NCBI GenBank assembly: GCA_016871755.1 | Contig: VHCJ01000001.1 | Coordinates: 186,001-250,000 of the forward strand | Reading direction: 5' to 3' | Length of the DNA stretch: 64,000 nucleotides | Origin: Verrucomicrobiota bacterium | GTDB lineage: Bacteria; Verrucomicrobiota; Verrucomicrobiia; Opitutales; Opitutaceae | Part shown: positions 1-64,000 of the stretch, piece by piece | Position numbering within the stretch: the first letter of the stretch is position 1 | Layout of the letters: each line of letters opens with the position of its first letter | Program-made: the position numbers and the translations under genes | Notes under the pieces: model-generated | Told to the model about the DNA's origin: nothing | Seen by the model: only the letters and a program-made list of their open reading frames with translations | The model's database searches: none

Positions 1-1
1 A

Positions 2-232
2 TACCCTCTCCGGGAGCTGCAGCGAGCGGCCGCCTCGGCGGTCCACGGGGCGGAGTCCGGGGCACTGGTCACGGTGACCCGCCGCGAGAAGCCGGTGGCG
101 CATCTCATTTCGGACCAACGGCTGGGAGCCTTGCTGGAGACCCTCGAACTCGCCGGCAACCCCGACTTCGGGGCGGCACTCGCGTCGCTGAAAGCCGGAA
201 AGATCAAATTCCGCGCCGCCTCCTCTCGGTGA
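2..232 (+). CDS. Phd/YefM-family antitoxin, 5' end outside window
   Basis: Open frame from the window edge to a TGA at 230-232 (76 residues, no start visible). It contains the Phd/YefM core: a stretch ending in LVTVTRREKPVAHLIS, i.e. the short beta-strand plus R-x-x-KPVA signature used for operator binding and dimerisation. A polar tail follows that would contact the toxin. The stop overlaps the GTG start of the RelE-like toxin remnant (GTGA), the usual antitoxin-toxin coupling. It would neutralise that toxin and autorepress the operon; since the toxin is frameshifted, the antitoxin may now be an orphan. Confidence 0.75.
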   Translation, partial: YPLRELQRAAASAVHGAESGALVTVTRREKPVAHLISDQRLGALLETLELAGNPDFGAALASLKAGKIKFRAASSR

Positions 233-514
233 GAAAACGGCCCGCCGTCGTGGCGGAGTCGGTCTGGCAGTACGTTGCGGCAATCGCTCCCGAACCCAGG
301 CGACGCTGCAAGGCCGCCTTGCTCGCGCTGCCCTCCGGCGACACCCCGCGGTTGGAGGGCGACTACGCCGGGGATTTCCCGGCTCCGCGTCGGATCGCTC
401 CGTTTCATCTACCGGGAGCATCAAGGTCGGATCGAGGTCTTCTACGTCGAGCAACGAAGGCTGGTCTACGAGCTGCCGGCCGCCCATCTCGGGCGGCTCT
501 TCGACGGACGCTGA
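229..514 (+). pseudogene. RelE/ParE-family toxin, frameshifted
   Basis: Starts with GTG overlapping the antitoxin stop. The first half (VAESVWQYVAAIAPEPRRR, then LEGDYAGD) reads in one frame. The second half (RLRVGSLRFIYRE, IEVFYVEQRR) reads in the next frame. Together they make a normal RelE/ParE mRNA-interferase or gyrase-toxin fold of about 95 residues, with the R-x-R-x-G-x-x-R-x-x-Y core. The frame change lies at about 366-395. As given, no full toxin can be made. Either the gene is dead or a single-base sequence error is present. Confidence 0.7.
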
Positions 515-521
515 CTCTCGC

Positions 522-570
522 GCCGCCGGAAGGCAGGAGGTCCGGCCACGGCGGCGGGTCGCCAGTGAGT
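522..570. repeat. 49-bp repeat, copy 1
   Basis: Matches 1779-1827 at 45 of 49 positions. Both copies lie just 3' of a gene of toxin type: here after the RelE-like toxin, the other after the Fic gene. Read on the minus strand, both encode a related peptide, LTG(A/D)PPPWP(E/D)LLP, so they may be remnants of two copies of one minus-strand gene tail rather than a non-coding repeat. Confidence 0.7.
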
Positions 571-651
571 TGCATAGGGCACTGCGGAGGGGCACCTCAC
601 AGGCTTAAAAAGTAATGAGAATGAAATGAGACAATCTGTTTGTAACCATAA

Positions 652-1764
652 ATGGCATTCGTTATCTCTTTCGACAGAGATTCATCTGAAACACGGGCAC
701 CGATCGCACCCTGACTCCCCTTGGCTACGCATGGTTGGCGCGCGAGTATGGGCTGAACCCGATTCCCCACTTTGTCGAATCGTTCGCGGCCGTCCCAGGT
801 ACCGCCCGGGATTTTCCAACGTGCCCTGCGCTACCTCTATGCCAAGGAGACTCGCACGTCGTACGCGATCGAGCGCGAGACGCCCACCCATCAGCGTGCC
901 GAGCGCTTCATGGCTCTCCTGCATCGAGCCGGAGCAGACGAGTTCCTCACCCCGGAAGGTTTGCTGAATCTTCAGCGCACCATCGTCGATCCTCGCTTCG
1001 CCGCCCAGGGCTGGCGCACCCTTCAGAACTACGTCGGCCAATCGCTCGCACCCGGAGTGGAGGAAGTTCACCTCGTTCCACCCAAACCTGCTGACATTGG
1101 TTCGCTCATGGCCGCTTGGCTGAATGTCGGGGGCACCTTGTGCAAGACAGACGATGTGCCTCCCGTCGCCGCTGCGGCATGGGTCGCCTGGGCCTTCGTC
1201 TTCCTGCATCCCTTCGAGGATGGTAACGGACGCATCCATCGTTTCCTCATCCACCATGTGCTGGCTGCACGCCGCTTCGGTCCGCCCGGCGTGCTTCTTC
1301 CGATTTCAGCAGTGCTTCTGAACCGTCCAGCCGACTACGACGCTTCCTTCGAACTTTTCTCCGTCCCGCTCAAGGCCCGCTCCGACTACGAACTCGACGG
1401 CGACCTGCGCATGACCCTCACCAACGACACCATCGAGCACTTCCGCCACATGGACCTCACGGCCGTGGCCGTCGCCCTGCATGGATTCCTCGCGGAAACC
1501 ATCGAACGCGAAGTTCCTTCGGAATTACGCTTTCTCCATGCGTACGACGCCGCCCGCTCGGCCATGCGCGAGATCATCGATCTCCCCGAGACCACGGCCA
1601 ATCTTTTGGTGCGCCTCTGCCTGCAAAACCAAGGCCACCTGTCCAAGGCCAAGCGCGGGCACAGAGCGTTCGAGAAACTCACGGACGAGGAGATCAATCG
1701 TCTCGAAGCCGCGGTGGCCGCAGCGTACGCCGGCACCGACGCAGTACCGTCCGAACACGCCTAA
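652..1764 (+). pseudogene. Fic-domain protein with frameshifted 5' end
   Basis: The frame from 772 to 1764 carries a complete Fic core with the motif HPFEDGNGRIHR (1207-1242). This is the catalytic His plus the nucleotide-binding loop of AMP-transferases. The usual N-terminal segment is in other frames: an ATG at 652 opens a short frame, then GYAWLAREYGLNPIPHF is read in a second frame (about 714-800), and the rest in the first frame again. Two compensating frame changes are needed to rebuild a normal N-terminus. In the present sequence the only start for the core frame is a TTG at 772 or an ATG at 910. Such Fic proteins (about 370 aa) often act as chromosomal toxins or signalling AMPylators. 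No S/T-x-x-x-E-G/N inhibitory helix is apparent. The active-site region itself is intact, so partial function cannot be excluded. Confidence 0.7.
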
Positions 1765-1975
1765 ACGGCGGCAGCACCGCCGCCGGGAGGCAGGAGCTCC
1801 GGCCACGGCGGCGGGGCGCCGGTGAGTTCCAGCACGCGCTGCCGAAGGGTGGCCTCGCACTGCCGCACGGCTGCCGTGAGGGCGGCCGGCTCCAGCGCCG
1901 CACTGACCCGGATCCCCGCCAGCTCCGCCGGCTCAAGGAGTTCCTCCGCGAGGCGACCGCCACCGCGTTCTCGTC
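1761..1975 (-). pseudogene. Minus-strand protein remnant (C-terminal piece), unrecognised
   Basis: Read on the minus strand, this stretch is open and protein-like: LAEELLEPAELAGIRVS, then AVRQCEATLRQRVLELTG and a Pro-rich tail ending at a TAG that overlaps the Fic stop. No start codon or ribosome site precedes it and the frame is closed by a TAA near 2025. The end is duplicated at 522-570. I do not recognise the family. It looks like the last 70 or so residues of a longer protein whose 5' part is gone. Confidence 0.35.
1779..1827. repeat. 49-bp repeat, copy 2
   Basis: Partner of 522-570 (45/49 identical). It lies 15 bases after the Fic stop and inside the minus-strand remnant. Confidence 0.7.
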
Positions 1976-1984
1976 GTGCTGGCG

Positions 1985-1996
1985 GTAAGCGCTTAC
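1985..1996. promoter_or_regulatory. Perfect palindrome GTAAGCGCTTAC, LacI-family-type operator
   Basis: A perfect 12-bp palindrome with the central CG of LacI/CcpA-family operators, 70 bp upstream of the histidine kinase start. A second small inverted repeat (GCAAT-GAA-ATTGC, 2036-2048) lies closer to the gene. That this palindrome is bound by a LacI-type regulator is inference; no such regulator gene is in the window. Confidence 0.45.
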
Positions 1997-2066
1997 GCTT
2001 CGCAATTCCCCGGCTATTTTTTCCGTATTACTATAGCAATGAAATTGCCTTGACGGAGCGGGAAGA

Positions 2067-4214
2067 ATGTCTTTCGGTGGCAAAATGGAGCCTGCTGAAA
2101 CGTTCGTGATCCCAGCAATTGCTTTCGCCTTGGCAGTCTGCGTTTGGCTGGCGAACCGGTTCCGACGAGCGAATCAGAGCGCGGCGATTGGGTTCTTGTT
2201 TCTCGCGATCTGGACCGGGCTTCAACAGCTCAGCGTCGCGAGCGAGCATAGCCTACGGCTCTATCGTCTAACTGTCTGGGTTGGGACGTTTGGCCCTGCA
2301 GTCATCTGGTTCCTGCGGTTAGCGCTGGAAGACTTGACCTGGAGAGCAATCCTCAAGCGCTCGAGTCCGTTGCTTACCTTACTTGGGCTAATCTCGATCC
2401 TCCCTTGGCTCGAGTGGTTTGTACCCTCACGATCAACAAGATACGATCGAATCTACGGCGAGGGTTTTCTTGTTTATGCGGCTGTGATGCTCGCCGTTTA
2501 TGTGACGCTCTGCTGGAAGGGCATACGGTTCGCGCGCAGGGCACCCAAGCGGCGTCGAGCTGAGTTCGTTTACGCGTCTATGGGCGGCTCGGCCCTAGGC
2601 GTGATGGTGGTCGGAAAGATGCTCCTCTCCGGTCTTCTGGGAAAAGCTCCATCAGCAAGTCTCTCGCTCATCCTAGCCGGGCTGTTCGCAGCGAGCACGA
2701 TGGTTGGCCTGGGCACGCAACGGCTCTTTGGCGCCGAACACGTGTCTCAACTCGCCGCGAAGGCCACCTGCATGGCCGCCGCGGTGGGCGCCGCCAGCGC
2801 AGCCCTCCATTCGCTACTCGCTGAGATCTTACCGACCTGGCTGCTGTTTGGGGCACTTGGCATTGGTGCTGTCGGAGTGTACGCCCTGCTTGAGCCATGG
2901 CTCGAGCGTCTGATTTTCCGTCGGCCCGCCGTCGAGGTCGCGCGGCATGCCCTTCACCGCGTCGCACGGACCTGCCTCGCCGAGGCCCAGCTCGTCACCG
3001 AGGCGTCCGAGGTGCTGGGCGATTGGGCCGACTCCTCCTTCCATCTCATCACCCCCACCCCCGAACCTCCCAGCCACGCCCTCATCCATCTGCTGCCCGA
3101 GGACCCCATCATCGGGGATCTCCAGGCCGTCCGCTGGGTCACCCCGGAACGTCTCCAACGCGAACCTCCCACCGCCGCCCGCGAGCGGCTCTCCGCCTTC
3201 CTCGACCGCAACCTTCTCTCCGCCGCCGTCATCAGCGAGGGCTCCGATCCTCCCGTCATCCTCGCCCCCCAGCGCCGACCCTCCCTCCGCCCGGTCACCT
3301 ACCCCGAAATCTGCACGCTCCTCGAGTTCTCCGCCATCCTCCAACTCGCCCTCGCCCGCGTCCGCCTCGTCGAAACCGCCATGCACGCCGCCCGACTCTC
3401 CGTCGTCGGCATCGTCGGCGCCACCCTCGCCCACGAAATCCGCAACCCGCTCCACGCACTCCGCACGTTCGCGGAAATGCTGCCGGCCCACTACGACCAG
3501 CCCGACTTCCGGCACCGGTTCTCCCACCTCATCGGCAACGAGGTCTCCCGCATCGATCATCTGGTCTCCCAACTCGCCCAGATGGCCTCCCCGCGCCGGC
3601 CTTCCCTCTCCCCCACCCTCTTCAACGGGGTCGTCGAAACCAGCCTCGATCTGGTCCGCCTGTCCCTCGAGCGCAAGGGCATCACCGTCGAGTCCCGGCT
3701 TCAACCGCTGCCATCACCTTTCCCCACCGACGCCGGCCTCGTCCGCCAGGTCATCCTCAATCTCTGCCTCAACGCGGGTCACGCCCTCGCCGAACATCCG
3801 GGGCCGCGCTGGATCCGCGTCTCCACCGCCGCCGTCAACGACGGCATCCGCCTCACCGTCAGCGACAATGGCCCCGGGCTCCCGTCCGCCATCCAAGCCC
3901 GTCTGTTCCAGCGCTTCGTCTCTTTGTCCGACCGCGGTCTCGGTCTCGGTCTCGGACTCACCATCAGCCGCGAGGCCATGCTCAGCCTCGGCGGCTCCCT
4001 GCAGTACGACGCCGCCAGCTCCGCCGCCTCCGGGGGTACCGTCTTCCACGCCTACTTTCCTCTCCCCACCGAGGCCGACCCAGACTCCGCACGCGTCACG
4101 TCGCCCGGGCTCGCGCTTTCCTCCGTCGATTCCGCGCGCACGGTTCCAGCCCAAATCCCCGCCCCAGTGGGCGCTGAGATGCCCGCTCCGTTCGGCGCCC
4201 AAGTCGGTGCCTAG
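2067..4214 (+). CDS. Membrane-bound sensor histidine kinase (orphan)
   Basis: Protein of 715 residues. Residues 1-280 hold about eight hydrophobic segments like the 7TM-type sensor domains. Residues 290-440 are a soluble linker, possibly GAF-like. The dimerisation/phosphoacceptor motif HEIRNPLHALRTF is at about 456. The HATPase domain has an N box (NLCLNAGHAL), G1 (DNGPGLP) and G2 (GLGLGLGLTIS). The C-terminal 50 residues are Ala/Pro-rich. A GGAG 8 bases upstream supports the ATG at 2067; ATG 2085 is the alternative. No response regulator is adjacent, so the partner is elsewhere. The first ~800 bases have mixed, AT-tolerant codon use, while the kinase half is strongly GC3-biased, which suggests a young fusion of a foreign sensor to a resident kinase. 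Confidence 0.9.
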   Translation: MSFGGKMEPAETFVIPAIAFALAVCVWLANRFRRANQSAAIGFLFLAIWTGLQQLSVASEHSLRLYRLTVWVGTFGPAVIWFLRLALEDLTWRAILKRSSPLLTLLGLISILPWLEWFVPSRSTRYDRIYGEGFLVYAAVMLAVYVTLCWKGIRFARRAPKRRRAEFVYASMGGSALGVMVVGKMLLSGLLGKAPSASLSLILAGLFAASTMVGLGTQRLFGAEHVSQLAAKATCMAAAVGAASAALHSLLAEILPTWLLFGALGIGAVGVYALLEPWLERLIFRRPAVEVARHALHRVARTCLAEAQLVTEASEVLGDWADSSFHLITPTPEPPSHALIHLLPEDPIIGDLQAVRWVTPERLQREPPTAARERLSAFLDRNLLSAAVISEGSDPPVILAPQRRPSLRPVTYPEICTLLEFSAILQLALARVRLVETAMHAARLSVVGIVGATLAHEIRNPLHALRTFAEMLPAHYDQPDFRHRFSHLIGNEVSRIDHLVSQLAQMASPRRPSLSPTLFNGVVETSLDLVRLSLERKGITVESRLQPLPSPFPTDAGLVRQVILNLCLNAGHALAEHPGPRWIRVSTAAVNDGIRLTVSDNGPGLPSAIQARLFQRFVSLSDRGLGLGLGLTISREAMLSLGGSLQYDAASSAASGGTVFHAYFPLPTEADPDSARVTSPGLALSSVDSARTVPAQIPAPVGAEMPAPFGAQVGA

Positions 4215-4220
4215 GTCTTC

Positions 4221-4958
4221 CTAGGCTTCGGGGTCTGGGTCAGCTCCGCCCTCCCCCGGCCGAGCCTCCCGTCCTCCGTCCCGCTTGGCCGCCGCCTTCG
4301 TCGGCTCCGACCTCCGCTGCCGCCGCTTCACCCCGGTCCGCCCGCGAGGTTCCGGTTGCCGCAGGTACCCGACGACCGCCAGAAAGACGCGTTTCTCCAG
4401 CGGACCCGGCCGCGTCTCCCCCGCAAACCCAGCCGCGTCCACCATGCCCTCCACCATCGCCAAGACGTCCCGCGCGGTCGTGCGCGAGGGCTTCCGCTCC
4501 ACTTCGTCGGCGTGATCCCGCAACACTTGCCGGATCAGGTCCAGAATCCGGCGCTCCAACGCCCGCAGGGTTTCATCCTCCGGCAGCGTCGCCTCGACGG
4601 AGTCCAGCAACCGCGCCAGCCTGGGATGCGTCAGCTGCTGCTCCACCCCGACCCGCACGAGCAGTCGCACTCTCTCCTCCAAGGGTCGCCCCGCCGTGCC
4701 CGCCACGAGCCCCTCCAAGCCTTCGACCACGCCTCTCTCCTCCCGACGAATCAGCTCGGCAAAGATCGCCTCCTTCCCCGGGAAATACTGGTAGAGCGAA
4801 CCCACGCCCACCCCCGCCAGCTCCGCAATCGCATTCGTGTTCGCCGCCTCCAAGCCACGCTCCTCCAAAATGCGAGCCGCCGCCCCAAGGATCGCCGCAC
4901 ACGTCTCCTTCGACCGGTTCTGAACCGGTCGTTTGCGGGGATTTACCACGATGGGCAC
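4221..4958 (-). CDS. TetR/AcrR-family transcriptional regulator
   Basis: About 245 residues. An N-terminal helix-turn-helix lies at about residues 15-60 (RSKETCAAIL, then IAELAGVGVGSLYQYFPGKE), the canonical TetR DNA-binding signature. An all-helical ligand domain and a basic, low-complexity tail follow. GTG at 4958 or 4949 is the most likely start because the HTH begins just after; the frame runs open further upstream without TetR similarity. The gene is divergent from the methyltransferase gene at 5043, with a palindrome at 4987-5000 between them, so it probably represses itself and that neighbour. Part of the basic tail is encoded by a dispersed repeat (4264-4289). Confidence 0.88.
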   Translation of the reverse strand: MPIVVNPRKRPVQNRSKETCAAILGAAARILEERGLEAANTNAIAELAGVGVGSLYQYFPGKEAIFAELIRREERGVVEGLEGLVAGTAGRPLEERVRLLVRVGVEQQLTHPRLARLLDSVEATLPEDETLRALERRILDLIRQVLRDHADEVERKPSRTTARDVLAMVEGMVDAAGFAGETRPGPLEKRVFLAVVGYLRQPEPRGRTGVKRRQRRSEPTKAAAKRDGGREARPGEGGADPDPEA

Positions 4959-4986
4959 GGGAGCGGGGAAATGCGAGTTGAGGATG

Positions 4987-5000
4987 CGAGCAATTACTCG
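4987..5000. promoter_or_regulatory. Inverted repeat CGAG-CAATTA-CTCG, candidate TetR operator
   Basis: 12 of 14 positions are symmetric. It sits in the 84-bp gap between the divergent TetR and methyltransferase genes, in an AT-rich patch that also holds a TATTAT hexamer suitable as a -10. Assignment to the adjacent TetR protein is by position only. Confidence 0.45.
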
Positions 5001-5042
5001 TATTATCGGGGGAACGAAAAACCCGTCAACCCGAATCCCCCC

Positions 5043-5708
5043 ATGAACAGCCTCGAGACTCCCCGCATCGCCTCCGTGCTCTCCGACCTCCATGTCCGCG
5101 CCTCCCGCGACTGGCGGGTCCTCCCCCGCGCCCTACCCGCCGTCATCGGCGGCGCTCTTCGCGGGCGCACCGCCATGGAGTCCGCCAAGCCTCACTTGAA
5201 GGACGCCTTCATCCCCGTCGATCCAGCCCAGGGACGCGCCCTCTACCAGTTTGCCCGCGCCCGCCGCGCCCGGCACATCGTCGAGTTCGGCGCCTAGTTC
5301 GGCATTTCCACCATCTACCTCGCCGCCGCCGTCCGCGACAACGGCGGCGGGCGCATCGTCACCACCGAAATCGAGCCCGGCAAGATCGAACGCGCCCGCG
5401 AACACTGGCGGCGCGCCGGCGTCGATCCGGAAATCCAGCTGCTCGAGGGCGACGCCCTGCAAACCCTGCGGCTCGTGAGCCAGCCCATTGACCTGCTCTT
5501 CCTCGACGGGTGGAAGGACGCGTGCCTGCCGGTCCTCCAGTTGCTCGAACCCCACCTCGCCCCGGGCGCCTGCATCTTCTGCGACGACGTCAAGGCCTTC
5601 CGCAAGACGCTCCAACCTTACGTCGACTACGTCCGCAGCCGCCCGCTCAATTATGTCTCCCTGCAACTGCCCTTGGGCGATGGCTTGGAGTTCTCGGTGG
5701 TCGTCTAG
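5043..5708 (+). pseudogene. SAM-dependent O-methyltransferase interrupted by TAG
   Basis: One continuous frame of 222 codons with a single internal TAG at 5295-5297. Before it: an N-terminal helical cap and HIVEFGA. After it: FGISTIYLAAAV, the GGRIVTTEIEPGK acidic loop, and LLFLDGWKDACLPVLQLLEPHLAPG. These are motif I, motif II and the metal/catechol-type Asp region of the class I (catechol-like, O-methyltransferase family 3) enzymes. The TAG falls in the glycine-rich motif I, where related proteins have Ser, Thr or Tyr; TCG to TAG is one base change. It would abolish SAM binding. The gene is probably under control of the divergent TetR protein. Confidence 0.8.
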
Positions 5709-5785
5709 CACGGCACGCGGCTTTCCGGGCCCGCCCACGCCGCGCGGGTCGGTTCACCAGCAACCTCACCGCCCCCCCCGCCCTT

Positions 5786-5811
5786 GCCTCCCGTCCTCCG
5801 TCCCGCTTGGC
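5786..5811. repeat. 26-bp repeat also found inside the TetR gene
   Basis: Identical over 26 bases to 4264-4289 in the 3' end of the TetR gene. The surrounding 5709-5986 gap (278 bases) has no gene I can support. It also holds a short tandem repeat, CTCCGACTTCCCGCA twice, near 5837-5867. Confidence 0.7.
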
Positions 5812-5986
5812 TGCCGCTGTCGGGATGGGTCCATCGCTCCGACTTCCCGCACTCCGACTTCCCGCACTTCGACCGACGGCGCCTCGCCCCACGAGGCTTC
5901 GTCGTCCACCGCTTCCTTCGTCGCCCGCTCCGATTCCGTTCCGTCCCACCTTCGGCCGGCCGCCGCCCGTCCGTCGGACGCCTCGC

Positions 5987-6814
5987 ATGCACCTCGCCGC
6001 CGCCCACGTCTTTCCGGTGAAATCCCTCCTGGGTTTCTCCGCCGCGTCCATCCCGGTCGACCACCGGGGGCTGGCCGGGGACCGCCGCTTCCTCGTCGTC
6101 TCCGCATCCTCCGGGGAATTCCTGACGCAACGTTCGTTCCCCGCCATGACGCAGCTGACGGGCCGCTTCACGCTCCGGGGTTCCCTCTCGCTGCACCACG
6201 TCTCCGGTTCCTCCTGCGAGGTCCCGCTCCCTCCCGGCTCCGCTCCGACCCGCCGGGTCCGAGTCTGGCGCGACGAGGTGATCGGCGCCGACTGCGGCGA
6301 CCCGGCCGCCGCTTTCCTCTCCGCCCATCTCCACGCCGAGGTGCGTCTCGTGCACGCGGGCCGGGACTACCAGCGTCCGTTCGCCGGCAGCGGCGACCAG
6401 CCCTCCGCTCCCGATACGCTGGGCTTCGCCGACGCCGCCCCCATCCTCCTCGCCAGCGAGGCCTCGCTCGACGCCCTCAACGAGCGTCTCACGCCACGCG
6501 GCCTCAGCCCGGTCACGATGGATCGGTTCCGACCCAACCTCATCCTGCGCGACTGCCCCGCCTTCGCCGAGGACTCCCTCCACCGCTTCCGCATCGGCGG
6601 GGTCTCCTTCCGCTCCATCGGTCCCTGCGCCCGCTGCGTCGTCATCACCACCGATCAGGCCACCGGCGAACGCACCCCCGAAATCCTCTCCACCCTTGCG
6701 GAATTCCGACGGGACCCCCACACGCCGAGCCACGTCAACTTCGGGATCCATGCCGTCGCCACCTCCGGCCCCGGAATCTGCTCCGTCGGCGACGCCGTCG
6801 TTCGCCTCGACTGA
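5987..6814 (+). CDS. MOSC-domain protein (YcbX/mARC-like)
   Basis: 275 residues from ATG 5987. The N-terminal MOSC_N beta-barrel has FPVKSLLGFSAASIPVDHRGLAGDRRFLVV split over residues 9-38. The C-terminal MOSC domain contains RFRPNLILRD and the cofactor cysteine region GPCARCVVITTDQATGE. This is the YcbX/mARC branch, which binds molybdenum cofactor through that Cys and reduces N-hydroxylated compounds with an electron-transfer partner. No ferredoxin or reductase domain is fused, so a separate donor is needed. The gene's last bases are repeated at 6873-6892. Confidence 0.88.
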   Translation: MHLAAAHVFPVKSLLGFSAASIPVDHRGLAGDRRFLVVSASSGEFLTQRSFPAMTQLTGRFTLRGSLSLHHVSGSSCEVPLPPGSAPTRRVRVWRDEVIGADCGDPAAAFLSAHLHAEVRLVHAGRDYQRPFAGSGDQPSAPDTLGFADAAPILLASEASLDALNERLTPRGLSPVTMDRFRPNLILRDCPAFAEDSLHRFRIGGVSFRSIGPCARCVVITTDQATGERTPEILSTLAEFRRDPHTPSHVNFGIHAVATSGPGICSVGDAVVRLD

Positions 6815-6872
6815 TCCGGCGGCGCGCGCCGTGAGCGTCGCGATCAGCCTGCCGCCGTCGGCGGCGTGGTCA

Positions 6873-6892
6873 TTCGGCTCGACTGATCCGGC
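6873..6892. repeat. Duplicate of the MOSC gene's 3' end
   Basis: 19 of 20 bases match 6801-6820, which covers the last codons, the stop and the first downstream bases of the MOSC gene. In its own frame the copy again encodes a VV(I)RLD-stop ending. It lies 53 bases downstream of the real end. Confidence 0.6.
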
Positions 6893-6946
6893 CGGGGTGC
6901 CGCGGAAACCGGTTCGGCCACCGTCGCATCCCGCAGCGCGCCTCAC

Positions 6947-7477
6947 TCACTGCCGCCGAACCACGCGCTCCCGGGTAAATTCAATCCGCGCCGGCACCCG
7001 GTCCCGCGGGGTCAACGCCAGCTCCGTCGTCACCGAGGTCTGCTGCACCGTCTCCGCCACGAAACGCACGCGGATCGTCGTCCCCTGCCGGGCAAAGCCT
7101 TGCGGGGTGACCTCCACATCGACGCGACGCGGGGCGCGGCCGACCGGCACGCCGTCCACCACCACCATCGCGCCCGCCGGCTCCGTTTCCACCCACACCC
7201 AGGCCCAACCTTCCGGGGGGCGGTCCGGCAGCGGCACCTCCGGGCTCACCGTCACCCCGGGCTGCGTCGTCGCGGGCGGCGCCTCCACGCGAGGCACGGT
7301 CGTCACCGCGGGTGCCGCACGCTCTCCCGGCGCCGCAACCGTGTCGGGAGCCATCGGTCGCTCCACCGTCGGCGGCGGCGACGCCGCCGCCCCGCGCGGC
7401 CGCGGGCTCACCGTCGCACAACCGCCCAAGGCGAGAGTCAGCACCAGCACGCCCACGCACCCAGCCACCGCCGCCAT
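6947..7477 (-). CDS. PEGA-domain lipoprotein
   Basis: About 176 residues from ATG 7477. The N-terminus MAAVAGCVGVLVLTLALGGCATV is a lipoprotein signal with lipobox LGGC. A Pro/Ala-rich spacer of about 60 residues follows. The C-terminal part has a PEGA-like fold: WVETEPAGAMVVVDGVPVGR, then the PRRVDVEVTPQGF strand. PEGA domains are found on envelope-anchored proteins and probably bind surface glycans or proteins. The frame is open further upstream, but only this start gives a signal peptide. It is convergent with the MOSC gene and divergent from the sialidase gene. Confidence 0.8.
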   Translation of the reverse strand: MAAVAGCVGVLVLTLALGGCATVSPRPRGAAASPPPTVERPMAPDTVAAPGERAAPAVTTVPRVEAPPATTQPGVTVSPEVPLPDRPPEGWAWVWVETEPAGAMVVVDGVPVGRAPRRVDVEVTPQGFARQGTTIRVRFVAETVQQTSVTTELALTPRDRVPARIEFTRERVVRRQ

Positions 7478-7755
7478 CCCCCGACGGGTGAGGCTACTCC
7501 CGACGTTGCCGGCCACGCAGCGAAGGCGGCGACCACCCGCGGCTTCGTCGGCCTTGCCGCTGCGGGCGCACCCGCTCCCGGCCCTGCCAGCAGGGCGGGC
7601 GCCGGATCCCGGGATCACCGCACGCGGGGGCCAGAGCAATGCCACGACGCGAGTCCGCCGGATTCACGCCGAGGCGTCAAGGAACCACCCATCAGACGTC
7701 GCTTTCTCCTTGGCGCAGGTCTGCGGAAGGCAAGGATAGCATTCACCCCACCGCC

Positions 7756-8889
7756 ATGCTCATCGAAGACCGCGGCCTGATTTCCGACTCCCGCCTCCGC
7801 CCCGAAGGTCAGCGCGCCTCCGCCTTCGTCGGCCTCGCCCGCACCCGCAACGGCGCCCTGTTCTGCACGTTCCAGAACGGTCCGAAGAAACACGCCCCCA
7901 CCTCCACCGTCCGGATCTGCCGCTCCCGCGACGGCGGCACCACGTGGTCCGAACTTCCGTTCGTCCTTCCCACCTCCTTCGCCGGGATCCCAGGCTCCCT
8001 TGGCTGCGGCGAAATCGTCGAGGTCTCCCCCGGTCGCCTGCTGCTCATCGCGACGTGGATGGACCGAAGCGAGCCCGACCGCCCGCTCTTCGACCCGGTG
8101 TCGTCCGGCATCCTCCACTGCCGCCAACTCGCCGCGTGGTCTGAAAACGAGGGAGAATCCTGGAGCGCCTGGCGCGAGCTGCCCACCCCGGGGCTGGGCG
8201 GCTGCACCGGCACGGGACCGATCCTGCAATGGCCCGACGGCACCCTCGCGTATCCGTTGGAGAGCTACAAGAACTGGGACGACCCGCGGGTCGTGCACCA
8301 CGCCGCCCGGGTCATGGTCTCCCGCGATCGCGGACTCACTTTTTCCGAACCGCTCCTGCTCGCCCAGCATCCGGAACACCGGCTGTACTACTGGGACCAG
8401 CGGCTCTGCACCGGCTCCCGTCCGGGGGAGTGGATCGGTCTGTTCTGGACCCACGATCTCGCGGCCCAGCGGGACCTGCCCGTCCACCGCGCCTCGGGTT
8501 CGTTCAGCGACGCCGGCTGGCACACCGAAACCGTCACCGCGACCTCCCTGCCCGGGCAGATCGCCGCGCCGCTGCTGCTCGCCGACGGACAGTTGCTCGC
8601 CTTCGTCGTCGACCGCGAACACCCGGGCCGCCTGACCCTTTGGCGCTCCCCGGACCGGGGCCAGTCGTGGTCCGACAAGCTCGTGGTCTACGTGCACGAC
8701 GAGCGCGCCAGCCTGAGCCAGGGACGCGAGAACATCGACTTCGGCCAGTACTGGGACGACATGAACAAATGGAGCTTCGGCCACCCCGCGATCCGCGATC
8801 TAGGCGACGGCCGCGTCCTCCTCGCCCATTACGCCGGGCCTCCCAACGAGATGGGCGTGCACTGGATCCGCGTCGACGTCCGGACCTGA
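7756..8889 (+). CDS. Sialidase-like protein with BNR/Asp-box repeats
   Basis: 377 residues from ATG 7756, preceded by AAGGA. Four Asp-box motifs (S-x-D-x-G-x-T/S-W) are visible: SRDGGTTWSE, SENEGESWSAW, SRDRGLTFSE and SPDRGQSWSD. They mark a six-bladed beta-propeller of the GH33/exo-sialidase superfamily. No signal peptide is evident, unlike secreted sialidases, so it may act on internalised glycans or have another substrate. It stands alone; no sialic-acid catabolic genes are adjacent, although a DapA/NanA-type aldolase lies at 21.6 kb. Confidence 0.82.
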   Translation: MLIEDRGLISDSRLRPEGQRASAFVGLARTRNGALFCTFQNGPKKHAPTSTVRICRSRDGGTTWSELPFVLPTSFAGIPGSLGCGEIVEVSPGRLLLIATWMDRSEPDRPLFDPVSSGILHCRQLAAWSENEGESWSAWRELPTPGLGGCTGTGPILQWPDGTLAYPLESYKNWDDPRVVHHAARVMVSRDRGLTFSEPLLLAQHPEHRLYYWDQRLCTGSRPGEWIGLFWTHDLAAQRDLPVHRASGSFSDAGWHTETVTATSLPGQIAAPLLLADGQLLAFVVDREHPGRLTLWRSPDRGQSWSDKLVVYVHDERASLSQGRENIDFGQYWDDMNKWSFGHPAIRDLGDGRVLLAHYAGPPNEMGVHWIRVDVRT

Positions 8890-8894
8890 GTACC

Positions 8895-8933
8895 GCCGGT
8901 CAAACCGGCCCCACGGCGCGACCATGGTCGCGC
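8895..8933 (+). terminator. Two hairpins after the sialidase gene
   Basis: GCCGGT-CAA-ACCGGC (8895-8909) and a perfect 18-bp palindrome GCGCGACC-AT... (8916-8933) follow the sialidase stop within 45 bases. Neither has a T tract, so termination is inferred from position and stability only. Confidence 0.4.
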
Positions 8934-9056
8934 AAACCATTGACCGCAGCTGGGATTCCGGTGAACCCAGCCCTCGATCCGGGGTCTGACCGAGCAAACT
9001 TTCCCTCGCGCCGCCCGGAACGCCGCATCACCTTTACCGCCAACCTTCGTTTTCCC

Positions 9057-10019
9057 ATGCCCAACGGTCCCGCTTGGTCGCAGAAGCTCCGCGATGAAAT
9101 CAGCCTCGCCGTCATCGGCCAGGAGGCAGTCGTCGAGCGCCTGCTCGTCGCGCTCCTCGCCAACGGCCACGTCCTGCTCGAGGGCATGCCCGGGCTCGCC
9201 AAGACGCTGCTCGTCAAATCCCTCGGCTCCGCCTTGGGGGTGCAGTTCGAGCGCATCCAGTTCACGCCGGACCTGCTGCCCAGCGACGTCGTGGGCACGA
9301 TGATCTTCTCGCCGAAGGACGGTACGTTCACCGCCCACCGGGGGCCGATCTTCGCGAACCTGGTGCTCGCCGACGAAATCAACCGCGCGCCCGCCAAGGT
9401 GCAGAGCGCCCTGCTCGAGGGCATGCAGGAGCGGCAGGTCACGATCGGCGGCCAGACCCACCCGCTGCCGTCACCGTTCCTCGTCATGGCGACGCAAAAC
9501 CCAGTCGAGCAGGAGGGCACCTACCCGCTGCCGGAGGCCCAGACGGATCGTTTCCTCTTCAAGCTGCTCGTCGAATACCCGTCCGCCCAGGAGGAGGCGT
9601 TGATGCTGTCCCGCTGGGGCCAGGTCACCCGCGCCCCGTCCGTCAAGGCCGTCTCCAGCGGCCCGGAACTCATCGCCCTGCGCAGCGAGGTCGACGCCGT
9701 CCACCTCGCCCCGGCGATCGAGGGCTACATCCTCTCGCTGGTGCGGGGCACGCGGGCGCTCACCGTGCCCGATGACAAGGACTACCGGATGCTCACGTTC
9801 GGAGCCTCGCCGCGTGCCTCGCTCGCCCTCTACACCGCCAGCCGCGCGCTCGCGTGGCTGCGCGGCGCGGATTTCGTCACGCCGGCCCTCGTGCAGGAAA
9901 TCGCCCCGGACGTCCTCCGCCACCGCATCGCCCTGACCTACGAGGCCGAGGCGGCGGGGCAGACGCCCGACCGCATCATTGGCCAGGTGATCGATACGAC
10001 CGCCATCCCGCCGCTCTGA
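9057..10019 (+). CDS. MoxR-family AAA+ ATPase
   Basis: 320 residues from ATG 9057. Walker A is GMPGLAKT (about 45), Walker B LVLADEINRAPAK, sensor 1 MATQNPVEQEGTYPLPEAQTD and the C-terminal lid carries GASPRASLAL. These are MoxR signatures. MoxR proteins act as chaperones that insert cofactors or assemble complexes together with VWA proteins. It opens a six-gene operon (9.06-17.08 kb) with DUF58, two VWA proteins, a BatC-like and a BatD-BatE protein, the layout linked to oxidative or aerotolerance stress in Bacteroidetes and Leptospira. Confidence 0.95.
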   Translation: MPNGPAWSQKLRDEISLAVIGQEAVVERLLVALLANGHVLLEGMPGLAKTLLVKSLGSALGVQFERIQFTPDLLPSDVVGTMIFSPKDGTFTAHRGPIFANLVLADEINRAPAKVQSALLEGMQERQVTIGGQTHPLPSPFLVMATQNPVEQEGTYPLPEAQTDRFLFKLLVEYPSAQEEALMLSRWGQVTRAPSVKAVSSGPELIALRSEVDAVHLAPAIEGYILSLVRGTRALTVPDDKDYRMLTFGASPRASLALYTASRALAWLRGADFVTPALVQEIAPDVLRHRIALTYEAEAAGQTPDRIIGQVIDTTAIPPL

Positions 10020-10050
10020 GCGGCCGCCGTTCCCGTCCGGTTCCGACCCC

Positions 10051-10962
10051 GTGTCCGCCGCGCCTTCCTCCGCCCTGCCGACGTCGTCGTCCGCGCTCGC
10101 CCTGCTGCGGCAGCTCGAGTGGCGGGTGCGTCATGCGGTCGAGAACGTGCTCAGCGGCGAATACCGCTCCGCGCTCCGCGGCCGGGGCATAGAGTTCGAT
10201 CAAGTTGTCCGCTATGAATTCGGGGACGACGTGCGCGACATCGACTGGAACGTGACGGCGCGGCTCGGCGAACCGTACCGCAAGAAGTTCGTCGAGGAGC
10301 GCGAGGTCACGGTCTTCCTCATCTTCGAGGACACGCCGAGCCTGCAGTTTGGCTCCGGCGAGGTTTCGAAGCGGGAGGCACTGCTCGAACTCGCCGGCCT
10401 GCTCATGGTGCTCGGCGCGCTGAACCGCGACCGCGTCGGCTGCCTCGTCGCCGCGCCCGCCGGCCACACGTTCCGCCCGCCCGTCCGCGGCCGCGGCGCG
10501 ATCCTGCACGCGGCGGCCGACCTCCTCGGGACGCCGCCTCCGGCGCTGGACCGCGCGACCGCGGGGCGTCCGACCATCCCGTGGCGGCTGATTTCGCGGG
10601 CGGCGCCGAAGCATTCGGTGCTGATCTGGCTCGGGGATTTCGCGCCAGCCGAGCCACCGGAGGGCTGGGCCGTGTTCCAGCGCCGCTACCAGACGATCGG
10701 CTTCCGCGTCGATGACCCGTGGGAGCGCGAACTGCCCGCCGACGGCCTGCGCGTCGCCTACGACCCGACCCGCGGGCGGTTGGTGACGCTCGAGGGCTCG
10801 GGCGCCGAACGCGCGGCGCACGCCACGTGGCGCGCCGAGCGGGAGGCCGCGTGGGCCCGCCTGTTCCCCGACCCGCAGAGCCGGCTCGCGGTGTCGACCA
10901 CCGACAACCGCCTCGATGCGCTGGTGCGCTTCTTCCACGCGCGACTCCGCGCCAGCCGCTGA
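10051..10962 (+). CDS. DUF58-domain protein
   Basis: 303 residues from GTG 10051, 31 bases after moxR. The DUF58 hallmark is at residues 45-90: EFDQVVRYEFGDDVRDIDWN followed by TARLGEPYRKKFVEERE. A VWA-like fold follows without a full MIDAS. DUF58 proteins are almost always encoded between MoxR and the Bat VWA proteins and are thought to form part of the same membrane-associated complex. No membrane segments are visible here. Confidence 0.92.
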   Translation: MSAAPSSALPTSSSALALLRQLEWRVRHAVENVLSGEYRSALRGRGIEFDQVVRYEFGDDVRDIDWNVTARLGEPYRKKFVEEREVTVFLIFEDTPSLQFGSGEVSKREALLELAGLLMVLGALNRDRVGCLVAAPAGHTFRPPVRGRGAILHAAADLLGTPPPALDRATAGRPTIPWRLISRAAPKHSVLIWLGDFAPAEPPEGWAVFQRRYQTIGFRVDDPWERELPADGLRVAYDPTRGRLVTLEGSGAERAAHATWRAEREAAWARLFPDPQSRLAVSTTDNRLDALVRFFHARLRASR

Positions 10963-10980
10963 GACGACCGCCCCGCCGCC

Positions 10981-12242
<1,262 letters not shown>

Positions 12243-12246
<4 letters not shown>

Positions 12247-13271
12247 CCTTCGCGGCGCCGCTTTTCCTGCTCACGACGGTGCTCCCGCTCATCCTGCTGG
12301 GCTATGAGTGGGCGCGCCTGCGGCGCGACCGCGGCGCGGCACCCGCCCGGATCCTCGGGGGCTCGGCCGCCCACGGCATCGTACGGCTCTGCCGGACCCC
12401 GCCACCGGCCTCGCCGCGCCGGGTGCTGGTCTGCCTCGGCCTGATCCTCGTCGGCGTCGCCGCCGCCCGGCCGCAATGGGGCCGCATCGAGGAACCGGTC
12501 TTCGACCAGTCGCGCGAAATCCTCATCGCCGTCGACCTCTCCCGCTCGATGCTTGCCCCGGACGTCAAGCCGACGCGCCTCGAGCGCGCCAAGCTGCTGA
12601 TCCAATCGCTGCTCGAGCGGCTCGCCGGCGAGCGGGTCGGGCTGCTGGTCTTCTCCGGCACCGCCTTCCTGCAGAGTCCGCTCAGCTCCGACTACGAGAT
12701 CCTGCGCGAATTCCTGCCGGAACTGCAGCCGAACTTTCTCCCCGCCGGCGGCACGAACTACGAGGCCCTCCTCACCGCCGCGCTCGAGGCGTTCAGCCGC
12801 GACGGCGGCGCCGACCGCTACCTCATCATCCTGAGCGATGGCGAGGCCGCCGACGACGCGTGGCGCCCTCTGGCGGAGCAGCTCAAGTCCCGCGGCATCC
12901 GCGTGCTCGCGCTGGGCATCGGCACGCGTGACGGCGCGATGATCCCCGAGGGCGACGGCAGCCTCGTCAAGGACGACCGCGGCGCCGTGGTGCTCTCCCG
13001 GCTCGAGCCCGCCACGCTGCAATCCCTCGCCGCGACGACCGATGGGCGCTACGCCGACGCTTCCGGCTGGGTCGATCTCGCCGAATTGCTCCGCCAAACC
13101 GTCGAGGCCGGGCGACGGGGCGAGTTCAAGGAGGTGAACCGCGTGCGGCTCGCCGAGCGTTTCCAGTTCTTCCTCGCGCCCGCAGTGCTGCTGCTGCTCA
13201 CCGGTCTCTGGCGCGAATTCCCCGTGCGGCCCACCCCGCGCCCTGTCACCCTCAAGTCCGCGTCGTCGTGA
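12243..13271 (+). CDS. batB: BatB-like VWA membrane protein
   Basis: 342 residues from ATG 12243. The order is N-terminal membrane segment, second segment at about 60-75, VWA domain, and a C-terminal segment (FQFFLAPAVLLLLTGLW). The MIDAS reads DLSRSM instead of DLSGSM, so the metal-binding Asp and Ser residues are kept. LIILSDGEA supplies the last MIDAS Asp. It overlaps batA by ATGA and the next gene by GTGA, so translation is coupled. Confidence 0.9.
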
Positions 13272-14290
13272 AGCCCGTCGTCCTCGTCCCCGCCCTCCTC
13301 CTGCTCGCCGGTGCCGGCGCCTCCGCGCAAACCGCCGCGACGCCCCCGGCGAGCCTCCGCGGCGCGCCGCCCGCCGCCGTCGGTCCGTTCGCGGGTCCGC
13401 CCGCCGGCACCGCGGCCAGGCCCGGTAACGGGTTCCCCGTCGTCGGTCCCGCCGCGTCCGGCTCCGGCGCTGGCACACGCGGAGCCGGCGGGGTCGGAGG
13501 CGCGGGAGGGGCCGGAGGCGATGCCACGAGCGAGGCGCTCGTGCAAACCGTCGCGGACATTTCCGGCAAGGCCGCCCCCGGAGCCCGCGACTTCCGGCGG
13601 CTCACCGAGGCCACGCTCGACTTCGCCCGGCGCAAGGCCATGGGCGGCGAGGGTTTCAGCCCCGGGGTGATCACGTCGGCCCTCGACGCGGTCGACGCCG
13701 GCGAAGCGCTCGACCGGAACGCCGCTGACTGGCCGACGCTGCGCAAGGAACTGGAGGCCTACCTCGACGGTTCACCGGAGCAGCCACCGCCGCCGCCGGA
13801 GCAGCAACAGGACCAGCAAAAGGACCAGAACCAGCAGCCGTCTGATCCGTCGCAGCAGAACGAGCAGCCGGAGCAGCGGCCGCAAAACCAGAATGCGGAG
13901 CCGAAGCCCGGCGAGTCGCCGCCGGAGAACCGTTCGTCGGCGAATGACGCCAATTCGAAGGGGCAGCCGCCGAACGATGCGTCTTCGACTCCGAACGAGC
14001 CACCCCCGAACGCGCAGAACCGCGAATCCGCGTTCGGCAACATGCAACGTCCGCCGTCGCCCCCGCCCACCCCGCCGCCGGATCAGGGCGCAAGCGCGGG
14101 CGACGCCGACCGGCAGCCGGTCGGCGGGCAACCGCCGCGCCCGAGCAGCGCGGAGGGGAAGCCGGAGCTGGCCATGCCGCTGCAAAAACTGGACCAGGTG
14201 AAACAAGCCGACTCTCCCGCCAAGCTCTTCCGCGTGCTGGAGGGAAAGCCGACCGGACCGGCAACCGGACCGAAGGGCCAGACGTGGTGA
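13268..14290 (+). CDS. BatC-like low-complexity secreted protein
   Basis: 340 residues from GTG 13268. A signal peptide (ends about ASAQ) is followed by an Ala/Gly/Pro-rich stretch and a helical segment at about 90-165. A Gln/Asn/Pro/Glu-rich region covers 170-290. The C-terminal tail LDQVKQADSPAKLFRVLEGK resembles the end of BatC proteins (DSPAxLFxxM). BatC usually carries TPRs, and none is clear here, so this is a divergent or TPR-less BatC. The position between batB and batD supports the role. Confidence 0.65.
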   Translation: MKPVVLVPALLLLAGAGASAQTAATPPASLRGAPPAAVGPFAGPPAGTAARPGNGFPVVGPAASGSGAGTRGAGGVGGAGGAGGDATSEALVQTVADISGKAAPGARDFRRLTEATLDFARRKAMGGEGFSPGVITSALDAVDAGEALDRNAADWPTLRKELEAYLDGSPEQPPPPPEQQQDQQKDQNQQPSDPSQQNEQPEQRPQNQNAEPKPGESPPENRSSANDANSKGQPPNDASSTPNEPPPNAQNRESAFGNMQRPPSPPPTPPPDQGASAGDADRQPVGGQPPRPSSAEGKPELAMPLQKLDQVKQADSPAKLFRVLEGKPTGPATGPKGQTW

Positions 14291-17079
14291 CCATGCACGC
14301 CCGCATCCTTCCCCGCCTCCGGAGCGCGGTCCTCGCCGCCGTGCTCGTCGCGCTCGGCTCCCTCACCAGCGTTCTTGCCCAGACGGCGCGCTGGCAACCG
14401 GACCGCGGCGCGCTCGGCCTCGGTCAGGCCTCCGAAATCCAACTCGTCTTCGAGAACTGCTCCCCAAGCGGCACGCCCTCCGTGCCCGGCGTCGCCGGCC
14501 TCACCCTCGAGCTCGCCGGCCAGTCGCAGAGCACCGAGATCATCAACTTCAGCGTCACGCGTCGCGTCCTCCTCACCTTCGTCGCCCGGGCCTCGCAGCG
14601 CGGCACGCTGGAGATCCCGTCCTTCGACGTCACGACCGACAAGGGCCGCGTCCGCGTGCCGGCCGCGAGCTTCACCGTCGGCGACGCCACGCTCGGGAAT
14701 TCCGGGGCGACGCTCGACTCCGTTATCCAAGCCCGGCTCAACCCGCCCGCCGAGCCGGTCTGGGTCGGCGAGGTGTTCCCGCTCACGTACTCGCTGTCCA
14801 TCGTGCGGCGCTTCAGCGCCCAGCTCGCCAGCAATGTCGAGTGGCCCTCCGCGCCGCTCGCCGCCGAGGACTGGTCCAAGCCGGAGATGGGCGAACTCAC
14901 CTCCGGCGGCGAGACCCGCAACGTCGCCACGTACCGCACCCGCGCCCTCGCCCGCACGCCGGGCAACGTCGCCCTCCGCCCCGCCCAGCAATTGGTCAAT
15001 GTCCAGACCGGCACCTCCGCCTTCGGACTGTTTTCGCGACCCACGATGGAGCAGTTCGCCATTACCACCCCGGCGGCGGATCTGACCGTGAAGCCGCTGC
15101 CGAGCCCCGCCCCGGCCAGCTTCACCGGCGCGGTCGGGGACTTCACGCTGACCTCGAAGATCGTGCCGACCAACGCCGCGGTGGGCGAGCCGATCACCTG
15201 GACGCTTGAGCTCGCCGGCACCGGCAATTGGCCGGACCTCGGCGGACTCCCCGCCCGCGACGCCAGCCGCGACTTCCGCGTCGTGCAGCCGCAGGCGAAA
15301 CGCACGACCAAGGAAGGCACGTTGTTCGAGGCGACGCTGACCGAGGACGTGGTCCTGATCCCGACGCAGCCCGGCACCTATCGTCTCGGGCCGGTGCGTT
15401 GGAGCTACTTTGATCCGAAGACGGGAGCCTACCTTGCGCTCACGACCGAGACGGTGACGGTGACGATTGCGCCGACCGTAGCCGCTGGCGCCGCCGGCTC
15501 CGGCGCGGCGGGTGCGTCCATGCGCGAAACCCCGGCGGTTGCCGGCACGACCGGTGGGCCCCGACCCGGCACCGCCCCGCTCCCGCGCGGCCTGCCCCGT
15601 GATCCGATCGCCGGCGAGGCCGCCGCGCCGCGTCCGCTTTCCTGGCTGACCGTCGGCGGACTCGCGGCGGCTTCCCTTGTGTTGCCGCTCGTCGGCTGGC
15701 TGGCCCTCGCGTGGGGCCGGGCCCGGGCGACGGATCCCCGGCAGGCCCGGCGCCTCGCCCGCGCCCAGCTCTTCGCCACCCTGCGGGCCCTGGCGGCCAA
15801 CCCCGCCCCGGACGAGCAGCGCCGCCTGCTCACCGCGTGGCGCGAGCACGCCGCCCGCGCCCTCGGCGTGATCCGCCGCGTGCCCTCGGCCAGCGACCTC
15901 GCCCCGCCGGCCAAGGCCGCCTCGGCGAACGCGCAGGCCGGAGAAGCGGACGCCGAAACGTGGCGCGTCCTCTGGACGGACGCCGAGCGCACCCTCTTCG
16001 GCCCGGAGCGGGCTCACCTGCCCAACGACTGGATTGCCCGCGCGCAGAACGCCGCCGCCGGAGTGCCGCGGGCGCGGTTCCAGCTGCGCTCGCTCCTCCG
16101 GCGCCGGAACCTGCTGCCCTGGCTCAGCCTCCTCGCGCTCAGCGCCGTCACCGCCGCGCTTGCGCCAGACGTGCACGCCGCCGGTGCCGCGGCTGTCTCC
16201 CCGGCAGCCCATGCCACCGCTGCCGCCGGTGCAACCGATGCCGCCTACGCCGCGGGTACCGCGGGGTACTCCAACGCCACGGGTGCCGCTGGTACGGCCC
16301 GATCCGCTGCTGCCGCCCAATCCGTTAGCGCGGCTGGTGCGGCCGCACAGTATCGCGCGGGCCAATTTACCTCGGCCGAGCAGGCGTGGCGCGCGCGGAT
16401 CGCGGCGGAACCCACCGACTGGATCGCCCGCCACAACCTCGCGCTCGCGCTTGGCCAGCAGGATCGCTGGAGCGAGGCCCTCGGCCACGCGACCGCCGCG
16501 TTCGTCCAGAACCCCTCCGATCCCTCGGTCCGCTGGCACCTCGCCCTGTGCAGCGAACGCGCGGGCGTCACGCCGGCGGGCGTCAGCGGCGTGGTCGACG
16601 GCAGCCTCTGGGCGCGGGCAGCCGGCACCCTTTCCCCGGCGGAATGGCAGCGCGTCGGCATCATGGGGGCGTGGACGACCGCCTTGGCGCTCGGCCTCTT
16701 CCTCCTGCACGGCTACCGCCGCGTCCGCTGGCTCCGTCCGGCGGCGGCGGCGCTGAGCGTGCTTGGCCTGCTGGCTGCCGCCGCCGGTGTGGCCGGCGCG
16801 CTCCGCTACGCGGAACTTGGCGCGGCGGAGGCGGTGATCACCTGGCGCCCAACGACGCTTCGCTCGGTGCCGACGGAGGCCGCGACCACCCAAAAGGCCA
16901 CGCCCCTCGCCGCCGGTTCGGTGGCGCGGGTGACAAAGCCCTTCCTCGGCTGGCGCCGCCTCGAATTCACCAACGGCCAAACCGGCTGGGTTCAGGCCTC
17001 CGACCTCATCCCCCTCTGGTCCGCCCCGCCGAAGCCCCCGGCCCCACCCGTCCGCCGCGAAGCGTCCGCTCCGCGCTGA
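14287..17079 (+). CDS. batD: BatD-BatE fusion (oxygen-tolerance protein with TPR and SH3)
   Basis: About 930 residues. GTG 14287 overlaps the previous stop; ATG 14293 is an alternative start. Signal peptide; BatD beta-sandwich repeats to about 450; membrane segment about 451-478; cytoplasmic helical part; membrane segment about 607-627; Ala/Thr/Gly-rich linker about 635-685; one or two TPR units about 686-758 (WIARHNLALALGQQDRWSEAL); two membrane segments about 789-840; and an SH3-like domain about 851-911 (LGWRRLEFTNGQTGWVQASD). TPR plus SH3 is the layout of BatE, normally a separate protein. This is therefore a BatD-BatE fusion that would tie the complex together in one polypeptide. Confidence 0.85.
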   Translation: MTMHARILPRLRSAVLAAVLVALGSLTSVLAQTARWQPDRGALGLGQASEIQLVFENCSPSGTPSVPGVAGLTLELAGQSQSTEIINFSVTRRVLLTFVARASQRGTLEIPSFDVTTDKGRVRVPAASFTVGDATLGNSGATLDSVIQARLNPPAEPVWVGEVFPLTYSLSIVRRFSAQLASNVEWPSAPLAAEDWSKPEMGELTSGGETRNVATYRTRALARTPGNVALRPAQQLVNVQTGTSAFGLFSRPTMEQFAITTPAADLTVKPLPSPAPASFTGAVGDFTLTSKIVPTNAAVGEPITWTLELAGTGNWPDLGGLPARDASRDFRVVQPQAKRTTKEGTLFEATLTEDVVLIPTQPGTYRLGPVRWSYFDPKTGAYLALTTETVTVTIAPTVAAGAAGSGAAGASMRETPAVAGTTGGPRPGTAPLPRGLPRDPIAGEAAAPRPLSWLTVGGLAAASLVLPLVGWLALAWGRARATDPRQARRLARAQLFATLRALAANPAPDEQRRLLTAWREHAARALGVIRRVPSASDLAPPAKAASANAQAGEADAETWRVLWTDAERTLFGPERAHLPNDWIARAQNAAAGVPRARFQLRSLLRRRNLLPWLSLLALSAVTAALAPDVHAAGAAAVSPAAHATAAAGATDAAYAAGTAGYSNATGAAGTARSAAAAQSVSAAGAAAQYRAGQFTSAEQAWRARIAAEPTDWIARHNLALALGQQDRWSEALGHATAAFVQNPSDPSVRWHLALCSERAGVTPAGVSGVVDGSLWARAAGTLSPAEWQRVGIMGAWTTALALGLFLLHGYRRVRWLRPAAAALSVLGLLAAAAGVAGALRYAELGAAEAVITWRPTTLRSVPTEAATTQKATPLAAGSVARVTKPFLGWRRLEFTNGQTGWVQASDLIPLWSAPPKPPAPPVRREASAPR

Positions 17080-17113
17080 AGTCTGCCCGATCGCGCACCG
17101 CAGACCCACCGGT

Positions 17114-17220
17114 GAGGGTCAGGCTTTGCACCTTGCCATCCCTCAGCCGACCTCGCTCACAGAAGCCCCGCGCCGCCGCCGAAGCACCGACCGCACGACA
17201 AAGGACAAAGCCTGACCCTC
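17114..17220. repeat. Hairpin repeat family, copy A (intact)
   Basis: 107-bp element with perfect 15-bp terminal inverted repeats, GAGGGTCAGGCTTTG and its complement, lying just after the Bat operon. The interior contains CTTGCCAT and a conserved GCCGAAGCACCGACC block shared with copies B-D. The form suggests a REP/MITE-type element mobilised in trans, or a transcriptional stop. The rest of 17080-17340 has no gene. Confidence 0.85.
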
Positions 17221-17340
17221 GGGAGCTCCTCACCGCGGGATCGCTCAAGAGCTCCGGATCGGCTCGGCTCCGCCAAGGCCTAGGCCGCCGCTCGGCGCCG
17301 TGCCTTGTCAGCGGGAGTTCGTTCTGTCAGCGCTCTCCGC

Positions 17341-18762
17341 ATGTGGATGCGAATTCTCCGTGCGGGCCTCGGCGCGGCCCTGGCCGCCACGCTCGCTGCG
17401 GCGGAGCCCTACGACGTCGTGCTCGCGGGAGGCCGCGTCATGGATCCCGCCAGCGGTCTGGACGCAACTCGCGACGTGGGCCTGCGCGGCGGCCGGATCG
17501 CGGCGGTGTCCGCCACGCCACTCGCCGGTCGGGTGCGCGTCGAGGTCGGCGGGCTCGTGGTGGCGCCGGGGTTCATCGATCTGCATCAGCACGGGTTTCA
17601 GGCGGGAGACTTTGAGTTCAAGGTGCGGGACGGCGTCACGACGGCGTGCGAGCTGGAAATCGGCGTCTTCCCAGTCGACGCCTGGTACCAGCAGCTGGCC
17701 GGCCGCTCGCCGGTGAACTACGGCGTGGCGGTGAGTCACCCCGGCGCGCGACTGAAGACGTTCCGACCGCAGTTCAACGCGCCGCTCGACCTCCGCCTCG
17801 TGTCGTTCACGGCGGCGCTGGGCAAGGCGGGTGAGCGCGAACTCGCGGAGATGGAGCGACTGCTGCGCGCGGGGCTCGACGAGGGTGGGCTGGGGGTTGG
17901 GTTCGGCATCGTCTACACGCCCGCCGCCGACCGGGCCGAGGTGGAACGCATGTTCCGCGTCGCGGCGGAGCGCGGCGTCCCGGCTTTCGTCCACGTGCGC
18001 AGCAACGGGGTCGGCCCCATCGAGGAATGCCTCGCGGCGGCGGAGCGCGCGGCGTGCGCGCTGCACGTCGTGCACATCGGCAGTTCGGCCTCCCGTGCGA
18101 CTGCGGAAGCGCTCGCGGCGATCGATGCGCGGCGGGCGCGGGGACTGGACGTGACGACCGAGGTGTACCCCTACACGGCGGGCTCGACGCGGCTCGACTC
18201 CGCGGTCTTCGATCCCGGCTGGCAGGAGCGGCTGGGCATCGCGTACGGGGACCTGCTCTGGCCGGCGACGGGTGAGCGGCTGACCGCGGAAAGCTTCGCG
18301 CGCTACCGCACGGCGGGGGGCTGGGTGGTGTCGTTCACGATGAAGGAGAGCGACGTCAGCCGCGCCCTCGTGCACCCGGGCGTCCTCATCGCGAGCGACG
18401 GCATCCCCTTCGAGAACGGCGTCGGTCATCCGCGGGGCGCGGGAACGTTCGCCCGCGTGCTCGGACACTACAGCCGTGAGCGCGGCGAACTGCCGCTGAT
18501 GGAGGCGTTGCGCAAGATGACGCTTCTCCCGGCGGAGCGGCTCGCGCACGTGGCGGCGATGCGGCGCAAGGGGAGGATCGCCGAGGGGATGGACGCCGAC
18601 CTCACGATCTTTGATCCCGCCACCGTGATCGACCGCGCGACCTACACGCAGCTCGCTCCATCGGCCGGCATCGTGCACGTGCTCGTGAACGGCGCGTTCG
18701 TGCTGCGGGACGGCGAACGCGTCGCGGGCGCGATGCCGGGTCAGCCGATCCGCCGGCCGTGA
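17341..18762 (+). CDS. Secreted amidohydrolase, D-aminoacylase-like
   Basis: 473 residues from ATG 17341. A signal peptide ending AAA-EP is followed by the amidohydrolase N-terminal strand (YDVVLAGGRVMDPASGLDA). Then come the metal motif DLHQHGF in place of HxH, FVHVRSNG, a His in LHVVHIG, and the distal Asp in LIASDGIPFENG. The C-terminal composite beta domain closes it. This matches the N-acyl-D-amino-acid deacylase/dihydroorotase-like branch, zinc-dependent. Substrate is unknown. Export suggests a role on acylated amino acids or peptides outside the cytoplasm. Its last 57 bases are duplicated at 19813-19869. Confidence 0.82.
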   Translation: MWMRILRAGLGAALAATLAAAEPYDVVLAGGRVMDPASGLDATRDVGLRGGRIAAVSATPLAGRVRVEVGGLVVAPGFIDLHQHGFQAGDFEFKVRDGVTTACELEIGVFPVDAWYQQLAGRSPVNYGVAVSHPGARLKTFRPQFNAPLDLRLVSFTAALGKAGERELAEMERLLRAGLDEGGLGVGFGIVYTPAADRAEVERMFRVAAERGVPAFVHVRSNGVGPIEECLAAAERAACALHVVHIGSSASRATAEALAAIDARRARGLDVTTEVYPYTAGSTRLDSAVFDPGWQERLGIAYGDLLWPATGERLTAESFARYRTAGGWVVSFTMKESDVSRALVHPGVLIASDGIPFENGVGHPRGAGTFARVLGHYSRERGELPLMEALRKMTLLPAERLAHVAAMRRKGRIAEGMDADLTIFDPATVIDRATYTQLAPSAGIVHVLVNGAFVLRDGERVAGAMPGQPIRRP

Positions 18763-18868
18763 CGCGCGAGCCGTACAGCGTTGCTCAGGCGAATGAGTCG
18801 ACCTTGTAAGCGACCGGCACGCGGGAAGCCACCGGGCGGAGGCAAGCCGCCGGATTGCTTCCGTCTGA

Positions 18869-19276
18869 TCAGTCCTCCGGGGTCACCAGCCGGAGCTTCG
18901 GGAAGTAGGTCCGGTACCTCGCCACATCGCGGGTCACCAGAGTGATGCCGGCATGTTCCGCGTGCGCGCCGATGTAGAAGTCGGGCAGCGGCGCGGTTCT
19001 TGCGCCACCGCCGCGCCGGTACGCGAGAAAAGCCCGGCTGGCCGCGAAGGCCGCCTCATAGGGCAGCGGTACCTTCTTGAAGAAGGGCGGCCGCAGCCAG
19101 TCATCCAGATCCTCCCGCCTGACGAAGCTGGAGGCCAGTTCGGCGTAGAGAATCGGGTTGATGATCACCGGGCCATCGGCCTGCGCCGCGCGGAACTGTC
19201 GCTCCGCCCACGGCCGCCACTTCGGATCGTGCGTCCCCAAATCGACCAAGACGTTCGTATCCAGCATCCAACTCAT
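18869..19276 (-). CDS. vapC: VapC-family PIN-domain toxin
   Basis: 135 residues. PIN-domain acidic residues are visible: MLDTNVLVDL (Asp at 6), the Glu in ILYAELASSF, and Asp residues in PLPDFYIGAHAEHAG and LVTRDVARY. These form the Mg-dependent RNase site. It starts 5 bases after the VapB gene stop, so the pair is one operon. VapC toxins cleave tRNA or rRNA when freed from VapB. Confidence 0.92.
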   Translation of the reverse strand: MSWMLDTNVLVDLGTHDPKWRPWAERQFRAAQADGPVIINPILYAELASSFVRREDLDDWLRPPFFKKVPLPYEAAFAASRAFLAYRRGGGARTAPLPDFYIGAHAEHAGITLVTRDVARYRTYFPKLRLVTPED

Positions 19277-19281
19277 CAGTC

Positions 19282-19503
19282 CTATCCGCGGGTCAGCTTC
19301 ATGAGCCGATCGGTGGTGACGCCCGGACGCAGCCGGGGGCGCTCGGCGAGCCAGGTCTCCACGGGACTCCGCTTCAGGCGCTTCGGCCTGAGCACCACCT
19401 GGTTGCCCTCGGTGACGAACTCCACCTGGGTCCCGGGTTTGAGTCCGAACCGGTGCCGGATTCGCTGGGGAATCGTGACCTGGCCTTTGCTCGTGATATT
19501 CAC
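19282..19503 (-). CDS. vapB: VapB-type AbrB/SpoVT antitoxin
   Basis: 73 residues beginning with the AbrB swapped-hairpin domain (KGQVTIPQRIRHRFGLKPGTQ), followed by a toxin-binding tail. It is first in the vapBC operon. Two direct repeats at 19508-19532 lie immediately upstream and probably are its own operators. Confidence 0.92.
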   Translation of the reverse strand: MNITSKGQVTIPQRIRHRFGLKPGTQVEFVTEGNQVVLRPKRLKRSPVETWLAERPRLRPGVTTDRLMKLTRG

Positions 19504-19507
19504 GCCA

Positions 19508-19532
19508 GCAGTATTACCAAGGGCAGTATTAC
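19508..19532 (-). promoter_or_regulatory. Direct repeats GTAATACTGC x2, vapBC operator
   Basis: Two identical 10-bp units, 15 bases start to start, within 30 bases of the vapB start. The spacing and location fit VapBC autoregulation. Assigned by position. Confidence 0.5.
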
Positions 19533-19581
19533 TTCAAGAGAAACCGGGACGGAGGCGCGCGGGCGCCACGACGCCGAAGAG

Positions 19582-19687
19582 GAGCGTCAGGCCTCGCACC
19601 TTGCCATGCCTCGACCCATCTCGCTCCAGAGGCCCCGCGCCGCGGCCGAAGCACCGACCGGACGACAAAGGACAAAGCCCGGGGTTC
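19582..19687. repeat. Hairpin repeat family, copy B
   Basis: Same length and interior as copy A (17114-17220), with degenerate ends: GAGCGTCAGGCCTCG on the left and CAAAGCCCGGGGTTC on the right. It retains GCCCCGCGCCG and GCCGAAGCACCGACC. Confidence 0.8.
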
Positions 19688-19715
19688 ACCCGATTTATCG
19701 GACAGTGATTCTGGG

Positions 19716-19835
19716 GTGAGTTGGTTCAGGTTGGATTCAACCGCGATTGGGCTGACGTAGCCACGGCTCGAGTAGAGCCGGATGCGGGTGTGGAAGCTCT
19801 CGATGTAGTCGAAGAACGCGTCGCGGGCGCGATGC
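19716..19835 (-). pseudogene. IS3-family transposase (OrfB) C-terminal fragment
   Basis: Minus-strand reading gives ARDAFFDYIESFHTRIRLYS followed by RGYVSPIAVESNLNQ. This is the conserved C-terminal end of IS3-family OrfB integrases (the helix after the DDE Glu plus the GY-SP motif). Only about 40 residues remain. The inner end abuts a duplicated piece of the amidohydrolase gene at 19813-19869. Confidence 0.75.
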
Positions 19836-19869
19836 CGGGTCAGCCGACCCGCCGGCCGTGACGGGCGAG
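19813..19869. repeat. Copy of the amidohydrolase gene's 3' end
   Basis: Matches 18714-18770 with two mismatches. It covers the last codons, the TGA and a few downstream bases of the amidohydrolase gene, now about 1.1 kb downstream beyond vapBC and fused to the IS3 fragment. Confidence 0.75.
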
Positions 19870-19874
19870 CGGGC

Positions 19875-20324
19875 TCAGGCGCCTTGCTCGGAAGGCGGCG
19901 ACTGCCAGCGCTCCTTCGGACCCTGCTTCTCCATCCACAGGCGCTCGGGCGGGATGCGGGCGTAGCCATATTTCGCGTAAAGACCATCGGCATTACGCGT
20001 CGCCAGGCACCAGCGGCGCACCGTCTGAAGGTCCGGGTGCCGCTCAAGCGCATCAAGCAGGCGGCGGGAAATGCCCTGACCGCGGAAGCGTTCCTCGACG
20101 AACACGTCGCACAGCCATGCGAAGGTGGCACGGTCCGTGACGACCCGCGCAAGCCCGATCGTCGCCCCGGTCTGGTCATCGATGGCGAGCGCCGTGATGC
20201 TGTTGCGCAGCGCCTCCGCCACGACCTCGCGCCGGATGCCCGGCGACCAGTAGGTGCCCGCGAGGATCCGATGGATCTGGTCGAGATCGGCGCGGGCGGG
20301 ATCGAGGGAGATGGTCACGGACAT
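19875..20324 (-). CDS. GNAT-family N-acetyltransferase
   Basis: 149 residues from ATG 20324; the frame extends upstream without support. GNAT motif A is clear: TFAWLCDVFVEERFRGQGIS with the acetyl-CoA-binding R-x-x-G-x-G/S, then a C-terminal DGLYAKYGYARI typical of motif B. The target amine is unknown. It sits between IS debris and hairpin repeats in the accessory zone. Confidence 0.88.
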   Translation of the reverse strand: MSVTISLDPARADLDQIHRILAGTYWSPGIRREVVAEALRNSITALAIDDQTGATIGLARVVTDRATFAWLCDVFVEERFRGQGISRRLLDALERHPDLQTVRRWCLATRNADGLYAKYGYARIPPERLWMEKQGPKERWQSPPSEQGA

Positions 20325-20408
20325 GGGCGATCGGACTCGCTCAGCGCCGCAGACACGCGCGTGCGCTGCCAAGATCGCAGTTCTCACCGGCGGGATGGCA
20401 CCGCGCCC

Positions 20409-20443
20409 CGGGCCTGGGCCCGGACCCGGGCCCGGGCCCGGGG
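20409..20443. repeat. GGGCCC-rich simple repeat
   Basis: A run of overlapping GGGCCC and CCCGGG units just upstream of hairpin copy C. It can fold on itself. No function is evident. Confidence 0.6.
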
Positions 20444-20454
20444 CGAGCGAAGAG

Positions 20455-20562
20455 GAGCGTCAGGCCTCGCACCTTGCCATTCCTCGACCGACCTCGCTCC
20501 CCCAAGAGCCGGTGCCGCGTACGAAGCACCCACCCGGCGGCACGGTGCAACGCTGAAACTCG
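20455..20562. repeat. Hairpin repeat family, copy C (degenerate)
   Basis: The left arm, GAGCGTCAGGCCTCG and CACCTTGCCATTCCTCGACC, matches copy B closely. The right half is more diverged (GAAGCACCCACC... GCTGAAACTC), so the terminal inverted repeat is weak. Confidence 0.7.
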
Positions 20563-20621
20563 GGATCTGAATCCGATCCTCCGGAGCCCCTCCACGCTCG
20601 ACTTGACCCCGCGTCCACTGA

Positions 20622-20638
20622 GTAATTACTGTAATTAC
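20622..20638 (+). promoter_or_regulatory. Tandem palindromes GTAATTAC, mazEF operator
   Basis: Two copies of the palindrome GTAATTAC separated by one T end at the base before the mazE ATG. This is a strong candidate for autoregulation by the antitoxin. Binding there would also block the ribosome-binding region. Confidence 0.5.
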
Positions 20639-20908
20639 ATGAAAACCCAGACACTCAAGATTGTGCGGATCGGCAATTCACGGGGCGTCCGCCTGCCGGC
20701 CGCTTGGATTTCCCACTATCGCCTCGGAGAACGTGTCATCGCCGAGGCACACCCCAAAGGCCTGTGGCTCCGACCTGCGTCCGATGCAGGCGCCTTGTCG
20801 TGGGAGGCGACCGCCCGAGCGATGGCCGCTGAGACTCGCACCCACGGCGATGAGTTCGCCGACCTCGAGGTTGCTGCGACCGACGGCCTTGACTCCCTCG
20901 ACCGATGA
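20639..20908 (+). CDS. mazE: MazE-type AbrB-family antitoxin
   Basis: 89 residues from ATG 20639. The N-terminus LKIVRIGNSRGVRLPAAWIS is the MazE/AbrB DNA-binding hairpin, and the acidic C-terminus is the toxin-blocking tail. Its stop overlaps the MazF start (ATGA), so the two are translationally coupled. Confidence 0.9.
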   Translation: MKTQTLKIVRIGNSRGVRLPAAWISHYRLGERVIAEAHPKGLWLRPASDAGALSWEATARAMAAETRTHGDEFADLEVAATDGLDSLDR

Positions 20909-21243
20909 TCAGGGGCACGCCGTCACGTTACGGAGTTTATCTCGCCGCGCTTGATCCGACGATCGGAGGCAAACTTGCCAAGGCTCGCCCGGTGGTCGTC
21001 GTCAGCCTTGATGCCCTCAATCGTCACCTCGAAACCGTGGTGGTGTGTCCGCTCACCACAAGTCTCCACCCCGCATGGCGCACCCGGCTGCCGGTCACCT
21101 GCGCCGGCCAGTCGGCCGAGATCGCCGTCGATCAGATCCGCACGATCAGCACCCAGCGCCTGATGAAGAAGGTCGACACCCTCTCCGCCAGTCACGCCGC
21201 CCAGCTTCGCGGCCTGCTGGCCGAAATGTACGCCGAGCCGTAA
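20905..21243 (+). CDS. mazF: MazF-family endoribonuclease toxin
   Basis: 112 residues from ATG 20905. It has the PemK/MazF fold: YGVYLAALDP near the start, KARPVVVVSLDALN, VVVCPLTTS, a basic R-T-R-L strand and DQIRTISTQRLMKK. MazF cuts single-stranded RNA at short motifs. It is intact, with all the expected conserved strands, and paired with the MazE gene upstream. Confidence 0.93.
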   Translation: MIRGTPSRYGVYLAALDPTIGGKLAKARPVVVVSLDALNRHLETVVVCPLTTSLHPAWRTRLPVTCAGQSAEIAVDQIRTISTQRLMKKVDTLSASHAAQLRGLLAEMYAEP

Positions 21244-21261
21244 GCCGCTGGAAACGCCGGC

Positions 21262-21472
21262 GAGGGTCAGGCTTTGCTCCGTGACATCCGCCGACCGGCC
21301 TCTCCCCCCCCCCCCCCCCAAAAAAACCCCCCCCCCCCCCACCCCCCCCCCCCCCCCCCACAACCCCCCCCCCCCCCCCCCCCCCCCCCCGCCCACCCCC
21401 CCCCCCCCCAAAAAAAAACCCGCGCCCCAACCGAAGCACCGACCCGACTGCAAAGTGCCCAGCCCGACCCTC
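21262..21472. repeat. Hairpin repeat family, copy D, interrupted
   Basis: The left end GAGGGTCAGGCTTTG and right end GCCCGACCCTC match copy A, as does the CCGAAGCACCGACCCGACTGCAAAG part. The centre is replaced by the homopolymer tract 21304-21422. Apart from this repeat, the 21244-21612 gap has no gene. Confidence 0.75.
21304..21422. other. C/A homopolymer tract of about 119 bp, possible assembly artefact
   Basis: Almost only runs of C, with two A runs and rare single A or G. It sits exactly at the loop position of hairpin copy D. On the other strand it is poly-G, the typical no-signal call of two-colour sequencers when polymerase fails at a strong hairpin. It could also be a true simple repeat. 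Confidence 0.6.
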
Positions 21473-21612
21473 GGGATCTGCCGCTCGATCCACGCAGCCG
21501 CCGCATCGTTCTCCCCATCACCGAGTCGATCCACGCAGCGCCGCTTCACTCCACGTGACGTCCGCGCCGCCTACCCGCCGGTCGGGGCACCCCTACTCTT
21601 CCCCCACCCACC

Positions 21613-22527
21613 ATGTCCTCCTCCTTCATGAACCCTGACCAGAACGTCTCCATCCTCGGCACGGCGGTCGTCCCGTGGACGCCCCGCTATGATTTCGACG
21701 AACCCGTCTTCCGCCGGCAAGTGCACCTGCTCGGGCGCACCCTGACCAAGCACCTCTACATCTTCGGCACCGCCGGCGAGGGGTACGCCGTGTCGGAGTC
21801 CCAATTCGACGAAGTCACCTGTTCCTTCTGGTCGAGTTCCCAGGAGGTGGGCGTCGTGCCGATGGTGGGGCTGATCTCACTGTCGCTGCCCACCATTCTC
21901 TCGCGCATCGAGCGGAGTCACGCTCTGGGGTTCCGGCGCTTCCAGCTTTCCCTCCCGTCCTGGGGTGCGCTCAACGACCGCGAGGTCGACGTCTTCTTCG
22001 CCGAGACCTGCGGGCGCTTCCCGGACTGCGTCTTCCACCACTACAATCTGATGCGCACGAAGCGGCTGCTCACCTCCGTGGAGTACCGCCGCCTCGCCGA
22101 CGCCCATCCCAACCTCATTGCGGTGAAGAACAGCACCTCGGACCCTGCGGTGATCGCGGACCTGATGACCCTCACGCCGCGGCTGCGCTTCTTCATCACG
22201 GAAATGGGTTATGCCATCGCGCGCCGCACGCACGACGTCGGCCTGCTGATCTCGCTGGCCTCGGTGAATCCGGGGCAGGCCCACGCCTTCGTGGCCGGCG
22301 ACGACGCCCGCCGGACCGCCGATGTCGCCGACTTCGCCGCCATGGGCGCCACGCTCCGCGAACTCTCGACCGGCCGTTACCACATCGACGGCGCCTTCGA
22401 CAAAATGCTGTACCGGATCTCCGACCGCTCGTTTCCGCTCCGCCTGCTCCCGCCGTACGCGAGCGCGACGGAGGACGACTTCGAGCAGTTCCTCGGCGCC
22501 CTCCCGCCGCGCTGGCGCCTGGCGTGA
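21613..22527 (+). CDS. DapA/NanA-family (dihydrodipicolinate synthase-like) aldolase
   Basis: 304 residues from ATG 21613; an internal ATG at 21628 is possible. TIM barrel of the class I pyruvate aldolases: GTAGEGYAVSESQFDEV replaces the G-T-T/S-G-E motif, FHHYNLMRTKRLLTS holds the Tyr region, and LIAVKNSTSDP contains the Schiff-base Lys. The family covers DHDPS, sialic-acid lyase and keto-sugar-acid aldolases; the substrate cannot be told. It is not in an operon. The sialidase-like gene 13 kb away is a possible but unproven partner. Confidence 0.82.
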   Translation: MSSSFMNPDQNVSILGTAVVPWTPRYDFDEPVFRRQVHLLGRTLTKHLYIFGTAGEGYAVSESQFDEVTCSFWSSSQEVGVVPMVGLISLSLPTILSRIERSHALGFRRFQLSLPSWGALNDREVDVFFAETCGRFPDCVFHHYNLMRTKRLLTSVEYRRLADAHPNLIAVKNSTSDPAVIADLMTLTPRLRFFITEMGYAIARRTHDVGLLISLASVNPGQAHAFVAGDDARRTADVADFAAMGATLRELSTGRYHIDGAFDKMLYRISDRSFPLRLLPPYASATEDDFEQFLGALPPRWRLA

Positions 22528-22560
22528 GCTGACGACGGGGAGAGGGTCCGCAACGGTCTT

Positions 22561-23726
<1,166 letters not shown>

Positions 23727-23735
<9 letters not shown>

Positions 23736-23785
23736 GCTTCGTCCTCTGTCGTCCGCCCCGCGGCTCTGACGCCACGCATGGGAAG
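23727..23785. repeat. Hairpin repeat family, diverged reverse-orientation fragment
   Basis: TTAGGCTTCGTCCTCTGTCG matches the complement of the right arm of copy A (GGCTTTGTCCTTTGTCG). The following CGCGGCTCTGACGC and GGGAAGGCTGGCA resemble its interior. Similarity is limited. Confidence 0.4.
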
Positions 23786-23842
23786 GCTGGCACCGCCCGC
23801 CGTCGACGTCGGGCTTTACTGCCGCGCCGCCTTGGCTTTTCG

Positions 23843-24424
23843 CTAACGCGACCCGGCCGCCGGCGTGCGGCGGACCATCCGGAGGAGCGATTCCTCCGGG
23901 TTGAGCCGCGACACCTCGGCGAGGTCGAGCCAAGCGAGGGCGTGCGATTCGTCGCTCACCGCAAGCGGCGCATCGGCGGAGGCTTCAGACAGGAAGCGCA
24001 CGTCGAAGTGGATGTGCGCGGGCTCCTGGCCGCGCGCCGGAATGCCGTGCGCATCAAGGTCGAAGATCTCCGCAGTCACCAGTCGCACGTCAGCGAGGCC
24101 GCTCTCCTCCCGCGCCTCCCGCAGGGCCACCGCCGCCAGATCTTCCTCACCGTCGGCATGGCCGCCGAGCTGCAGCCACTTGCCAAGCTTGCGGTGATGG
24201 GTGAGCAGCGTGCGGCGACGGGCGGGGTCGACGACCCAGGCTGAGCCCGTGAGGTGACCGTCCCGACACGTGCGCCAGAGGCAGTCGGGGTGCGCGTCGA
24301 TGAACGCCAGCATGCGCCGCGCCGTCTCCGCCTGTTCCGCGGAGGGTGCCCGGTCCGCGTACGCGGCAATCAAGGCCCGCGCCGCCGCGGGCGAGCCGGT
24401 GGAGGCGTCAGCGCCAGAGTTCAT
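23843..24424 (-). CDS. NUDIX hydrolase
   Basis: 193 residues from ATG 24424, overlapping the LOG gene end by 17 bases. The NUDIX box GGHADGEEDLAAVALREAREESG is split over residues 85-107 (G-x5-E-x7-REUxEExGU). Flanking strands resemble the ADP-ribose/8-oxo-dGTP branch. It probably hydrolyses a nucleoside diphosphate derivative. Overlap with the LOG gene implies co-expression, so the two may clean or salvage nucleotides together. Confidence 0.9.
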   Translation of the reverse strand: MNSGADASTGSPAAARALIAAYADRAPSAEQAETARRMLAFIDAHPDCLWRTCRDGHLTGSAWVVDPARRRTLLTHHRKLGKWLQLGGHADGEEDLAAVALREAREESGLADVRLVTAEIFDLDAHGIPARGQEPAHIHFDVRFLSEASADAPLAVSDESHALAWLDLAEVSRLNPEESLLRMVRRTPAAGSR

Positions 24425-24980
24425 CGGCCGTGAAGGGTCGGGGCGCTTCCAGCAGCGGCCAGATGTCATCAACGGTGTCGGCGACCGTGATCAGGTCCGA
24501 CAGCCCGGGCGACTTGAACCGCTCCTCCACCATCCGCCCAAAGAAGCGCAGGAGGTCGTCGTAGAATCCATCCTGATTCAGCAGCACCACCGGCTTCGGC
24601 AGCCGGTTGAGGTAGCGCAGCGTCATGACCTCCGTGAGTTCCTCGAGTGTGCCGATTCCGCCCGGCAGGGTGACGAAGCCGTGCGCCCGCTCCTCCATCA
24701 GCCGCTTGCGGTCGCGCATGGTCGTTACCGTGAGGAGTTCATCCGCCTCGTGGTACGCCAGTTCCCGCTCCTTCATGAATTCCGGGATCACCCCCACGAC
24801 GTAGCCGCCGGTCTGCTTCACGCTCCGCGCCACCGAGCCCATCAGCCCCGCGTGACCGCCCCCGTAGACCAGCCCCCAGCCCCGCTCAACCATCCCCCGA
24901 CCCAGTTGCTCCGCCGCGGAATAATACTTCGGATCCAGCGTACGGCTGGAGCCACAGTAGACGCAGAGGAGCTTGTGCAT
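24408..24980 (-). CDS. LOG-family nucleoside 5'-monophosphate phosphoribohydrolase
   Basis: 190 residues. It starts with LLCVYCGSS, has GLVYGGGHAGLMGSVA, the catalytic MRDRKRLMEERAHGFVTLPG span and the PGGIGTLEELTE motif of the LOG/YvdD family, once annotated as lysine decarboxylase. It releases ribose 5-phosphate and a free base from nucleotides, including cytokinin precursors. It is first in a two-gene unit with the NUDIX hydrolase downstream. Confidence 0.93.
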   Translation of the reverse strand: MHKLLCVYCGSSRTLDPKYYSAAEQLGRGMVERGWGLVYGGGHAGLMGSVARSVKQTGGYVVGVIPEFMKERELAYHEADELLTVTTMRDRKRLMEERAHGFVTLPGGIGTLEELTEVMTLRYLNRLPKPVVLLNQDGFYDDLLRFFGRMVEERFKSPGLSDLITVADTVDDIWPLLEAPRPFTADELWR

Positions 24981-25158
24981 GGGCGGAATCGACGATGGGA
25001 CCGCCCAATCGGAAAATCAATCCGCCGTCACCCGGCATGACCTGAACTGTCGCGAGTGCCCTTGAACTCGGGGTCATGCCGCCCTCCTGCAGCGGCCCCG
25101 GCACGCGAGTCCGCGGGCCATGCGATCAGGGAGCGTCCTGCAGTTGAAGCGGTAGCCG

Positions 25159-25488
25159 TCAGACCACTTCCACCAAACGGCTGCCCTGGCTGACCAACTG
25201 CACAATGCCGGCTAGGCGCGGCTCGAGCCACGCCCGGAGCGCCCGGGTCGATGCATTGCCCACGCGCAGCCAGACCACGGTCGGGCCGGCGCGCGTTTGC
25301 TGGGAACGCACCGCAAAGTCCTCGTCCTTTGTGAAGATCACCGCGCTCGTTTGCAGCGCATACGCCCAAATCGCGCTGTCCCGCGCTTCCCTCAAGCCGA
25401 CCTCCCGCACCGCCTTCGCCTCATGTCCCTGCTCCCGGAGCCAGATCGCCAACGCGGGCGGCAGTTGGGCATCGATCAGGATCCTCAT
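25159..25488 (-). CDS. DUF5615 PIN-like protein (toxin partner)
   Basis: 109 residues from ATG 25488. The start MRILIDAQLPPALAIWLREQGH and the later IFTKDEDF are the DUF5615/Mut7-C-like PIN signature with conserved Asp residues for metal-dependent nuclease action. Its start overlaps the stop of the DUF433 gene. DUF433-DUF5615 pairs are widespread and look like type II toxin-antitoxin modules. Confidence 0.88.
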   Translation of the reverse strand: MRILIDAQLPPALAIWLREQGHEAKAVREVGLREARDSAIWAYALQTSAVIFTKDEDFAVRSQQTRAGPTVVWLRVGNASTRALRAWLEPRLAGIVQLVSQGSRLVEVV

Positions 25489-25712
25489 CTCGCCAGCGAA
25501 AGAACGGCGTGATCAACTTGGGTCGCCGCGTACTCCAAGCACGCCCGGATGTCGCCGGTTTCCAAGTCCGGAAAGTCCTCCAGAATCGTCTGCTCGGATT
25601 CCCCGGCCGCCAGCATGTCGAGCACATCCTTGACGCGAATGCGCATGCCCCGAACACAAGGCCGACCGCCGCACTGATTCGGGTCAAAGGTGATTCGGTG
25701 CAGCTGACTCAT
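25485..25712 (-). CDS. DUF433 protein (antitoxin partner)
   Basis: 75 residues. RITFDPNQCGGRPCVRGMRI is the DUF433 start, followed by VKDVLDMLAAGESEQTILEDFPDL (winged HTH) and DIRACLEYAA. It is the upstream gene of the DUF433-DUF5615 pair and probably represses it. The pair overlaps by 4 bases. Confidence 0.9.
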   Translation of the reverse strand: MSQLHRITFDPNQCGGRPCVRGMRIRVKDVLDMLAAGESEQTILEDFPDLETGDIRACLEYAATQVDHAVLSLAR

Positions 25713-25966
25713 GCCAAGATGCTACAGCGGGCCACGGCGGCTGCAAGTCCGCCCTAGCAACCGGCGAAGCGTTCCCTTCCGCCGCATCCCTCCGCGAAGG
25801 CTGGCCCGCAGCCATGAGGCCGCCGCACCGGGGACGGCAGGCGGTACCGACGATCGACCCCAGGCACGTCACGTTTCCCCGTCGCGTCAGGCGGTCGCGA
25901 ACGGCCTGTGCATGCCACCCGTGCACCGCGAGCCTCGTCGCCGTGAGATGCACCGTTTGGGTTGCG

Positions 25967-26887
25967 ATGAGACTAACTCTCATTCTCATCTGGGAAATGA
26001 GCTTTCGTGCATGGGTAACGGCGGTTTTCTGGGCGACCCTCGGCCTTGCAACGGCGCACGCTCGTCTGTCGGTCGGAGAACTGGTGGTGGCGCTCAAGCC
26101 GGACAAGAATCCCGATGCCATGCTGGCGGAGCAGCGGGCGCTGGAGGGATTCCTCAGCGAGCGGCTCGGGGGCAAGGTCCGGGTCATCGTCCCGCTGTCC
26201 ACCGCAGTGATCGTGGAAGGCTTTGCCAACGGCACGATCGATCTCGGCTACCTGTCGGCCACGGACTTGGCGCGGATTCGCACGCAGGGGAGCGCCACGC
26301 TGCTGCTCGCCGGGGAATTCGCCGGCGGCAAGACCAGCTACCGGAGCTACTGGCTGACGCTGCGTGACAAGCCTTACACCGCCATCGACCAACTGCGGGG
26401 CAAGCCGGTGGCCTTCGCCAGCCGCACCAGCACGTCCGGCTTCCTGATCCCGCTCCTCGATCTGCACCAGCGCGGGCTGGTGGGTGACGACGCGGCCCTC
26501 GAGCCGTTCTTCGGCAAGGGCAACGTCCTCTTCGGCGTCGGGTACGTCTCCGCGGTCGAGCGCGTGCTCTCCGGCGACGCCGAGGCCGCGGCGGTGAGCG
26601 ACTACGTGTTCGATCAGGACAAGCACCTGAGCGCCGAGCAGCGCGCCCGGCTGCGGGTACTGCAGAGTCAGGGACCGGTCCCGAGCCATGTCCTCGCCGT
26701 GCGCGCCACGCTGCCAGCCGCCGACCAAGACACGGTGCGCGCCGCGCTGCTGGCGCTGAACGAGACCCCGCACACGACGCTGCGCGACCGCGTCTTCACG
26801 ACGAAGCTCGTGCCCGTCCCGGCCGACGAGCACCTCCGTCCGCTCGCGGCGGCGCTGCCGCTCGCCCAGCGCGCCCTCGCCCGGTGA
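25967..26887 (+). CDS. phnD: PhnD-like phosphate/phosphonate ABC transporter binding protein
   Basis: 306 residues from ATG 25967; ATG 25997 gives a cleaner signal peptide (cut near AHA-RL). After the signal: LVVALKPDKNPDAM, LEGFLSERLG, DLGYLSATDLARI, FASRTSTSGFLIPLLDL and AAAVSDYVFDQ, the PhnD/PtxB type II binding-protein pattern. It captures a phosphorus oxyanion or phosphonate in the periplasm. It is first of three coupled genes (GTGA to the ATPase). An AGACTAACTCTCATTCTCAT stretch over the start is AT-richer and might be an operator. Confidence 0.85.
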   Translation: MRLTLILIWEMSFRAWVTAVFWATLGLATAHARLSVGELVVALKPDKNPDAMLAEQRALEGFLSERLGGKVRVIVPLSTAVIVEGFANGTIDLGYLSATDLARIRTQGSATLLLAGEFAGGKTSYRSYWLTLRDKPYTAIDQLRGKPVAFASRTSTSGFLIPLLDLHQRGLVGDDAALEPFFGKGNVLFGVGYVSAVERVLSGDAEAAAVSDYVFDQDKHLSAEQRARLRVLQSQGPVPSHVLAVRATLPAADQDTVRAALLALNETPHTTLRDRVFTTKLVPVPADEHLRPLAAALPLAQRALAR

Positions 26888-27747
26888 ACCGCCGCGCTTC
26901 CCCGACCTCCCCGGCTGCGGACGCGGGCTCCGCCGCGACGCACACCCCGGCCCCAACCTCCACCGCAAGCGCGGCGTCGTTCGCCAGCGTGCCCTCGGCC
27001 GCGGTGCCTTCCGCAGCGGCGGCGTCCACGCGCGCCACGGCCCGTTCCGACGACGCGCACATCCTGGTTTCCGGTCTCGGCGTCCGTCGCGCGGAGCGCT
27101 GGCTCTTCCACGATCTGACTCTCACCGTCCCTCGCGGTGCCTTCGTCGCGATCGTCGGCCCCTCCGGCGCCGGGAAATCCACGCTGCTCGCCTGCCTCGC
27201 CGGCGCGCTGGCTCCGGGCGAGGGCGAAATCCGGTTCCGCGAACGCAGCGGGCGCCTCGTCGCACCGGAGCACTGCCGCCCCCGGATCGGCTGCGTCTTC
27301 CAGCGGTTGCTGCTGGTGGAAAACAGCAGCGTCCTCGCCAACGTGCTCTGCGGACGGCTTGGTCGGCACCGTTGGTGGCAAACGCTCTTCGGGGCGCCCC
27401 GGGCCGAGCGCGAGGCGGCCTTCGCCATCGTGGCCGACCTCGGACTCGCCCCCCACACGCACCGCTGGGTTGCGGAACTGTCCGGCGGCGAACAGCAGCG
27501 CACCGCGATCGCGCGGGCACTGTTCCAGGAACCCGACCTCTACCTCGCCGACGAACCGATCTCGAATCTCGACACCTACCTCACCGGCCGCGTGCTCGGC
27601 CGACTGCGGCAGGAGGCCGCGCAGCAGGGCCGGACCGTCTTCTGCGTGCTGCATGATCCCACCTTGGTGGATCGCTTCGCCGACCTCGTGGTCAGCATCG
27701 ATCCCACCGACCCGCACGGGTGGCGCGTCCGCCCGGTCCGCCGATGA
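26884..27747 (+). CDS. phnC: PhnC-like ABC transporter ATPase
   Basis: 287 residues from GTG 26884. The first ~58 residues are an Ala/Ser/Thr/Pro-rich extension not found in PhnC. The ABC domain then has Walker A GPSGAGKSTLL, Q-loop CVFQRLLL, signature LSGGEQQRTAIARAL, Walker B LYLADEPISNLD and the H-loop His in VLHDPTLVDRF. It powers uptake with the permease downstream. Confidence 0.9.
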   Translation: MNRRASPTSPAADAGSAATHTPAPTSTASAASFASVPSAAVPSAAAASTRATARSDDAHILVSGLGVRRAERWLFHDLTLTVPRGAFVAIVGPSGAGKSTLLACLAGALAPGEGEIRFRERSGRLVAPEHCRPRIGCVFQRLLLVENSSVLANVLCGRLGRHRWWQTLFGAPRAEREAAFAIVADLGLAPHTHRWVAELSGGEQQRTAIARALFQEPDLYLADEPISNLDTYLTGRVLGRLRQEAAQQGRTVFCVLHDPTLVDRFADLVVSIDPTDPHGWRVRPVRR

Positions 27748-28715
27748 AGCCGCCCGCTCCCCGCTCCGGCTCACCGGCCACACCCGCGCCCACCCCGTCG
27801 CCCGCGCCCTCGCCGCCGCGGCCACGATCGGAACCGCACTCGCAGTCGCAGACACCGCCCAACACACAACCCCACGCACAACCGCCGCCGCCCGCGCAGC
27901 CGCCCGCGCCGGCGCCGGTGTTTCCGGAGCTGCCGTGGTATCGGTGCCTGGACGCGCTCAGTGTCACGCTGCTGCTCTTCGGTCTGGCGATCTTCTTCTC
28001 GCTGCCGACGCTCCGTGGGTCCGGGCGTGATCTCGACTACTGGGAGAACGCCCGGCGTTTCCTCGCGCGTTTCTTCCCGCCGGATTTCTCGGTGACACCG
28101 CAGGTGCTGACCGCGCTCGCCGAGACGGCGCAGATCGCGGTCCTCGCGACCGCCGGAGCGCTGGTGCTCTCGTTTCCGCTCGGACTCGCCGGGGCGCGCA
28201 CCCTCTCGCCCCGGTGGTTGGTCACGCTGGCACGCCTCGCCCTGAACGTCACGCGCACCGTCCCGAGCCTGCTGTGGGCGCTGATCGCAGTGGCAATCGT
28301 CGGCGCGAATCCGCTGGCGGGCGTGCTGGGGCTGACCGCCTACAGCGTGGGGTACCTCGGGAAGTTCTTCAGTGATGCCTTTGAGTCGGTCGACCTCGAC
28401 GTGGCGCGGGGCCTGCGCGCGATCGGGGCGAGCCGGATTCAGGCGTTCCAGCACGGTGTGTGGCCCCACACGCGGCCGCTGATCTGGAGCTACGCACTGT
28501 GGATGCTTGAGTACAACCTGCGCTCCGCCGCCATCATCGGCTACGTCGGCGCGGGCGGCTTGGGCGTACTGCTCCACGGCTACCAAGAATACCACGCGTG
28601 GGACCGCTTCTGTGCCGTGCTCGTCTTCATCCTCGGCCTCGTCACGGTGCTCGACCTGCTCGGCGAGTGGGTGCGACGCAAGGTGACGAAGCGCGCCGCG
28701 CGCGCGCCGGCGTAG
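27744..28715 (+). CDS. phnE: PhnE-like ABC transporter permease
   Basis: 323 residues from ATG 27744, overlapping the ATPase stop (ATGA). A Pro-rich 60-residue N-terminal extension precedes the usual domain. Six hydrophobic segments follow, with ALAETAQIAVLATAGALVLS early and the EAA-type loop ARGLRAIGASRIQAFQHGVW. The end WMLEYNLRSAAIIGYVGAGGLG is typical of PhnE. The transporter lacks a C-P lyase or phosphonatase nearby, so phosphate or phosphite is as likely a substrate as phosphonate. Confidence 0.9.
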   Translation: MKPPAPRSGSPATPAPTPSPAPSPPRPRSEPHSQSQTPPNTQPHAQPPPPAQPPAPAPVFPELPWYRCLDALSVTLLLFGLAIFFSLPTLRGSGRDLDYWENARRFLARFFPPDFSVTPQVLTALAETAQIAVLATAGALVLSFPLGLAGARTLSPRWLVTLARLALNVTRTVPSLLWALIAVAIVGANPLAGVLGLTAYSVGYLGKFFSDAFESVDLDVARGLRAIGASRIQAFQHGVWPHTRPLIWSYALWMLEYNLRSAAIIGYVGAGGLGVLLHGYQEYHAWDRFCAVLVFILGLVTVLDLLGEWVRRKVTKRAARAPA

Positions 28716-28826
28716 GTCCCCAACGGCGGAGCGACGCCTTTACAATCCCGGGCAACGTGCGACAAGGAACGGACGCAGCGGAGTCGCTCCGGTTGCACGA
28801 CCGCGCCCCCTCCGCCACCGTTTTCC

Positions 28827-29726
28827 ATGTCCGCACCCTCGATCGATCCGCCTCCCGCGCCCCGCCCGCCCTGCGGTCGGCTGGCGCCGTCGCCGACGGG
28901 GCTGCTGCACGTCGGACACGCGAGGACGTTCTGGATCGCGGCGCAACGCGCGCGGGCGGCCGGCGGGACGCTCCGGCTGCGCAACGACGACCTTGACCGC
29001 GCGCGGTGCCGCCCGGAGTTCGTCGCGGCGATGGTCGAGGATCTCCGCTGGCTGGGACTCGCGTGGGACGGCCCGATGATTTCCCAGAGCGAGCGACTCC
29101 CGCTCTACCGCGCCGCCCTGCGGCGCCTCCACGCCGCGGGCGCGATCTTTCCCTGCACCCGCTCACGACGCGACGTCCTTGCGGCCGCCGGAGCACCGCA
29201 CGAAGGCGCGGGCGAGGACGACGAGCCCCTCTACCCGCGGGCGTTTCGGCCCGCGGAAGGCGAGGCCCTGCCTCCGCTGGGAGACCCTGTGACCGTGAAC
29301 TGGCGGTTCCGCGTGCCGGATGACGAGGACGTCTCGTTCGTAGATGAGAACCTCGGACGCCAGACCGCACGGACCGGGCGGGACTTCGGCGACTTCCTCG
29401 TCTGGCGCAAGGACGACGTGCCCAGCTATCAACTCGCGACGGTGGTGGACGACGCGCTGCTTGGCGTGACCGAGGTGGTGCGCGGTGCCGACCTCGTGCG
29501 CTCGACCTTTCGGCAGTTGCTCCTCTTCCGCGCGCTGGGCTGGACCCCGCCGACGTTCTTCCACGCGGAGCTCGTCACCGACGACCGCGGCGTGCGCCTC
29601 GCGAAGCGCCACGACGCCCTCAGCCTCCGCGCGCTGCGGGAGTCGGGGCGCTCACCCGAATCCGTGATCGCCTCCTTTGGCCCGGCCCCGGCGCTTGCCA
29701 ATCGGCCGACGCCACCCGCAGCCTGA
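28827..29726 (+). CDS. gluQ: Glutamyl-Q tRNA(Asp) synthetase
   Basis: 299 residues, shorter than a GltX because the anticodon domain is absent. Class I signatures are GRLAPSPTGLLHVGHART (HIGH motif HVGH) and a KMSKS-like GVRLAKRHDAL. Residues for Glu activation and LATVVDDALLGVTEVVRGADL are present. GluQ charges Glu onto queuosine at the wobble position of tRNA-Asp. The zinc-binding cysteines of E. coli GluQ appear reduced to one (FPCTRSRRD), so this is probably a zinc-less form. Confidence 0.88.
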   Translation: MSAPSIDPPPAPRPPCGRLAPSPTGLLHVGHARTFWIAAQRARAAGGTLRLRNDDLDRARCRPEFVAAMVEDLRWLGLAWDGPMISQSERLPLYRAALRRLHAAGAIFPCTRSRRDVLAAAGAPHEGAGEDDEPLYPRAFRPAEGEALPPLGDPVTVNWRFRVPDDEDVSFVDENLGRQTARTGRDFGDFLVWRKDDVPSYQLATVVDDALLGVTEVVRGADLVRSTFRQLLLFRALGWTPPTFFHAELVTDDRGVRLAKRHDALSLRALRESGRSPESVIASFGPAPALANRPTPPAA

Positions 29727-29776
29727 GAAAATCTCCCCCTCCCCGTCTCGATCTGCCTCTCCCGCTCCTCGTTCCC

Positions 29777-30307
29777 GTGAACCCGAAAATCGGCGTACTG
29801 AACATCTCCGACCGTGCCGCAGCGGGCGTCTACGAGGACGTCCCCGGCAAGGCCTGCGTCGCGCTGCTCCGCGAGTGGCTCGTGACCCCCTTCGACGTCG
29901 AGTACCGCGTGATCCCGGACGAACGGGAACAGATCGAGGCCGAGCTGCGGCGCCTGGCGGATGACATCGGCTGCGCACTGGTCGTGACCACGGGCGGCAC
30001 CGGACCGGCCCTCCGGGACGTCACGCCCGAGGCGACGGCGGCGGTGTGCGATCGCCTGCTGCCGGGTTTCGGCGAGGCGATGCGGACGGCATCGCTGCGC
30101 TATGTGCCCACGGCGATCCTGTCGCGACAGCTCGCCGGCACCCGTGGGCGCACCCTCATCGTGAACCTCCCCGGAAGACCCAAGGCGATCCGCGAGAACC
30201 TGGAGGCGGTGTTTCCGGCGATCCCGTACTGCATCGACCTGATTGGAGGGCCACGGCTGGAGACAAATCCCGCCGTGATGAAGGCATTTCGGCCGCCGAG
30301 CAGCTGA
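29777..30307 (+). CDS. mog: Molybdopterin adenylyltransferase (MoaB/Mog family)
   Basis: 176 residues from GTG 29777. It begins IGVLNISDRAAAG and has VTTGGTGPALRDVTPEA, the MoaB/Mog nucleotide and pterin-binding loop. Then come a catalytic Asp region and TLIVNLPGRPKAIRENL. It adenylates molybdopterin before Mo insertion. It is 51 bases after gluQ on the same strand. The MOSC protein at 6 kb would use the finished cofactor. Confidence 0.9.
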   Translation: MNPKIGVLNISDRAAAGVYEDVPGKACVALLREWLVTPFDVEYRVIPDEREQIEAELRRLADDIGCALVVTTGGTGPALRDVTPEATAAVCDRLLPGFGEAMRTASLRYVPTAILSRQLAGTRGRTLIVNLPGRPKAIRENLEAVFPAIPYCIDLIGGPRLETNPAVMKAFRPPSS

Positions 30308-30477
30308 GCGGAACGGTCCTGTTTTGGGCACTTGCCCCGCACGAACGCACATCCGCCCTGCACCGGATCGCGTTTCGGGCGGCGCGGGCGTGCGGCTCCC
30401 TCACGCTACGGCCCCCTGAGCGCCGCTTTGAGCGCCCCGAACGCGCGAGACGGCCAGCCGGAACCTGTTCCCCGGCC

Positions 30478-31635
30478 TTAGAGCGCAAACTCCGTCCGGA
30501 TTGCGGTCGTGTGCTGCCCGACGCGCGGCGCCCCGCGCGAGGACTTGAACCGGCGACCGTCGATGCGGAGCGGGCAACGCGTCGTCTTCATCGCCGGACC
30601 GTCATCGCGCCTGACCTCCTGCTCGAAATCGAGCACGCGGAACGCCTCCGTCGCCCAGAGCTGCGACCATGACAGCACCTCCGCGCACCAGTAGTCCGCC
30701 GGCTCGAGCCGCGCGAGCCAGTGCGCGGTCGGCCGCGTGGCAAGATGGGCCACCAGGAGGTGCTTGATTTCGTCGCGCCGCGTAAACCACAGCTTCGGCT
30801 CCGCGAAGCCCGCGAGCGCCGGAAGTTCGAGCAACTCCCCGAGCCGCGGAATCGACCCCATCGCGAGCGCCAGATAGCCATCGGCTGTCGCGTAGACTCC
30901 ATACGGCGCCCCCAGATAGGCGTGGCCGTTGTTGACGGCGCTGCGCGCCGGCGCGCGACCACCATCGTTGAGAAAGGTGGTCGTGACCTCGAACTGCAGA
31001 TCGAGGATCGACTCAAGCAGGCTCGCCTCCACCCGTCCGCCCCGCCCGGTCACGCCACGACGCACGAGACACGCAAGGATGCCCTGCACTAGGTGGGCGC
31101 TTGCGGTCAGGTCGGCGATGGCAAGCCCAAACGGGAGCGGCGGCTGGTCCGCGTTGCCGTTGAGCCACACCAGGCCCGAAACAGATTGTGCCAGCAAGTC
31201 CTGACCGGGCTTGTCGACCCACGGCCCTTCCGCGCCGTAGCCAGTCACGCTCGCGTAAACGAGCCGCGGATTGAGTTCCGTGCAGCGCGCCGACGAGAAC
31301 CCGAGCCGTTCCATCACGCCCGGTCGGAAATTCTCGATGAGCACATCGGCGCGCGTGATCAGCCGCTCGACCGCAGCGCGATCCGCCGGGGATTTCAGGT
31401 CCGCCGCGAAGCTCTCCTTGTTGCGATTGATCGAGTGGAACAGCGTGCTGTCGCCGTCGAGTTCCAGGTTCGAAACATAAAGCTGGCGGCAGATGTCGCC
31501 GGTGCCAGGTCGCTCGATCTTGATGACCCGGGCACCGAGATCGGCGAGCCGCAGCGCCGCCGCCGGTCCGGCAAGGAACTGGCTGAAGTCGAGAACCAGA
31601 AGCCCATCGAGCGGGCGCGCGTCGGAGTCAGGCAT
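30478..31635 (-). CDS. CaiB/BaiF-family (class III) CoA-transferase
   Basis: 385 residues from ATG 31635, overlapping the upstream gene by 8 bases. It starts [29 protein letters not shown], continues with the Asp-containing nucleophile region ([10 protein letters not shown]) and ends with the family's C-terminal helix domain. Class III enzymes move CoA between acyl-CoA and a free carboxylate, via an Asp-bound mixed anhydride and thioester. With the MaoC-type hydratase and IclR regulator across the divergent promoter it suggests catabolism of a dicarboxylate, hydroxy-acid or aromatic acid. Confidence 0.9.
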
Positions 31636-32788
31636 GGGAGAGCGCCTCGCGATAGAGCCCATCGAGTCCGAGCAGCGCCTCGCGCGCCGACCGGCGACCC
31701 GCGACGACGTCATGCACCAGCGTTCCGCCGCACTCCTGGAAGTGAAGATAACCGGAGAACCGGGGGCGCAGCCATGCTCGATCGAGCGTAGGCAGCGTGG
31801 ACCGAAAGTAATTGTGCGCGATTCGGTTGTTCTCCGGATCGGTCCACGCGGATCGATGCCCCGGCTGCCCGCCCGCGTGACAGGCGAGCGTCCGCTGCAC
31901 GGTGCCACTCGCGGCAAACTCCGCGAACGCAACCGCCTCCCGACGGCGTAGGCTGCGGGCAGACACCGCGAGCCCGGTGCCGCCCAGCGTGGTCGCGAGC
32001 AGACCCCGGTCACCGAAGCTCACCACGTCACCGAACTCCAGCCGCGCCTCCGCATAACCGTCGCGCGCGTAGTTTGAGTATCCGTAGGTCAGCGGGCAGT
32101 AAGCCGCGCGCTGCTCGCCGGCGCGGCTCATGCGTTCGTAGCTGTCGATCGGGTTGCGGCCGAGGCCATCCGGGTCGCAGGCGCTTACCAGTGCGCCGAG
32201 CGCGGCGAGGGCGGCCGCCCCCGCCTCGTGACCCACCACGCGCTCGGGCCCGAGGAAAGGTTCCTCGCCACACGCCCGGCACAGCGAATAGAAGTTCATC
32301 AGGCAGTTGATCGGCGCCGCCGGCAGTTCCACCCAGCCGTCCCGTGCCAGCAACAGCAACTGATCCCACGTCGCGGGCCTTTCAAGACCGTGTCGCGCCA
32401 GCAGATCGGGACGCCAGCACGCGACCGGGGTGGCCGCGTCGATCGCGAGCGCCCAATGATGCCCCTTCCACTCGTAGCTGGCGTGAGAGAGGCCGACGGC
32501 GTTTGCCGCCTGATCGTCCAGAAACCCTCGGCTCAGGTGCTCATCGAGCGGCAGAAACACATCGTGCCGGGCCGCGTAGCCCACAAAGGGATGATCGATC
32601 ACCAGCAGGTCATAGGTGGCGGCGAGTTGCTCGACGGGAAACTCCTCGAAAGCCTTCAACGAGCGTTTCTCCCAGGCAATCTCCACGCCGGGGTGCAGCT
32701 CCGCGAAGCGCTGCGCCGCCGCCACGAGGGGAAGGTAACCGCGGCTATGGCCCCAAGTAATCCCGCGCAGAACGTTCACCGCGGCCAT
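31628..32788 (-). CDS. Solute-binding-protein-like protein without signal peptide
   Basis: 386 residues from ATG 32788; an upstream ATG at 32851 adds only basic residues. The fold is that of family 1 extracellular solute-binding proteins: [54 protein letters not shown], and [14 protein letters not shown]. No hydrophobic N-terminal segment exists with any start, and no permease or ATPase is adjacent. It overlaps the CoA-transferase gene, so the two are made together. It may bind the substrate of the pathway in the cytoplasm or act as a regulator or sensor. Confidence 0.8.
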
Positions 32789-32933
32789 GGGAGGATCGAA
32801 GCGACCCGGCGGGCTTCGGATTTGCAAGCCGCGCCGTCGGCCATGCCGCACGCGATGGCCCAGGCGCGATGCGCGACGATCGGTCGCGAGACGCGCGAAC
32901 GCGACAGAGACTGGACCAGGGGCAGGATCATAA

Positions 32934-32966
32934 TTTCATTTACAAAACAACGTTTCATTAACGAAA
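32934..32966. promoter_or_regulatory. Tandem TTTCATT-AC-AAA sites, candidate IclR operators
   Basis: TTTCATTTACAAAA (32934-32947) and TTTCATTAACGAAA (32953-32966) are two related, nearly palindromic 14-bp sites 19 bp apart. They lie in an AT-rich patch between the divergent solute-binding and IclR genes and end 20 bases before the IclR start. This is the expected arrangement for an IclR protein controlling both sides. Confidence 0.55.
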
Positions 32967-32985
32967 TCAAGCTGAACCGGTCACC

Positions 32986-33747
32986 ATGCCCAAAACCGCC
33001 GCCTATGCCGTGCCAGCTCTGGATAAGGGGCTGGATGTTCTGGAGGCGCTTTCCGCCGCCACTGTGCCGCAGTCGCTCGGCGAGCTCGCCGCGGCGCTCA
33101 ATCGGAGCAGCAGCGAACTATTCCGGATGCTCAACTGTGTCGAACGCCGCGGCTACGTCGCGCGCGAGCCCGTCGGCGGGAGATACACGCTGACGCTCAG
33201 GCTCTTCGCGCTGGCGCACGCGCATTCGCCGGTGGACCAGCTCCTCCGCGCCGCGCTCGTGCCAATGCGCCGACTCGTCGAGCGCACCGGCGAATCATGT
33301 CACCTCGGCGTGTTGCAACAAGGCCGGTTGCTGGTGATCGCGCAGGAGGAGAGCCCGCGGCCGGTCCGGATTTCCGTGGCGGTGGGCGCGGCATTCGATG
33401 CCGTGGAGACGGCCTCGGGCCGGCTCCTGCTCGCCCACCTGGCAGACCTCGCCCGCGCCGCCGCGCTTGCCCGCTCGCCGGCCTGGCAGCGCGCCAGCGC
33501 GCGGGCGCGCGCGGCGCTCGAAAAGGAACTGGCGTCGATCGTACGCTGCGGGCTCTCGCTGGCAATCGACGAAACCCATCAGGGCGTGCGCGATGCCTCG
33601 GCTCTGGTTGGCCGGCCGGGTGTGGTAACCGCCGCGCTCGCCTTGCCGGTCCTCGAACCCGCGCGCGGCGGTCCGCCGAAGGCGGAGCTGCACGCCGCCC
33701 TGCGCGCCACCGCCGCTGAGATCACCGCGCAGCTGGGACTCTCATGA
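32986..33747 (+). CDS. IclR-family transcriptional regulator
   Basis: 253 residues from ATG 32986. It has an N-terminal winged HTH ([39 protein letters not shown]) and a C-terminal effector domain ([20 protein letters not shown], ending with AVLPVLEPA-like strands, ALALPVLEP). It probably represses the CoA-transferase/solute-binding pair and itself through the tandem sites upstream. It overlaps the MaoC gene (ATGA). Confidence 0.9.
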
Positions 33748-34205
33748 AACCCGTCCATTTCGAAGCCTACGCCATCGGCTCGCTGAGAGTCTCCTTCGGC
33801 CGCACGATCACGGAGACGGACATCGTTCTGCACGCGGGTCAGACCGGCGACTTCTACCCGCACCACATGGATGCCGAGTGGTGCAAGACGCAGGAGTTCG
33901 GCCAGCGCATTGCGCACGGAACCCTCGTTTTCAGCGTGGCGGTCGGCCTCACGGCGGGCGAGATTAACCCAGCCGCTTTCTCGTACGGGTATGACCGGGT
34001 CCGCTTCATCAAACCCGTCTTCGTTGGCGACACGCTCCACGCACGCGCGACGATCAAGGAAAAGCGGGAGCACCGGAAACCAGGATTTGGCGTGGTCGTG
34101 GAGCTTGTCGAGGCGATCAACCAACGAGGCGAAACCGTGCTCGCCTGCGAACACCTTCTGCTTGTCCACCGCGGCCCAAGCACGGCCGAAAACATTCAAA
34201 CCTAG
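33744..34205 (+). CDS. MaoC-like (R)-specific enoyl-CoA hydratase/dehydratase
   Basis: 153 residues. Hot-dog fold with the hydratase motif: [24 protein letters not shown] holds the catalytic Asp-His pair (D-x5-H type), and [20 protein letters not shown] follows. It adds water to an enoyl-CoA, or removes it from a 3-hydroxyacyl-CoA. Overlap with the IclR gene shows co-expression; the CoA-transferase across the promoter would supply the CoA thioester. Confidence 0.9.
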
Positions 34206-34307
34206 ATCCTAGCGAGCCGGCACGCCCAGGCCGACGAGGGCTGCGGCAGGCTGATCCTGAACGCCGACTTTACGGCGATCCGGAGCGCTGACACTCCTCG
34301 CGCCGCG

Positions 34308-34682
34308 TCAGAGCGCATCGCACTTGTCGGAGCGCCCGCGAGCCTTCTCGACGGGATAGCGGGCGGCGTTGGCGGCCATCTTGCGCTCGATGGCGGCGGC
34401 GACGTCGATCCCGGTGATGTTGGCGAATTCGAGGGCGTAGATCACCACGTCGGCGAGTTCGGACTCGATCGCAGCGCGCTTCGCAGGCTGGCGGGCGAGG
34501 TCGGCGGAGGCCTCGGGGGTGGCCCAGAGAAAATGCTCCATCAGTTCCCCCGCCTCGGCGGCGAGCGCCATGCTCAGGTTCTTGGGCGCGTGAAACTGCT
34601 CCCACTCCCGCTCGCGGGCGAAGGCCAGGATCCGCGACTTCAGTTCCGCCACCGTCGTGCTCGCATCCGACAAGGAAGACAT
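34308..34682 (-). CDS. MazG-like nucleotide pyrophosphohydrolase
   Basis: 124 residues from ATG 34682. All-alpha NTP pyrophosphohydrolase with the EAGELMEHF and ESELADVVIYALEFA metal-binding E-x-x-E / E-x-x-D motifs, as in RS21-C6/dCTPase. It removes pyrophosphate from non-canonical or excess dNTPs. It begins 53 bases after the BASS gene end on the same strand. Confidence 0.9.
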   Translation of the reverse strand: MSSLSDASTTVAELKSRILAFAREREWEQFHAPKNLSMALAAEAGELMEHFLWATPEASADLARQPAKRAAIESELADVVIYALEFANITGIDVAAAIERKMAANAARYPVEKARGRSDKCDAL

Positions 34683-34734
34683 GCCCGCAGGCTGGCGCCC
34701 GCCGACCCACGGGGCAATCACTTCGAAGGGGGGA

Positions 34735-35664
34735 TCACTTCCCCCGGTCGCGCAGCCGCCACAGGCCCGCCAGCAGGCTGCCGATCACGGAATGCACCAC
34801 GCTGGAAATCGCGCACGGCACCGCCGTCAACGGATCGACAAAGTGGCGCCGCGCCAGCACCACGCCGAGGCCGGAGTTCTGCATTCCGACCTCGATCGAG
34901 ATCGTCCGCGCCACCATCGCCTCGCAGCGCAGCAGCCGCGCCACGACGTAACCCAAGGCGAACCCACCCGCGTGCAGCAGCACCACGGCGAGCAGAAGAA
35001 TGCCGCCGCTGGTCTTCACCGCCGTGGCGTTCTGGCCCACGATGCTCGCCACGATCAAGGTGATCCCGAGGACCGACGCCAGCGGCGCCCACGAGGAGGT
35101 GGCGGCCACGAGGCGCGGCGCGAACCGGTTCAGCGCCACACCCGCCATCACCGGCAGGAGCACGACCTGCACCGTGCTGCGCAGCAGCCCCCACGCATCC
35201 ACATCCACGATCGCCCCCGCGAGCCACTGCGTGAGCAACGGGGTCATCACCACCGCGAGGAGCGTCGAGCACAGCGTCATCACCACCGACAACGCAACAT
35301 CCGCACGGGCGATGTACGTGACCACGTTCGAGGCCGTTCCGCCCGGACAGCAGGCGACAAGGATCAGGCCCACCGCAAACGCCGGCGGGAGGCCGAGCAG
35401 ATGCGCGACCGACCAGCCCATCAACGGCATGATCACGTACTGCGCAAAGAACCCGATCGTCACCAACCGCGGCCGCTGCGCGATCCGCCGAAAGTCATCC
35501 ACGGTCAACGTCACCCCCATCCCCAGCATCACCAACGCCAGCGTCAGCACGATCGCATTCCCGCTGAACCACGTGAACCACGTCGGCTCGACCAAGGCGA
35601 GACCGGCACCGGCCACCACCCAGATCGGGAAAGCGTTGGTCATCAGGGCGAGGACGCGTTGCAT
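34735..35664 (-). CDS. BASS-family bile acid:sodium symporter-like transporter
   Basis: 309 residues with about nine membrane helices. Signature segments are MLGMGVTLTVDDFRRI, LVACCPGGTASNVVTYIARADVALSVVMT (crossover helix, Na+ site) and ISIEVGMQNSGLGVVLARRHF. BASS proteins import organic acids such as pyruvate, pantoate or sulfated acids with sodium. There is no operon partner to suggest the substrate. Confidence 0.92.
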   Translation of the reverse strand: MQRVLALMTNAFPIWVVAGAGLALVEPTWFTWFSGNAIVLTLALVMLGMGVTLTVDDFRRIAQRPRLVTIGFFAQYVIMPLMGWSVAHLLGLPPAFAVGLILVACCPGGTASNVVTYIARADVALSVVMTLCSTLLAVVMTPLLTQWLAGAIVDVDAWGLLRSTVQVVLLPVMAGVALNRFAPRLVAATSSWAPLASVLGITLIVASIVGQNATAVKTSGGILLLAVVLLHAGGFALGYVVARLLRCEAMVARTISIEVGMQNSGLGVVLARRHFVDPLTAVPCAISSVVHSVIGSLLAGLWRLRDRGK

Positions 35665-36038
35665 GGACCCCGAAACTGGGCGGGCGGGCCGGCCTACGTC
35701 AGCGCATTTTTATCGGATTTCGAAAACTTCGTGCTTGGCGCGCCTCCTGCTTATGTTAGATCAACCTCCGTTCCAAAGCATGTCCCGGTCCCTCCAGCAT
35801 CCCCGCAGCCAAGCCGGCGCTTCGTTTACGAAGGCCGTGCAGACGTGCTGCGTCCAGATGCGACCGGTCGCCACGTCCTGGAATAAAATCCACACCGGCG
35901 CGGGCTCTCAGGCCTAACCTTCCGACCTTCGGAAACCCTTAGACAACCTGAAGAAGCCCCCGGTCACCCGACCTGAGGACGCCACTGCTTTTCCTCCCCC
36001 GTTTTCCCTCTCCCTGGTTTTCCCGCCTTTTTCCTCCC
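35665..36038. other. 374-bp intergenic region, no firm gene
   Basis: This is the gap between the BASS and Hsp20 genes, AT-richer at 35700-35760. A 54-residue plus-strand frame (ATG 35753 to 35917) is open but has no recognisable features. No hairpin with a T tract and no repeat of the window's families was seen. It probably holds the promoter of the Hsp20 gene. Confidence 0.4.
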
Positions 36039-36455
36039 ATGCACACGACGATCATCCATCCGCTCAAGTCCCCGAGTCGCCTTCGCCGCACCCGGGTTGC
36101 CCAGCGCGCTGCGGTCGATCATCGCAAACCGCACTACGAGCTCACCGAGCAGGGAGACCGGCTCGAACTCGTGGTGTACGTGCCCGGAGTGGACGCATCG
36201 GGGGTGGACCTGTCGTTTGACGGCCGCGACCTGCTGCTCACGGCGCGCAAGGCGCACTTCGTGCGCGTGAACTGGCAGGCGCTGCATCTGGAAGGTGCGC
36301 AGCGCGACTACGAACTCGCCCTGCGCCTCGGCTCGGGCGTGGATTTCGACCGCGTCGCGGCGACGCTCCAAGCCGGGGTTCTGACAATTAAGTTACCAAA
36401 AAAGCGGCGCGCGACGGAACCCGTGGCCGCCGCCGCTCTCCAACACGTGGCCTAG
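36039..36455 (+). CDS. Hsp20/alpha-crystallin-like small heat-shock protein
   Basis: 138 residues. The alpha-crystallin core spans about 32-120: ELTEQGDRLELVVYVPGVDA, DLSFDGRDLLLTARKAH, and DRVAATLQAGVLTIKLPKK, the A-x-x-x-n-GVL motif. The C-terminal I-x-I anchoring motif is not evident. It holds unfolding proteins in an ATP-independent way. Confidence 0.85.
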   Translation: MHTTIIHPLKSPSRLRRTRVAQRAAVDHRKPHYELTEQGDRLELVVYVPGVDASGVDLSFDGRDLLLTARKAHFVRVNWQALHLEGAQRDYELALRLGSGVDFDRVAATLQAGVLTIKLPKKRRATEPVAAAALQHVA

Positions 36456-36546
36456 GCGCGGACTGGGGTTGATCCCCCGGCTCCGCCGACGGTTCTCAAG
36501 TCCGCGCCGTGGCGTGACGACTCTCCTCTCCAACCCCACCCGACCC

Positions 36547-36744
36547 ATGCTCTTCCAACCCGTACCGCTCCCGCCCCCGCGGCCCAGCGACTCGGTCGTG
36601 GTCGTGCCGCACTACGACGTGCAATGGGCTCGCCCGGTGTTCCGCGCCCCTTCGCTCCCGACGCCAGCGCAGATTCACGGCGAGATCCCGTTCACCGCGA
36701 TGCGCATCACCCCCACGCGCCCGCGGACTCAGCGCGCCCGCTGA
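36547..36744 (+). CDS. Small Pro/Arg-rich hypothetical protein
   Basis: 65 residues from ATG 36547, 92 bases after the Hsp20 gene. It is rich in Pro and Arg, with a valine run (SDSVVVVPHYDV) and no known domain. It could be a real small protein co-expressed with Hsp20, or a chance frame in GC-rich DNA. Confidence 0.4.
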   Translation: MLFQPVPLPPPRPSDSVVVVPHYDVQWARPVFRAPSLPTPAQIHGEIPFTAMRITPTRPRTQRAR

Positions 36745-36786
36745 ACGCGGCTTGCCGTCTGCCGTCCTCGCGCCGATCCGTCGGCG

Positions 36787-37656
36787 TCACCGTTCGCGGA
36801 CGCGCCACGTGAGCCGCCCCTCGGCACCCGGTGCCCGGCCCAAGGCGTCGGCCAGCCACGGAAGCACCGGGGCAAGCTCCTGATCGAGCTGCCACGGGGG
36901 ATTCACGACGACGAGTCCGGAGCCGCGCATCTTGAGGCCCGCGGCCTCGCCGGCGATCGCCACCTCCGCGCACCACGTCGGCGGCAGGGGATGCTGCTCC
37001 ATCTCCGCGAGAAACGCATCGACCCGCGCCCGCTGGGTCAGCGGATACCACACGGCGAACGTCGCCCCGGGCATGCGTTCCAGGCCCACGGTGACGGCAT
37101 CGAACAGACGACGCCACTCCTCGGGGCTTTCAAAGGGAGGGTCGAGCAGGACCAACGCCCGGCGCTCCGGGCACGGCAACTGGGCGCGGACGGCGGTGTA
37201 GCCGTCGAGTTCCAGCACCGATACCCGCGGCACCCGGTGGAACTCCGCCGCCAGCGCCGCCTTCTCGGCCGGGTGCAGTTCGCAGAGCACCATCCGGTCC
37301 TGTGGGCGGAGCGCCGCCTTCACCAGCCAGGGCGACCCCGGGTAGAAGCGCAGTCCGTCACCCAAGTGACCCGATCTTCGGTCAAACTCGCGCACACGAG
37401 CGACATAGGTCTGCACCGCCGGGGGTGCGTCGGTCCGCGTCAGCACCCGCCCGATCCCGTCCGGCCACTCCGGAGCCCGCGCCAGTGAGTCGCCCTGCGC
37501 CGCCGCGGTCAGATCGTATCGGCCACGGCCCGCGTGGGTGTCGAGGTACAGGAAGCCCTTCTCCTTGCGCGCTAGCGCGTCAACCAAGCGGCCGAGCACG
37601 ACGTGCTTGCAGACGTCCGCGAAGTTGCCCGCGTGGAAATGATGCCGGTAGTTCAC
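36787..37656 (-). CDS. rlmJ: 23S rRNA (adenine-2030-N6)-methyltransferase RlmJ
   Basis: 289 residues from GTG 37656, because RlmJ proteins begin with NYRHHFHAGNFADVCKH at once. Motif I is GFLYLDTHAGRGRYDL and the catalytic motif LVLLDPPFES (D/NPPF/Y). AVWYPLTQR and the conserved C-terminus GLKMRGSGLVVVNPPW are present. It methylates A2030 of 23S rRNA. Confidence 0.93.
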   Translation of the reverse strand: MNYRHHFHAGNFADVCKHVVLGRLVDALARKEKGFLYLDTHAGRGRYDLTAAAQGDSLARAPEWPDGIGRVLTRTDAPPAVQTYVARVREFDRRSGHLGDGLRFYPGSPWLVKAALRPQDRMVLCELHPAEKAALAAEFHRVPRVSVLELDGYTAVRAQLPCPERRALVLLDPPFESPEEWRRLFDAVTVGLERMPGATFAVWYPLTQRARVDAFLAEMEQHPLPPTWCAEVAIAGEAAGLKMRGSGLVVVNPPWQLDQELAPVLPWLADALGRAPGAEGRLTWRVRER

Positions 37657-37867
37657 CGCCCCGGAACTCCCTCCGCCCGCCCCCACCCGCCCCGCGCCAC
37701 CGGCACGTCCCCGGCGGGTCGCCGTGAGTCGTGGGTCTGCGGGGTGGAATGAACACCGATCATCGCCATGCGCCCGAGCGCAACCCGCGCCCTCCCCGCT
37801 GGCAAGCTTTCCCCCGGGACGCGTTTTCCGCTGGCGCCCCCTCCCTGTTCCGCGCTATCGCCTCCCC

Positions 37868-38116
37868 ATGAGCACCGAGTTCGGCTGGTGGAACAAGGAC
37901 GACGAGGGACGCAAGTTCCAGGTCGTCGCCGACGTCCACGGCGGGAACGTCAGCTGGACCCGCAAACAGGGCCACCACGCCCCGTGGGAGACGCATCCGC
38001 CGTCGCCGGACGACTGGGACCGCCTCATCGAGGAGGCCCGCCGCCGCGTGCCGCGACGGTTGCTGTCCCCCAAGCAGTTCGCCGTCATCGAGCAACTGCG
38101 CGAGGCCGCGCGGTAG
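37868..38116 (+). CDS. Hypothetical 82-aa protein
   Basis: ATG 37868 to 38116. It starts STEFGWWNKDDEGRKFQVVAD, then VSWTRKQGHHAPWETHPP and a helical SPDDWDRLIEEARRRVPRRL tail. The pattern (two Trp near the start, charged helix at the end) is consistent with a conserved small protein, but I cannot name the family. No membrane segment. Confidence 0.65.
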   Translation: MSTEFGWWNKDDEGRKFQVVADVHGGNVSWTRKQGHHAPWETHPPSPDDWDRLIEEARRRVPRRLLSPKQFAVIEQLREAAR

Positions 38117-38157
38117 CCGGGCGCACGCGGCCGCGCCCGACCCCGGGGACGCGGCGG

Positions 38158-38694
38158 TCAGAGTTCCGGGGCGACGAGGGACCAGATTTCGCGGAAAGGG
38201 CAGGTGAAGCGTTCCGGATCGGTCACCATGAGGGAGCGGATCTGTGCGATCGCATGCCATTCCCCGTGGTCGATCTCATGCGGGTTCAGGATGAAAGGTC
38301 CATCATCCCGCAGTCGGTAAACCCAGATGAATTCCCAGCCCGTCGCCTCGCTCGCCCCCACGCGCAGCCAGCGGGTCGGCGGCCCGCCCCGCTCCAGCCC
38401 CAACTCCTCCCGCAACTCCCGTTGCGCCGCCACGTCGTAGCTCTCGCCGGCGTCGACGTGACCCGAGCACGAGGCATCCCAGAGGCCGGGTGACTTGTCC
38501 TTGGCGAGGGAGCGTTTCTGCAGGAAGAGACGCCCGTGCCGGTCGAAGACGAACACATGCACGACGCGGTGCCAGAGTCCCCGCGCGTGCACCTCACCCC
38601 GGGTCGCCTGACCCACGACTTCGTCGCGCTCGTTCACGACATCGAAGCGCTCGTGCAGGTTCTGGGCCGACGGAGGCTTGTCTTTCTGTCGCAT
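38158..38694 (-). CDS. NUDIX hydrolase, isopentenyl-diphosphate isomerase-like
   Basis: 178 residues from ATG 38694. FDVVNERDEVVGQATRGEVH and LWHRVVHVFVFDRHGRLFLQKRS lead into GLWDASCSGHVDAGESYDVA and AQRELREELGL (NUDIX box). The start, with the NxxDExxG and H-R-x-x-H-V features, is that of the IDI/YfcD branch. YfcD-type proteins have unknown substrates. It is convergent with nothing and divergent from the 38731 gene. Confidence 0.88.
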   Translation of the reverse strand: MRQKDKPPSAQNLHERFDVVNERDEVVGQATRGEVHARGLWHRVVHVFVFDRHGRLFLQKRSLAKDKSPGLWDASCSGHVDAGESYDVAAQRELREELGLERGGPPTRWLRVGASEATGWEFIWVYRLRDDGPFILNPHEIDHGEWHAIAQIRSLMVTDPERFTCPFREIWSLVAPEL

Positions 38695-38730
38695 GGGCAA
38701 CTTCCTTTCAACCCCACCCTCCGCCAACTC

Positions 38731-39210
38731 ATGCCGAAAATCGATGTCAATCAAGTCGCCGAAATCCTGAAGCGGAACCAGGTGGACCCCGCGCTCCTGC
38801 GCCAGGTCGTCGAGGAAATGAACCTCCTCGCCCAAGCGGCGGCCAATGCGGACGAAGACAAGCCGCCTCCCGTAAAGAAGCAGTTCGTCATCCTGATCAG
38901 CGATCCGGAGGGACGCCTGCCCGAGAACGATTTTGCCGGCTGGGTGATGCAGTTGCCGGAGAACGAGAGTGTGATCACCGCCCAGGAGCGCATCTTCAAG
39001 GCGGCCTACGACTTCAACGCGTCCAAGAAAGGCCGCCTCCTCCCCGTGAAGACCGTCGGCGAGGCGATGGAGAGCATCCCGGCCAAGCACTTCAAGGAGG
39101 TCGAACTCTGGGTGAAGACCAAGACACCCGTCCTGATGCTGCGGACCGACAACGTGATCCCGAAGGACGGCGATTCGACGAAGAACGCGCGGCGGCACCG
39201 GCTCGATTGA
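38731..39210 (+). CDS. Hypothetical 159-aa protein
   Basis: ATG 38731. It begins MPKIDVNQVAEILKRNQVD (helical). The central part KKQFVILISDPEGRLPENDFAGWVMQLPENESV resembles a small alpha/beta domain, followed by AAYDFNASKKGRLLPVKTVGEAME. It is soluble and without a signal peptide. The composition is coding-like and a divergent promoter is shared with the NUDIX gene. Function unknown. Confidence 0.75.
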   Translation: MPKIDVNQVAEILKRNQVDPALLRQVVEEMNLLAQAAANADEDKPPPVKKQFVILISDPEGRLPENDFAGWVMQLPENESVITAQERIFKAAYDFNASKKGRLLPVKTVGEAMESIPAKHFKEVELWVKTKTPVLMLRTDNVIPKDGDSTKNARRHRLD

Positions 39211-39357
39211 GCCGGGCGCGGGCCACCGGAGCCGGGGTCCGGATTCGACCCCAACGCCCTGGTTCCGCGCCGGCTCCGTCCCGGGCCGGGCGCACGGTGC
39301 CGGCGGACGAGGGCAGGACCCGGGTCCGGACCGCGCTCCACCGCGGCGGCTTCGCCG

Positions 39358-39933
39358 CTACGGCGAGGACTTCGGCTTCAGCCCGTACGCGGCGGGGTCG
39401 AAACCCCGCTGGCGCAAGGCCTCGGCCAGTGCCTTCAGGTCGAGGAGTGCATCCCGCTTGAACTGATTGGCGCGGAACCAGCCCTGATTGACCTCCACGG
39501 CGAACTGAAGGTCGTCGGCCCGCGATGCGACCGAGGTTTCGTCGAAGGGGTGCAAGGGATAGTGCTCCCGCAGCCGACCCGCCGCGTCGAAGTACCCGAT
39601 GTCGAGGGGCAGCGGGGTGTTCCGCATCCAGAAGGAGAGGCGCTGCGGTTTGGGGAAGAGGAACACCATGCCCTCGTCGGCCGCCAGCGTGCGCCGCCCC
39701 ATCAATCCACGCTCCATTTCCGGACCCGTGACCGCCAGCTGCAACCGCAGCACCTTGTCGCCGACGGCAATGGGAAAAAACTCGGCCGCGCCCTTCACCG
39801 GGGCGGCCGTCTTGCCTTGGAGGATCCCGCCCGAAAGCAGGGCGAGCCCCAAGAGCAGGGTCAGGCCAGCGAGAACCCGAAGACGCGGCCGCCGCGGACC
39901 CCGCCGCGGCGAAAGGGGGTTTGCGTTCTTCAC
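39358..39933 (-). CDS. DUF192-family membrane-anchored/exported protein
   Basis: 191 residues from GTG 39933; an ATG at 39969 is in frame. One N-terminal membrane segment (VLAGLTLLLGLALLSGG) precedes a DUF192 domain: AVTGPEMERGLMGRRTLAADEGMVFLFP, then LSFWMRNTPLPLDIGYFDAAG and VNQGWF. DUF192 is a compact beta domain on periplasmic proteins; its biochemical role is not established. Confidence 0.9.
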   Translation of the reverse strand: MKNANPLSPRRGPRRPRLRVLAGLTLLLGLALLSGGILQGKTAAPVKGAAEFFPIAVGDKVLRLQLAVTGPEMERGLMGRRTLAADEGMVFLFPKPQRLSFWMRNTPLPLDIGYFDAAGRLREHYPLHPFDETSVASRADDLQFAVEVNQGWFRANQFKRDALLDLKALAEALRQRGFDPAAYGLKPKSSP

Positions 39934-39986
39934 GGCTCCGATAACAAATGAGGCTTCTTCCCGAGACAAACCTCCTTTCCTGCGTC

Positions 39987-41129
39987 GTGAGCATTTCCTC
40001 CGATCAAGCCATCCTCCTCTACGCCGATTCCGCCCGCAACGGAGACATGCGCTACTTCTCCGGCCTGCACGTGCCGGACCCGTTCATTGCCCTGCGGATC
40101 GGCGGCCGGAAGATCGGCGTCTTCAACGCCCTGGAATTCGGGCGGGCGCGCAAGGAAGCGGCCCTCGACGAGGTGCTGGCCCTTGAGCCGCTCCGCGACC
40201 AGGCCCGGGAGCGCTGGCCCAGTTCGCCGCCCGGTCCGGCCGAGATCATCCTCCTCATCGCCGAGCGCCACGTCGTCGACCGCCTCACCGTGCCGCAGGA
40301 CTTTCCCGCCGGCCTGTTCGAACGCCTGCGGCGCCGGGGCCTCACCATCGAGGTCGCCGAGGGGCCGATCCTGCCGGAGCGCGAATTCAAGACCCCGGCC
40401 GAAGCCCGCGCCATCCGCGAGGGCAATCGCATCGCCGCCGTCGGCATCGCCGCCGCCCACCGGGTCCTCGCCCAGAGCAAGATCCGCGCGAACCGCCTGC
40501 ACCACGACGGCGATGTCCTCACCAGCGAGCGCCTGAAGTTCGCGATCGAGACCGCCTGCCTAGAAGCCGGCGGGGTGTCGCTCGACACCATCGCCGCCGG
40601 CGGCGATCAGGGCTGCGATCCCCACCACCGGGGCACCGGTCCGCTCCGGCCCAATCAGCTCATCATCGTCGACGTCTTCCCCCGCGCCCAGAAGTCAGGC
40701 TACCACGGGGACATGACGCGCGCCTTCCTGCGCGGCCGCGCCAGCGACGCCCAGCACGCGCTCGTCGACGCCGTGCGCACGGCTCAGCTCGCCGCGTTGG
40801 CGAAGATCCGCGACGGAGCCAACGGCCGCGACGTCCATCACGCCTGCACCGCGGTGTTCGCCGCCCGCGGCTACGAGACCAAGGCCACCCCGAAGGGCTC
40901 CGTTGGCTTCTTCCACGGCACGGGCCACGGGCTTGGGCTCGATGTCCACGAGCTTCCCCGCATGAGCGGCGCGGTTGACTACACCCTGAAGGCCGGCGCC
41001 GTCGTCACCGTCGAACCCGGCCTCTACTACCCCGGCCTGGGCGCCTGCCGCATCGAGGACGTCGTCCAAGTCACCGCCGGCCGTCCCCGCGCCCTGTCGT
41101 CCTACTCCTACGAGTGGGAACTGCGCTAG
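39987..41129 (+). CDS. M24-family metallopeptidase (Xaa-Pro aminopeptidase-like)
   Basis: 380 residues from GTG 39987; ATG 39948 would add 13. Creatinase-like N-terminal domain, then the pita-bread catalytic domain with the full metal set: Asp in IIVDVFPR, Asp in GYHGDMTRAF, His in GTGHGLGLDVHE, Glu in VTVEPGLYYP and Glu in CRIEDVVQV. It cuts N-terminal residues before proline or related bonds, using two metal ions. Confidence 0.92.
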   Translation: MSISSDQAILLYADSARNGDMRYFSGLHVPDPFIALRIGGRKIGVFNALEFGRARKEAALDEVLALEPLRDQARERWPSSPPGPAEIILLIAERHVVDRLTVPQDFPAGLFERLRRRGLTIEVAEGPILPEREFKTPAEARAIREGNRIAAVGIAAAHRVLAQSKIRANRLHHDGDVLTSERLKFAIETACLEAGGVSLDTIAAGGDQGCDPHHRGTGPLRPNQLIIVDVFPRAQKSGYHGDMTRAFLRGRASDAQHALVDAVRTAQLAALAKIRDGANGRDVHHACTAVFAARGYETKATPKGSVGFFHGTGHGLGLDVHELPRMSGAVDYTLKAGAVVTVEPGLYYPGLGACRIEDVVQVTAGRPRALSSYSYEWELR

Positions 41130-41172
41130 ACGGCGACCGTCGCCCGCTTCAGCTCACCCCGCCCTTCCCCGC

Positions 41173-42162
41173 ATGGCCATCTCCGCCGCCAAGATCCGCA
41201 GCCTGCTCCAGCGCATCCGGAAAAAGCGCATCCTCGTGGTCGGCGACGTCATGCTCGACCACTACATCTGGGGCAACGCGACGCGGATTTCCCCGGAGGC
41301 TCCGGTGCCGGTGGTGGAGGTCGCCCGCGACACCTACGTCCCGGGCGGCGCCGCCAACGTCGCGGTCAACTGCACCTCCCTCGGCGCCACCACCACGCTG
41401 GCGGGGATCATCGGCGACGACTCCGCCGGTGCGCACCTTCGCGCCGAACTGCGCGCGCGGGGCGTCGCTTCGGTGCCGCTCAAAGCCAAGGCCCCCACGA
41501 TCATCAAGTCCCGCGTGATCCTGCAGCACCAGCAACTGTGCCGACTCGACCGGGAGGCCCAGCCCGAGGCCTACCGGCTGGAGGCGAAGGCGGTGGCGCG
41601 GCGGCTGCGGGCCGCCGTGGCGGCATGCGATGCCGTGATCTTTTCCGATTATGCGAAGGGGCTGATCTCCGATGAGCTGATCGCGGAGCTCTCCGCGCTC
41701 GCGCGGGCCGCCGGCTGCCTCACCGCGCTGGACCCCAAGCCGAAGCGCGCGATGCACTTCGCCGACCTCGGCCTGATCACGCCCAACCGCGGCGAAGCCG
41801 CGCAGCTCGCCGGGGTCGACTGGCGGCCGGGCCGACCCTTCCCCAGCGAGGAAATCTGCCGTCGCATCCACGAGCGCCATCGCGTCCAGCACCTCGTCGT
41901 CACCCTGAGCGAGGACGGCTTGCTGCTCAGCCGCGAAGGCCGCGTCCTGCGCCAGATTCCGACCGCGGCGCGCGAGGTGGCGGATACGTCGGGAGCCGGC
42001 GACACATCGCTGGCCGCCATCGTGCTCGCGCTGACGGCCGGAGCGGATCTGGAGACGGCCGCCCACTTCGCCAACGCGGCGGCCGGTGTCGTGGTTGGAA
42101 AACTCGGCACGGCTACGGTCAGCCCCGACGAGCTCGTCGCCTACGTGTCGCAGCGCGCCTGA
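41173..42162 (+). CDS. rfaE1: D-glycero-beta-D-manno-heptose-7-phosphate kinase (RfaE1-type)
   Basis: 329 residues of the PfkB/ribokinase fold. ILVVGDVMLDHYIWGNATRISPEAPVPVVEV is the HldE kinase start; VPGGAANVAVNCTSLGA and the anion hole/catalytic loop DTSGAGDTSLAAIV (usually DVTGAGDT) follow. The adenylyltransferase half of HldE is absent, so this is the split RfaE1 form. It makes heptose 1,7-bisphosphate for LPS core. It is followed 28 bases later by the Fpg gene. Confidence 0.9.
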   Translation: MAISAAKIRSLLQRIRKKRILVVGDVMLDHYIWGNATRISPEAPVPVVEVARDTYVPGGAANVAVNCTSLGATTTLAGIIGDDSAGAHLRAELRARGVASVPLKAKAPTIIKSRVILQHQQLCRLDREAQPEAYRLEAKAVARRLRAAVAACDAVIFSDYAKGLISDELIAELSALARAAGCLTALDPKPKRAMHFADLGLITPNRGEAAQLAGVDWRPGRPFPSEEICRRIHERHRVQHLVVTLSEDGLLLSREGRVLRQIPTAAREVADTSGAGDTSLAAIVLALTAGADLETAAHFANAAAGVVVGKLGTATVSPDELVAYVSQRA

Positions 42163-42189
42163 GCCGGCCGCGCCGACGCCCTCGCCGCC

Positions 42190-42993
42190 ATGCCCGAGCT
42201 CGCCGAGGTCGAGTACTACCGCAAGCGCTGGAACCCGGGACTGGGCGAAACCGTCGTCGCGGTCGAGGTCCACCCGCAGGCGCGCATCTTCCGCGACGCC
42301 GACCTCGCCGAGCTCCAGCGTCATCTCACCGGGCGCCGCCTGCTCCGCTCCGCCGCGGCGGCGAAGCAGATGCTGTTCGAGGCGGAGGCCGGAGGCTGGC
42401 TCGGGATCCACCTTGGCATGACCGGCGAACTGAGCCGGCAACCTGCGGACTACGCACCGCGCCGCGCCGATCACCTCGTGCTCCGCGTGCCGGAGCACAC
42501 CCTCGTCTTCTCCGACCCCCGGATGTTCGGCCAGGTGCGTTTCACCCGCGGGGAGTCGGCACCGGAGTGGTGGACACGGATCCCGCCCGCACTGACCTCG
42601 CCGGCGTTCGGGCTCGCGGAGCTGACGACCTTCCTGCACCAGCGGCGCCGCGCCCCGATCAAGGCGGTCCTGCTCATGCAGGAGCGTTTTCCCGGGATCG
42701 GCAACTGGATGGCCGACGAAATCCTCTGGCGCGCCGCGATCCATCCCCGCCAGCCCGCGGGCAGCCTCTCGGCCGCGGAGCAGCGCACGCTGCTCCGCGA
42801 AATCCGCTGGGTCTGCCAGCGCGCCCTGGCGACGATCGGTGAAACGTTCGCCGATCCCCCGCGAACATGGCTTTTCCCGCACCGCTGGCGTGACGGCGGC
42901 ACCTGCCCGCGCACCCGTCGCCCGCTCGAGCGCGACGCCATTGGCGGCCGCACCACCTGCTGGTCGCCGGCCCGGCAACGCCTGCGCCGATGA
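42190..42993 (+). CDS. mutM: Formamidopyrimidine-DNA glycosylase-like protein
   Basis: 267 residues starting [15 protein letters not shown] (N-terminal Pro nucleophile and Glu). It has [23 protein letters not shown] and the helix-two-turn-helix [18 protein letters not shown]. The C-terminal zinc finger is decayed: only two of the four Cys are seen ([11 protein letters not shown] and [12 protein letters not shown]). It removes oxidised purines or pyrimidines from DNA. It may be a zinc-less Fpg/Nei. Confidence 0.88.
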
Positions 42994-43781
42994 ACTCCTC
43001 ACCCTCCCGGCTCCGGCTCGACGAATGGCTCGTCCAGCGCGGCCTCGCCGCCAGCCGGGCCCAAGCGAAGGCGCTGATCATGGCCGGGCGCGTCCGCCGC
43101 GGCACCGAACGGCTGGAAAAGCCCGGCCGGGAGATCGCGGTGGAGACGGATGACATCATCGTCGACCAACCCCCGCGCTTCGTCTCGCGCGGCGGCGAAA
43201 AACTCGCCGCCTTCCTTGAGCGCCACGCCATCGACTGCCGCGGCCTCCACGCCTTGGACGTCGGCGCGTCGACGGGAGGATTCACCGACTGCCTGCTGCA
43301 AGCCGGCGCCGCGGACGTCGTTTGTCTCGACGTTGGCCGCGCCCAGCTCCACGCCAAGCTGCGCGGTGACCCCCGCGTGACCAATCTGGAGCAGATCAAC
43401 GCCCGGCACCTGCAGCCCGGGCAGTTGCCCCGCGACGCCTTCGACCTCGTGGTGATCGACGTCTCGTTCATTTCGCTCCGCACGATCCTGCCGGCGGTCT
43501 GGCCCTTCGTGACTCCCGGCGGCCGGCTGATCGCGCTGGTCAAACCCCAGTTCGAAGCCGGACGCGAGGCAGTCGACAAAGGCCGCGGCGTGATCCGCGA
43601 TGCAGCGGTGCAGCAGGCGGTGCTCGACGACGTGCGGACCTTCGCGCTGGCCCTGCCGGGCGCGGCGCTGATCGGCGCGATGGATTCGCCCATCACCGGG
43701 ACGGACGGCAACCGGGAATTCCTCCTCGGACTGGTGCGGCAACCGGTGACCACCGGGGGCAAGCCGGTTGCGCGCGGGTGA
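42990..43781 (+). CDS. tlyA: TlyA-family rRNA 2'-O-methyltransferase
   Basis: 263 residues, overlapping the Fpg gene by ATGA. An S4 RNA-binding domain ([29 protein letters not shown]) precedes the Rossmann methyltransferase: [32 protein letters not shown] and [20 protein letters not shown]. TlyA methylates cytidines of 16S/23S rRNA; some homologues are called hemolysins. NAD kinase follows 43 bases downstream, a common arrangement. Confidence 0.93.
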
Positions 43782-43824
43782 TTTCCCGCTCCACTTCCCC
43801 TCGTCAAACCGCAGGATGCTCCCC

Positions 43825-44667
43825 ATGTCACCCCTCCGTTCGCTCCTCTTCGTGATCAATGAGGGCAAGTCCGGCGCGCCGGAGCTGGCGGAGGCGCTCG
43901 TGGCCATTGCGCGCGGCGAAGGGGCGGCAGTGCGGTCGACGACCAAGTTCCCGATCGAGGAGAGCGACCTCGACGGCTGCGACGCCTGCTGCGTGATTGG
44001 CGGGGACGGCACGCTCCTGAGCGTCGTCCGCGCCGCCGCGCCCCGGCAGATCCCGGTCATCGGCGTGAACCGCGGCAGCCTCGGGTTTCTCACGACCTTC
44101 TCGGCCGATGAGGCGCGCAGCCAGTTCGCCGGCCTCCTGCGCGGCGAGTTCACGGTGGCTCGCCGCTCGCTGCTCGATTGTTCCACCGGTGCGGGCGCGC
44201 ACGACCTCGCCTTGAATGACGTGCTCATCAAGGCCGAGGCGAATTCACGCCTCGCGCACCTCGAAGTGCACGCGGACGGGAAGCTCGTGACCGAGTACTA
44301 CTGCGACGGCCTCATCTTTTCGACCCCGACGGGATCGACGGCGTACAACCTCTCGGCGGGCGGACCGCTGATCCACCCGTCGGCGGAGGTGATTGCGCTC
44401 ACGCCAATCTGTCCCCACACGCTGAGCAACCGCTCGATCATCTTCCGGCACGACGTGCGGCTGGAGATCTTCAACCGCGGCAGCAACGCGCGCCTCCTCG
44501 TGGCGATGGACGGGCAGCGCAACCTCGTGAGTTGCGAGACCTCACCCGTGACGGTTTCGATCTCGCGACACACCCTGCTGCTCGCCCAGCGCCCCGACTA
44601 CTCGCACTTCGCAGTCGTGCGGACCAAGCTGAAGTGGAGCGGCGGCGACGCCGAGCGCCACGCCTGA
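43825..44667 (+). CDS. nadK: NAD kinase
   Basis: 280 residues from ATG 43825, chosen because AGGA is 8 bases upstream; ATG 43816 is too close to it. The GGDGTLL motif, the NRGSLGFLTTF loop, the NDVLI region and STPTGSTAYNLSAGGPLIHP are NadK hallmarks. It phosphorylates NAD to NADP using ATP. A hairpin follows the stop by 15 bases. Confidence 0.95.
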   Translation: MSPLRSLLFVINEGKSGAPELAEALVAIARGEGAAVRSTTKFPIEESDLDGCDACCVIGGDGTLLSVVRAAAPRQIPVIGVNRGSLGFLTTFSADEARSQFAGLLRGEFTVARRSLLDCSTGAGAHDLALNDVLIKAEANSRLAHLEVHADGKLVTEYYCDGLIFSTPTGSTAYNLSAGGPLIHPSAEVIALTPICPHTLSNRSIIFRHDVRLEIFNRGSNARLLVAMDGQRNLVSCETSPVTVSISRHTLLLAQRPDYSHFAVVRTKLKWSGGDAERHA

Positions 44668-44681
44668 GGCGCCGGTACCAG

Positions 44682-44703
44682 GCGCCGGGCCGAGGCCCGG
44701 CGC
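44682..44703 (+). terminator. Perfect GC hairpin after nadK
   Basis: GCGCCGGGCC-GA-GGCCCGGCGC, a 10-bp perfect stem with a 2-base loop, no T tract. The position suggests termination or mRNA-end protection. Confidence 0.5.
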
Positions 44704-44772
44704 GATGACGCGACGGCGCGACGGCCGGGCTTGCCCCCGGACTGCCCCGGGACTACCCCCGGACTACGCAAG

Positions 44773-44806
44773 TACTCGCTGCCGTACTCGCTGCCGTACT
44801 CGCTGT
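44773..44806. repeat. Tandem repeat TACTCGCTGCCG, nearly three units
   Basis: Two exact 12-bp units and a third truncated one, inside the 44668-44952 gap. That gap is otherwise GC-rich and has no gene I can support. Confidence 0.65.
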
Positions 44807-44952
44807 CCAGCGGAGGCGATCGGCGGAGGTGACCGCCTGTCGACGCCGTCGCACGTGCGATCCGCTCACAAGGTCAGCTCGCGTGTCGCCGCGTCCGCCT
44901 GCGCCTCCGCCGCCGGCGCAGGCGCAGGCGCAGACTCGCGGCGGGGCGGATG

Positions 44953-45483
44953 CTACGGTTCGCCGTCGAAGGAGGAGGCCGACCCGGAAGCAGGCGCCTT
45001 GACGAGGCCGGACTTTCCAGTGCCCGCCCTCGCGCCATCGGCCTTCGCCATGCCCGCCTGTGCCGGATCGGAGCGGCCACCCCCCGTCTTCGCGGTGTCC
45101 GCCTTGTCCATGCCGGTCTTGGCGGAGTCGGACTTATCACTCGCGCCCTTCGCGCCGTCCGACTTCCCGTTGCCGGCCTTGGCCGCCTCGGCCTTCTCGG
45201 CCTTGTCCAGCTTGCCATCGTGGTTCGCATCGAAGCGTTCCAGCCGCCTGGCCTGCGCCTCGGCGCGCCCGCGCTGCACGTCCTCCTTCCACGCGGCGCG
45301 CTCCGACTCGCTCAGGCGCCCATCGCGGTCGGCGTCGTACTTGCGCAAAATGGGCGCCGGCAGGGTCTTCGTCTTCTCCGGCGTCGCCTCCTCGGCGGCG
45401 ACGACGGCAACGGTCAGGAGGGGGAAAGCCAGCAGAGCCCGTCTGCCGCGAGTAATGATCCGATTGCAGAATAATGTGTTCAT
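44953..45483 (-). CDS. Secreted EF-hand calcium-binding protein
   Basis: 176 residues from ATG 45483. A signal peptide (ends about VVAAE) is followed by two EF-hand loops, DADRDGRLSESE and DANHDGKLDKAE. The C-terminal ~80 residues are a degenerate repeat of a K-(S/A)-D-(S/T/G)-A-K-x-G type unit rich in Ala, Lys, Gly and Asp. It probably binds calcium outside the cytoplasm. It has its own promoter-like hexamers at 45510-45538. Confidence 0.85.
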   Translation of the reverse strand: MNTLFCNRIITRGRRALLAFPLLTVAVVAAEEATPEKTKTLPAPILRKYDADRDGRLSESERAAWKEDVQRGRAEAQARRLERFDANHDGKLDKAEKAEAAKAGNGKSDGAKGASDKSDSAKTGMDKADTAKTGGGRSDPAQAGMAKADGARAGTGKSGLVKAPASGSASSFDGEP

Positions 45484-45509
45484 GCGCCGAGGAGGAAGCG
45501 CCGCTAAGC

Positions 45510-45538
45510 GCATTAGAGCAAATAGATTGCTTACGCAA
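45510..45538 (-). promoter_or_regulatory. Putative sigma-70 promoter for the EF-hand gene
   Basis: On the minus strand TTGCGT, 17 bases, TAATGC, ending 27 bases before the start codon. The area is AT-rich against GC-rich flanks. Weak match but good spacing. Confidence 0.35.
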
Positions 45539-45640
45539 ACACGACCGAAATAGGGCCATCCTTGGCCATGGGAGGACCGCCGGAAGGAAACAGGGGGAAC
45601 TCGGCCAGGTCCCTCCCGCGTGCCAGTGCGGCCGAGTCGC

Positions 45641-48220
45641 TCAGCCTTTGGCCGACTCGGGGCGCACCACCAGTTGCAGTCGCCGTTCCGGGCGGAGGTA
45701 GCGGTCCGCGAAGTCAGCCAGATCGGCGAGCGTCACGGCGTCGATGGCGGAGTCCATCTCATGCGCATCGTTGACGGTCAGGCCGTAGAGGGATTGCAGC
45801 GACGCATGGAGGGCGCGCGACGCGTTGGTTTGGAGCGCCTGCCGGCGGGCCGCCTTGAGGCGGGTCTGACAGCGATGCAGTTCTTCGATCTTGGCGCCGC
45901 CGGTGGCGACGCGCCGGATTTCGGCCTCGAACTCCTTGAGGACCTGCGCCACGTGCGCGGGAGCCGTGCCGGCGTAGAGGTAGAACATGCCGGAATCGAT
46001 TCCGAGAATGCGGCTTGAGCGCACGAAGTACGCGAGCCCCTTTTCCTCGCGCACCCGCTCGAAGAGCCCGGACGACATCCCGCTGAAGAACTCATCCATC
46101 ACGTCGGCCACGACGCGATCCTTGGACGCCGCGCCGGGGCCCGGGAAGGCCTGGAACACCACGGCCTGCGCCCGGGGCTGGATTTCCTCCCGCGCACCGG
46201 GCGAGACGGGGCCGACGAAGGCGGGAGCGACCGCAGGCACCGCCGCCCGCGGCAGGCGGGCGAGGAAGCGGCGCAACGCCGGCAGCAGCCGTGCGCGCGA
46301 AAAGTCGCCCGAAACCGCCAGCACCGCGTTCTCCGCCGTCAGCACGCCGGCGTGCAGCGCCCGGAGATCCGCAGGCGTCACCGCCGCGACCTCCGCCGCA
46401 TCGCCGAACGCGTCGCAGGCCAGCGGGTGGCCGCCGAAGAACAGGCGCCGGAGCAGCTTCCGGCCATGAGTGACGACGTCGTCCTCGTCCAACTTGAGAT
46501 CGGCGATCTGCGCCTCCTTCTCGCGCCCCAGCGTGTCCTTGCGGAAAGCGGGGCGGAAGACCGCGTCTGACAGCGTCTCGAGGACGAGAGCGGAATCACC
46601 CGGAAGCACCTCCAGGGCGAGAGCGAGGGCGTTGTTCCCGGTGAAGGCGGAGAACGAACCTCCCACCTCCTCGATCCGGCGCGCCACCTCGGCCGCCGTG
46701 CGGCGCTGGGTGTCCTTGGTGAGCAGCGTGGCTAGGAGCGCCGATGAGCCCCGGAGCCCGGGCGCTTCCTGGGCCGGCCCGGCCCGGAGCACGAAGCGGA
46801 GATGGAGATTGGGGAGACGCGGATCCGGGCGCAGCAGCAGCCTCGCGCCATTGGGAAGCCGCAGTTCCTCAAACTCCGCCGGGCCCGCCACCGCCGCCCC
46901 ACCCGCCACCGCCGTGGGCCGGTCGCCGACCGGGTTCAGCGAAACCGCCGTCAGCGTCCGCGGCACGAGGTAGGTCCGCACCAGCCGGGTCAGCACCGCG
47001 GAATCCACCCCGGCGAGACTCTCGAAGTACGAGCGCGTGAAGCTGAGATCGCCGACGACGACCTCGGCGGCGCCGAGCCGGGAGGCCTGGCCGGACATGG
47101 TTTTACGGGCGTTGATCTCCCCGACTACCAGTTGCCGCATCGCCTTGCGGAGCCGATCGGCCGTGAACCCCTTGGTCCCGAGTGCCTGCAGCAGGGCCAG
47201 GATCCTCGCCGTGGCCCGCTCCCGGCCACCGGCATCGCAGGTGAACGAAATCGACAGCAGGCCGCCCATGCCGGGATTCCAGCAATTGGCATCGATCGAG
47301 TGGACCAGCCGCGCCTTCTCCCGCAGTTCGCTCCAGAGAATCGAGCTGTCGCCGCCGCCGAGGATCATCGCGAGAAGTTCCAAGCCGGGCGCATCCGGGT
47401 GACCCAAGCCGGGGATGGGCCAGGAGAGATCGGCCCGGACGACGTCAACCTCTTCGTAGCGGTGGTCCTCGCGCGGACCCAGCGCCACCGGCTCCGGCAG
47501 GATCGTCAGCGGCGCGAGCCGGGCGCGGGGCGCGGGGCCGAACTGCTTCAGAACCTCGGCGCGCACGGCGGCGGGATCGACGTCGCCAACCACCACGATG
47601 ACGAGGTTGTTGGGCACGTAGCGCGCCCGGTAGTAGGCGACGAGGTCCTCGCGCGTGAGCGACGAGAACACCTCGCGGTGGCCGATGACCGGAAAGCGGT
47701 AGGGATGGGAGCGAAAGGCGGTCGCAAAGAGCGTCTCACCGAGACGCTGGTCCGGATCATCCTTCACCATGTCGATCTCGCGGAGGATGACGTCCTTCTC
47801 CCGCGCCACCTCGTCGGCCGGGAGCGTCGAGTGCAGGACCATGTCGGCGAGCAGGTCGACCGCGATGCCAACGTGCTCGCTGGGCAGGTCGATGTAGTAG
47901 ACGGTGCGGTCGAACGTGGTGTAGGCGTTGATCATCCCGCCGTGCGCTTGAACGGTCGCGCTGATCTCCCGTCCCGCGCGACGCTCGGTGCCCTTGAAGA
48001 GCAGGTGCTCCAGATAGTGCGACACCCCGGAACCCTGGAGCGTGTCCTCGTGGACGCTGCCGGTCTTGACCCAGATCTGGACGGACGCGAGGGGCGCCGA
48101 CCGGTCCTGCCGCACGATCAGGGTGGCGCCGTTGGGCAGCACCTCGCGGTGGACTGGTTCCTCCCAGAAGGGGCGGAGGAGCGCGAGATCACCGGTCGTG
48201 AGGGAGGAGGACTTGGCCAT
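45641..48220 (-). CDS. M16-family zinc peptidase with two M16 modules
   Basis: 859 residues. The active module carries the inverted zinc motif HYLEH (H-x-x-E-H, about residue 65) in GSGVSHYLEHLLFKGTE, with the downstream Glu. The second module, from about 430, lacks HxxEH (IEELRLPNGARLLLRPDPRLP, VSGDFSRARLLPAL), as in PqqL/insulinase types where it supports the chamber. There is no signal peptide, so it probably acts inside the cell or at the membrane. It degrades peptides. Confidence 0.93.
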   Translation of the reverse strand: MAKSSSLTTGDLALLRPFWEEPVHREVLPNGATLIVRQDRSAPLASVQIWVKTGSVHEDTLQGSGVSHYLEHLLFKGTERRAGREISATVQAHGGMINAYTTFDRTVYYIDLPSEHVGIAVDLLADMVLHSTLPADEVAREKDVILREIDMVKDDPDQRLGETLFATAFRSHPYRFPVIGHREVFSSLTREDLVAYYRARYVPNNLVIVVVGDVDPAAVRAEVLKQFGPAPRARLAPLTILPEPVALGPREDHRYEEVDVVRADLSWPIPGLGHPDAPGLELLAMILGGGDSSILWSELREKARLVHSIDANCWNPGMGGLLSISFTCDAGGRERATARILALLQALGTKGFTADRLRKAMRQLVVGEINARKTMSGQASRLGAAEVVVGDLSFTRSYFESLAGVDSAVLTRLVRTYLVPRTLTAVSLNPVGDRPTAVAGGAAVAGPAEFEELRLPNGARLLLRPDPRLPNLHLRFVLRAGPAQEAPGLRGSSALLATLLTKDTQRRTAAEVARRIEEVGGSFSAFTGNNALALALEVLPGDSALVLETLSDAVFRPAFRKDTLGREKEAQIADLKLDEDDVVTHGRKLLRRLFFGGHPLACDAFGDAAEVAAVTPADLRALHAGVLTAENAVLAVSGDFSRARLLPALRRFLARLPRAAVPAVAPAFVGPVSPGAREEIQPRAQAVVFQAFPGPGAASKDRVVADVMDEFFSGMSSGLFERVREEKGLAYFVRSSRILGIDSGMFYLYAGTAPAHVAQVLKEFEAEIRRVATGGAKIEELHRCQTRLKAARRQALQTNASRALHASLQSLYGLTVNDAHEMDSAIDAVTLADLADFADRYLRPERRLQLVVRPESAKG

Positions 48221-48289
48221 GGAGAGAGCGGTTGCCGGGTGCCACCAGCGTTGCCCGGGCGGGCTCGACGACCGAGGTGGGGCGCGCCT

Positions 48290-48730
48290 TCAGGGCGCCT
48301 CCGTCAAGACCGCCTTGGGCCAGTGCTTTGGCCGCGGCCCCTTCGGCAGGAACGGTTTCACGAAGGCATCCTCGAACGAAAACACCTCCGAAAAGTCCTC
48401 GCGACGATCGCTCTCGGTCTTGGAGAAGATGTTGTAATCGATCAGGCTGAACACGATGTCGCCGAAGTCGGCGCAGCGCCGAATTCCCCAGCCATGGAGC
48501 ACCGTGATCGCCAGCGGACCAAACTGATCAAGTGCATACTCCCGAATGCCTTGCAACAGTTCAGGTCCACTCACGTGGATGGAGCGCTGCGCCCGGCCAG
48601 AGTCGCGCTTCCGCAGTTCCTTGACGGCATGGTCGAGGCCTTGGCGGGTGAACGCGTAGGCCCGCCGGTCGAACCGCGGGTCTTCCTTGCAAATCAGCTC
48701 GACGATCGCGTCGAAATCGAGGTCCTGCAT
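48290..48730 (-). CDS. Minf_1886-family conserved protein
   Basis: 146 residues. AYAFTRQGLDHAVKELRKR, HVSGPELLQGIREYALDQFG and DFGDIVFSLIDYNIFSKTESD match the small conserved protein known as Minf_1886, found mainly in Verrucomicrobiota and Planctomycetota. Function unknown. It lies 69 bases upstream of the M16 gene on the same strand, so the two may be co-transcribed. Confidence 0.85.
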   Translation of the reverse strand: MQDLDFDAIVELICKEDPRFDRRAYAFTRQGLDHAVKELRKRDSGRAQRSIHVSGPELLQGIREYALDQFGPLAITVLHGWGIRRCADFGDIVFSLIDYNIFSKTESDRREDFSEVFSFEDAFVKPFLPKGPRPKHWPKAVLTEAP

Positions 48731-48978
48731 GCGAAAACGCCTCGAGCCTGCACACGCCTAGGCGTTCTGCAATCTCAAGGTTGAGGAGACGAGGCCCAGT
48801 CACCGGCCGCGGGAGTCGCGGAATGCGCCCTTGCTCGCCCAGCGCCGCCGCGATCGCCGGATTCGCCCCGGTGGTGGCCCCGGGAGGTGAGAAACGCAGT
48901 CCGGGGCGTCCTCGAGCATCGTGCAATCTCAGGCTTGAATCAGGTGCAATTTGGCATTTACTTAGCAACGGTTGCATC

Positions 48979-48992
48979 TTTGCTATCGCAAA
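48979..48992. promoter_or_regulatory. Palindrome TTTGC-TATC-GCAAA, candidate Fur-family operator
   Basis: It has perfect 5-bp arms and sits 79 bases upstream of the Fur-like gene. The related TTGCATCTTTGC also occurs at about 48972 and TCGCATCTTTGC at about 49015. The surrounding 48735-49070 gap (336 bases) has no gene and is AT-rich at 48920-49060. Confidence 0.45.
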
Positions 48993-49070
48993 CTGACTCT
49001 TCTCTTCCCCGACGTCGCATCTTTGCATTTGCCTCGCAGTTCTTCAATCCATTGACTCCCAGAATTCACC

Positions 49071-49577
49071 ATGACTGATTCCGCCGAAACCCATCCTGGA
49101 ACCGCCACCGGTGCCGAGCCGGCCAATGCTCCCATTGAAGTCGCCGTGAAGCGGCTCCGCCAAGCCGGGCTCCGCATCACTCAGCCGCGCATTGCGATCC
49201 TCAATGCCCTGATCCGCCGGGATCGGCCGGCGAGCATCGAGCAGATTCACAATGATCTGAAGGGAAACACATTTTGCGATCTGGTGACGGTCTATCGCTG
49301 CCTCGCCGCCTTCGAAAATCTCGGGCTGGTCCGCCGCTGCTTCTTCCACAACGGCACCAGCCTGTGGCAAATCAACCTCGCCGGGGAAACGTCCTACCAC
49401 ATCGTTGGCAAGGCCTCCAATACGATGGAGCAGCTTGATCCGCAGACCTCGGCCGAGTTGGCCGCGGCGATCAAGCGGGTCGAGGACGTGCTTAAGTCGC
49501 GGGGTTACAAGGACCTCTCGCACATGGTGGAGTTCTTCGGCGTCAGCCCAGGCGCCGGGGCAGCCCCGTCGATCTAG
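49071..49577 (+). CDS. Fur-family transcriptional regulator lacking the zinc ligands
   Basis: 168 residues from ATG 49071. The winged HTH is typical: LRQAGLRITQPRIAILNAL, then DLVTVYRCLAAFENLGLVRR. The dimer domain is not: where Fur proteins have a His cluster and C-x-x-C (HHHLxCxxC), this one reads GETSYHIVGKASNTMEQL, without Cys and with a single His. The second C-x-x-C is also missing. It may sense something other than Fe/Zn or use other ligands. Repeated TTTGC sites upstream suggest autoregulation. It is convergent with the exported superoxide dismutase gene. Confidence 0.85.
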   Translation: MTDSAETHPGTATGAEPANAPIEVAVKRLRQAGLRITQPRIAILNALIRRDRPASIEQIHNDLKGNTFCDLVTVYRCLAAFENLGLVRRCFFHNGTSLWQINLAGETSYHIVGKASNTMEQLDPQTSAELAAAIKRVEDVLKSRGYKDLSHMVEFFGVSPGAGAAPSI

Positions 49578-49617
49578 GCTGACGGGACCCGGCGTCCGCC
49601 AACGACCGGGGAGAGCG

Positions 49618-50403
49618 TCAACCGCGGGCGGCCTGCCACTCGGCAGCCGCCACGTCCCAGTTGAGCACGCTCCAGAACGTCTTCGCGTAGTCCGCGCGCC
49701 GGTTCTGGAACTTCAGGTAGTACGCGTGCTCCCAGACATCCAGCCCGATGATGGACACGTAGCCGTCCATGCCGGGCGTATCTTGGTTGGGGGTGGACAT
49801 CACCGAAAGCTTGCCGTGCTTGAGCGCCAGCCAGGCCCAACCGCTCCCGAAGCGACCCATCGCCGCCTCGGTAAAGCGCGCCTTGAATGCGTCGATCGAG
49901 CCGAATGCGTCCGTCAGCGCCGCCGCGAACGCACCTGACGGCGCCGACGCGCCGCTCGGGGTCATCAGGCGCCAGAAAAGGGCGTGGTTGAGGTGGCCGC
50001 CGACGTTGTTGCGAACAGCGTTGCGGATGGACTCCGGGACGGCGGAGAGGTTCGCCATCAGGGCCTCAGCACTCAGGGCTTGGAGTTCCGGATGGGCCTG
50101 CAGCGCGCGGTTGGCGTTGTCCACATAGGCACGGTGATGCCGCCCATGGTGGATTTCCATGGTGAGACGATCGAAATGGGGCTCCAGCGCGTCCACCGCG
50201 TACCCCAGCGGGGCCAGCGTGAACGGCTGCATCGTGCCGGAGGTGCTGCCGGACGCCGCCTTCGCCCCTGCGGGCGCTGCGAGCAACGGCGCAGATGCCG
50301 TGGCAGCAACCGCCGCAGCGGCTCCCCAGCCTCCAAGCAGGCGAAGGGCGTCGCGGCGGGAAATGGCGGAGGGAGACGAGGGGGTCGGGGGAACGTGTGC
50401 CAT
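49618..50403 (-). CDS. sodA: Tat-exported Fe/Mn superoxide dismutase
   Basis: 261 residues. It starts with a twin-arginine signal ([11 protein letters not shown] and a hydrophobic Ala-rich stretch), then the [37 protein letters not shown] and [19 protein letters not shown] provide the three His and one Asp metal ligands. It converts superoxide to peroxide and oxygen. Tat export implies it leaves the cytoplasm folded with its metal. Fe versus Mn cannot be decided by eye. Confidence 0.93.
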
Positions 50404-50664
50404 GCCACTTCCCTATCCGGTTCCCTGCCCCGCGCAAGCCACGCCGAGAGATGCCGGCTCCCTCCCCGTGTGTGACGCGTCCATGCCGTCCCGCGGAGTT
50501 CCGCCTCCCCGGCCGGCCCCGCTGGCCGAGGTGCGGGGCCCAGGCGCTCCGCCGCTCCCGGCCGCTCCGCGCGCCACCGCACTCCCGGATGCCGTTGCGC
50601 GGTCCCTCGGGGCGGGAATCGTCCGAAGGCTTGCCGCAGCGCCGCCCGCTTCCACACTTCGGGC

Positions 50665-51582
50665 ATGCCTTCTCCCGTTACCCGTCGTCAGGCTCTCGCC
50701 ACCCTCACCGGCGCCGTCCTCGCTGGAAGCACCCACGCCGCCAGCCAGAGCGCGGCGCCCGCCACCGCCACCTCCCCCCAACCCCAGGGCGCAAAGGAGA
50801 GCGCCGGCGCGATGGGGCAGCCGGACACCCATCCGATCCGTCACTCGGCGTGCAAATGGTGCTACGCGAAGACAGCCTTGGCGGACCTTGCCAAGGCGGC
50901 GAAGTCCTTCGGGATGGAATCCATCGAGTTGCTGAATCCCGAGGAGTGGCCGGTGGTGCAGGCCTTTGGCCTGACGTGCGCGATCGCGAACGGTCCGGCT
51001 CGCATCAACGACGGGTTCAACCGCCGCGAAAATCAGGTGACGCTCATTCCGGCCTACCTGAAGCGCATCGAGGAATGCGCCCATGCCGGGATTCCCAGCC
51101 TCATTCTTTTCTCGGGCAATCGTCGGGGGCAGAGTGACAGCGAGGGCCTGGAAATCTGCGCCGAGGGCATCAAGCAGATCGTCGGCGCCGCCGAGAAACA
51201 CGGCGTGACTCTTTGCATGGAGCTGCTCAACAGCCGCGTGAACCACAAGGACTACCAGTGCGACCGCACGGAGTGGGGCGTGGAGCTGTGCAAGCGGGTG
51301 GGTTCAGAGCGGTTCAAACTGCTCTACGACATTTACCACATGCAGATCATGGAGGGTGACATCATCCGCACCATCCAGACGCACCACGCCTACTTCGGTC
51401 ACTACCACACCGGCGGCAATCCGGGCCGGGCGGAAATCGATGACTCCCAGGAACTGAACTACCCGGCAATCATGCGCGCCATCCGGGCCACCGGTTACCG
51501 CGGCTTCGTCGGCCAGGAGTTCATCCCGAAGCGCGATCCGCTCACCTCACTCCGCGAAGCCGTGCAGCTCTGCACGGTCTGA
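50665..51582 (+). CDS. Tat-signal sugar phosphate isomerase/epimerase (hydroxypyruvate isomerase-like)
   Basis: 305 residues. A twin-arginine start (TRRQALATLTGAVLAG) and Ala/Pro linker precede a xylose-isomerase-type TIM barrel: GMESIELLNPEEWPVV, LCMELLNSRVNHKDYQCD, LLYDIYHMQIMEGD, HYHTGGNPGRAEIDD and FVGQEFIP. Glu, Asp, His and Glu residues form the metal site. The HYI family isomerises hydroxypyruvate, but many members have other substrates. It is divergent from sodA over a 261-bp gap without a gene. Confidence 0.85.
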   Translation: MPSPVTRRQALATLTGAVLAGSTHAASQSAAPATATSPQPQGAKESAGAMGQPDTHPIRHSACKWCYAKTALADLAKAAKSFGMESIELLNPEEWPVVQAFGLTCAIANGPARINDGFNRRENQVTLIPAYLKRIEECAHAGIPSLILFSGNRRGQSDSEGLEICAEGIKQIVGAAEKHGVTLCMELLNSRVNHKDYQCDRTEWGVELCKRVGSERFKLLYDIYHMQIMEGDIIRTIQTHHAYFGHYHTGGNPGRAEIDDSQELNYPAIMRAIRATGYRGFVGQEFIPKRDPLTSLREAVQLCTV

Positions 51583-51607
51583 GCCCGGGCCGGACGTCCG
51601 TCCGCGC

Positions 51608-53062
<1,455 letters not shown>

Positions 53063-53074
53063 GGCGGGTCCGGT

Positions 53075-54538
53075 TCAGAGCGTGGGTCGGCGTTGGCCCC
53101 AGGCATGGGCGCGCTCGTAGGTGTGGGCCATCGCGAGCAACTCGGCCTCGCCGAAGGGCTGGCCGATGAGCTGCATGCCGATCGGGCGACCGTCGGCACT
53201 GAAACCACACGGCACGCTCACCGCCGGCAAACCAGCGAGGTTCACGCCGATCGTGTAGATGTCGCAGAGGTACATCGCGAGCGGATCCGCCTTCGCTCCG
53301 CGCCGGAACGCCGGCGTCGGCGCCGTCGGAGTGAGGATCACGTCCACATCCCGGTAGGCGTTCAGGAAGTCCTGCCGGATCAGCGTTCGCACTTTCTGCG
53401 CCCGCAGGTAGTACGCGTCGTAGTACCCGCTCGAGAGCACGTACGTCCCCAGAATGATGCGTCGCTTCACCTCGGGCCCGAAGCCTTCGGCCCGCGACTC
53501 GGCGTAAATTTCCACCGCGTCCTTCGCGTCCTTGGAGCGGTGTCCATAGCGGATGCCATCGAAGCGCGCGAGGTTGGAGGAGCACTCCGCCGTCGCGATG
53601 ATGTAGTAGACGCCAATCCCGTACTCAGTGTGCGGGAGCGACACGTCCTTCACCGTGCAGCCCTGCGACTCGTAGAAGCGCACCGCAGCCTGCACGGATG
53701 CCGCCACCTCGGGATCCAATCCCTCGCCAAAGTATTCGCGCGGGATGCCGATCCGCCACGGGCCGCGCCGGGACTGCAGGGCCGCCCGGTAATCGGGCAC
53801 GTCGGCCCGCCATGAGGTCGAATCCCGCGGGTCGTGCCCCGCGATCGCACCGAGCACGATCGCCGTGTCCTCGACCGAGCGGCCGAACGGGCCGATCTGA
53901 TCGAGCGAGGAGGCAAAGGCGATCAGTCCGTAACGCGAGACGAGCCCGTAGGTCGGCTTGAGGCCGACGACGTTGCAGAACGAGGCCGGCTGGCGGATCG
54001 AGCCACCGGTGTCCGAGCCGAGCGAGACGATCGTCTCGCCCGCCGCCACCGCCGCCGCGCTGCCGCCCGAGGAACCGCCGGGCACGCAGTCCAGCGCATA
54101 GGGATTCGCGGTCGGGCCAAAGGCGGAATTTTCCGTCGACGAGCCCATCGCGAACTCGTCCATGTTCAACCGACCCCAGCAGATCGCCCCCGCCTCGCGC
54201 AGTCGCTGGGTGACCGTCGCGTCGTAGGGCGACACGAAGGTCTGCAACATCCGGCTCGACGCCGTCAGTGGCTGCCCGGTGACCGCGATCACGTCCTTCA
54301 AGCCGATCGGAATGCCGTCCAGCGGTCCCCGCGCCTCGCCGCGCGCCCGGCGCTCGTCCGAGGCGCGCGCCTGGGCCAGCGCGTCCTCGAAGTCGTACGA
54401 ATTGAAGGCGTGCACGCGGTCCTCGACCGCTCGGGTGCGGGCAATCACCGCCTGCATGAGGTCCACCGCGGAGATCCGGCGCGCCTGCAGCGCGGCGGAA
54501 AGCTCGGCGATCGACTGATAGTGAAGCGCGTCAGACAT
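53075..54538 (-). CDS. gatA: Asp-tRNA(Asn)/Glu-tRNA(Gln) amidotransferase subunit A
   Basis: 487 residues from ATG 54538. Amidase-signature catalytic triad: Lys in PIGLKDVIAVTG, cis-Ser in PGGSSGGSAAAVA and the nucleophile Ser in GSDTGGSIRQPA. It releases ammonia from glutamine for GatB. It sits 26 bases after gatC and 12 before gatB. Confidence 0.97.
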   Translation of the reverse strand: MSDALHYQSIAELSAALQARRISAVDLMQAVIARTRAVEDRVHAFNSYDFEDALAQARASDERRARGEARGPLDGIPIGLKDVIAVTGQPLTASSRMLQTFVSPYDATVTQRLREAGAICWGRLNMDEFAMGSSTENSAFGPTANPYALDCVPGGSSGGSAAAVAAGETIVSLGSDTGGSIRQPASFCNVVGLKPTYGLVSRYGLIAFASSLDQIGPFGRSVEDTAIVLGAIAGHDPRDSTSWRADVPDYRAALQSRRGPWRIGIPREYFGEGLDPEVAASVQAAVRFYESQGCTVKDVSLPHTEYGIGVYYIIATAECSSNLARFDGIRYGHRSKDAKDAVEIYAESRAEGFGPEVKRRIILGTYVLSSGYYDAYYLRAQKVRTLIRQDFLNAYRDVDVILTPTAPTPAFRRGAKADPLAMYLCDIYTIGVNLAGLPAVSVPCGFSADGRPIGMQLIGQPFGEAELLAMAHTYERAHAWGQRRPTL

Positions 54539-54564
54539 GGCGGGAGGACTCTCGGGACGGTGAC

Positions 54565-54864
54565 TCACTCCACCACCTTGGGGACCACGATCATGTGATC
54601 ACGCTGCGCGGGAGCATTGCGCAGCGCCTCCTGGACCGGCAGGCCCGGGCGAGCCGCATCGGCCTCCCAGACGTTGAAGAGCGGAAACGCATGCGCCGTC
54701 GGCTCGACGCCCGTCACATCCACCTGCTTCAGCTTCTCGATCGCCGCCAGCACGTCGCCGAGCTGGCTCGCGAAGTGCGCCTTCTCCTCCGGCGTCAACG
54801 CCAGACGGGCCAGCGCGGCGACGTGATCGATGTTCAGGTCGGTGGGGGACGACGGGGAACTCAT
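54565..54864 (-). CDS. gatC: Asp-tRNA(Asn)/Glu-tRNA(Gln) amidotransferase subunit C
   Basis: 99 residues: NIDHVAALARLALTPEEK, LGDVLAAIEKLKQVDVTGVEPTAH and LRNAPAQRDHMIVVPKVVE are the GatC landmarks. It wraps between GatA and GatB. Its start overlaps the pheT stop by ATGA, so it is translated from the phe transcript. Confidence 0.96.
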   Translation of the reverse strand: MSSPSSPTDLNIDHVAALARLALTPEEKAHFASQLGDVLAAIEKLKQVDVTGVEPTAHAFPLFNVWEADAARPGLPVQEALRNAPAQRDHMIVVPKVVE

Positions 54865-57323
54865 TTGCGGAGGGTGTAGCCGTGGCCGGACACGAGGGCG
54901 TCCTGCACGGCGGTGAAGACGCGGTTGACCTCCTCGTCGGTGAGGGTGCGGTCCTCGGCGCGGAAAACCAGCGAGAAGGCGAGGCTCTTGTGCCCGGCCG
55001 GCAGGCCCTCGCCGCGGTAGACGTCGAAGATCTCCATTGACTCCAACGCGAACGCGGTCCCGACGGCGGCGCGCGCCGCCTTGGTCATCGCCTTGCGCAC
55101 GTCGGCAGCGGGCACGGTCTCTTCGACCACCAGCGCCACGTCCCGCAGGGCGGCGGGGAAGAGCGCGAACGGACGATAACGCGAACGGGTCGCCGGCGCC
55201 GCGAGATTCGCGGGCAGGATCACGAACTCGCCGGCGTAAACGCGGCCCGTCACGTCGCGCGTCTTCAGCGACGCGACATTGAGCAGGCCGAAGGAGGCGG
55301 ACCAGCCGTGGGCGAGGTCACCGGCGGAAGCCGCATGGCCGGATTGCCAGGAGCGATCGCCCTCGGCGACCGGGCGGATCTGACGCGCGAGGTCGAGTCC
55401 CGCGAAAGAGGCCACGGCCTCGATCAGGTGGCGGGCGGCGTAGAAATCCGGCGCCGAACGACGGAGCCATGTCCGGGAATCCGGATCCTCGGCGAGGACG
55501 AAGCTCACCGCCACGCACTCGAGCAACTGGCCGTCTCGCTCGCGGAAGACGCGGCCCGCCTCAGCGAGGCGAGTGACCGAAACCCCGCGCGCGCGGTTCA
55601 GACGCAGCGTCTCGACCAACCCATCGATCAGCGTCGGCCGCAGGTGCGACTGATCCTCGACGAACGGATTGGCGAGCGCGAGACGCGGGGCCAGAGACTC
55701 GGAGGCGGTGCCTGCCACCTCGGTGGCGGAACGCAGCGTGTAGTTGACGCACTCGTGGCAGTCTTGGCCAACGAGGAACCGCAGGGCGCGCCGCTGGTAC
55801 TCGACCACCGGATCATCGTCCTCGGCCAGACCGGGGCCCGTGACGGTCGTCGCCGGAATGCGCTCGGTGCCGAAGATGCGCAGCACCTCCTCCACCAGAT
55901 CGATCGGCCGGTCGAGGTCGTCGCGCCAGCTCGGCACGCGCACCGTCCAGCGCTCGCCGCCGTCCTCGGCGCGGTCCTCGCGCACGATCCGCAGCTCCAG
56001 CGATTCAAGCGCCGAGCGCATGTCGGACGACGGAATGGTGAAGCCGAGACGCTCGTTGATGTAGGCCGGCGTGACCACGATCTCGCGCAGCCACGGTTTG
56101 TCTCCACCGACCCGATACGCCGGGCCGGCGACCTTTCCACCGGCGGTTTCGAGGATGAGAGCGACTGCGCGGCGCGACGCCTCGGCGAGACTGTGCGGAT
56201 CGACCCCGCGTTCGTAGCGGTAGGACGAATCGCTCGCGAGGCCCAGACGGCGGGACGTGGCGCGGATTCCCTGGCGACGGAAGTACGCGGCCTCCAGCAC
56301 CAGATCCGTCGTGGATTCATCGACCCCGGAGTTGCTGCCGCCCATGATGCCGGCGATGACGACGGGGCGCTGCTGGTCGGCGATGACCAGCGTCTCGGCG
56401 GACAACGCGCGTTCCTTGGTGTCGAGCGTGACGAGCGACTCGCCGGCAGCGGCGCGGCGCACGACGATTTCGGCGCCGCCCAGCTTGCGGGCATCGAAGG
56501 CGTGCAGAGGCTGACCGTACTCCAGCATCACGAAATTGCCGACATCGACGACGTTGTTGATCGGGCGCAGCCCGACGGCGGTGAGACGCTCCTGCAGCCA
56601 CGCTGGGCTGGGGCCGACGCGCACGCCGGTGATGATCGTGGCTTGGTATAGCGGACAATCCTCGGCGGCATCGACGCGCACCGAGCCGAGTAGGTCCGGA
56701 CGGGCGGGGGCTCCGGCGAAGAGCGCGCCCTCGTCGGGGACCGACGGGTAGCGCAGCGGTTCGCGGAACCAGGCCGCGAGCTCGCGGGCGATGCCGAGGT
56801 GGGAAAGGCAATCGGGGCGATTCGGCGTGATCTCGATGTCGAACACCACATCGCCGGCCGGCAGCACCTCGTTGATCGGGCGGCCGAGCTCAGGGCGATC
56901 GCTGAGGACAAGCAGACCCGAGTGATCCTCGCCCACGCCCAGTTCGCGACCGGAGCACATCATGCCATCGGAGGCATGGCCGCGGATCTTGGATTGCTTG
57001 ATGACGAAGTCGCCCGGCAGGACGGCACCCGGCAGCGCGACCGGCACGCGGTCGCCGACCTTGTAGTTCTGGGCGCCGCACACGATCGTCTTCACCCCGT
57101 GGGCGGGGCCGACATCGACGGTGCAGACGGACAGCTTGTCGGCGTTCGGATGGCGATCGCGCGTCAGCACCTCGCCGACGAAGACGGACGACAACGCCGG
57201 AGCGCCGGTGGTGTGGACCGACTCGACCTCGAAGCCGAGGAACGTGATGGCGCGGGAAATTTCGTCGGAGGAACGGCCGGCCAAATTGACGTACGACTGG
57301 AGCCAGTTGCGGGAGACTTTCAC
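54861..57323 (-). CDS. pheT: Phenylalanyl-tRNA synthetase beta subunit
   Basis: 820 residues. An EMAP-like tRNA-binding domain (ICGAQNYKVGDRVPVALPG, IKQSKIRGHASDGMMCS) is followed by the B3/B4 editing domain, B5, a catalytic-like core and the C-terminal FDX-ACB domain ending ALVSGHGYTLRK. It works as alpha2-beta2 with PheS. It follows pheS by 54 bases and overlaps gatC. Confidence 0.97.
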   Translation of the reverse strand: MKVSRNWLQSYVNLAGRSSDEISRAITFLGFEVESVHTTGAPALSSVFVGEVLTRDRHPNADKLSVCTVDVGPAHGVKTIVCGAQNYKVGDRVPVALPGAVLPGDFVIKQSKIRGHASDGMMCSGRELGVGEDHSGLLVLSDRPELGRPINEVLPAGDVVFDIEITPNRPDCLSHLGIARELAAWFREPLRYPSVPDEGALFAGAPARPDLLGSVRVDAAEDCPLYQATIITGVRVGPSPAWLQERLTAVGLRPINNVVDVGNFVMLEYGQPLHAFDARKLGGAEIVVRRAAAGESLVTLDTKERALSAETLVIADQQRPVVIAGIMGGSNSGVDESTTDLVLEAAYFRRQGIRATSRRLGLASDSSYRYERGVDPHSLAEASRRAVALILETAGGKVAGPAYRVGGDKPWLREIVVTPAYINERLGFTIPSSDMRSALESLELRIVREDRAEDGGERWTVRVPSWRDDLDRPIDLVEEVLRIFGTERIPATTVTGPGLAEDDDPVVEYQRRALRFLVGQDCHECVNYTLRSATEVAGTASESLAPRLALANPFVEDQSHLRPTLIDGLVETLRLNRARGVSVTRLAEAGRVFRERDGQLLECVAVSFVLAEDPDSRTWLRRSAPDFYAARHLIEAVASFAGLDLARQIRPVAEGDRSWQSGHAASAGDLAHGWSASFGLLNVASLKTRDVTGRVYAGEFVILPANLAAPATRSRYRPFALFPAALRDVALVVEETVPAADVRKAMTKAARAAVGTAFALESMEIFDVYRGEGLPAGHKSLAFSLVFRAEDRTLTDEEVNRVFTAVQDALVSGHGYTLRK

Positions 57324-57377
57324 GGCGGGAAGGAGGTTCGCGGAAGCGGAGCGGGGGCGGAAGGAAGCAGGACCGCG

Positions 57378-58421
57378 TCAGGCGAACTGCCGCAGGAAGC
57401 GCAGATCGTTCTGGTAGAAGTAGCGGATGTCATCGATCCCGTAGAGCAGCATGGCGAGACGCTCGAGACCCATGCCGAAGGCGTAGCCGGACCAGACCCG
57501 GGAGTCGTGACCCACCCCGTCGAGGACGATGGGGTCGACCATGCCGCAGCCACCGATCTCGATCCACTCCTTGTTCACCTTCGGCAGATGGCGGGCGCTG
57601 AGATCGACCTCGAAACTCGGTTCGGTGTAGCCGAAGTAGTGCGGACGGAAACGCGTCTTGGTGTCCTTGCCCAGCAAGGACGTGAAGATGTAATCGAGCA
57701 GTGCCTTGAGATCGCGGACGGTGACATTGCGATCGACGTAGAGACACTCCAGCTGGTGGAAATTGGCGGAGTGCGTGGCGTCGGTGGTGTCGCGGCGGTA
57801 GACGCGGCCCGGCGAGACGATGCGGATCGGCGGCGGCCCCTTGAGCAACGTGCGGATCTGGACGGACGACGTGTGCGTGCGCAGCAGATAGCGCTCGTCG
57901 GCGCGGTGCTTGGAGACATTCGCGAAGGCGGCGTCGCGCGGCAGGTAGAACGTGTCCTGGGCATCGCGGGCCGGGTGGTCGGCCGGCGTGTTGAGGGCGT
58001 CGAAGCAATAGTACTCGGTTTCGACCTCCGGGCCGTCGGCGACGGTGAAACCCACCTTGCGCAGGATGCGGCACATTTCCTCGCGCACTTGGGTGAGCGG
58101 GTGGAACGTGCCCGGGCCCGCGTCGGGCGAAGGCAAAGAGACATCGATGGCCGGGCCGACCTGGGCGGCGATCTCGCCATCGACGACCCGCTGGAGGGCG
58201 GCGTCGAGCAACGCCTGCACAAGAGCCTTGGCCTCGTTGATGCGCTTGCCCAGGGCGGGGCGCTGCTCCTTGGGCACGGAGCCCATCTGCTTCATGAGCG
58301 CGGTGAGTTCGCCATTGGGGCCGACGAGGCGCGCCTTGGCGGCCTCCAGTTCGGGGCGGGTGCGGATGGCGGCGAGATCGGCCTGCGCCTTTTCCTGCAG
58401 GGCGGAGAGAAGCGATTCCAT
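57378..58421 (-). CDS. pheS: Phenylalanyl-tRNA synthetase alpha subunit
   Basis: 347 residues. N-terminal coiled coil, then the class II core: FHPLTQVREEM, ALNTPADHPARDAQDTFYL, THTSSVQIRTL, FHQLECLYVDRN (motif 2), GGCGMVDP and GMGLERLAMLLYGIDD (motif 3). It charges tRNA-Phe. A terminator-like hairpin separates it from rplT upstream, which may act as an attenuator. Confidence 0.97.
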   Translation of the reverse strand: MESLLSALQEKAQADLAAIRTRPELEAAKARLVGPNGELTALMKQMGSVPKEQRPALGKRINEAKALVQALLDAALQRVVDGEIAAQVGPAIDVSLPSPDAGPGTFHPLTQVREEMCRILRKVGFTVADGPEVETEYYCFDALNTPADHPARDAQDTFYLPRDAAFANVSKHRADERYLLRTHTSSVQIRTLLKGPPPIRIVSPGRVYRRDTTDATHSANFHQLECLYVDRNVTVRDLKALLDYIFTSLLGKDTKTRFRPHYFGYTEPSFEVDLSARHLPKVNKEWIEIGGCGMVDPIVLDGVGHDSRVWSGYAFGMGLERLAMLLYGIDDIRYFYQNDLRFLRQFA

Positions 58422-58531
58422 GGAGACGACGGGGGAAGGAAGAGCGGAGAGGAGCGCCGACCCGGGCGAGTCCGCGTGGGACGAACCGAGCGGCGGGAAG
58501 AAGGAAGGACGACGGCGGGCGGGCGGGAAAG

Positions 58532-58565
58532 AAAAAGGACGGTGCCCCGGGGAGGGGCCCGTCCT
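58532..58565 (-). terminator. Intrinsic terminator between rplT and pheS
   Basis: On the minus strand AGGACGG plus GCCCC pair with GGGGC and CCGTCCT, followed by TTTTTC. It is a long GC stem with T tract, about 75 bases after rplT and 110 before pheS. It is either a simple stop for rpmI-rplT or part of a phe attenuator. No Phe-rich leader peptide was found. Confidence 0.7.
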
Positions 58566-58637
58566 CGTGAGACTCGACCCCGGGGTGACCGGGACCGAGA
58601 GGTGGGGCGAGCCAGCCCGGCTCGCGTTGGGGTGGAA

Positions 58638-59024
58638 TCAGGCCTTCGCCTTGGCGGCGGTGGCCTTGGCCTTCAACGCGTCCTGCGCCTGCTTGACCAA
58701 GGCGTTGAACGCGGCCTCGTCGCGGATGGCGATGTCGGACAGGACCTTGCGGTCGAGTTCGATGTTCGCGGCCTTGAGGCCCTCGACGAAGCGGCTGTAG
58801 GTGATGCCGGCGTTGCGGCAGGCCGCGTTGAGGCGGACGATCCAGAGGCCGCGGAATTCGGCCTTCTTCTTGCGGCGGTCGCGGTAAGCGTACTGCCAGG
58901 CGTGCTGGACCGCTTCCTTAGCGTAGCGGAACAGCTTCGATTTGCTGCTGTAGTAGCCCTTGGCGTACTTCAGCACTTTCTTGCGGCGGCGGCGCGAGGC
59001 CGGGGCGTTCGTTGCACGAGCCAT
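58638..59024 (-). CDS. rplT: 50S ribosomal protein L20
   Basis: 128 residues, slightly longer than usual owing to an Ala/Lys tail. ASRRRRKKVLKYAKGYYSSK, RDRRKKKAEFRGLWIVRLNA and AGITYSRFVEGLKAANIELDRKVLSDIA are L20 hallmarks. It binds 23S rRNA early in assembly and often represses its own operon by an mRNA pseudoknot. Confidence 0.97.
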   Translation of the reverse strand: MARATNAPASRRRRKKVLKYAKGYYSSKSKLFRYAKEAVQHAWQYAYRDRRKKKAEFRGLWIVRLNAACRNAGITYSRFVEGLKAANIELDRKVLSDIAIRDEAAFNALVKQAQDALKAKATAAKAKA

Positions 59025-59118
59025 GTTGGTTTTCCTTTATTTTATGTGGCCGGCGGGTCGGCTTGAATGATTCACCCGCCTGGCGCGGTGGGAGGTTGTC
59101 GGCTGGGAGCGGTGAGGC

Positions 59119-59313
59119 TTACAGACCGAACGGGAGGCAGCGCTTCAGAGGAGCGGCATGCCCCTCGGCGACGAGCTTGTCCTTCGTAGCACGACGCTTT
59201 GACTTCGTGCTCTTGGAGGCCAGGAGGTGCCGAAAGCCAGGGGTGCGCCGGATGAGCTTGCCCCGGGCGCTCAGCTTGAAGCGCTTGGCGACGGACTTTT
59301 TGGTCTTTTGCAT
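59119..59313 (-). CDS. rpmI: 50S ribosomal protein L35
   Basis: 64 residues from ATG 59313: QKTKKSVAKRFKLSARGKL, RRTPGFRHLLASKSTKSKRR. It is first gene of rpmI-rplT. The usual infC is absent upstream; instead a threonine dehydratase gene ends about 140 bases away. The leader has a small hairpin (CCCTTGGCAAGGG, 59344-59356). Confidence 0.96.
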   Translation of the reverse strand: MQKTKKSVAKRFKLSARGKLIRRTPGFRHLLASKSTKSKRRATKDKLVAEGHAAPLKRCLPFGL

Positions 59314-59456
59314 GGAGAACGGCAGAAAACAGAGGCCCCGGATTCCCTTGGCAAGGGCAAAATCCACTCCCGGCCACGCGACGCGCGGGGGAGGACGGCC
59401 TGTCGCGGGTCGTAAATCGCGTGCGCCAGCCCCTCATTTGCGCACCGGCCGCGGAC

Positions 59457-60425
59457 TCAGCCCGCCGGCAGCCACGACAGGCGGTCCAGATCCACATTCC
59501 CGCCTGAAATGATGATCCCGACCCGCCGACCCTGCAGCCGCGGTTCCCGCCCGGAGAGCAGGACGGCGAGCGGAACGGCGCAGGAAGGCTCGATGACCAG
59601 CTTGAGGACGTCCCAGGCGAGACGCATCGCGGAGACGATCTCCGCCTCCGACACCGTGGCGATCCCGGTGACGTGGCGCTGGATCAAGGCGAAGGTTCGC
59701 TCCGAAAGCGTCGCCCGGAGCCCGTCGGCGATCGTGAAGCCGTTCCCCTGATCGATGAGATGGCCGGCGCGGAAGGAACGAGCCGCATCGTCGGCGGCAG
59801 CCGGCTCGGCCCCGAAGACCGCGATGCCGGTGCCCATCCCGGCGGCGGCCAGCGCGGTCCCGGAAAGCAAGCCCCCGCCGCTGACGGGAGCCAGGACAGC
59901 GTCGAGCCGACCGACCTCCTCCATCAATTCCAGCGCGGCCGTGCCCTGACCGGCGATCACCCGGACGTCGTCGAAGGGGTGCACCAGCGTACCGCCCCGC
60001 TCCTGCAGGAGCGCCGACGCCCGCGCCTCCCGCGCGGCGAGGGTGGGCTCGCAGACATGAATCGTGGCCCCGTAGCGCTCGATCGCCGCACGCTTGATCG
60101 CCACGGTGCCCTCGGGGATGACGATGTCGGCGCGCACTCCCCGCTCGCGGGCGGCAAGGGCGACGGCGGCACCATGATTGCCGGAGGAGTGGGTAACGAT
60201 CCCGGCCCGGGCGGCTTCATCGGGCAGCGAGAACACGGCGTTGAAAGCGCCGCGAGCCTTGAAAGCACCTGCCCGCTGAAAGTTCTCGCACTTGAACCAG
60301 AACTCACCCCCGCAAAGGCGGTCGAACGTCGACGAACGCAGCACCGGGGTGCGGTGCACCCTCCCGCGCAACCGCGCGGCGGCCTCCTGCACATCGGCAA
60401 ACGTGGGAGAGGACGGAAGGGACAT
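59457..60425 (-). CDS. Threonine/serine dehydratase-like PLP enzyme
   Basis: 322 residues from ATG 60425. PLP-binding Lys in ENFQRAGAFKARGAFNAV, SSGNHGAAVALAARERG, the phosphate loop PVSGGGLLSGTALAA and a C-terminal SGGNVDLDRL. This is the catabolic threonine dehydratase/serine racemase type, without the ACT regulatory domain of biosynthetic IlvA. It makes 2-oxobutyrate or pyruvate plus ammonia, or racemises serine. Confidence 0.9.
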   Translation of the reverse strand: MSLPSSPTFADVQEAAARLRGRVHRTPVLRSSTFDRLCGGEFWFKCENFQRAGAFKARGAFNAVFSLPDEAARAGIVTHSSGNHGAAVALAARERGVRADIVIPEGTVAIKRAAIERYGATIHVCEPTLAAREARASALLQERGGTLVHPFDDVRVIAGQGTAALELMEEVGRLDAVLAPVSGGGLLSGTALAAAGMGTGIAVFGAEPAAADDAARSFRAGHLIDQGNGFTIADGLRATLSERTFALIQRHVTGIATVSEAEIVSAMRLAWDVLKLVIEPSCAVPLAVLLSGREPRLQGRRVGIIISGGNVDLDRLSWLPAG

Positions 60426-60625
60426 CGGACCAGCCTCGAGTGGAGCGGGCGGAAAGACCAGCGCAGACCGAGGCCTGACACCCGGACACACCGGCCCGCT
60501 GGGAACGGGGAGCGGCGACGACCTCCTGCAGGCCAGCATCGGGCGGCGGCGACTTCATGCGGTTGCGACCCCAAGCGCCCCGCTCAGCCGCGCCCGCGGG
60601 GAGCATCCTGCCCAACGAAATCCTG

Positions 60626-60654
60626 TTGACACCCCGGCCCACTTTATGACTTTT
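60626..60654 (+). promoter_or_regulatory. Candidate promoter for tRNA-Lys
   Basis: A perfect TTGACA at 60626-60631, 41 bases before the tRNA. The -10 is poor (ACTTTT at 17-base spacing; TATGAC is present but too close). The -35 match is the main evidence. Confidence 0.35.
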
Positions 60655-60671
60655 CGCCCCTCCGCTTCGCT

Positions 60672-60746
60672 GGCTTCCTAGCTCAATGGTAGAGCAGCTG
60701 ACTCTTAATCAGTTGGTTCGGGGTTCGAGTCCCCGGGGAGCCACCA
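60672..60746 (+). tRNA. tRNA-Lys (CTT)
   Basis: Full cloverleaf: acceptor GGCTTCC/GGGAGCC with one G-T pair, D arm GCTC-GAGC, anticodon loop CTCTTAA giving CTT, T arm CGGGG-TTCGAGT-CCCCG, encoded CCA. It is first of three clustered tRNA genes. Confidence 0.95.
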
Positions 60747-60835
60747 AGCGCCTCTCTTCCCTCGCCTCCCCAGGCCGTTCTTTTCATTAACTCTTGGCTG
60801 TCCGCAGGTTACGGTGACTTTTCCGTACCCCTTTT

Positions 60836-60910
60836 GCCGGCGTAGCTCAATGGCAGAGCACCTGTTTTGTAAACAGGTGGTTGCAGGTTCAACTCCCGTC
60901 GCCGGCTCCA
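60836..60910 (+). tRNA. tRNA-Thr (TGT)
   Basis: Acceptor GCCGGCG/CGCCGGC, D arm GCTC-GAGC, anticodon loop TTTGTAA giving TGT, encoded CCA. The T stem GCAGG/CCCGT holds an A-C mismatch and a G-T pair, unusual but tolerable. Confidence 0.92.
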
Positions 60911-60973
60911 CCTTCGACAGAGACTTCTTTCCGCCCGCCCGCTCCCGCAACCCGGACGCCCCTCTCTTTCCAC

Positions 60974-61047
60974 TGCCTGGTGGTGTAATGGTAGCACAGC
61001 AGATTCTGACTCTGCTTGTCTAGGTTCGAGTCCTAGCCGGGCAGCCA
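60974..61047 (+). tRNA. tRNA-Gln (CTG)
   Basis: Acceptor TGCCTGG/CCGGGCA (one T-G pair), anticodon arm GCAGA-TTCTGAC-TCTGC giving CTG, T arm CTAGG-TTCGAGT-CCTAG, encoded CCA. The weak first pair T-A is typical of tRNA-Gln. Confidence 0.95.
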
Positions 61048-61115
61048 GCGTGACCCAAACGTTTCGGATTACGCGGATAGGGAGGTCAAAGAACCGTTGA
61101 CAGGGCGAACGGTGC

Positions 61116-61145
61116 GGCGCGTTAGTCGACTTTTGCGCCTTTTTT
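61116..61145 (+). terminator. Weak terminator after the tRNA cluster
   Basis: GGCGC and GCGCC with a 14-base loop, followed by six T. It lies 68 bases after tRNA-Gln. A TTGACA at 61097-61102 just before it may be a promoter -35. The whole gap 61048-61425 (378 bases) has no gene; its right half presumably carries the exbB promoter and leader. Confidence 0.4.
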
Positions 61146-61425
61146 CATTGATTTTCAGACTTTCTGGCTCCTCTTCGACTACCCCACCCACCCCGTAGCC
61201 AGAACCACTCCAGCAGACTTGAAGTTGAACCCCGCAACTGAACTAATAGCCTCTTCTTGTTCGTTCCTTTTGCTTTCCTTTGGCCCCGGGCCTGCTCATC
61301 AGGGCGATGCTCTGACGAGTTTTGAGCGAAACGCCCCGCCCACCGTCAAAACCCCACCCACCGTCTCTTTCCTCCCTTAGTTTCAGTCTCATCCCCCCTT
61401 CCTTCACCCGACCTCTGAAAAAATC

Positions 61426-62082
61426 ATGACTACGACCAGCCTCACGTTCGCGTTCCTCATGGGCCAGACTCCGATGGAGCTCTTCAAGCATGGAGGGTAC
61501 ATCATGTGGCCGATCATCATCGTCTCATTCCTCTGTCTCACCGTCGCGGTTGAACGCGTCATCTTCGCGATCCGCGAGGCGGCTACGCGGGAGCGCGAAG
61601 TGGTGGAAAAGATGCTGGAGAAGGTCGAAGCCCGCGACATCGACGGTGCGGTGGCTCTCGGTCGCAAGAGCAAGGACTATGTAGCCCGCATTCTCGTATA
61701 CGCCCTCACGCACAAGGAGTACTCGATGCACAACGCCTTCGTGCGGGCCTCGAATCAGGAACTCACGCGCTTTCAGCAGGGCATGTCGACCTTGGATACC
61801 TGCATCACGGCGGCGCCCCTCCTCGGTCTGCTCGGTACCGTGACGGGCATGATGAACACCTTCGGAGCTCTCTCCGGAGGTGACATCGCCGCCGCCGCCG
61901 GCCAGATCACGGGCGGTGTGGCTGAGGCGCTGATCGCGACCGCAGCCGGCCTTGCCATCGCCATTCTCGGCCTGCTGCCGTACAACTTCATCAACTCGAA
62001 GATCGAAGACGCGAAGCACGACATCTCGGATGCTTCCAACGCGATCGAGCTGATCATCAAGAAGTCCGAGGCTACGGTCTAA
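61426..62082 (+). CDS. exbB: ExbB/TolQ/MotA-family proton channel
   Basis: 218 residues with three membrane helices: YIMWPIIIVSFLCLTVAVERV, TCITAAPLLGLLGTVTGMMNTF and EALIATAAGLAIAILGLLPYNFI. The LLGLLGTVTGM motif is the family hallmark. With ExbD it converts proton motive force to drive TonB. It is first in a five-gene operon with two ExbD genes, TonB and a further exported protein. Confidence 0.95.
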   Translation: MTTTSLTFAFLMGQTPMELFKHGGYIMWPIIIVSFLCLTVAVERVIFAIREAATREREVVEKMLEKVEARDIDGAVALGRKSKDYVARILVYALTHKEYSMHNAFVRASNQELTRFQQGMSTLDTCITAAPLLGLLGTVTGMMNTFGALSGGDIAAAAGQITGGVAEALIATAAGLAIAILGLLPYNFINSKIEDAKHDISDASNAIELIIKKSEATV

Positions 62083-62146
62083 CCGAAGCCCTCCGGCCGG
62101 GGGGATCCCCCGCCCGACTCTGCAACCCTCCTCTCCTCGGACTTCC

Positions 62147-62578
62147 ATGGCAGGCTCCTCTTCCGGCGGTGGCGGCTCAAGCGGTTCCAAGAAGGCGCGC
62201 ATTGAGATCATTCCTCTCATTGACGTCATCTTCTTCCTGCTGGCTACCTTCGTTCTCTTCACGCTCTCGCTGAACAAGTCCGGCGGACTCCCGGTGAGCC
62301 TTCCCAGCACGTCGACGAGCGAGCCCCGCGATCCGTCGGGCGTAACGATCACCGTCACCCAGGAAGGCACGATCGCTTGGGACAAGGACCCCATCACCCT
62401 CGACGAATTCCTCGTCCGGCTGCAGGCGTACAAGCAGGCGATGGGACCGGATGCCCGAATTCTCATCAACGGTGACGAGAATGCGTTCTTCAGTCAGGCG
62501 CGTTATGTCTTCGACGAAGTCCGAAAGGCCGGTATCCAGAAAGTCCTCATTGAGACTCGGATGCGGCCCGCCCAGTAG
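62147..62578 (+). CDS. exbD: ExbD/TolR-family protein, copy 1
   Basis: 143 residues. A Gly/Ser-rich start leads to KKARIEIIPLIDVIFFLLATFV with the proton-carrying Asp (PLIDVIFFLL), then a periplasmic domain (ITVTQEGTIAWDKDPITL, DARILINGDENAF). It pairs with ExbB. The next gene is a paralogue with a nearly identical membrane part. Confidence 0.94.
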   Translation: MAGSSSGGGGSSGSKKARIEIIPLIDVIFFLLATFVLFTLSLNKSGGLPVSLPSTSTSEPRDPSGVTITVTQEGTIAWDKDPITLDEFLVRLQAYKQAMGPDARILINGDENAFFSQARYVFDEVRKAGIQKVLIETRMRPAQ

Positions 62579-62631
62579 AGACCCAAGTCCGCTGAACCCA
62601 TCACCCGGCCAGCCCGCTGGAAACCAACACC

Positions 62632-63066
62632 ATGTCCGGAGCTCCCTCCCCGTCTGGCTCAAGTGCCAAGAAGGCCCGCATCGAGATCATTCCTCTGATC
62701 GATGTGATCTTCTTCCTTCTCGCCACGTTCGTCCTCTTTACGCTTTCGCTGAACAAGATTCAGTCCCTGCCCGTCAACCTTCCTGTCGCCGCTCCGCCGT
62801 CCGCCAATCCGCCGGACACCGATGACAACGTCACCCTGCAGGTTTCCGACGGGGGCACGCTCTTCTGGAACAAGGAGCTTATTGGCATGAACGAGGTGGG
62901 ACCTCGCTTGGCCAACTACGCCACGAGTGTGGCGGTCCCGCGGGTGCTGATCGCCTCCGACGACCGTGCTAAGTACGGTGCCACCATTCAGGTCCTTGAT
63001 GAAGTCCGTAAGGCCGGCATCAAGCAGGTCTCTGTGGAGACCATTTGGCGAGCCACCGGCAAGTAA
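62632..63066 (+). CDS. exbD: ExbD/TolR-family protein, copy 2
   Basis: 144 residues. The membrane segment is the same as copy 1, with KKARIEIIPLIDVIFFLLAT. The periplasmic half differs (VTLQVSDGGTLFWNKELIG, PRVLIASDDRAKYGATIQVL). Two ExbD proteins in one operon may form a mixed dimer in the ExbB pentamer. Confidence 0.94.
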   Translation: MSGAPSPSGSSAKKARIEIIPLIDVIFFLLATFVLFTLSLNKIQSLPVNLPVAAPPSANPPDTDDNVTLQVSDGGTLFWNKELIGMNEVGPRLANYATSVAVPRVLIASDDRAKYGATIQVLDEVRKAGIKQVSVETIWRATGK

Positions 63067-63084
63067 CCCGAACCTACTCCCGAC

Positions 63085-63753
63085 ATGCATCGCGATCTGA
63101 TCATCGGTCTGCTGCTCTCCGGTATTCTTCACGGCGGTTTCCTGTTCGGCGAACAACTGTTCCCAAAAAACAAGGCCGTGACCAAGAAGGTGGTCGAGGA
63201 AGACGCCACCATCGAACTCATGCAGATGCCGCCACCCGAGCCTGAAGAGATTGAGGTGACGGAGACGGACGAACCACCGGAGGAGGTCGTTGAGCTGGTG
63301 CCCCCGATGGCCGCCGACGTGCCCTCTCAGGTCACGATCGAGTCCTTTGTCCAGAAGCTCCAGCCCCCGCCCCCTCCGGGCCTGAACCGCCCCACCGGCG
63401 TGATTTCGATCCCGACCGGTCGCCCGAACACCGGCAATATCGGCAAGGGCATGAAGGACCTCTTCGATCTGGCGAACCTCGACCAGATTCCGTCCCCCCG
63501 TTTCCAAGCCAAGCCCGTCTACCCGTTTGAGATGCGGCGTGCCGGCATCACCGGCGACGTGCTGGTGGGCTTCATCGTTGATTCGAATGGTGACGTCCGC
63601 GAGGCCTATGCGATCCGCTCCACGCAGCGTGAATTCGAGGCGGCCGCCGTGCAGGCGGTGTCTAAGTGGAAGTTCCGCCCCGGCAAGAAGGGCGGCCGCA
63701 ACGTCAATACGAAGATGCAGGTCCCGATCGTGTTCAGCATCACCGAGGAATAA
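63085..63753 (+). CDS. tonB: TonB-family energy transducer
   Basis: 222 residues. N-terminal membrane anchor (LIIGLLLSGILHGGFLFG), a Pro/Glu-rich rod (MPPPEPEEIEVTETDEPPEE), then the C-terminal TonB domain: PVYPFEMRRAGITGDVLVGF, VREAYAIRSTQREFEAAAVQ, KWKFRPGKKGG. It transfers ExbBD energy to outer-membrane receptors. Confidence 0.94.
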   Translation: MHRDLIIGLLLSGILHGGFLFGEQLFPKNKAVTKKVVEEDATIELMQMPPPEPEEIEVTETDEPPEEVVELVPPMAADVPSQVTIESFVQKLQPPPPPGLNRPTGVISIPTGRPNTGNIGKGMKDLFDLANLDQIPSPRFQAKPVYPFEMRRAGITGDVLVGFIVDSNGDVREAYAIRSTQREFEAAAVQAVSKWKFRPGKKGGRNVNTKMQVPIVFSITEE

Positions 63754-63762
63754 GCCTCCCCC

Positions 63763-64000
63763 ATGACTTTGCCCTCACTTTTCTCCCCGCTCCGTCGCGC
63801 CACGGCCACGCTCGGCCTCGCCGTGCTGCTCGGTTGCACCGCCGCGACGGTTTGGGCTCAGCCCGCCGCCGCTCCCAAGAAGGAACTCAGCGAGAAGGTC
63901 TCCGAGGACCTCGGCAAGATCAAGACCGCCACGGATTTGAAGAACTACGCCGAGGCGCTCTCGATCATCGATCGCCTGCTGAAGGGCGCCGCTCCGCAGA
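63763..64000 (+). CDS. Exported protein of the TonB operon, 3' end outside window
   Basis: ATG 63763 to the window end (79 residues). A signal peptide (ATLGLAVLLGCTAATVWAQP, Cys may be a lipobox) is followed by charged helices (KVSEDLGKIKTATDLKNYAEAL, IDRLLKG). This looks like the first TPR of the large tetratricopeptide protein often found after ExbBD-TonB in this phylum. It begins 9 bases after tonB. Confidence 0.7.
   Translation, partial: MTLPSLFSPLRRATATLGLAVLLGCTAATVWAQPAAAPKKELSEKVSEDLGKIKTATDLKNYAEALSIIDRLLKGAAPQ

Follow-up and report, generated by a model that had tools for sequence, protein, structure and literature searches.

Fur-family proteins are textbook metal sensors, and members without the Cys4 structural zinc site are already known. 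PaFur, MgFur and Mur lack this site and have complete regulatory sites, compared with the one clear ligand left in each regulatory site of the protein described here; the structures of PaFur (1mzb, 6h1c), MgFur (4rb1) and Mur (5fd6) are among the best whole-chain matches of its model.

PgFur of Porphyromonas gingivalis has, according to the passages of its description used here, no His-rich regulatory motif, and its authors assume that the apo form may work (PMC6613475). By the same passages both CxxC pairs are retained in the protein, each monomer has one zinc, and substituting Cys destabilised it. CjFur, according to the abstract of another report, regulates genes both with and without regulatory metal (PMC5940780). 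As far as those passages describe PgFur, the family studied here resembles it in the absence of the regulatory His motif, whereas both CxxC pairs are present only in PgFur; unlike PgFur, the present family carries a seven-residue insert, and in some related genomes its chromosomal place is occupied by canonical orthologs. Chlamydial CT296/DcrA was considered as a further comparison and dropped, its structure being said, in excerpts of PMC5599777, not to be Fur-like. Proteins that lost a single kind of site are known already (PgFur; Fur without CxxC). Loss of both, while canonical orthologs still occupy that place in relatives, appears to be new within the literature searched; that search, mostly outside subscription journals, found no paper on this Opitutaceae regulator family, and PADLOC gave no match.

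Fold and former metal sites of the regulator

The regulator gene lies at positions 49071–49577 (+ strand) of the window, by which we mean the whole 64,000-nucleotide stretch analysed, and encodes 168 amino acids from an ATG start. The protein has the profile match, the winged helix and the dimerisation fold of the Fur superfamily: it scores 45.8 bits against Pfam FUR (PF01475; cut-off 23.1). Five NCBIfam models also match, every one of them far under its cut-off (37.6 against 150 for IrrA, 37.5 against 146 for Fur and 31.4 against 180 for PerR, for example). Such genes should not be named ‘Fur’ or ‘Zur’ by profile alone. The earlier note described a Fur-family regulator with a canonical DNA-binding part, and this description holds: the winged-helix domain (residues ~22–100, positions 49134–49370, + strand) has invariant R35, T37, R40, T73, Y75 and R76 in an 80-sequence alignment. 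The AF2 model of the protein (80 sequences; L008, L011, L112 and L121 were left out of the 84-row set) has a mean pLDDT of 83.4 and a normal Fur fold. It matches 1mzb by Foldseek (E 2.8e-10; VIA Z 14.4, rmsd 2.9 over 132 residues), and the comparison with Fur, Zur, PerR and Mur structures that had been proposed as a check places PaFur, HpFur, Mur, MgFur, ScZur and PerR among the best solved matches.

For the column counts, proteins were grouped by the presence of the CxxC pairs into 83 degenerate proteins (80 orthologs, including that of the window, and three second copies), six canonical proteins at the same place (syntenic canonical) and 13 distant canonical proteins. Identical proteins were merged, and L001, L104 (38% identity, canonical) and L112 (27% identity) were left out. 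Three genomes, G009, G014 and G012, have a diverged second copy of this regulator at another place (L119, L120 and L121, respectively).

All four structural cysteines (columns 113, 116, 159 and 162) are present in 13/13 distant and 6/6 syntenic canonical proteins, and the six still have three regulatory residues as well. The degenerate proteins have at most one of the four cysteines of a Zur's Cys4 structural zinc site: Cys113 is kept in 45 of the 83, and the remaining 38, including the window protein with Gly113, have none. Column 113 is varied among them (C, S, D, T, N, G or F). The stretch SYHIVGKASN (residues 108–117, positions 49392–49421, + strand) stands where the His cluster and the first CxxC would be, and the Cys/His inventory of the whole protein is H8, H60, C69, C77, C90, H93, H110 and H151. 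Column 100 is Glu in 23/83 degenerate proteins and column 108 is His in 3/83, while His is found in 81/83 at column 110 and in 80/83 at column 151.

In a MAFFT alignment with E. coli Fur, whose ligands we take to be the residues named, H33, E81, H90 and E101 correspond to P53, Q100, H110 and Q121 of the window protein, and H87, D89 and H125 to T107, Y109 and H151; E108, the fourth position of the latter site, is placed within the gapped helix, at A128. Since Pro also occupies the P53 column in canonical relatives (6/6 syntenic and 12/13 distant) and Arg and Lys are the commonest residues at column 121 in them, the ancestral form of the first-named site, site 2, was already unlike its counterpart in E. 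coli Fur. An ungapped phmmer alignment to PaFur puts the His cluster one residue out of register; the family alignment was preferred because the canonical intermediates support it. The claim that the Cys/His ligands are missing is borne out for the SYHIVGKASN stretch and for both CxxC pairs, and it is slightly too strong because two His remain, one from each site: H110 aligns with H90 of E. coli Fur and H151 with H125.

Synechococcus Zur (SynZur) has, in the part of PMC9337993 drawn on here, a single sensory site, which lies in the dimer domain. The place of its sensory Cys was matched to column 125, as it is 12 residues away from the first structural Cys. This column is Cys in 11/13 distant canonical proteins, in 0/6 syntenic canonical proteins and in 0/83 degenerate proteins. 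The window protein lacks a complete set of sensory zinc ligands of either the interdomain or the SynZur type, one clear ligand being left per site. In the family alignment the degenerate clade has gained no conserved Cys or His of its own, and the plain reading is therefore that metal binding was lost rather than relocated. The loss extends to 83 of the 89 family proteins compared, that of the window included. Together with the purifying selection described below, these sequence comparisons favour the suggestion that the protein may not be a metal sensor; the companion suggestion, that it may bind metal differently, is left some room by the near-invariance of H110 and H151 but gained no positive support.

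Distribution, helix insert and ancestry

A Fur-family match was found in 51 of 57 genomes, in which orthologs and canonical counterparts were told apart by identity and sequence. The 37 genomes of the family comprise 27 with a degenerate gene, three with a syntenic canonical gene (G017, G024, G035), three with a distant canonical gene (G016, G020, G027) and four with neither. Scanning one genome for each species yielded 71 loci, 70 of them at 47–90% identity and one a canonical protein at 38%. The place is marked by a divergent gene of the Minf_1886 family (TIGR04138; 158.1 bits, cut-off 60), which in the window lies at 48290–48730 (− strand). Where there is enough sequence, this partner is found within 500 bp of 73/77 degenerate and 6/6 canonical loci, and an M16 peptidase gene stands behind it at most loci; tblastn did not reveal Minf_1886 at the distant canonical genes scanned.

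The insert of seven residues is present in 83/83 degenerate and 0/19 canonical proteins, which argues for a single origin. It lies in a predicted helix of 20 residues (124–143, positions 49440–49499, + strand), a block with a pLDDT of 90–95 in the model of the window protein. The model of the canonical L088 (19 sequences, pLDDT 79.8) has a nine-residue helix at 129–137, where the pLDDT is 76–87; it also has a C-terminal helix past the last CxxC, which the model of the window protein lacks. The interval from column 123 to 144 is 22 residues long in 83/83 degenerate proteins, 15 in 6/6 syntenic and 11/13 distant canonical proteins, and 17 in the other two. In the degenerate clade hydrophobic residues predominate at helix positions 130, 134, 137 and 141, a 4-3-4 spacing, and L141 is found in 83/83. 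The longer helix probably gives the dimer the stability once provided by the structural zinc; the models are of monomers, so the role in the dimer is one that we infer. At the other end of the protein, a low-confidence tail of the orthologs has the N-terminal consensus MIASTQTNHPL (e.g. L042:5001–5033), which is seen in degenerate and partly in syntenic canonical proteins and is absent from nine members of the window's genus.

A full tree, with the trait columns included, separates canonical from degenerate proteins with support of 100/99. In a tree built without the ligand and insert columns (7 of 102 rows, long-branch or second-copy, were dropped) the degenerate group is not one clade and needs three changes, although a single origin is compatible with this tree too. 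The six relatives that have all four cysteines at the same place make the loss in place visible. Because the sensory Cys is found in 11/13, 0/6 and 0/83 of the distant canonical, syntenic canonical and degenerate proteins, the loss was probably stepwise, beginning with the SynZur-type site, continuing with the structural zinc and H108 and ending, in the window species, with Cys113. A canonical Zur-like query at E 1e-8 has the window gene as its sole match in the host genome; across 24 family genomes, the matches in 17/17 of those with a degenerate gene are that gene or its second copy.

The ancestor of the degenerate clade was, with fair probability, a Zur. A canonical profile finds M. tuberculosis FurB first (103.4 bits), followed by Campylobacter Fur (101.3) and PerR (100.5), a lead of 2–3 bits. 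Among the distant canonical genes, L114 adjoins a gene whose product scores 566.6 bits as a ZigA-like GTPase (cut-off 600), L116 is one gene away from a similar, unscored ZigA-like gene and L106 adjoins MerC; at the others, mostly read by eye, no zinc-related neighbour was recognised. For L088, L105 and L106 the NCBIfam Fur or PerR models outscore Zur, none of them over its cut-off. Compared with Zur (M. tuberculosis FurB, 2o03; SynZur, 7ne9), the probable ancestral type, the window regulator has neither the structural zinc ligands nor a complete sensory site. The host genome has two ZnuA-type genes, and a near-palindrome at C12:61877, in a 926-aa open frame, lies ~2.7 kb before one of them (within C12:60500–68500), with none within C5:11500–19500. 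Nothing resembling a shared palindrome was found before the C12 znuA gene.

Promoter element and neighbouring genes

The region 48920–49070 has 47% G+C, compared with 68% for the window. It contains four TTTGC/GCAAA words, where dinucleotide shuffles give a mean of 0.98 and 15 of 2000 reach four, so that the repeated TTTGC-type sites noted earlier upstream of the gene are real. Two of these words form the palindrome TTTGCTATCGCAAA (TTTGC-N4-GCAAA, 48979–48992), a candidate operator between the Minf_1886 and fur genes that is identical in the promoters of the two closest relatives. The longest invariant runs in an alignment of three species are TTTGCATTTGCCTCGCA (17 nt, 49022–49038), a second candidate element, and TTTGCTATCGCAAA (14 nt); in column permutations a run of 14 was reached in 208 of 5000 and one of 17 in 37 of 5000, so these runs are support and not proof. 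The perfect palindrome has 2, 1 and 2 sites in G000 (the host), G003 and G005 (control 0, 0 and 2), and the fur promoter is the only site common to the three genomes. The intergenic region before the gene (entry 48731–48919) exceeds that of the two closest relatives by ~155 bp and contains a near-repeat, CTGCAATCTCAAGGTTGAG / GTGCAATCTCAGGCTTGAATC.

A second candidate target, at 44953–45513 (− strand), encodes an EF-hand protein whose N-terminus has a hydrophobic stretch. The one-mismatch site ATTGCTTACGCAAA (45526–45539) lies 12 nt before its listed start and 42 nt before a second in-frame ATG, which is seemingly conserved in G005; in that genome the arms of the site are kept and the spacer is changed (ATTGC-TTAC-GCAAA and ATTGC-CTCT-GCAAA). 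The EF-hand gene was found in six other congeners, five with the TTTGC half alone and one, L185, with none.

Across the host genome there is no excess of TTTGC-N4-GCAAA with up to one mismatch (32 sites, compared with 37 for a reversed-pattern control), and near-palindromes are not enriched in the relatives either (29 against 46 and 33 against 46 in the control); a large regulon defined by the pattern was therefore rejected. Five of the 32 host sites align with the 33 of G005, namely those in the fur and EF-hand promoters and three others. One of the three is in what we take to be a seryl-tRNA-synthetase-like frame. The site at 59348–59361 of the window lies in a 95%-identical stretch, and L136 has one spacer base different. 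Around window position 59348 (L125) the match to G005 extends over 432 bp at 95% identity, compared with 78–83% in other aligned stretches; no convincing gene was seen there, and 58800–59900 gave no Rfam match at gathering scores. At this G+C every site is in some open frame, and open frames alone thus cannot separate coding from promoter sites.

The half-site ATTTGCGWTA has 11 matches in three congeners, against 8 in the control: three in fur promoters, one in an EF-hand promoter (G006), three at one conserved site inside an open frame and four scattered. The third place common to the congeners was dropped as a regulon member. A family-wide EM motif search gave scores that beat two shuffled sets at each setting; no family operator is claimed from it, as the best sites are heterogeneous, their distances differ and the sequences share descent. 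The idea of a testable operator consequently stands at the level of the genus, where the palindrome is conserved in the closest relatives, and falls short beyond it, with no single operator found in common across the family and no genome-wide excess.

The gene at 49618–50403 (− strand) encodes an Fe/Mn superoxide dismutase (SOD), as had been noted; that it is exported is suggested by a twin-arginine-like motif, SRRDALRLL, read by eye at the N-terminus. It is a convergent neighbour rather than a demonstrated target. A convergent SOD gene within 400 bp is found at 47/76 degenerate and 0/6 canonical loci, inside a larger conserved gene block, and no near-palindrome was found before the gene between 50404 and 50664. 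The SOD gene was therefore rejected as a target, its adjacency being explained by the synteny of the block. The link to the regulator is weak, since the gene is absent beside 29/76 degenerate and 6/6 canonical loci and has no operator, and adjacency is not good evidence of a role in oxidative stress.

A proposed metal-independent regulator and its alternatives

On balance, we favour the reading that the window protein is a metal-independent, autoregulating winged-helix regulator that descended in place from a Zur-like, zinc-binding sensor. On this view evolution kept the DNA-binding domain, took apart the Cys4 structural zinc site and both regulatory sites, and lengthened the helix of the dimer domain through the insert, which probably came to provide the stability that the structural zinc had given. 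The regulator most likely binds TTTGC-N4-GCAAA in its own promoter, which it shares with the divergent Minf_1886 gene, and the similar site before the nearby EF-hand gene too. It would then be a small local repressor whose output is set by the amount of protein and not by metal or another ligand. Against metal independence stand H110 (81/83) and H151 (80/83), both former ligands and nearly invariant.

A broader proposal, which we put forward tentatively, as possible rather than probable, is that the Opitutaceae mostly turned their only Zur-like sensor, in place, into a metal-free regulator, with a helix extension replacing the zinc and the zinc regulon dropped for a small local one. If this is true, the canonical cousins at the same place form a natural before-and-after series. 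With both kinds of site lost and canonical orthologs at the same place, the transition from metal-gated to metal-free regulation is directly testable, as is what replaces a structural zinc; the family also bears on how zinc is sensed in these bacteria.

The alternative that survives best, although we consider it unlikely, is that metal or haem is still sensed through an unconventional site made of retained His (H110, H151, perhaps H93 or H60) and carboxylates or cysteines. The conservation of the two former ligands is accompanied by that of H93 (74/83), E138 (77/83) and E154 (75/83), and SynZur, in the passages mentioned, offers a precedent with its sole sensory site in the dimer domain (PMC9337993). 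However, H110 and H151 come from different sites, and H60, C69, C77, H93, H110, E138, H151 and E154 are all already present in 6/6 syntenic canonical proteins; there is no gain of Cys or His, none of the 83 has Cys at column 125, and position 113 varies widely.

A thiol redox regulator using C69 and C77 of the DNA-binding domain is a good deal less probable. These cysteines are found in 83/83 and 78/83 degenerate proteins, and an SOD gene lies next door at 47/76 loci, but both are already present in 6/6 syntenic canonical relatives and are thus older than the loss of the metal sites. Their positions are within or beside a predicted helix (71–84), about two turns apart, a placement that would make an intramolecular disulfide awkward, and the SOD gene has no near-palindrome before it. 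We give an equally small chance to the binding of an organic ligand or a partner protein, instead of metal, through the conserved YH and the surface of the helix: Y109-H110 and H151 are near-invariant without metal partners and the family alignment has the N-terminal consensus given above, yet this peptide is missing from nine members of the genus and has low pLDDT.

By NG86, dN/dS is 0.030/0.401 (~0.075) between the window gene and L005 and 0.050/0.543 (~0.093) between it and L006; for the dimer domain the values are 0.025/0.686 (0.04) and 0.064/0.941 (0.07), respectively. No internal stop was seen in the 30 listed orthologs of at least 44% identity, and one is present in a second copy in G014. 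Decay of the gene to a non-functional state, which might be suggested by the loss of all metal sites and by Gly in place of the last structural Cys in the window species, is very improbable and was rejected, since a dN/dS of about 0.08–0.09 shows that the gene is not broken, those orthologs have no stop, and the place and the promoter element are kept.

The host genome (3.67 Mb in 144 contigs, 97.4% complete) has three Fur-family genes: the window gene, L001 and L002. The check for other, canonical Fur genes thus had a divided outcome, L001 having kept the His cluster and L002 having lost it. L001 (G000:C1:517–942) has an HAHFHD cluster and no CxxC, and it lies directly before what are presumably sufC- and sufB-like genes; it is a PerR/Irr-like candidate for the control of Fe-S assembly. 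L002/L137 (G000:C4:31339–31830, − strand), divergent to a gene that we take to be PriA-like, represents a second Fur-family lineage. Across the order, the HxHxxC cluster is absent in 29/29 readable orthologs, a few of which have a single His, and CxxC is kept in 27/29; L157, an off-frame fragment only, is outside the readable set. With CxxC kept and the regulatory His cluster gone, this lineage is PgFur-like and perhaps metal-blind as well. It shares the absence of the regulatory His cluster with the window gene and differs from it in keeping CxxC and in its chromosomal place.
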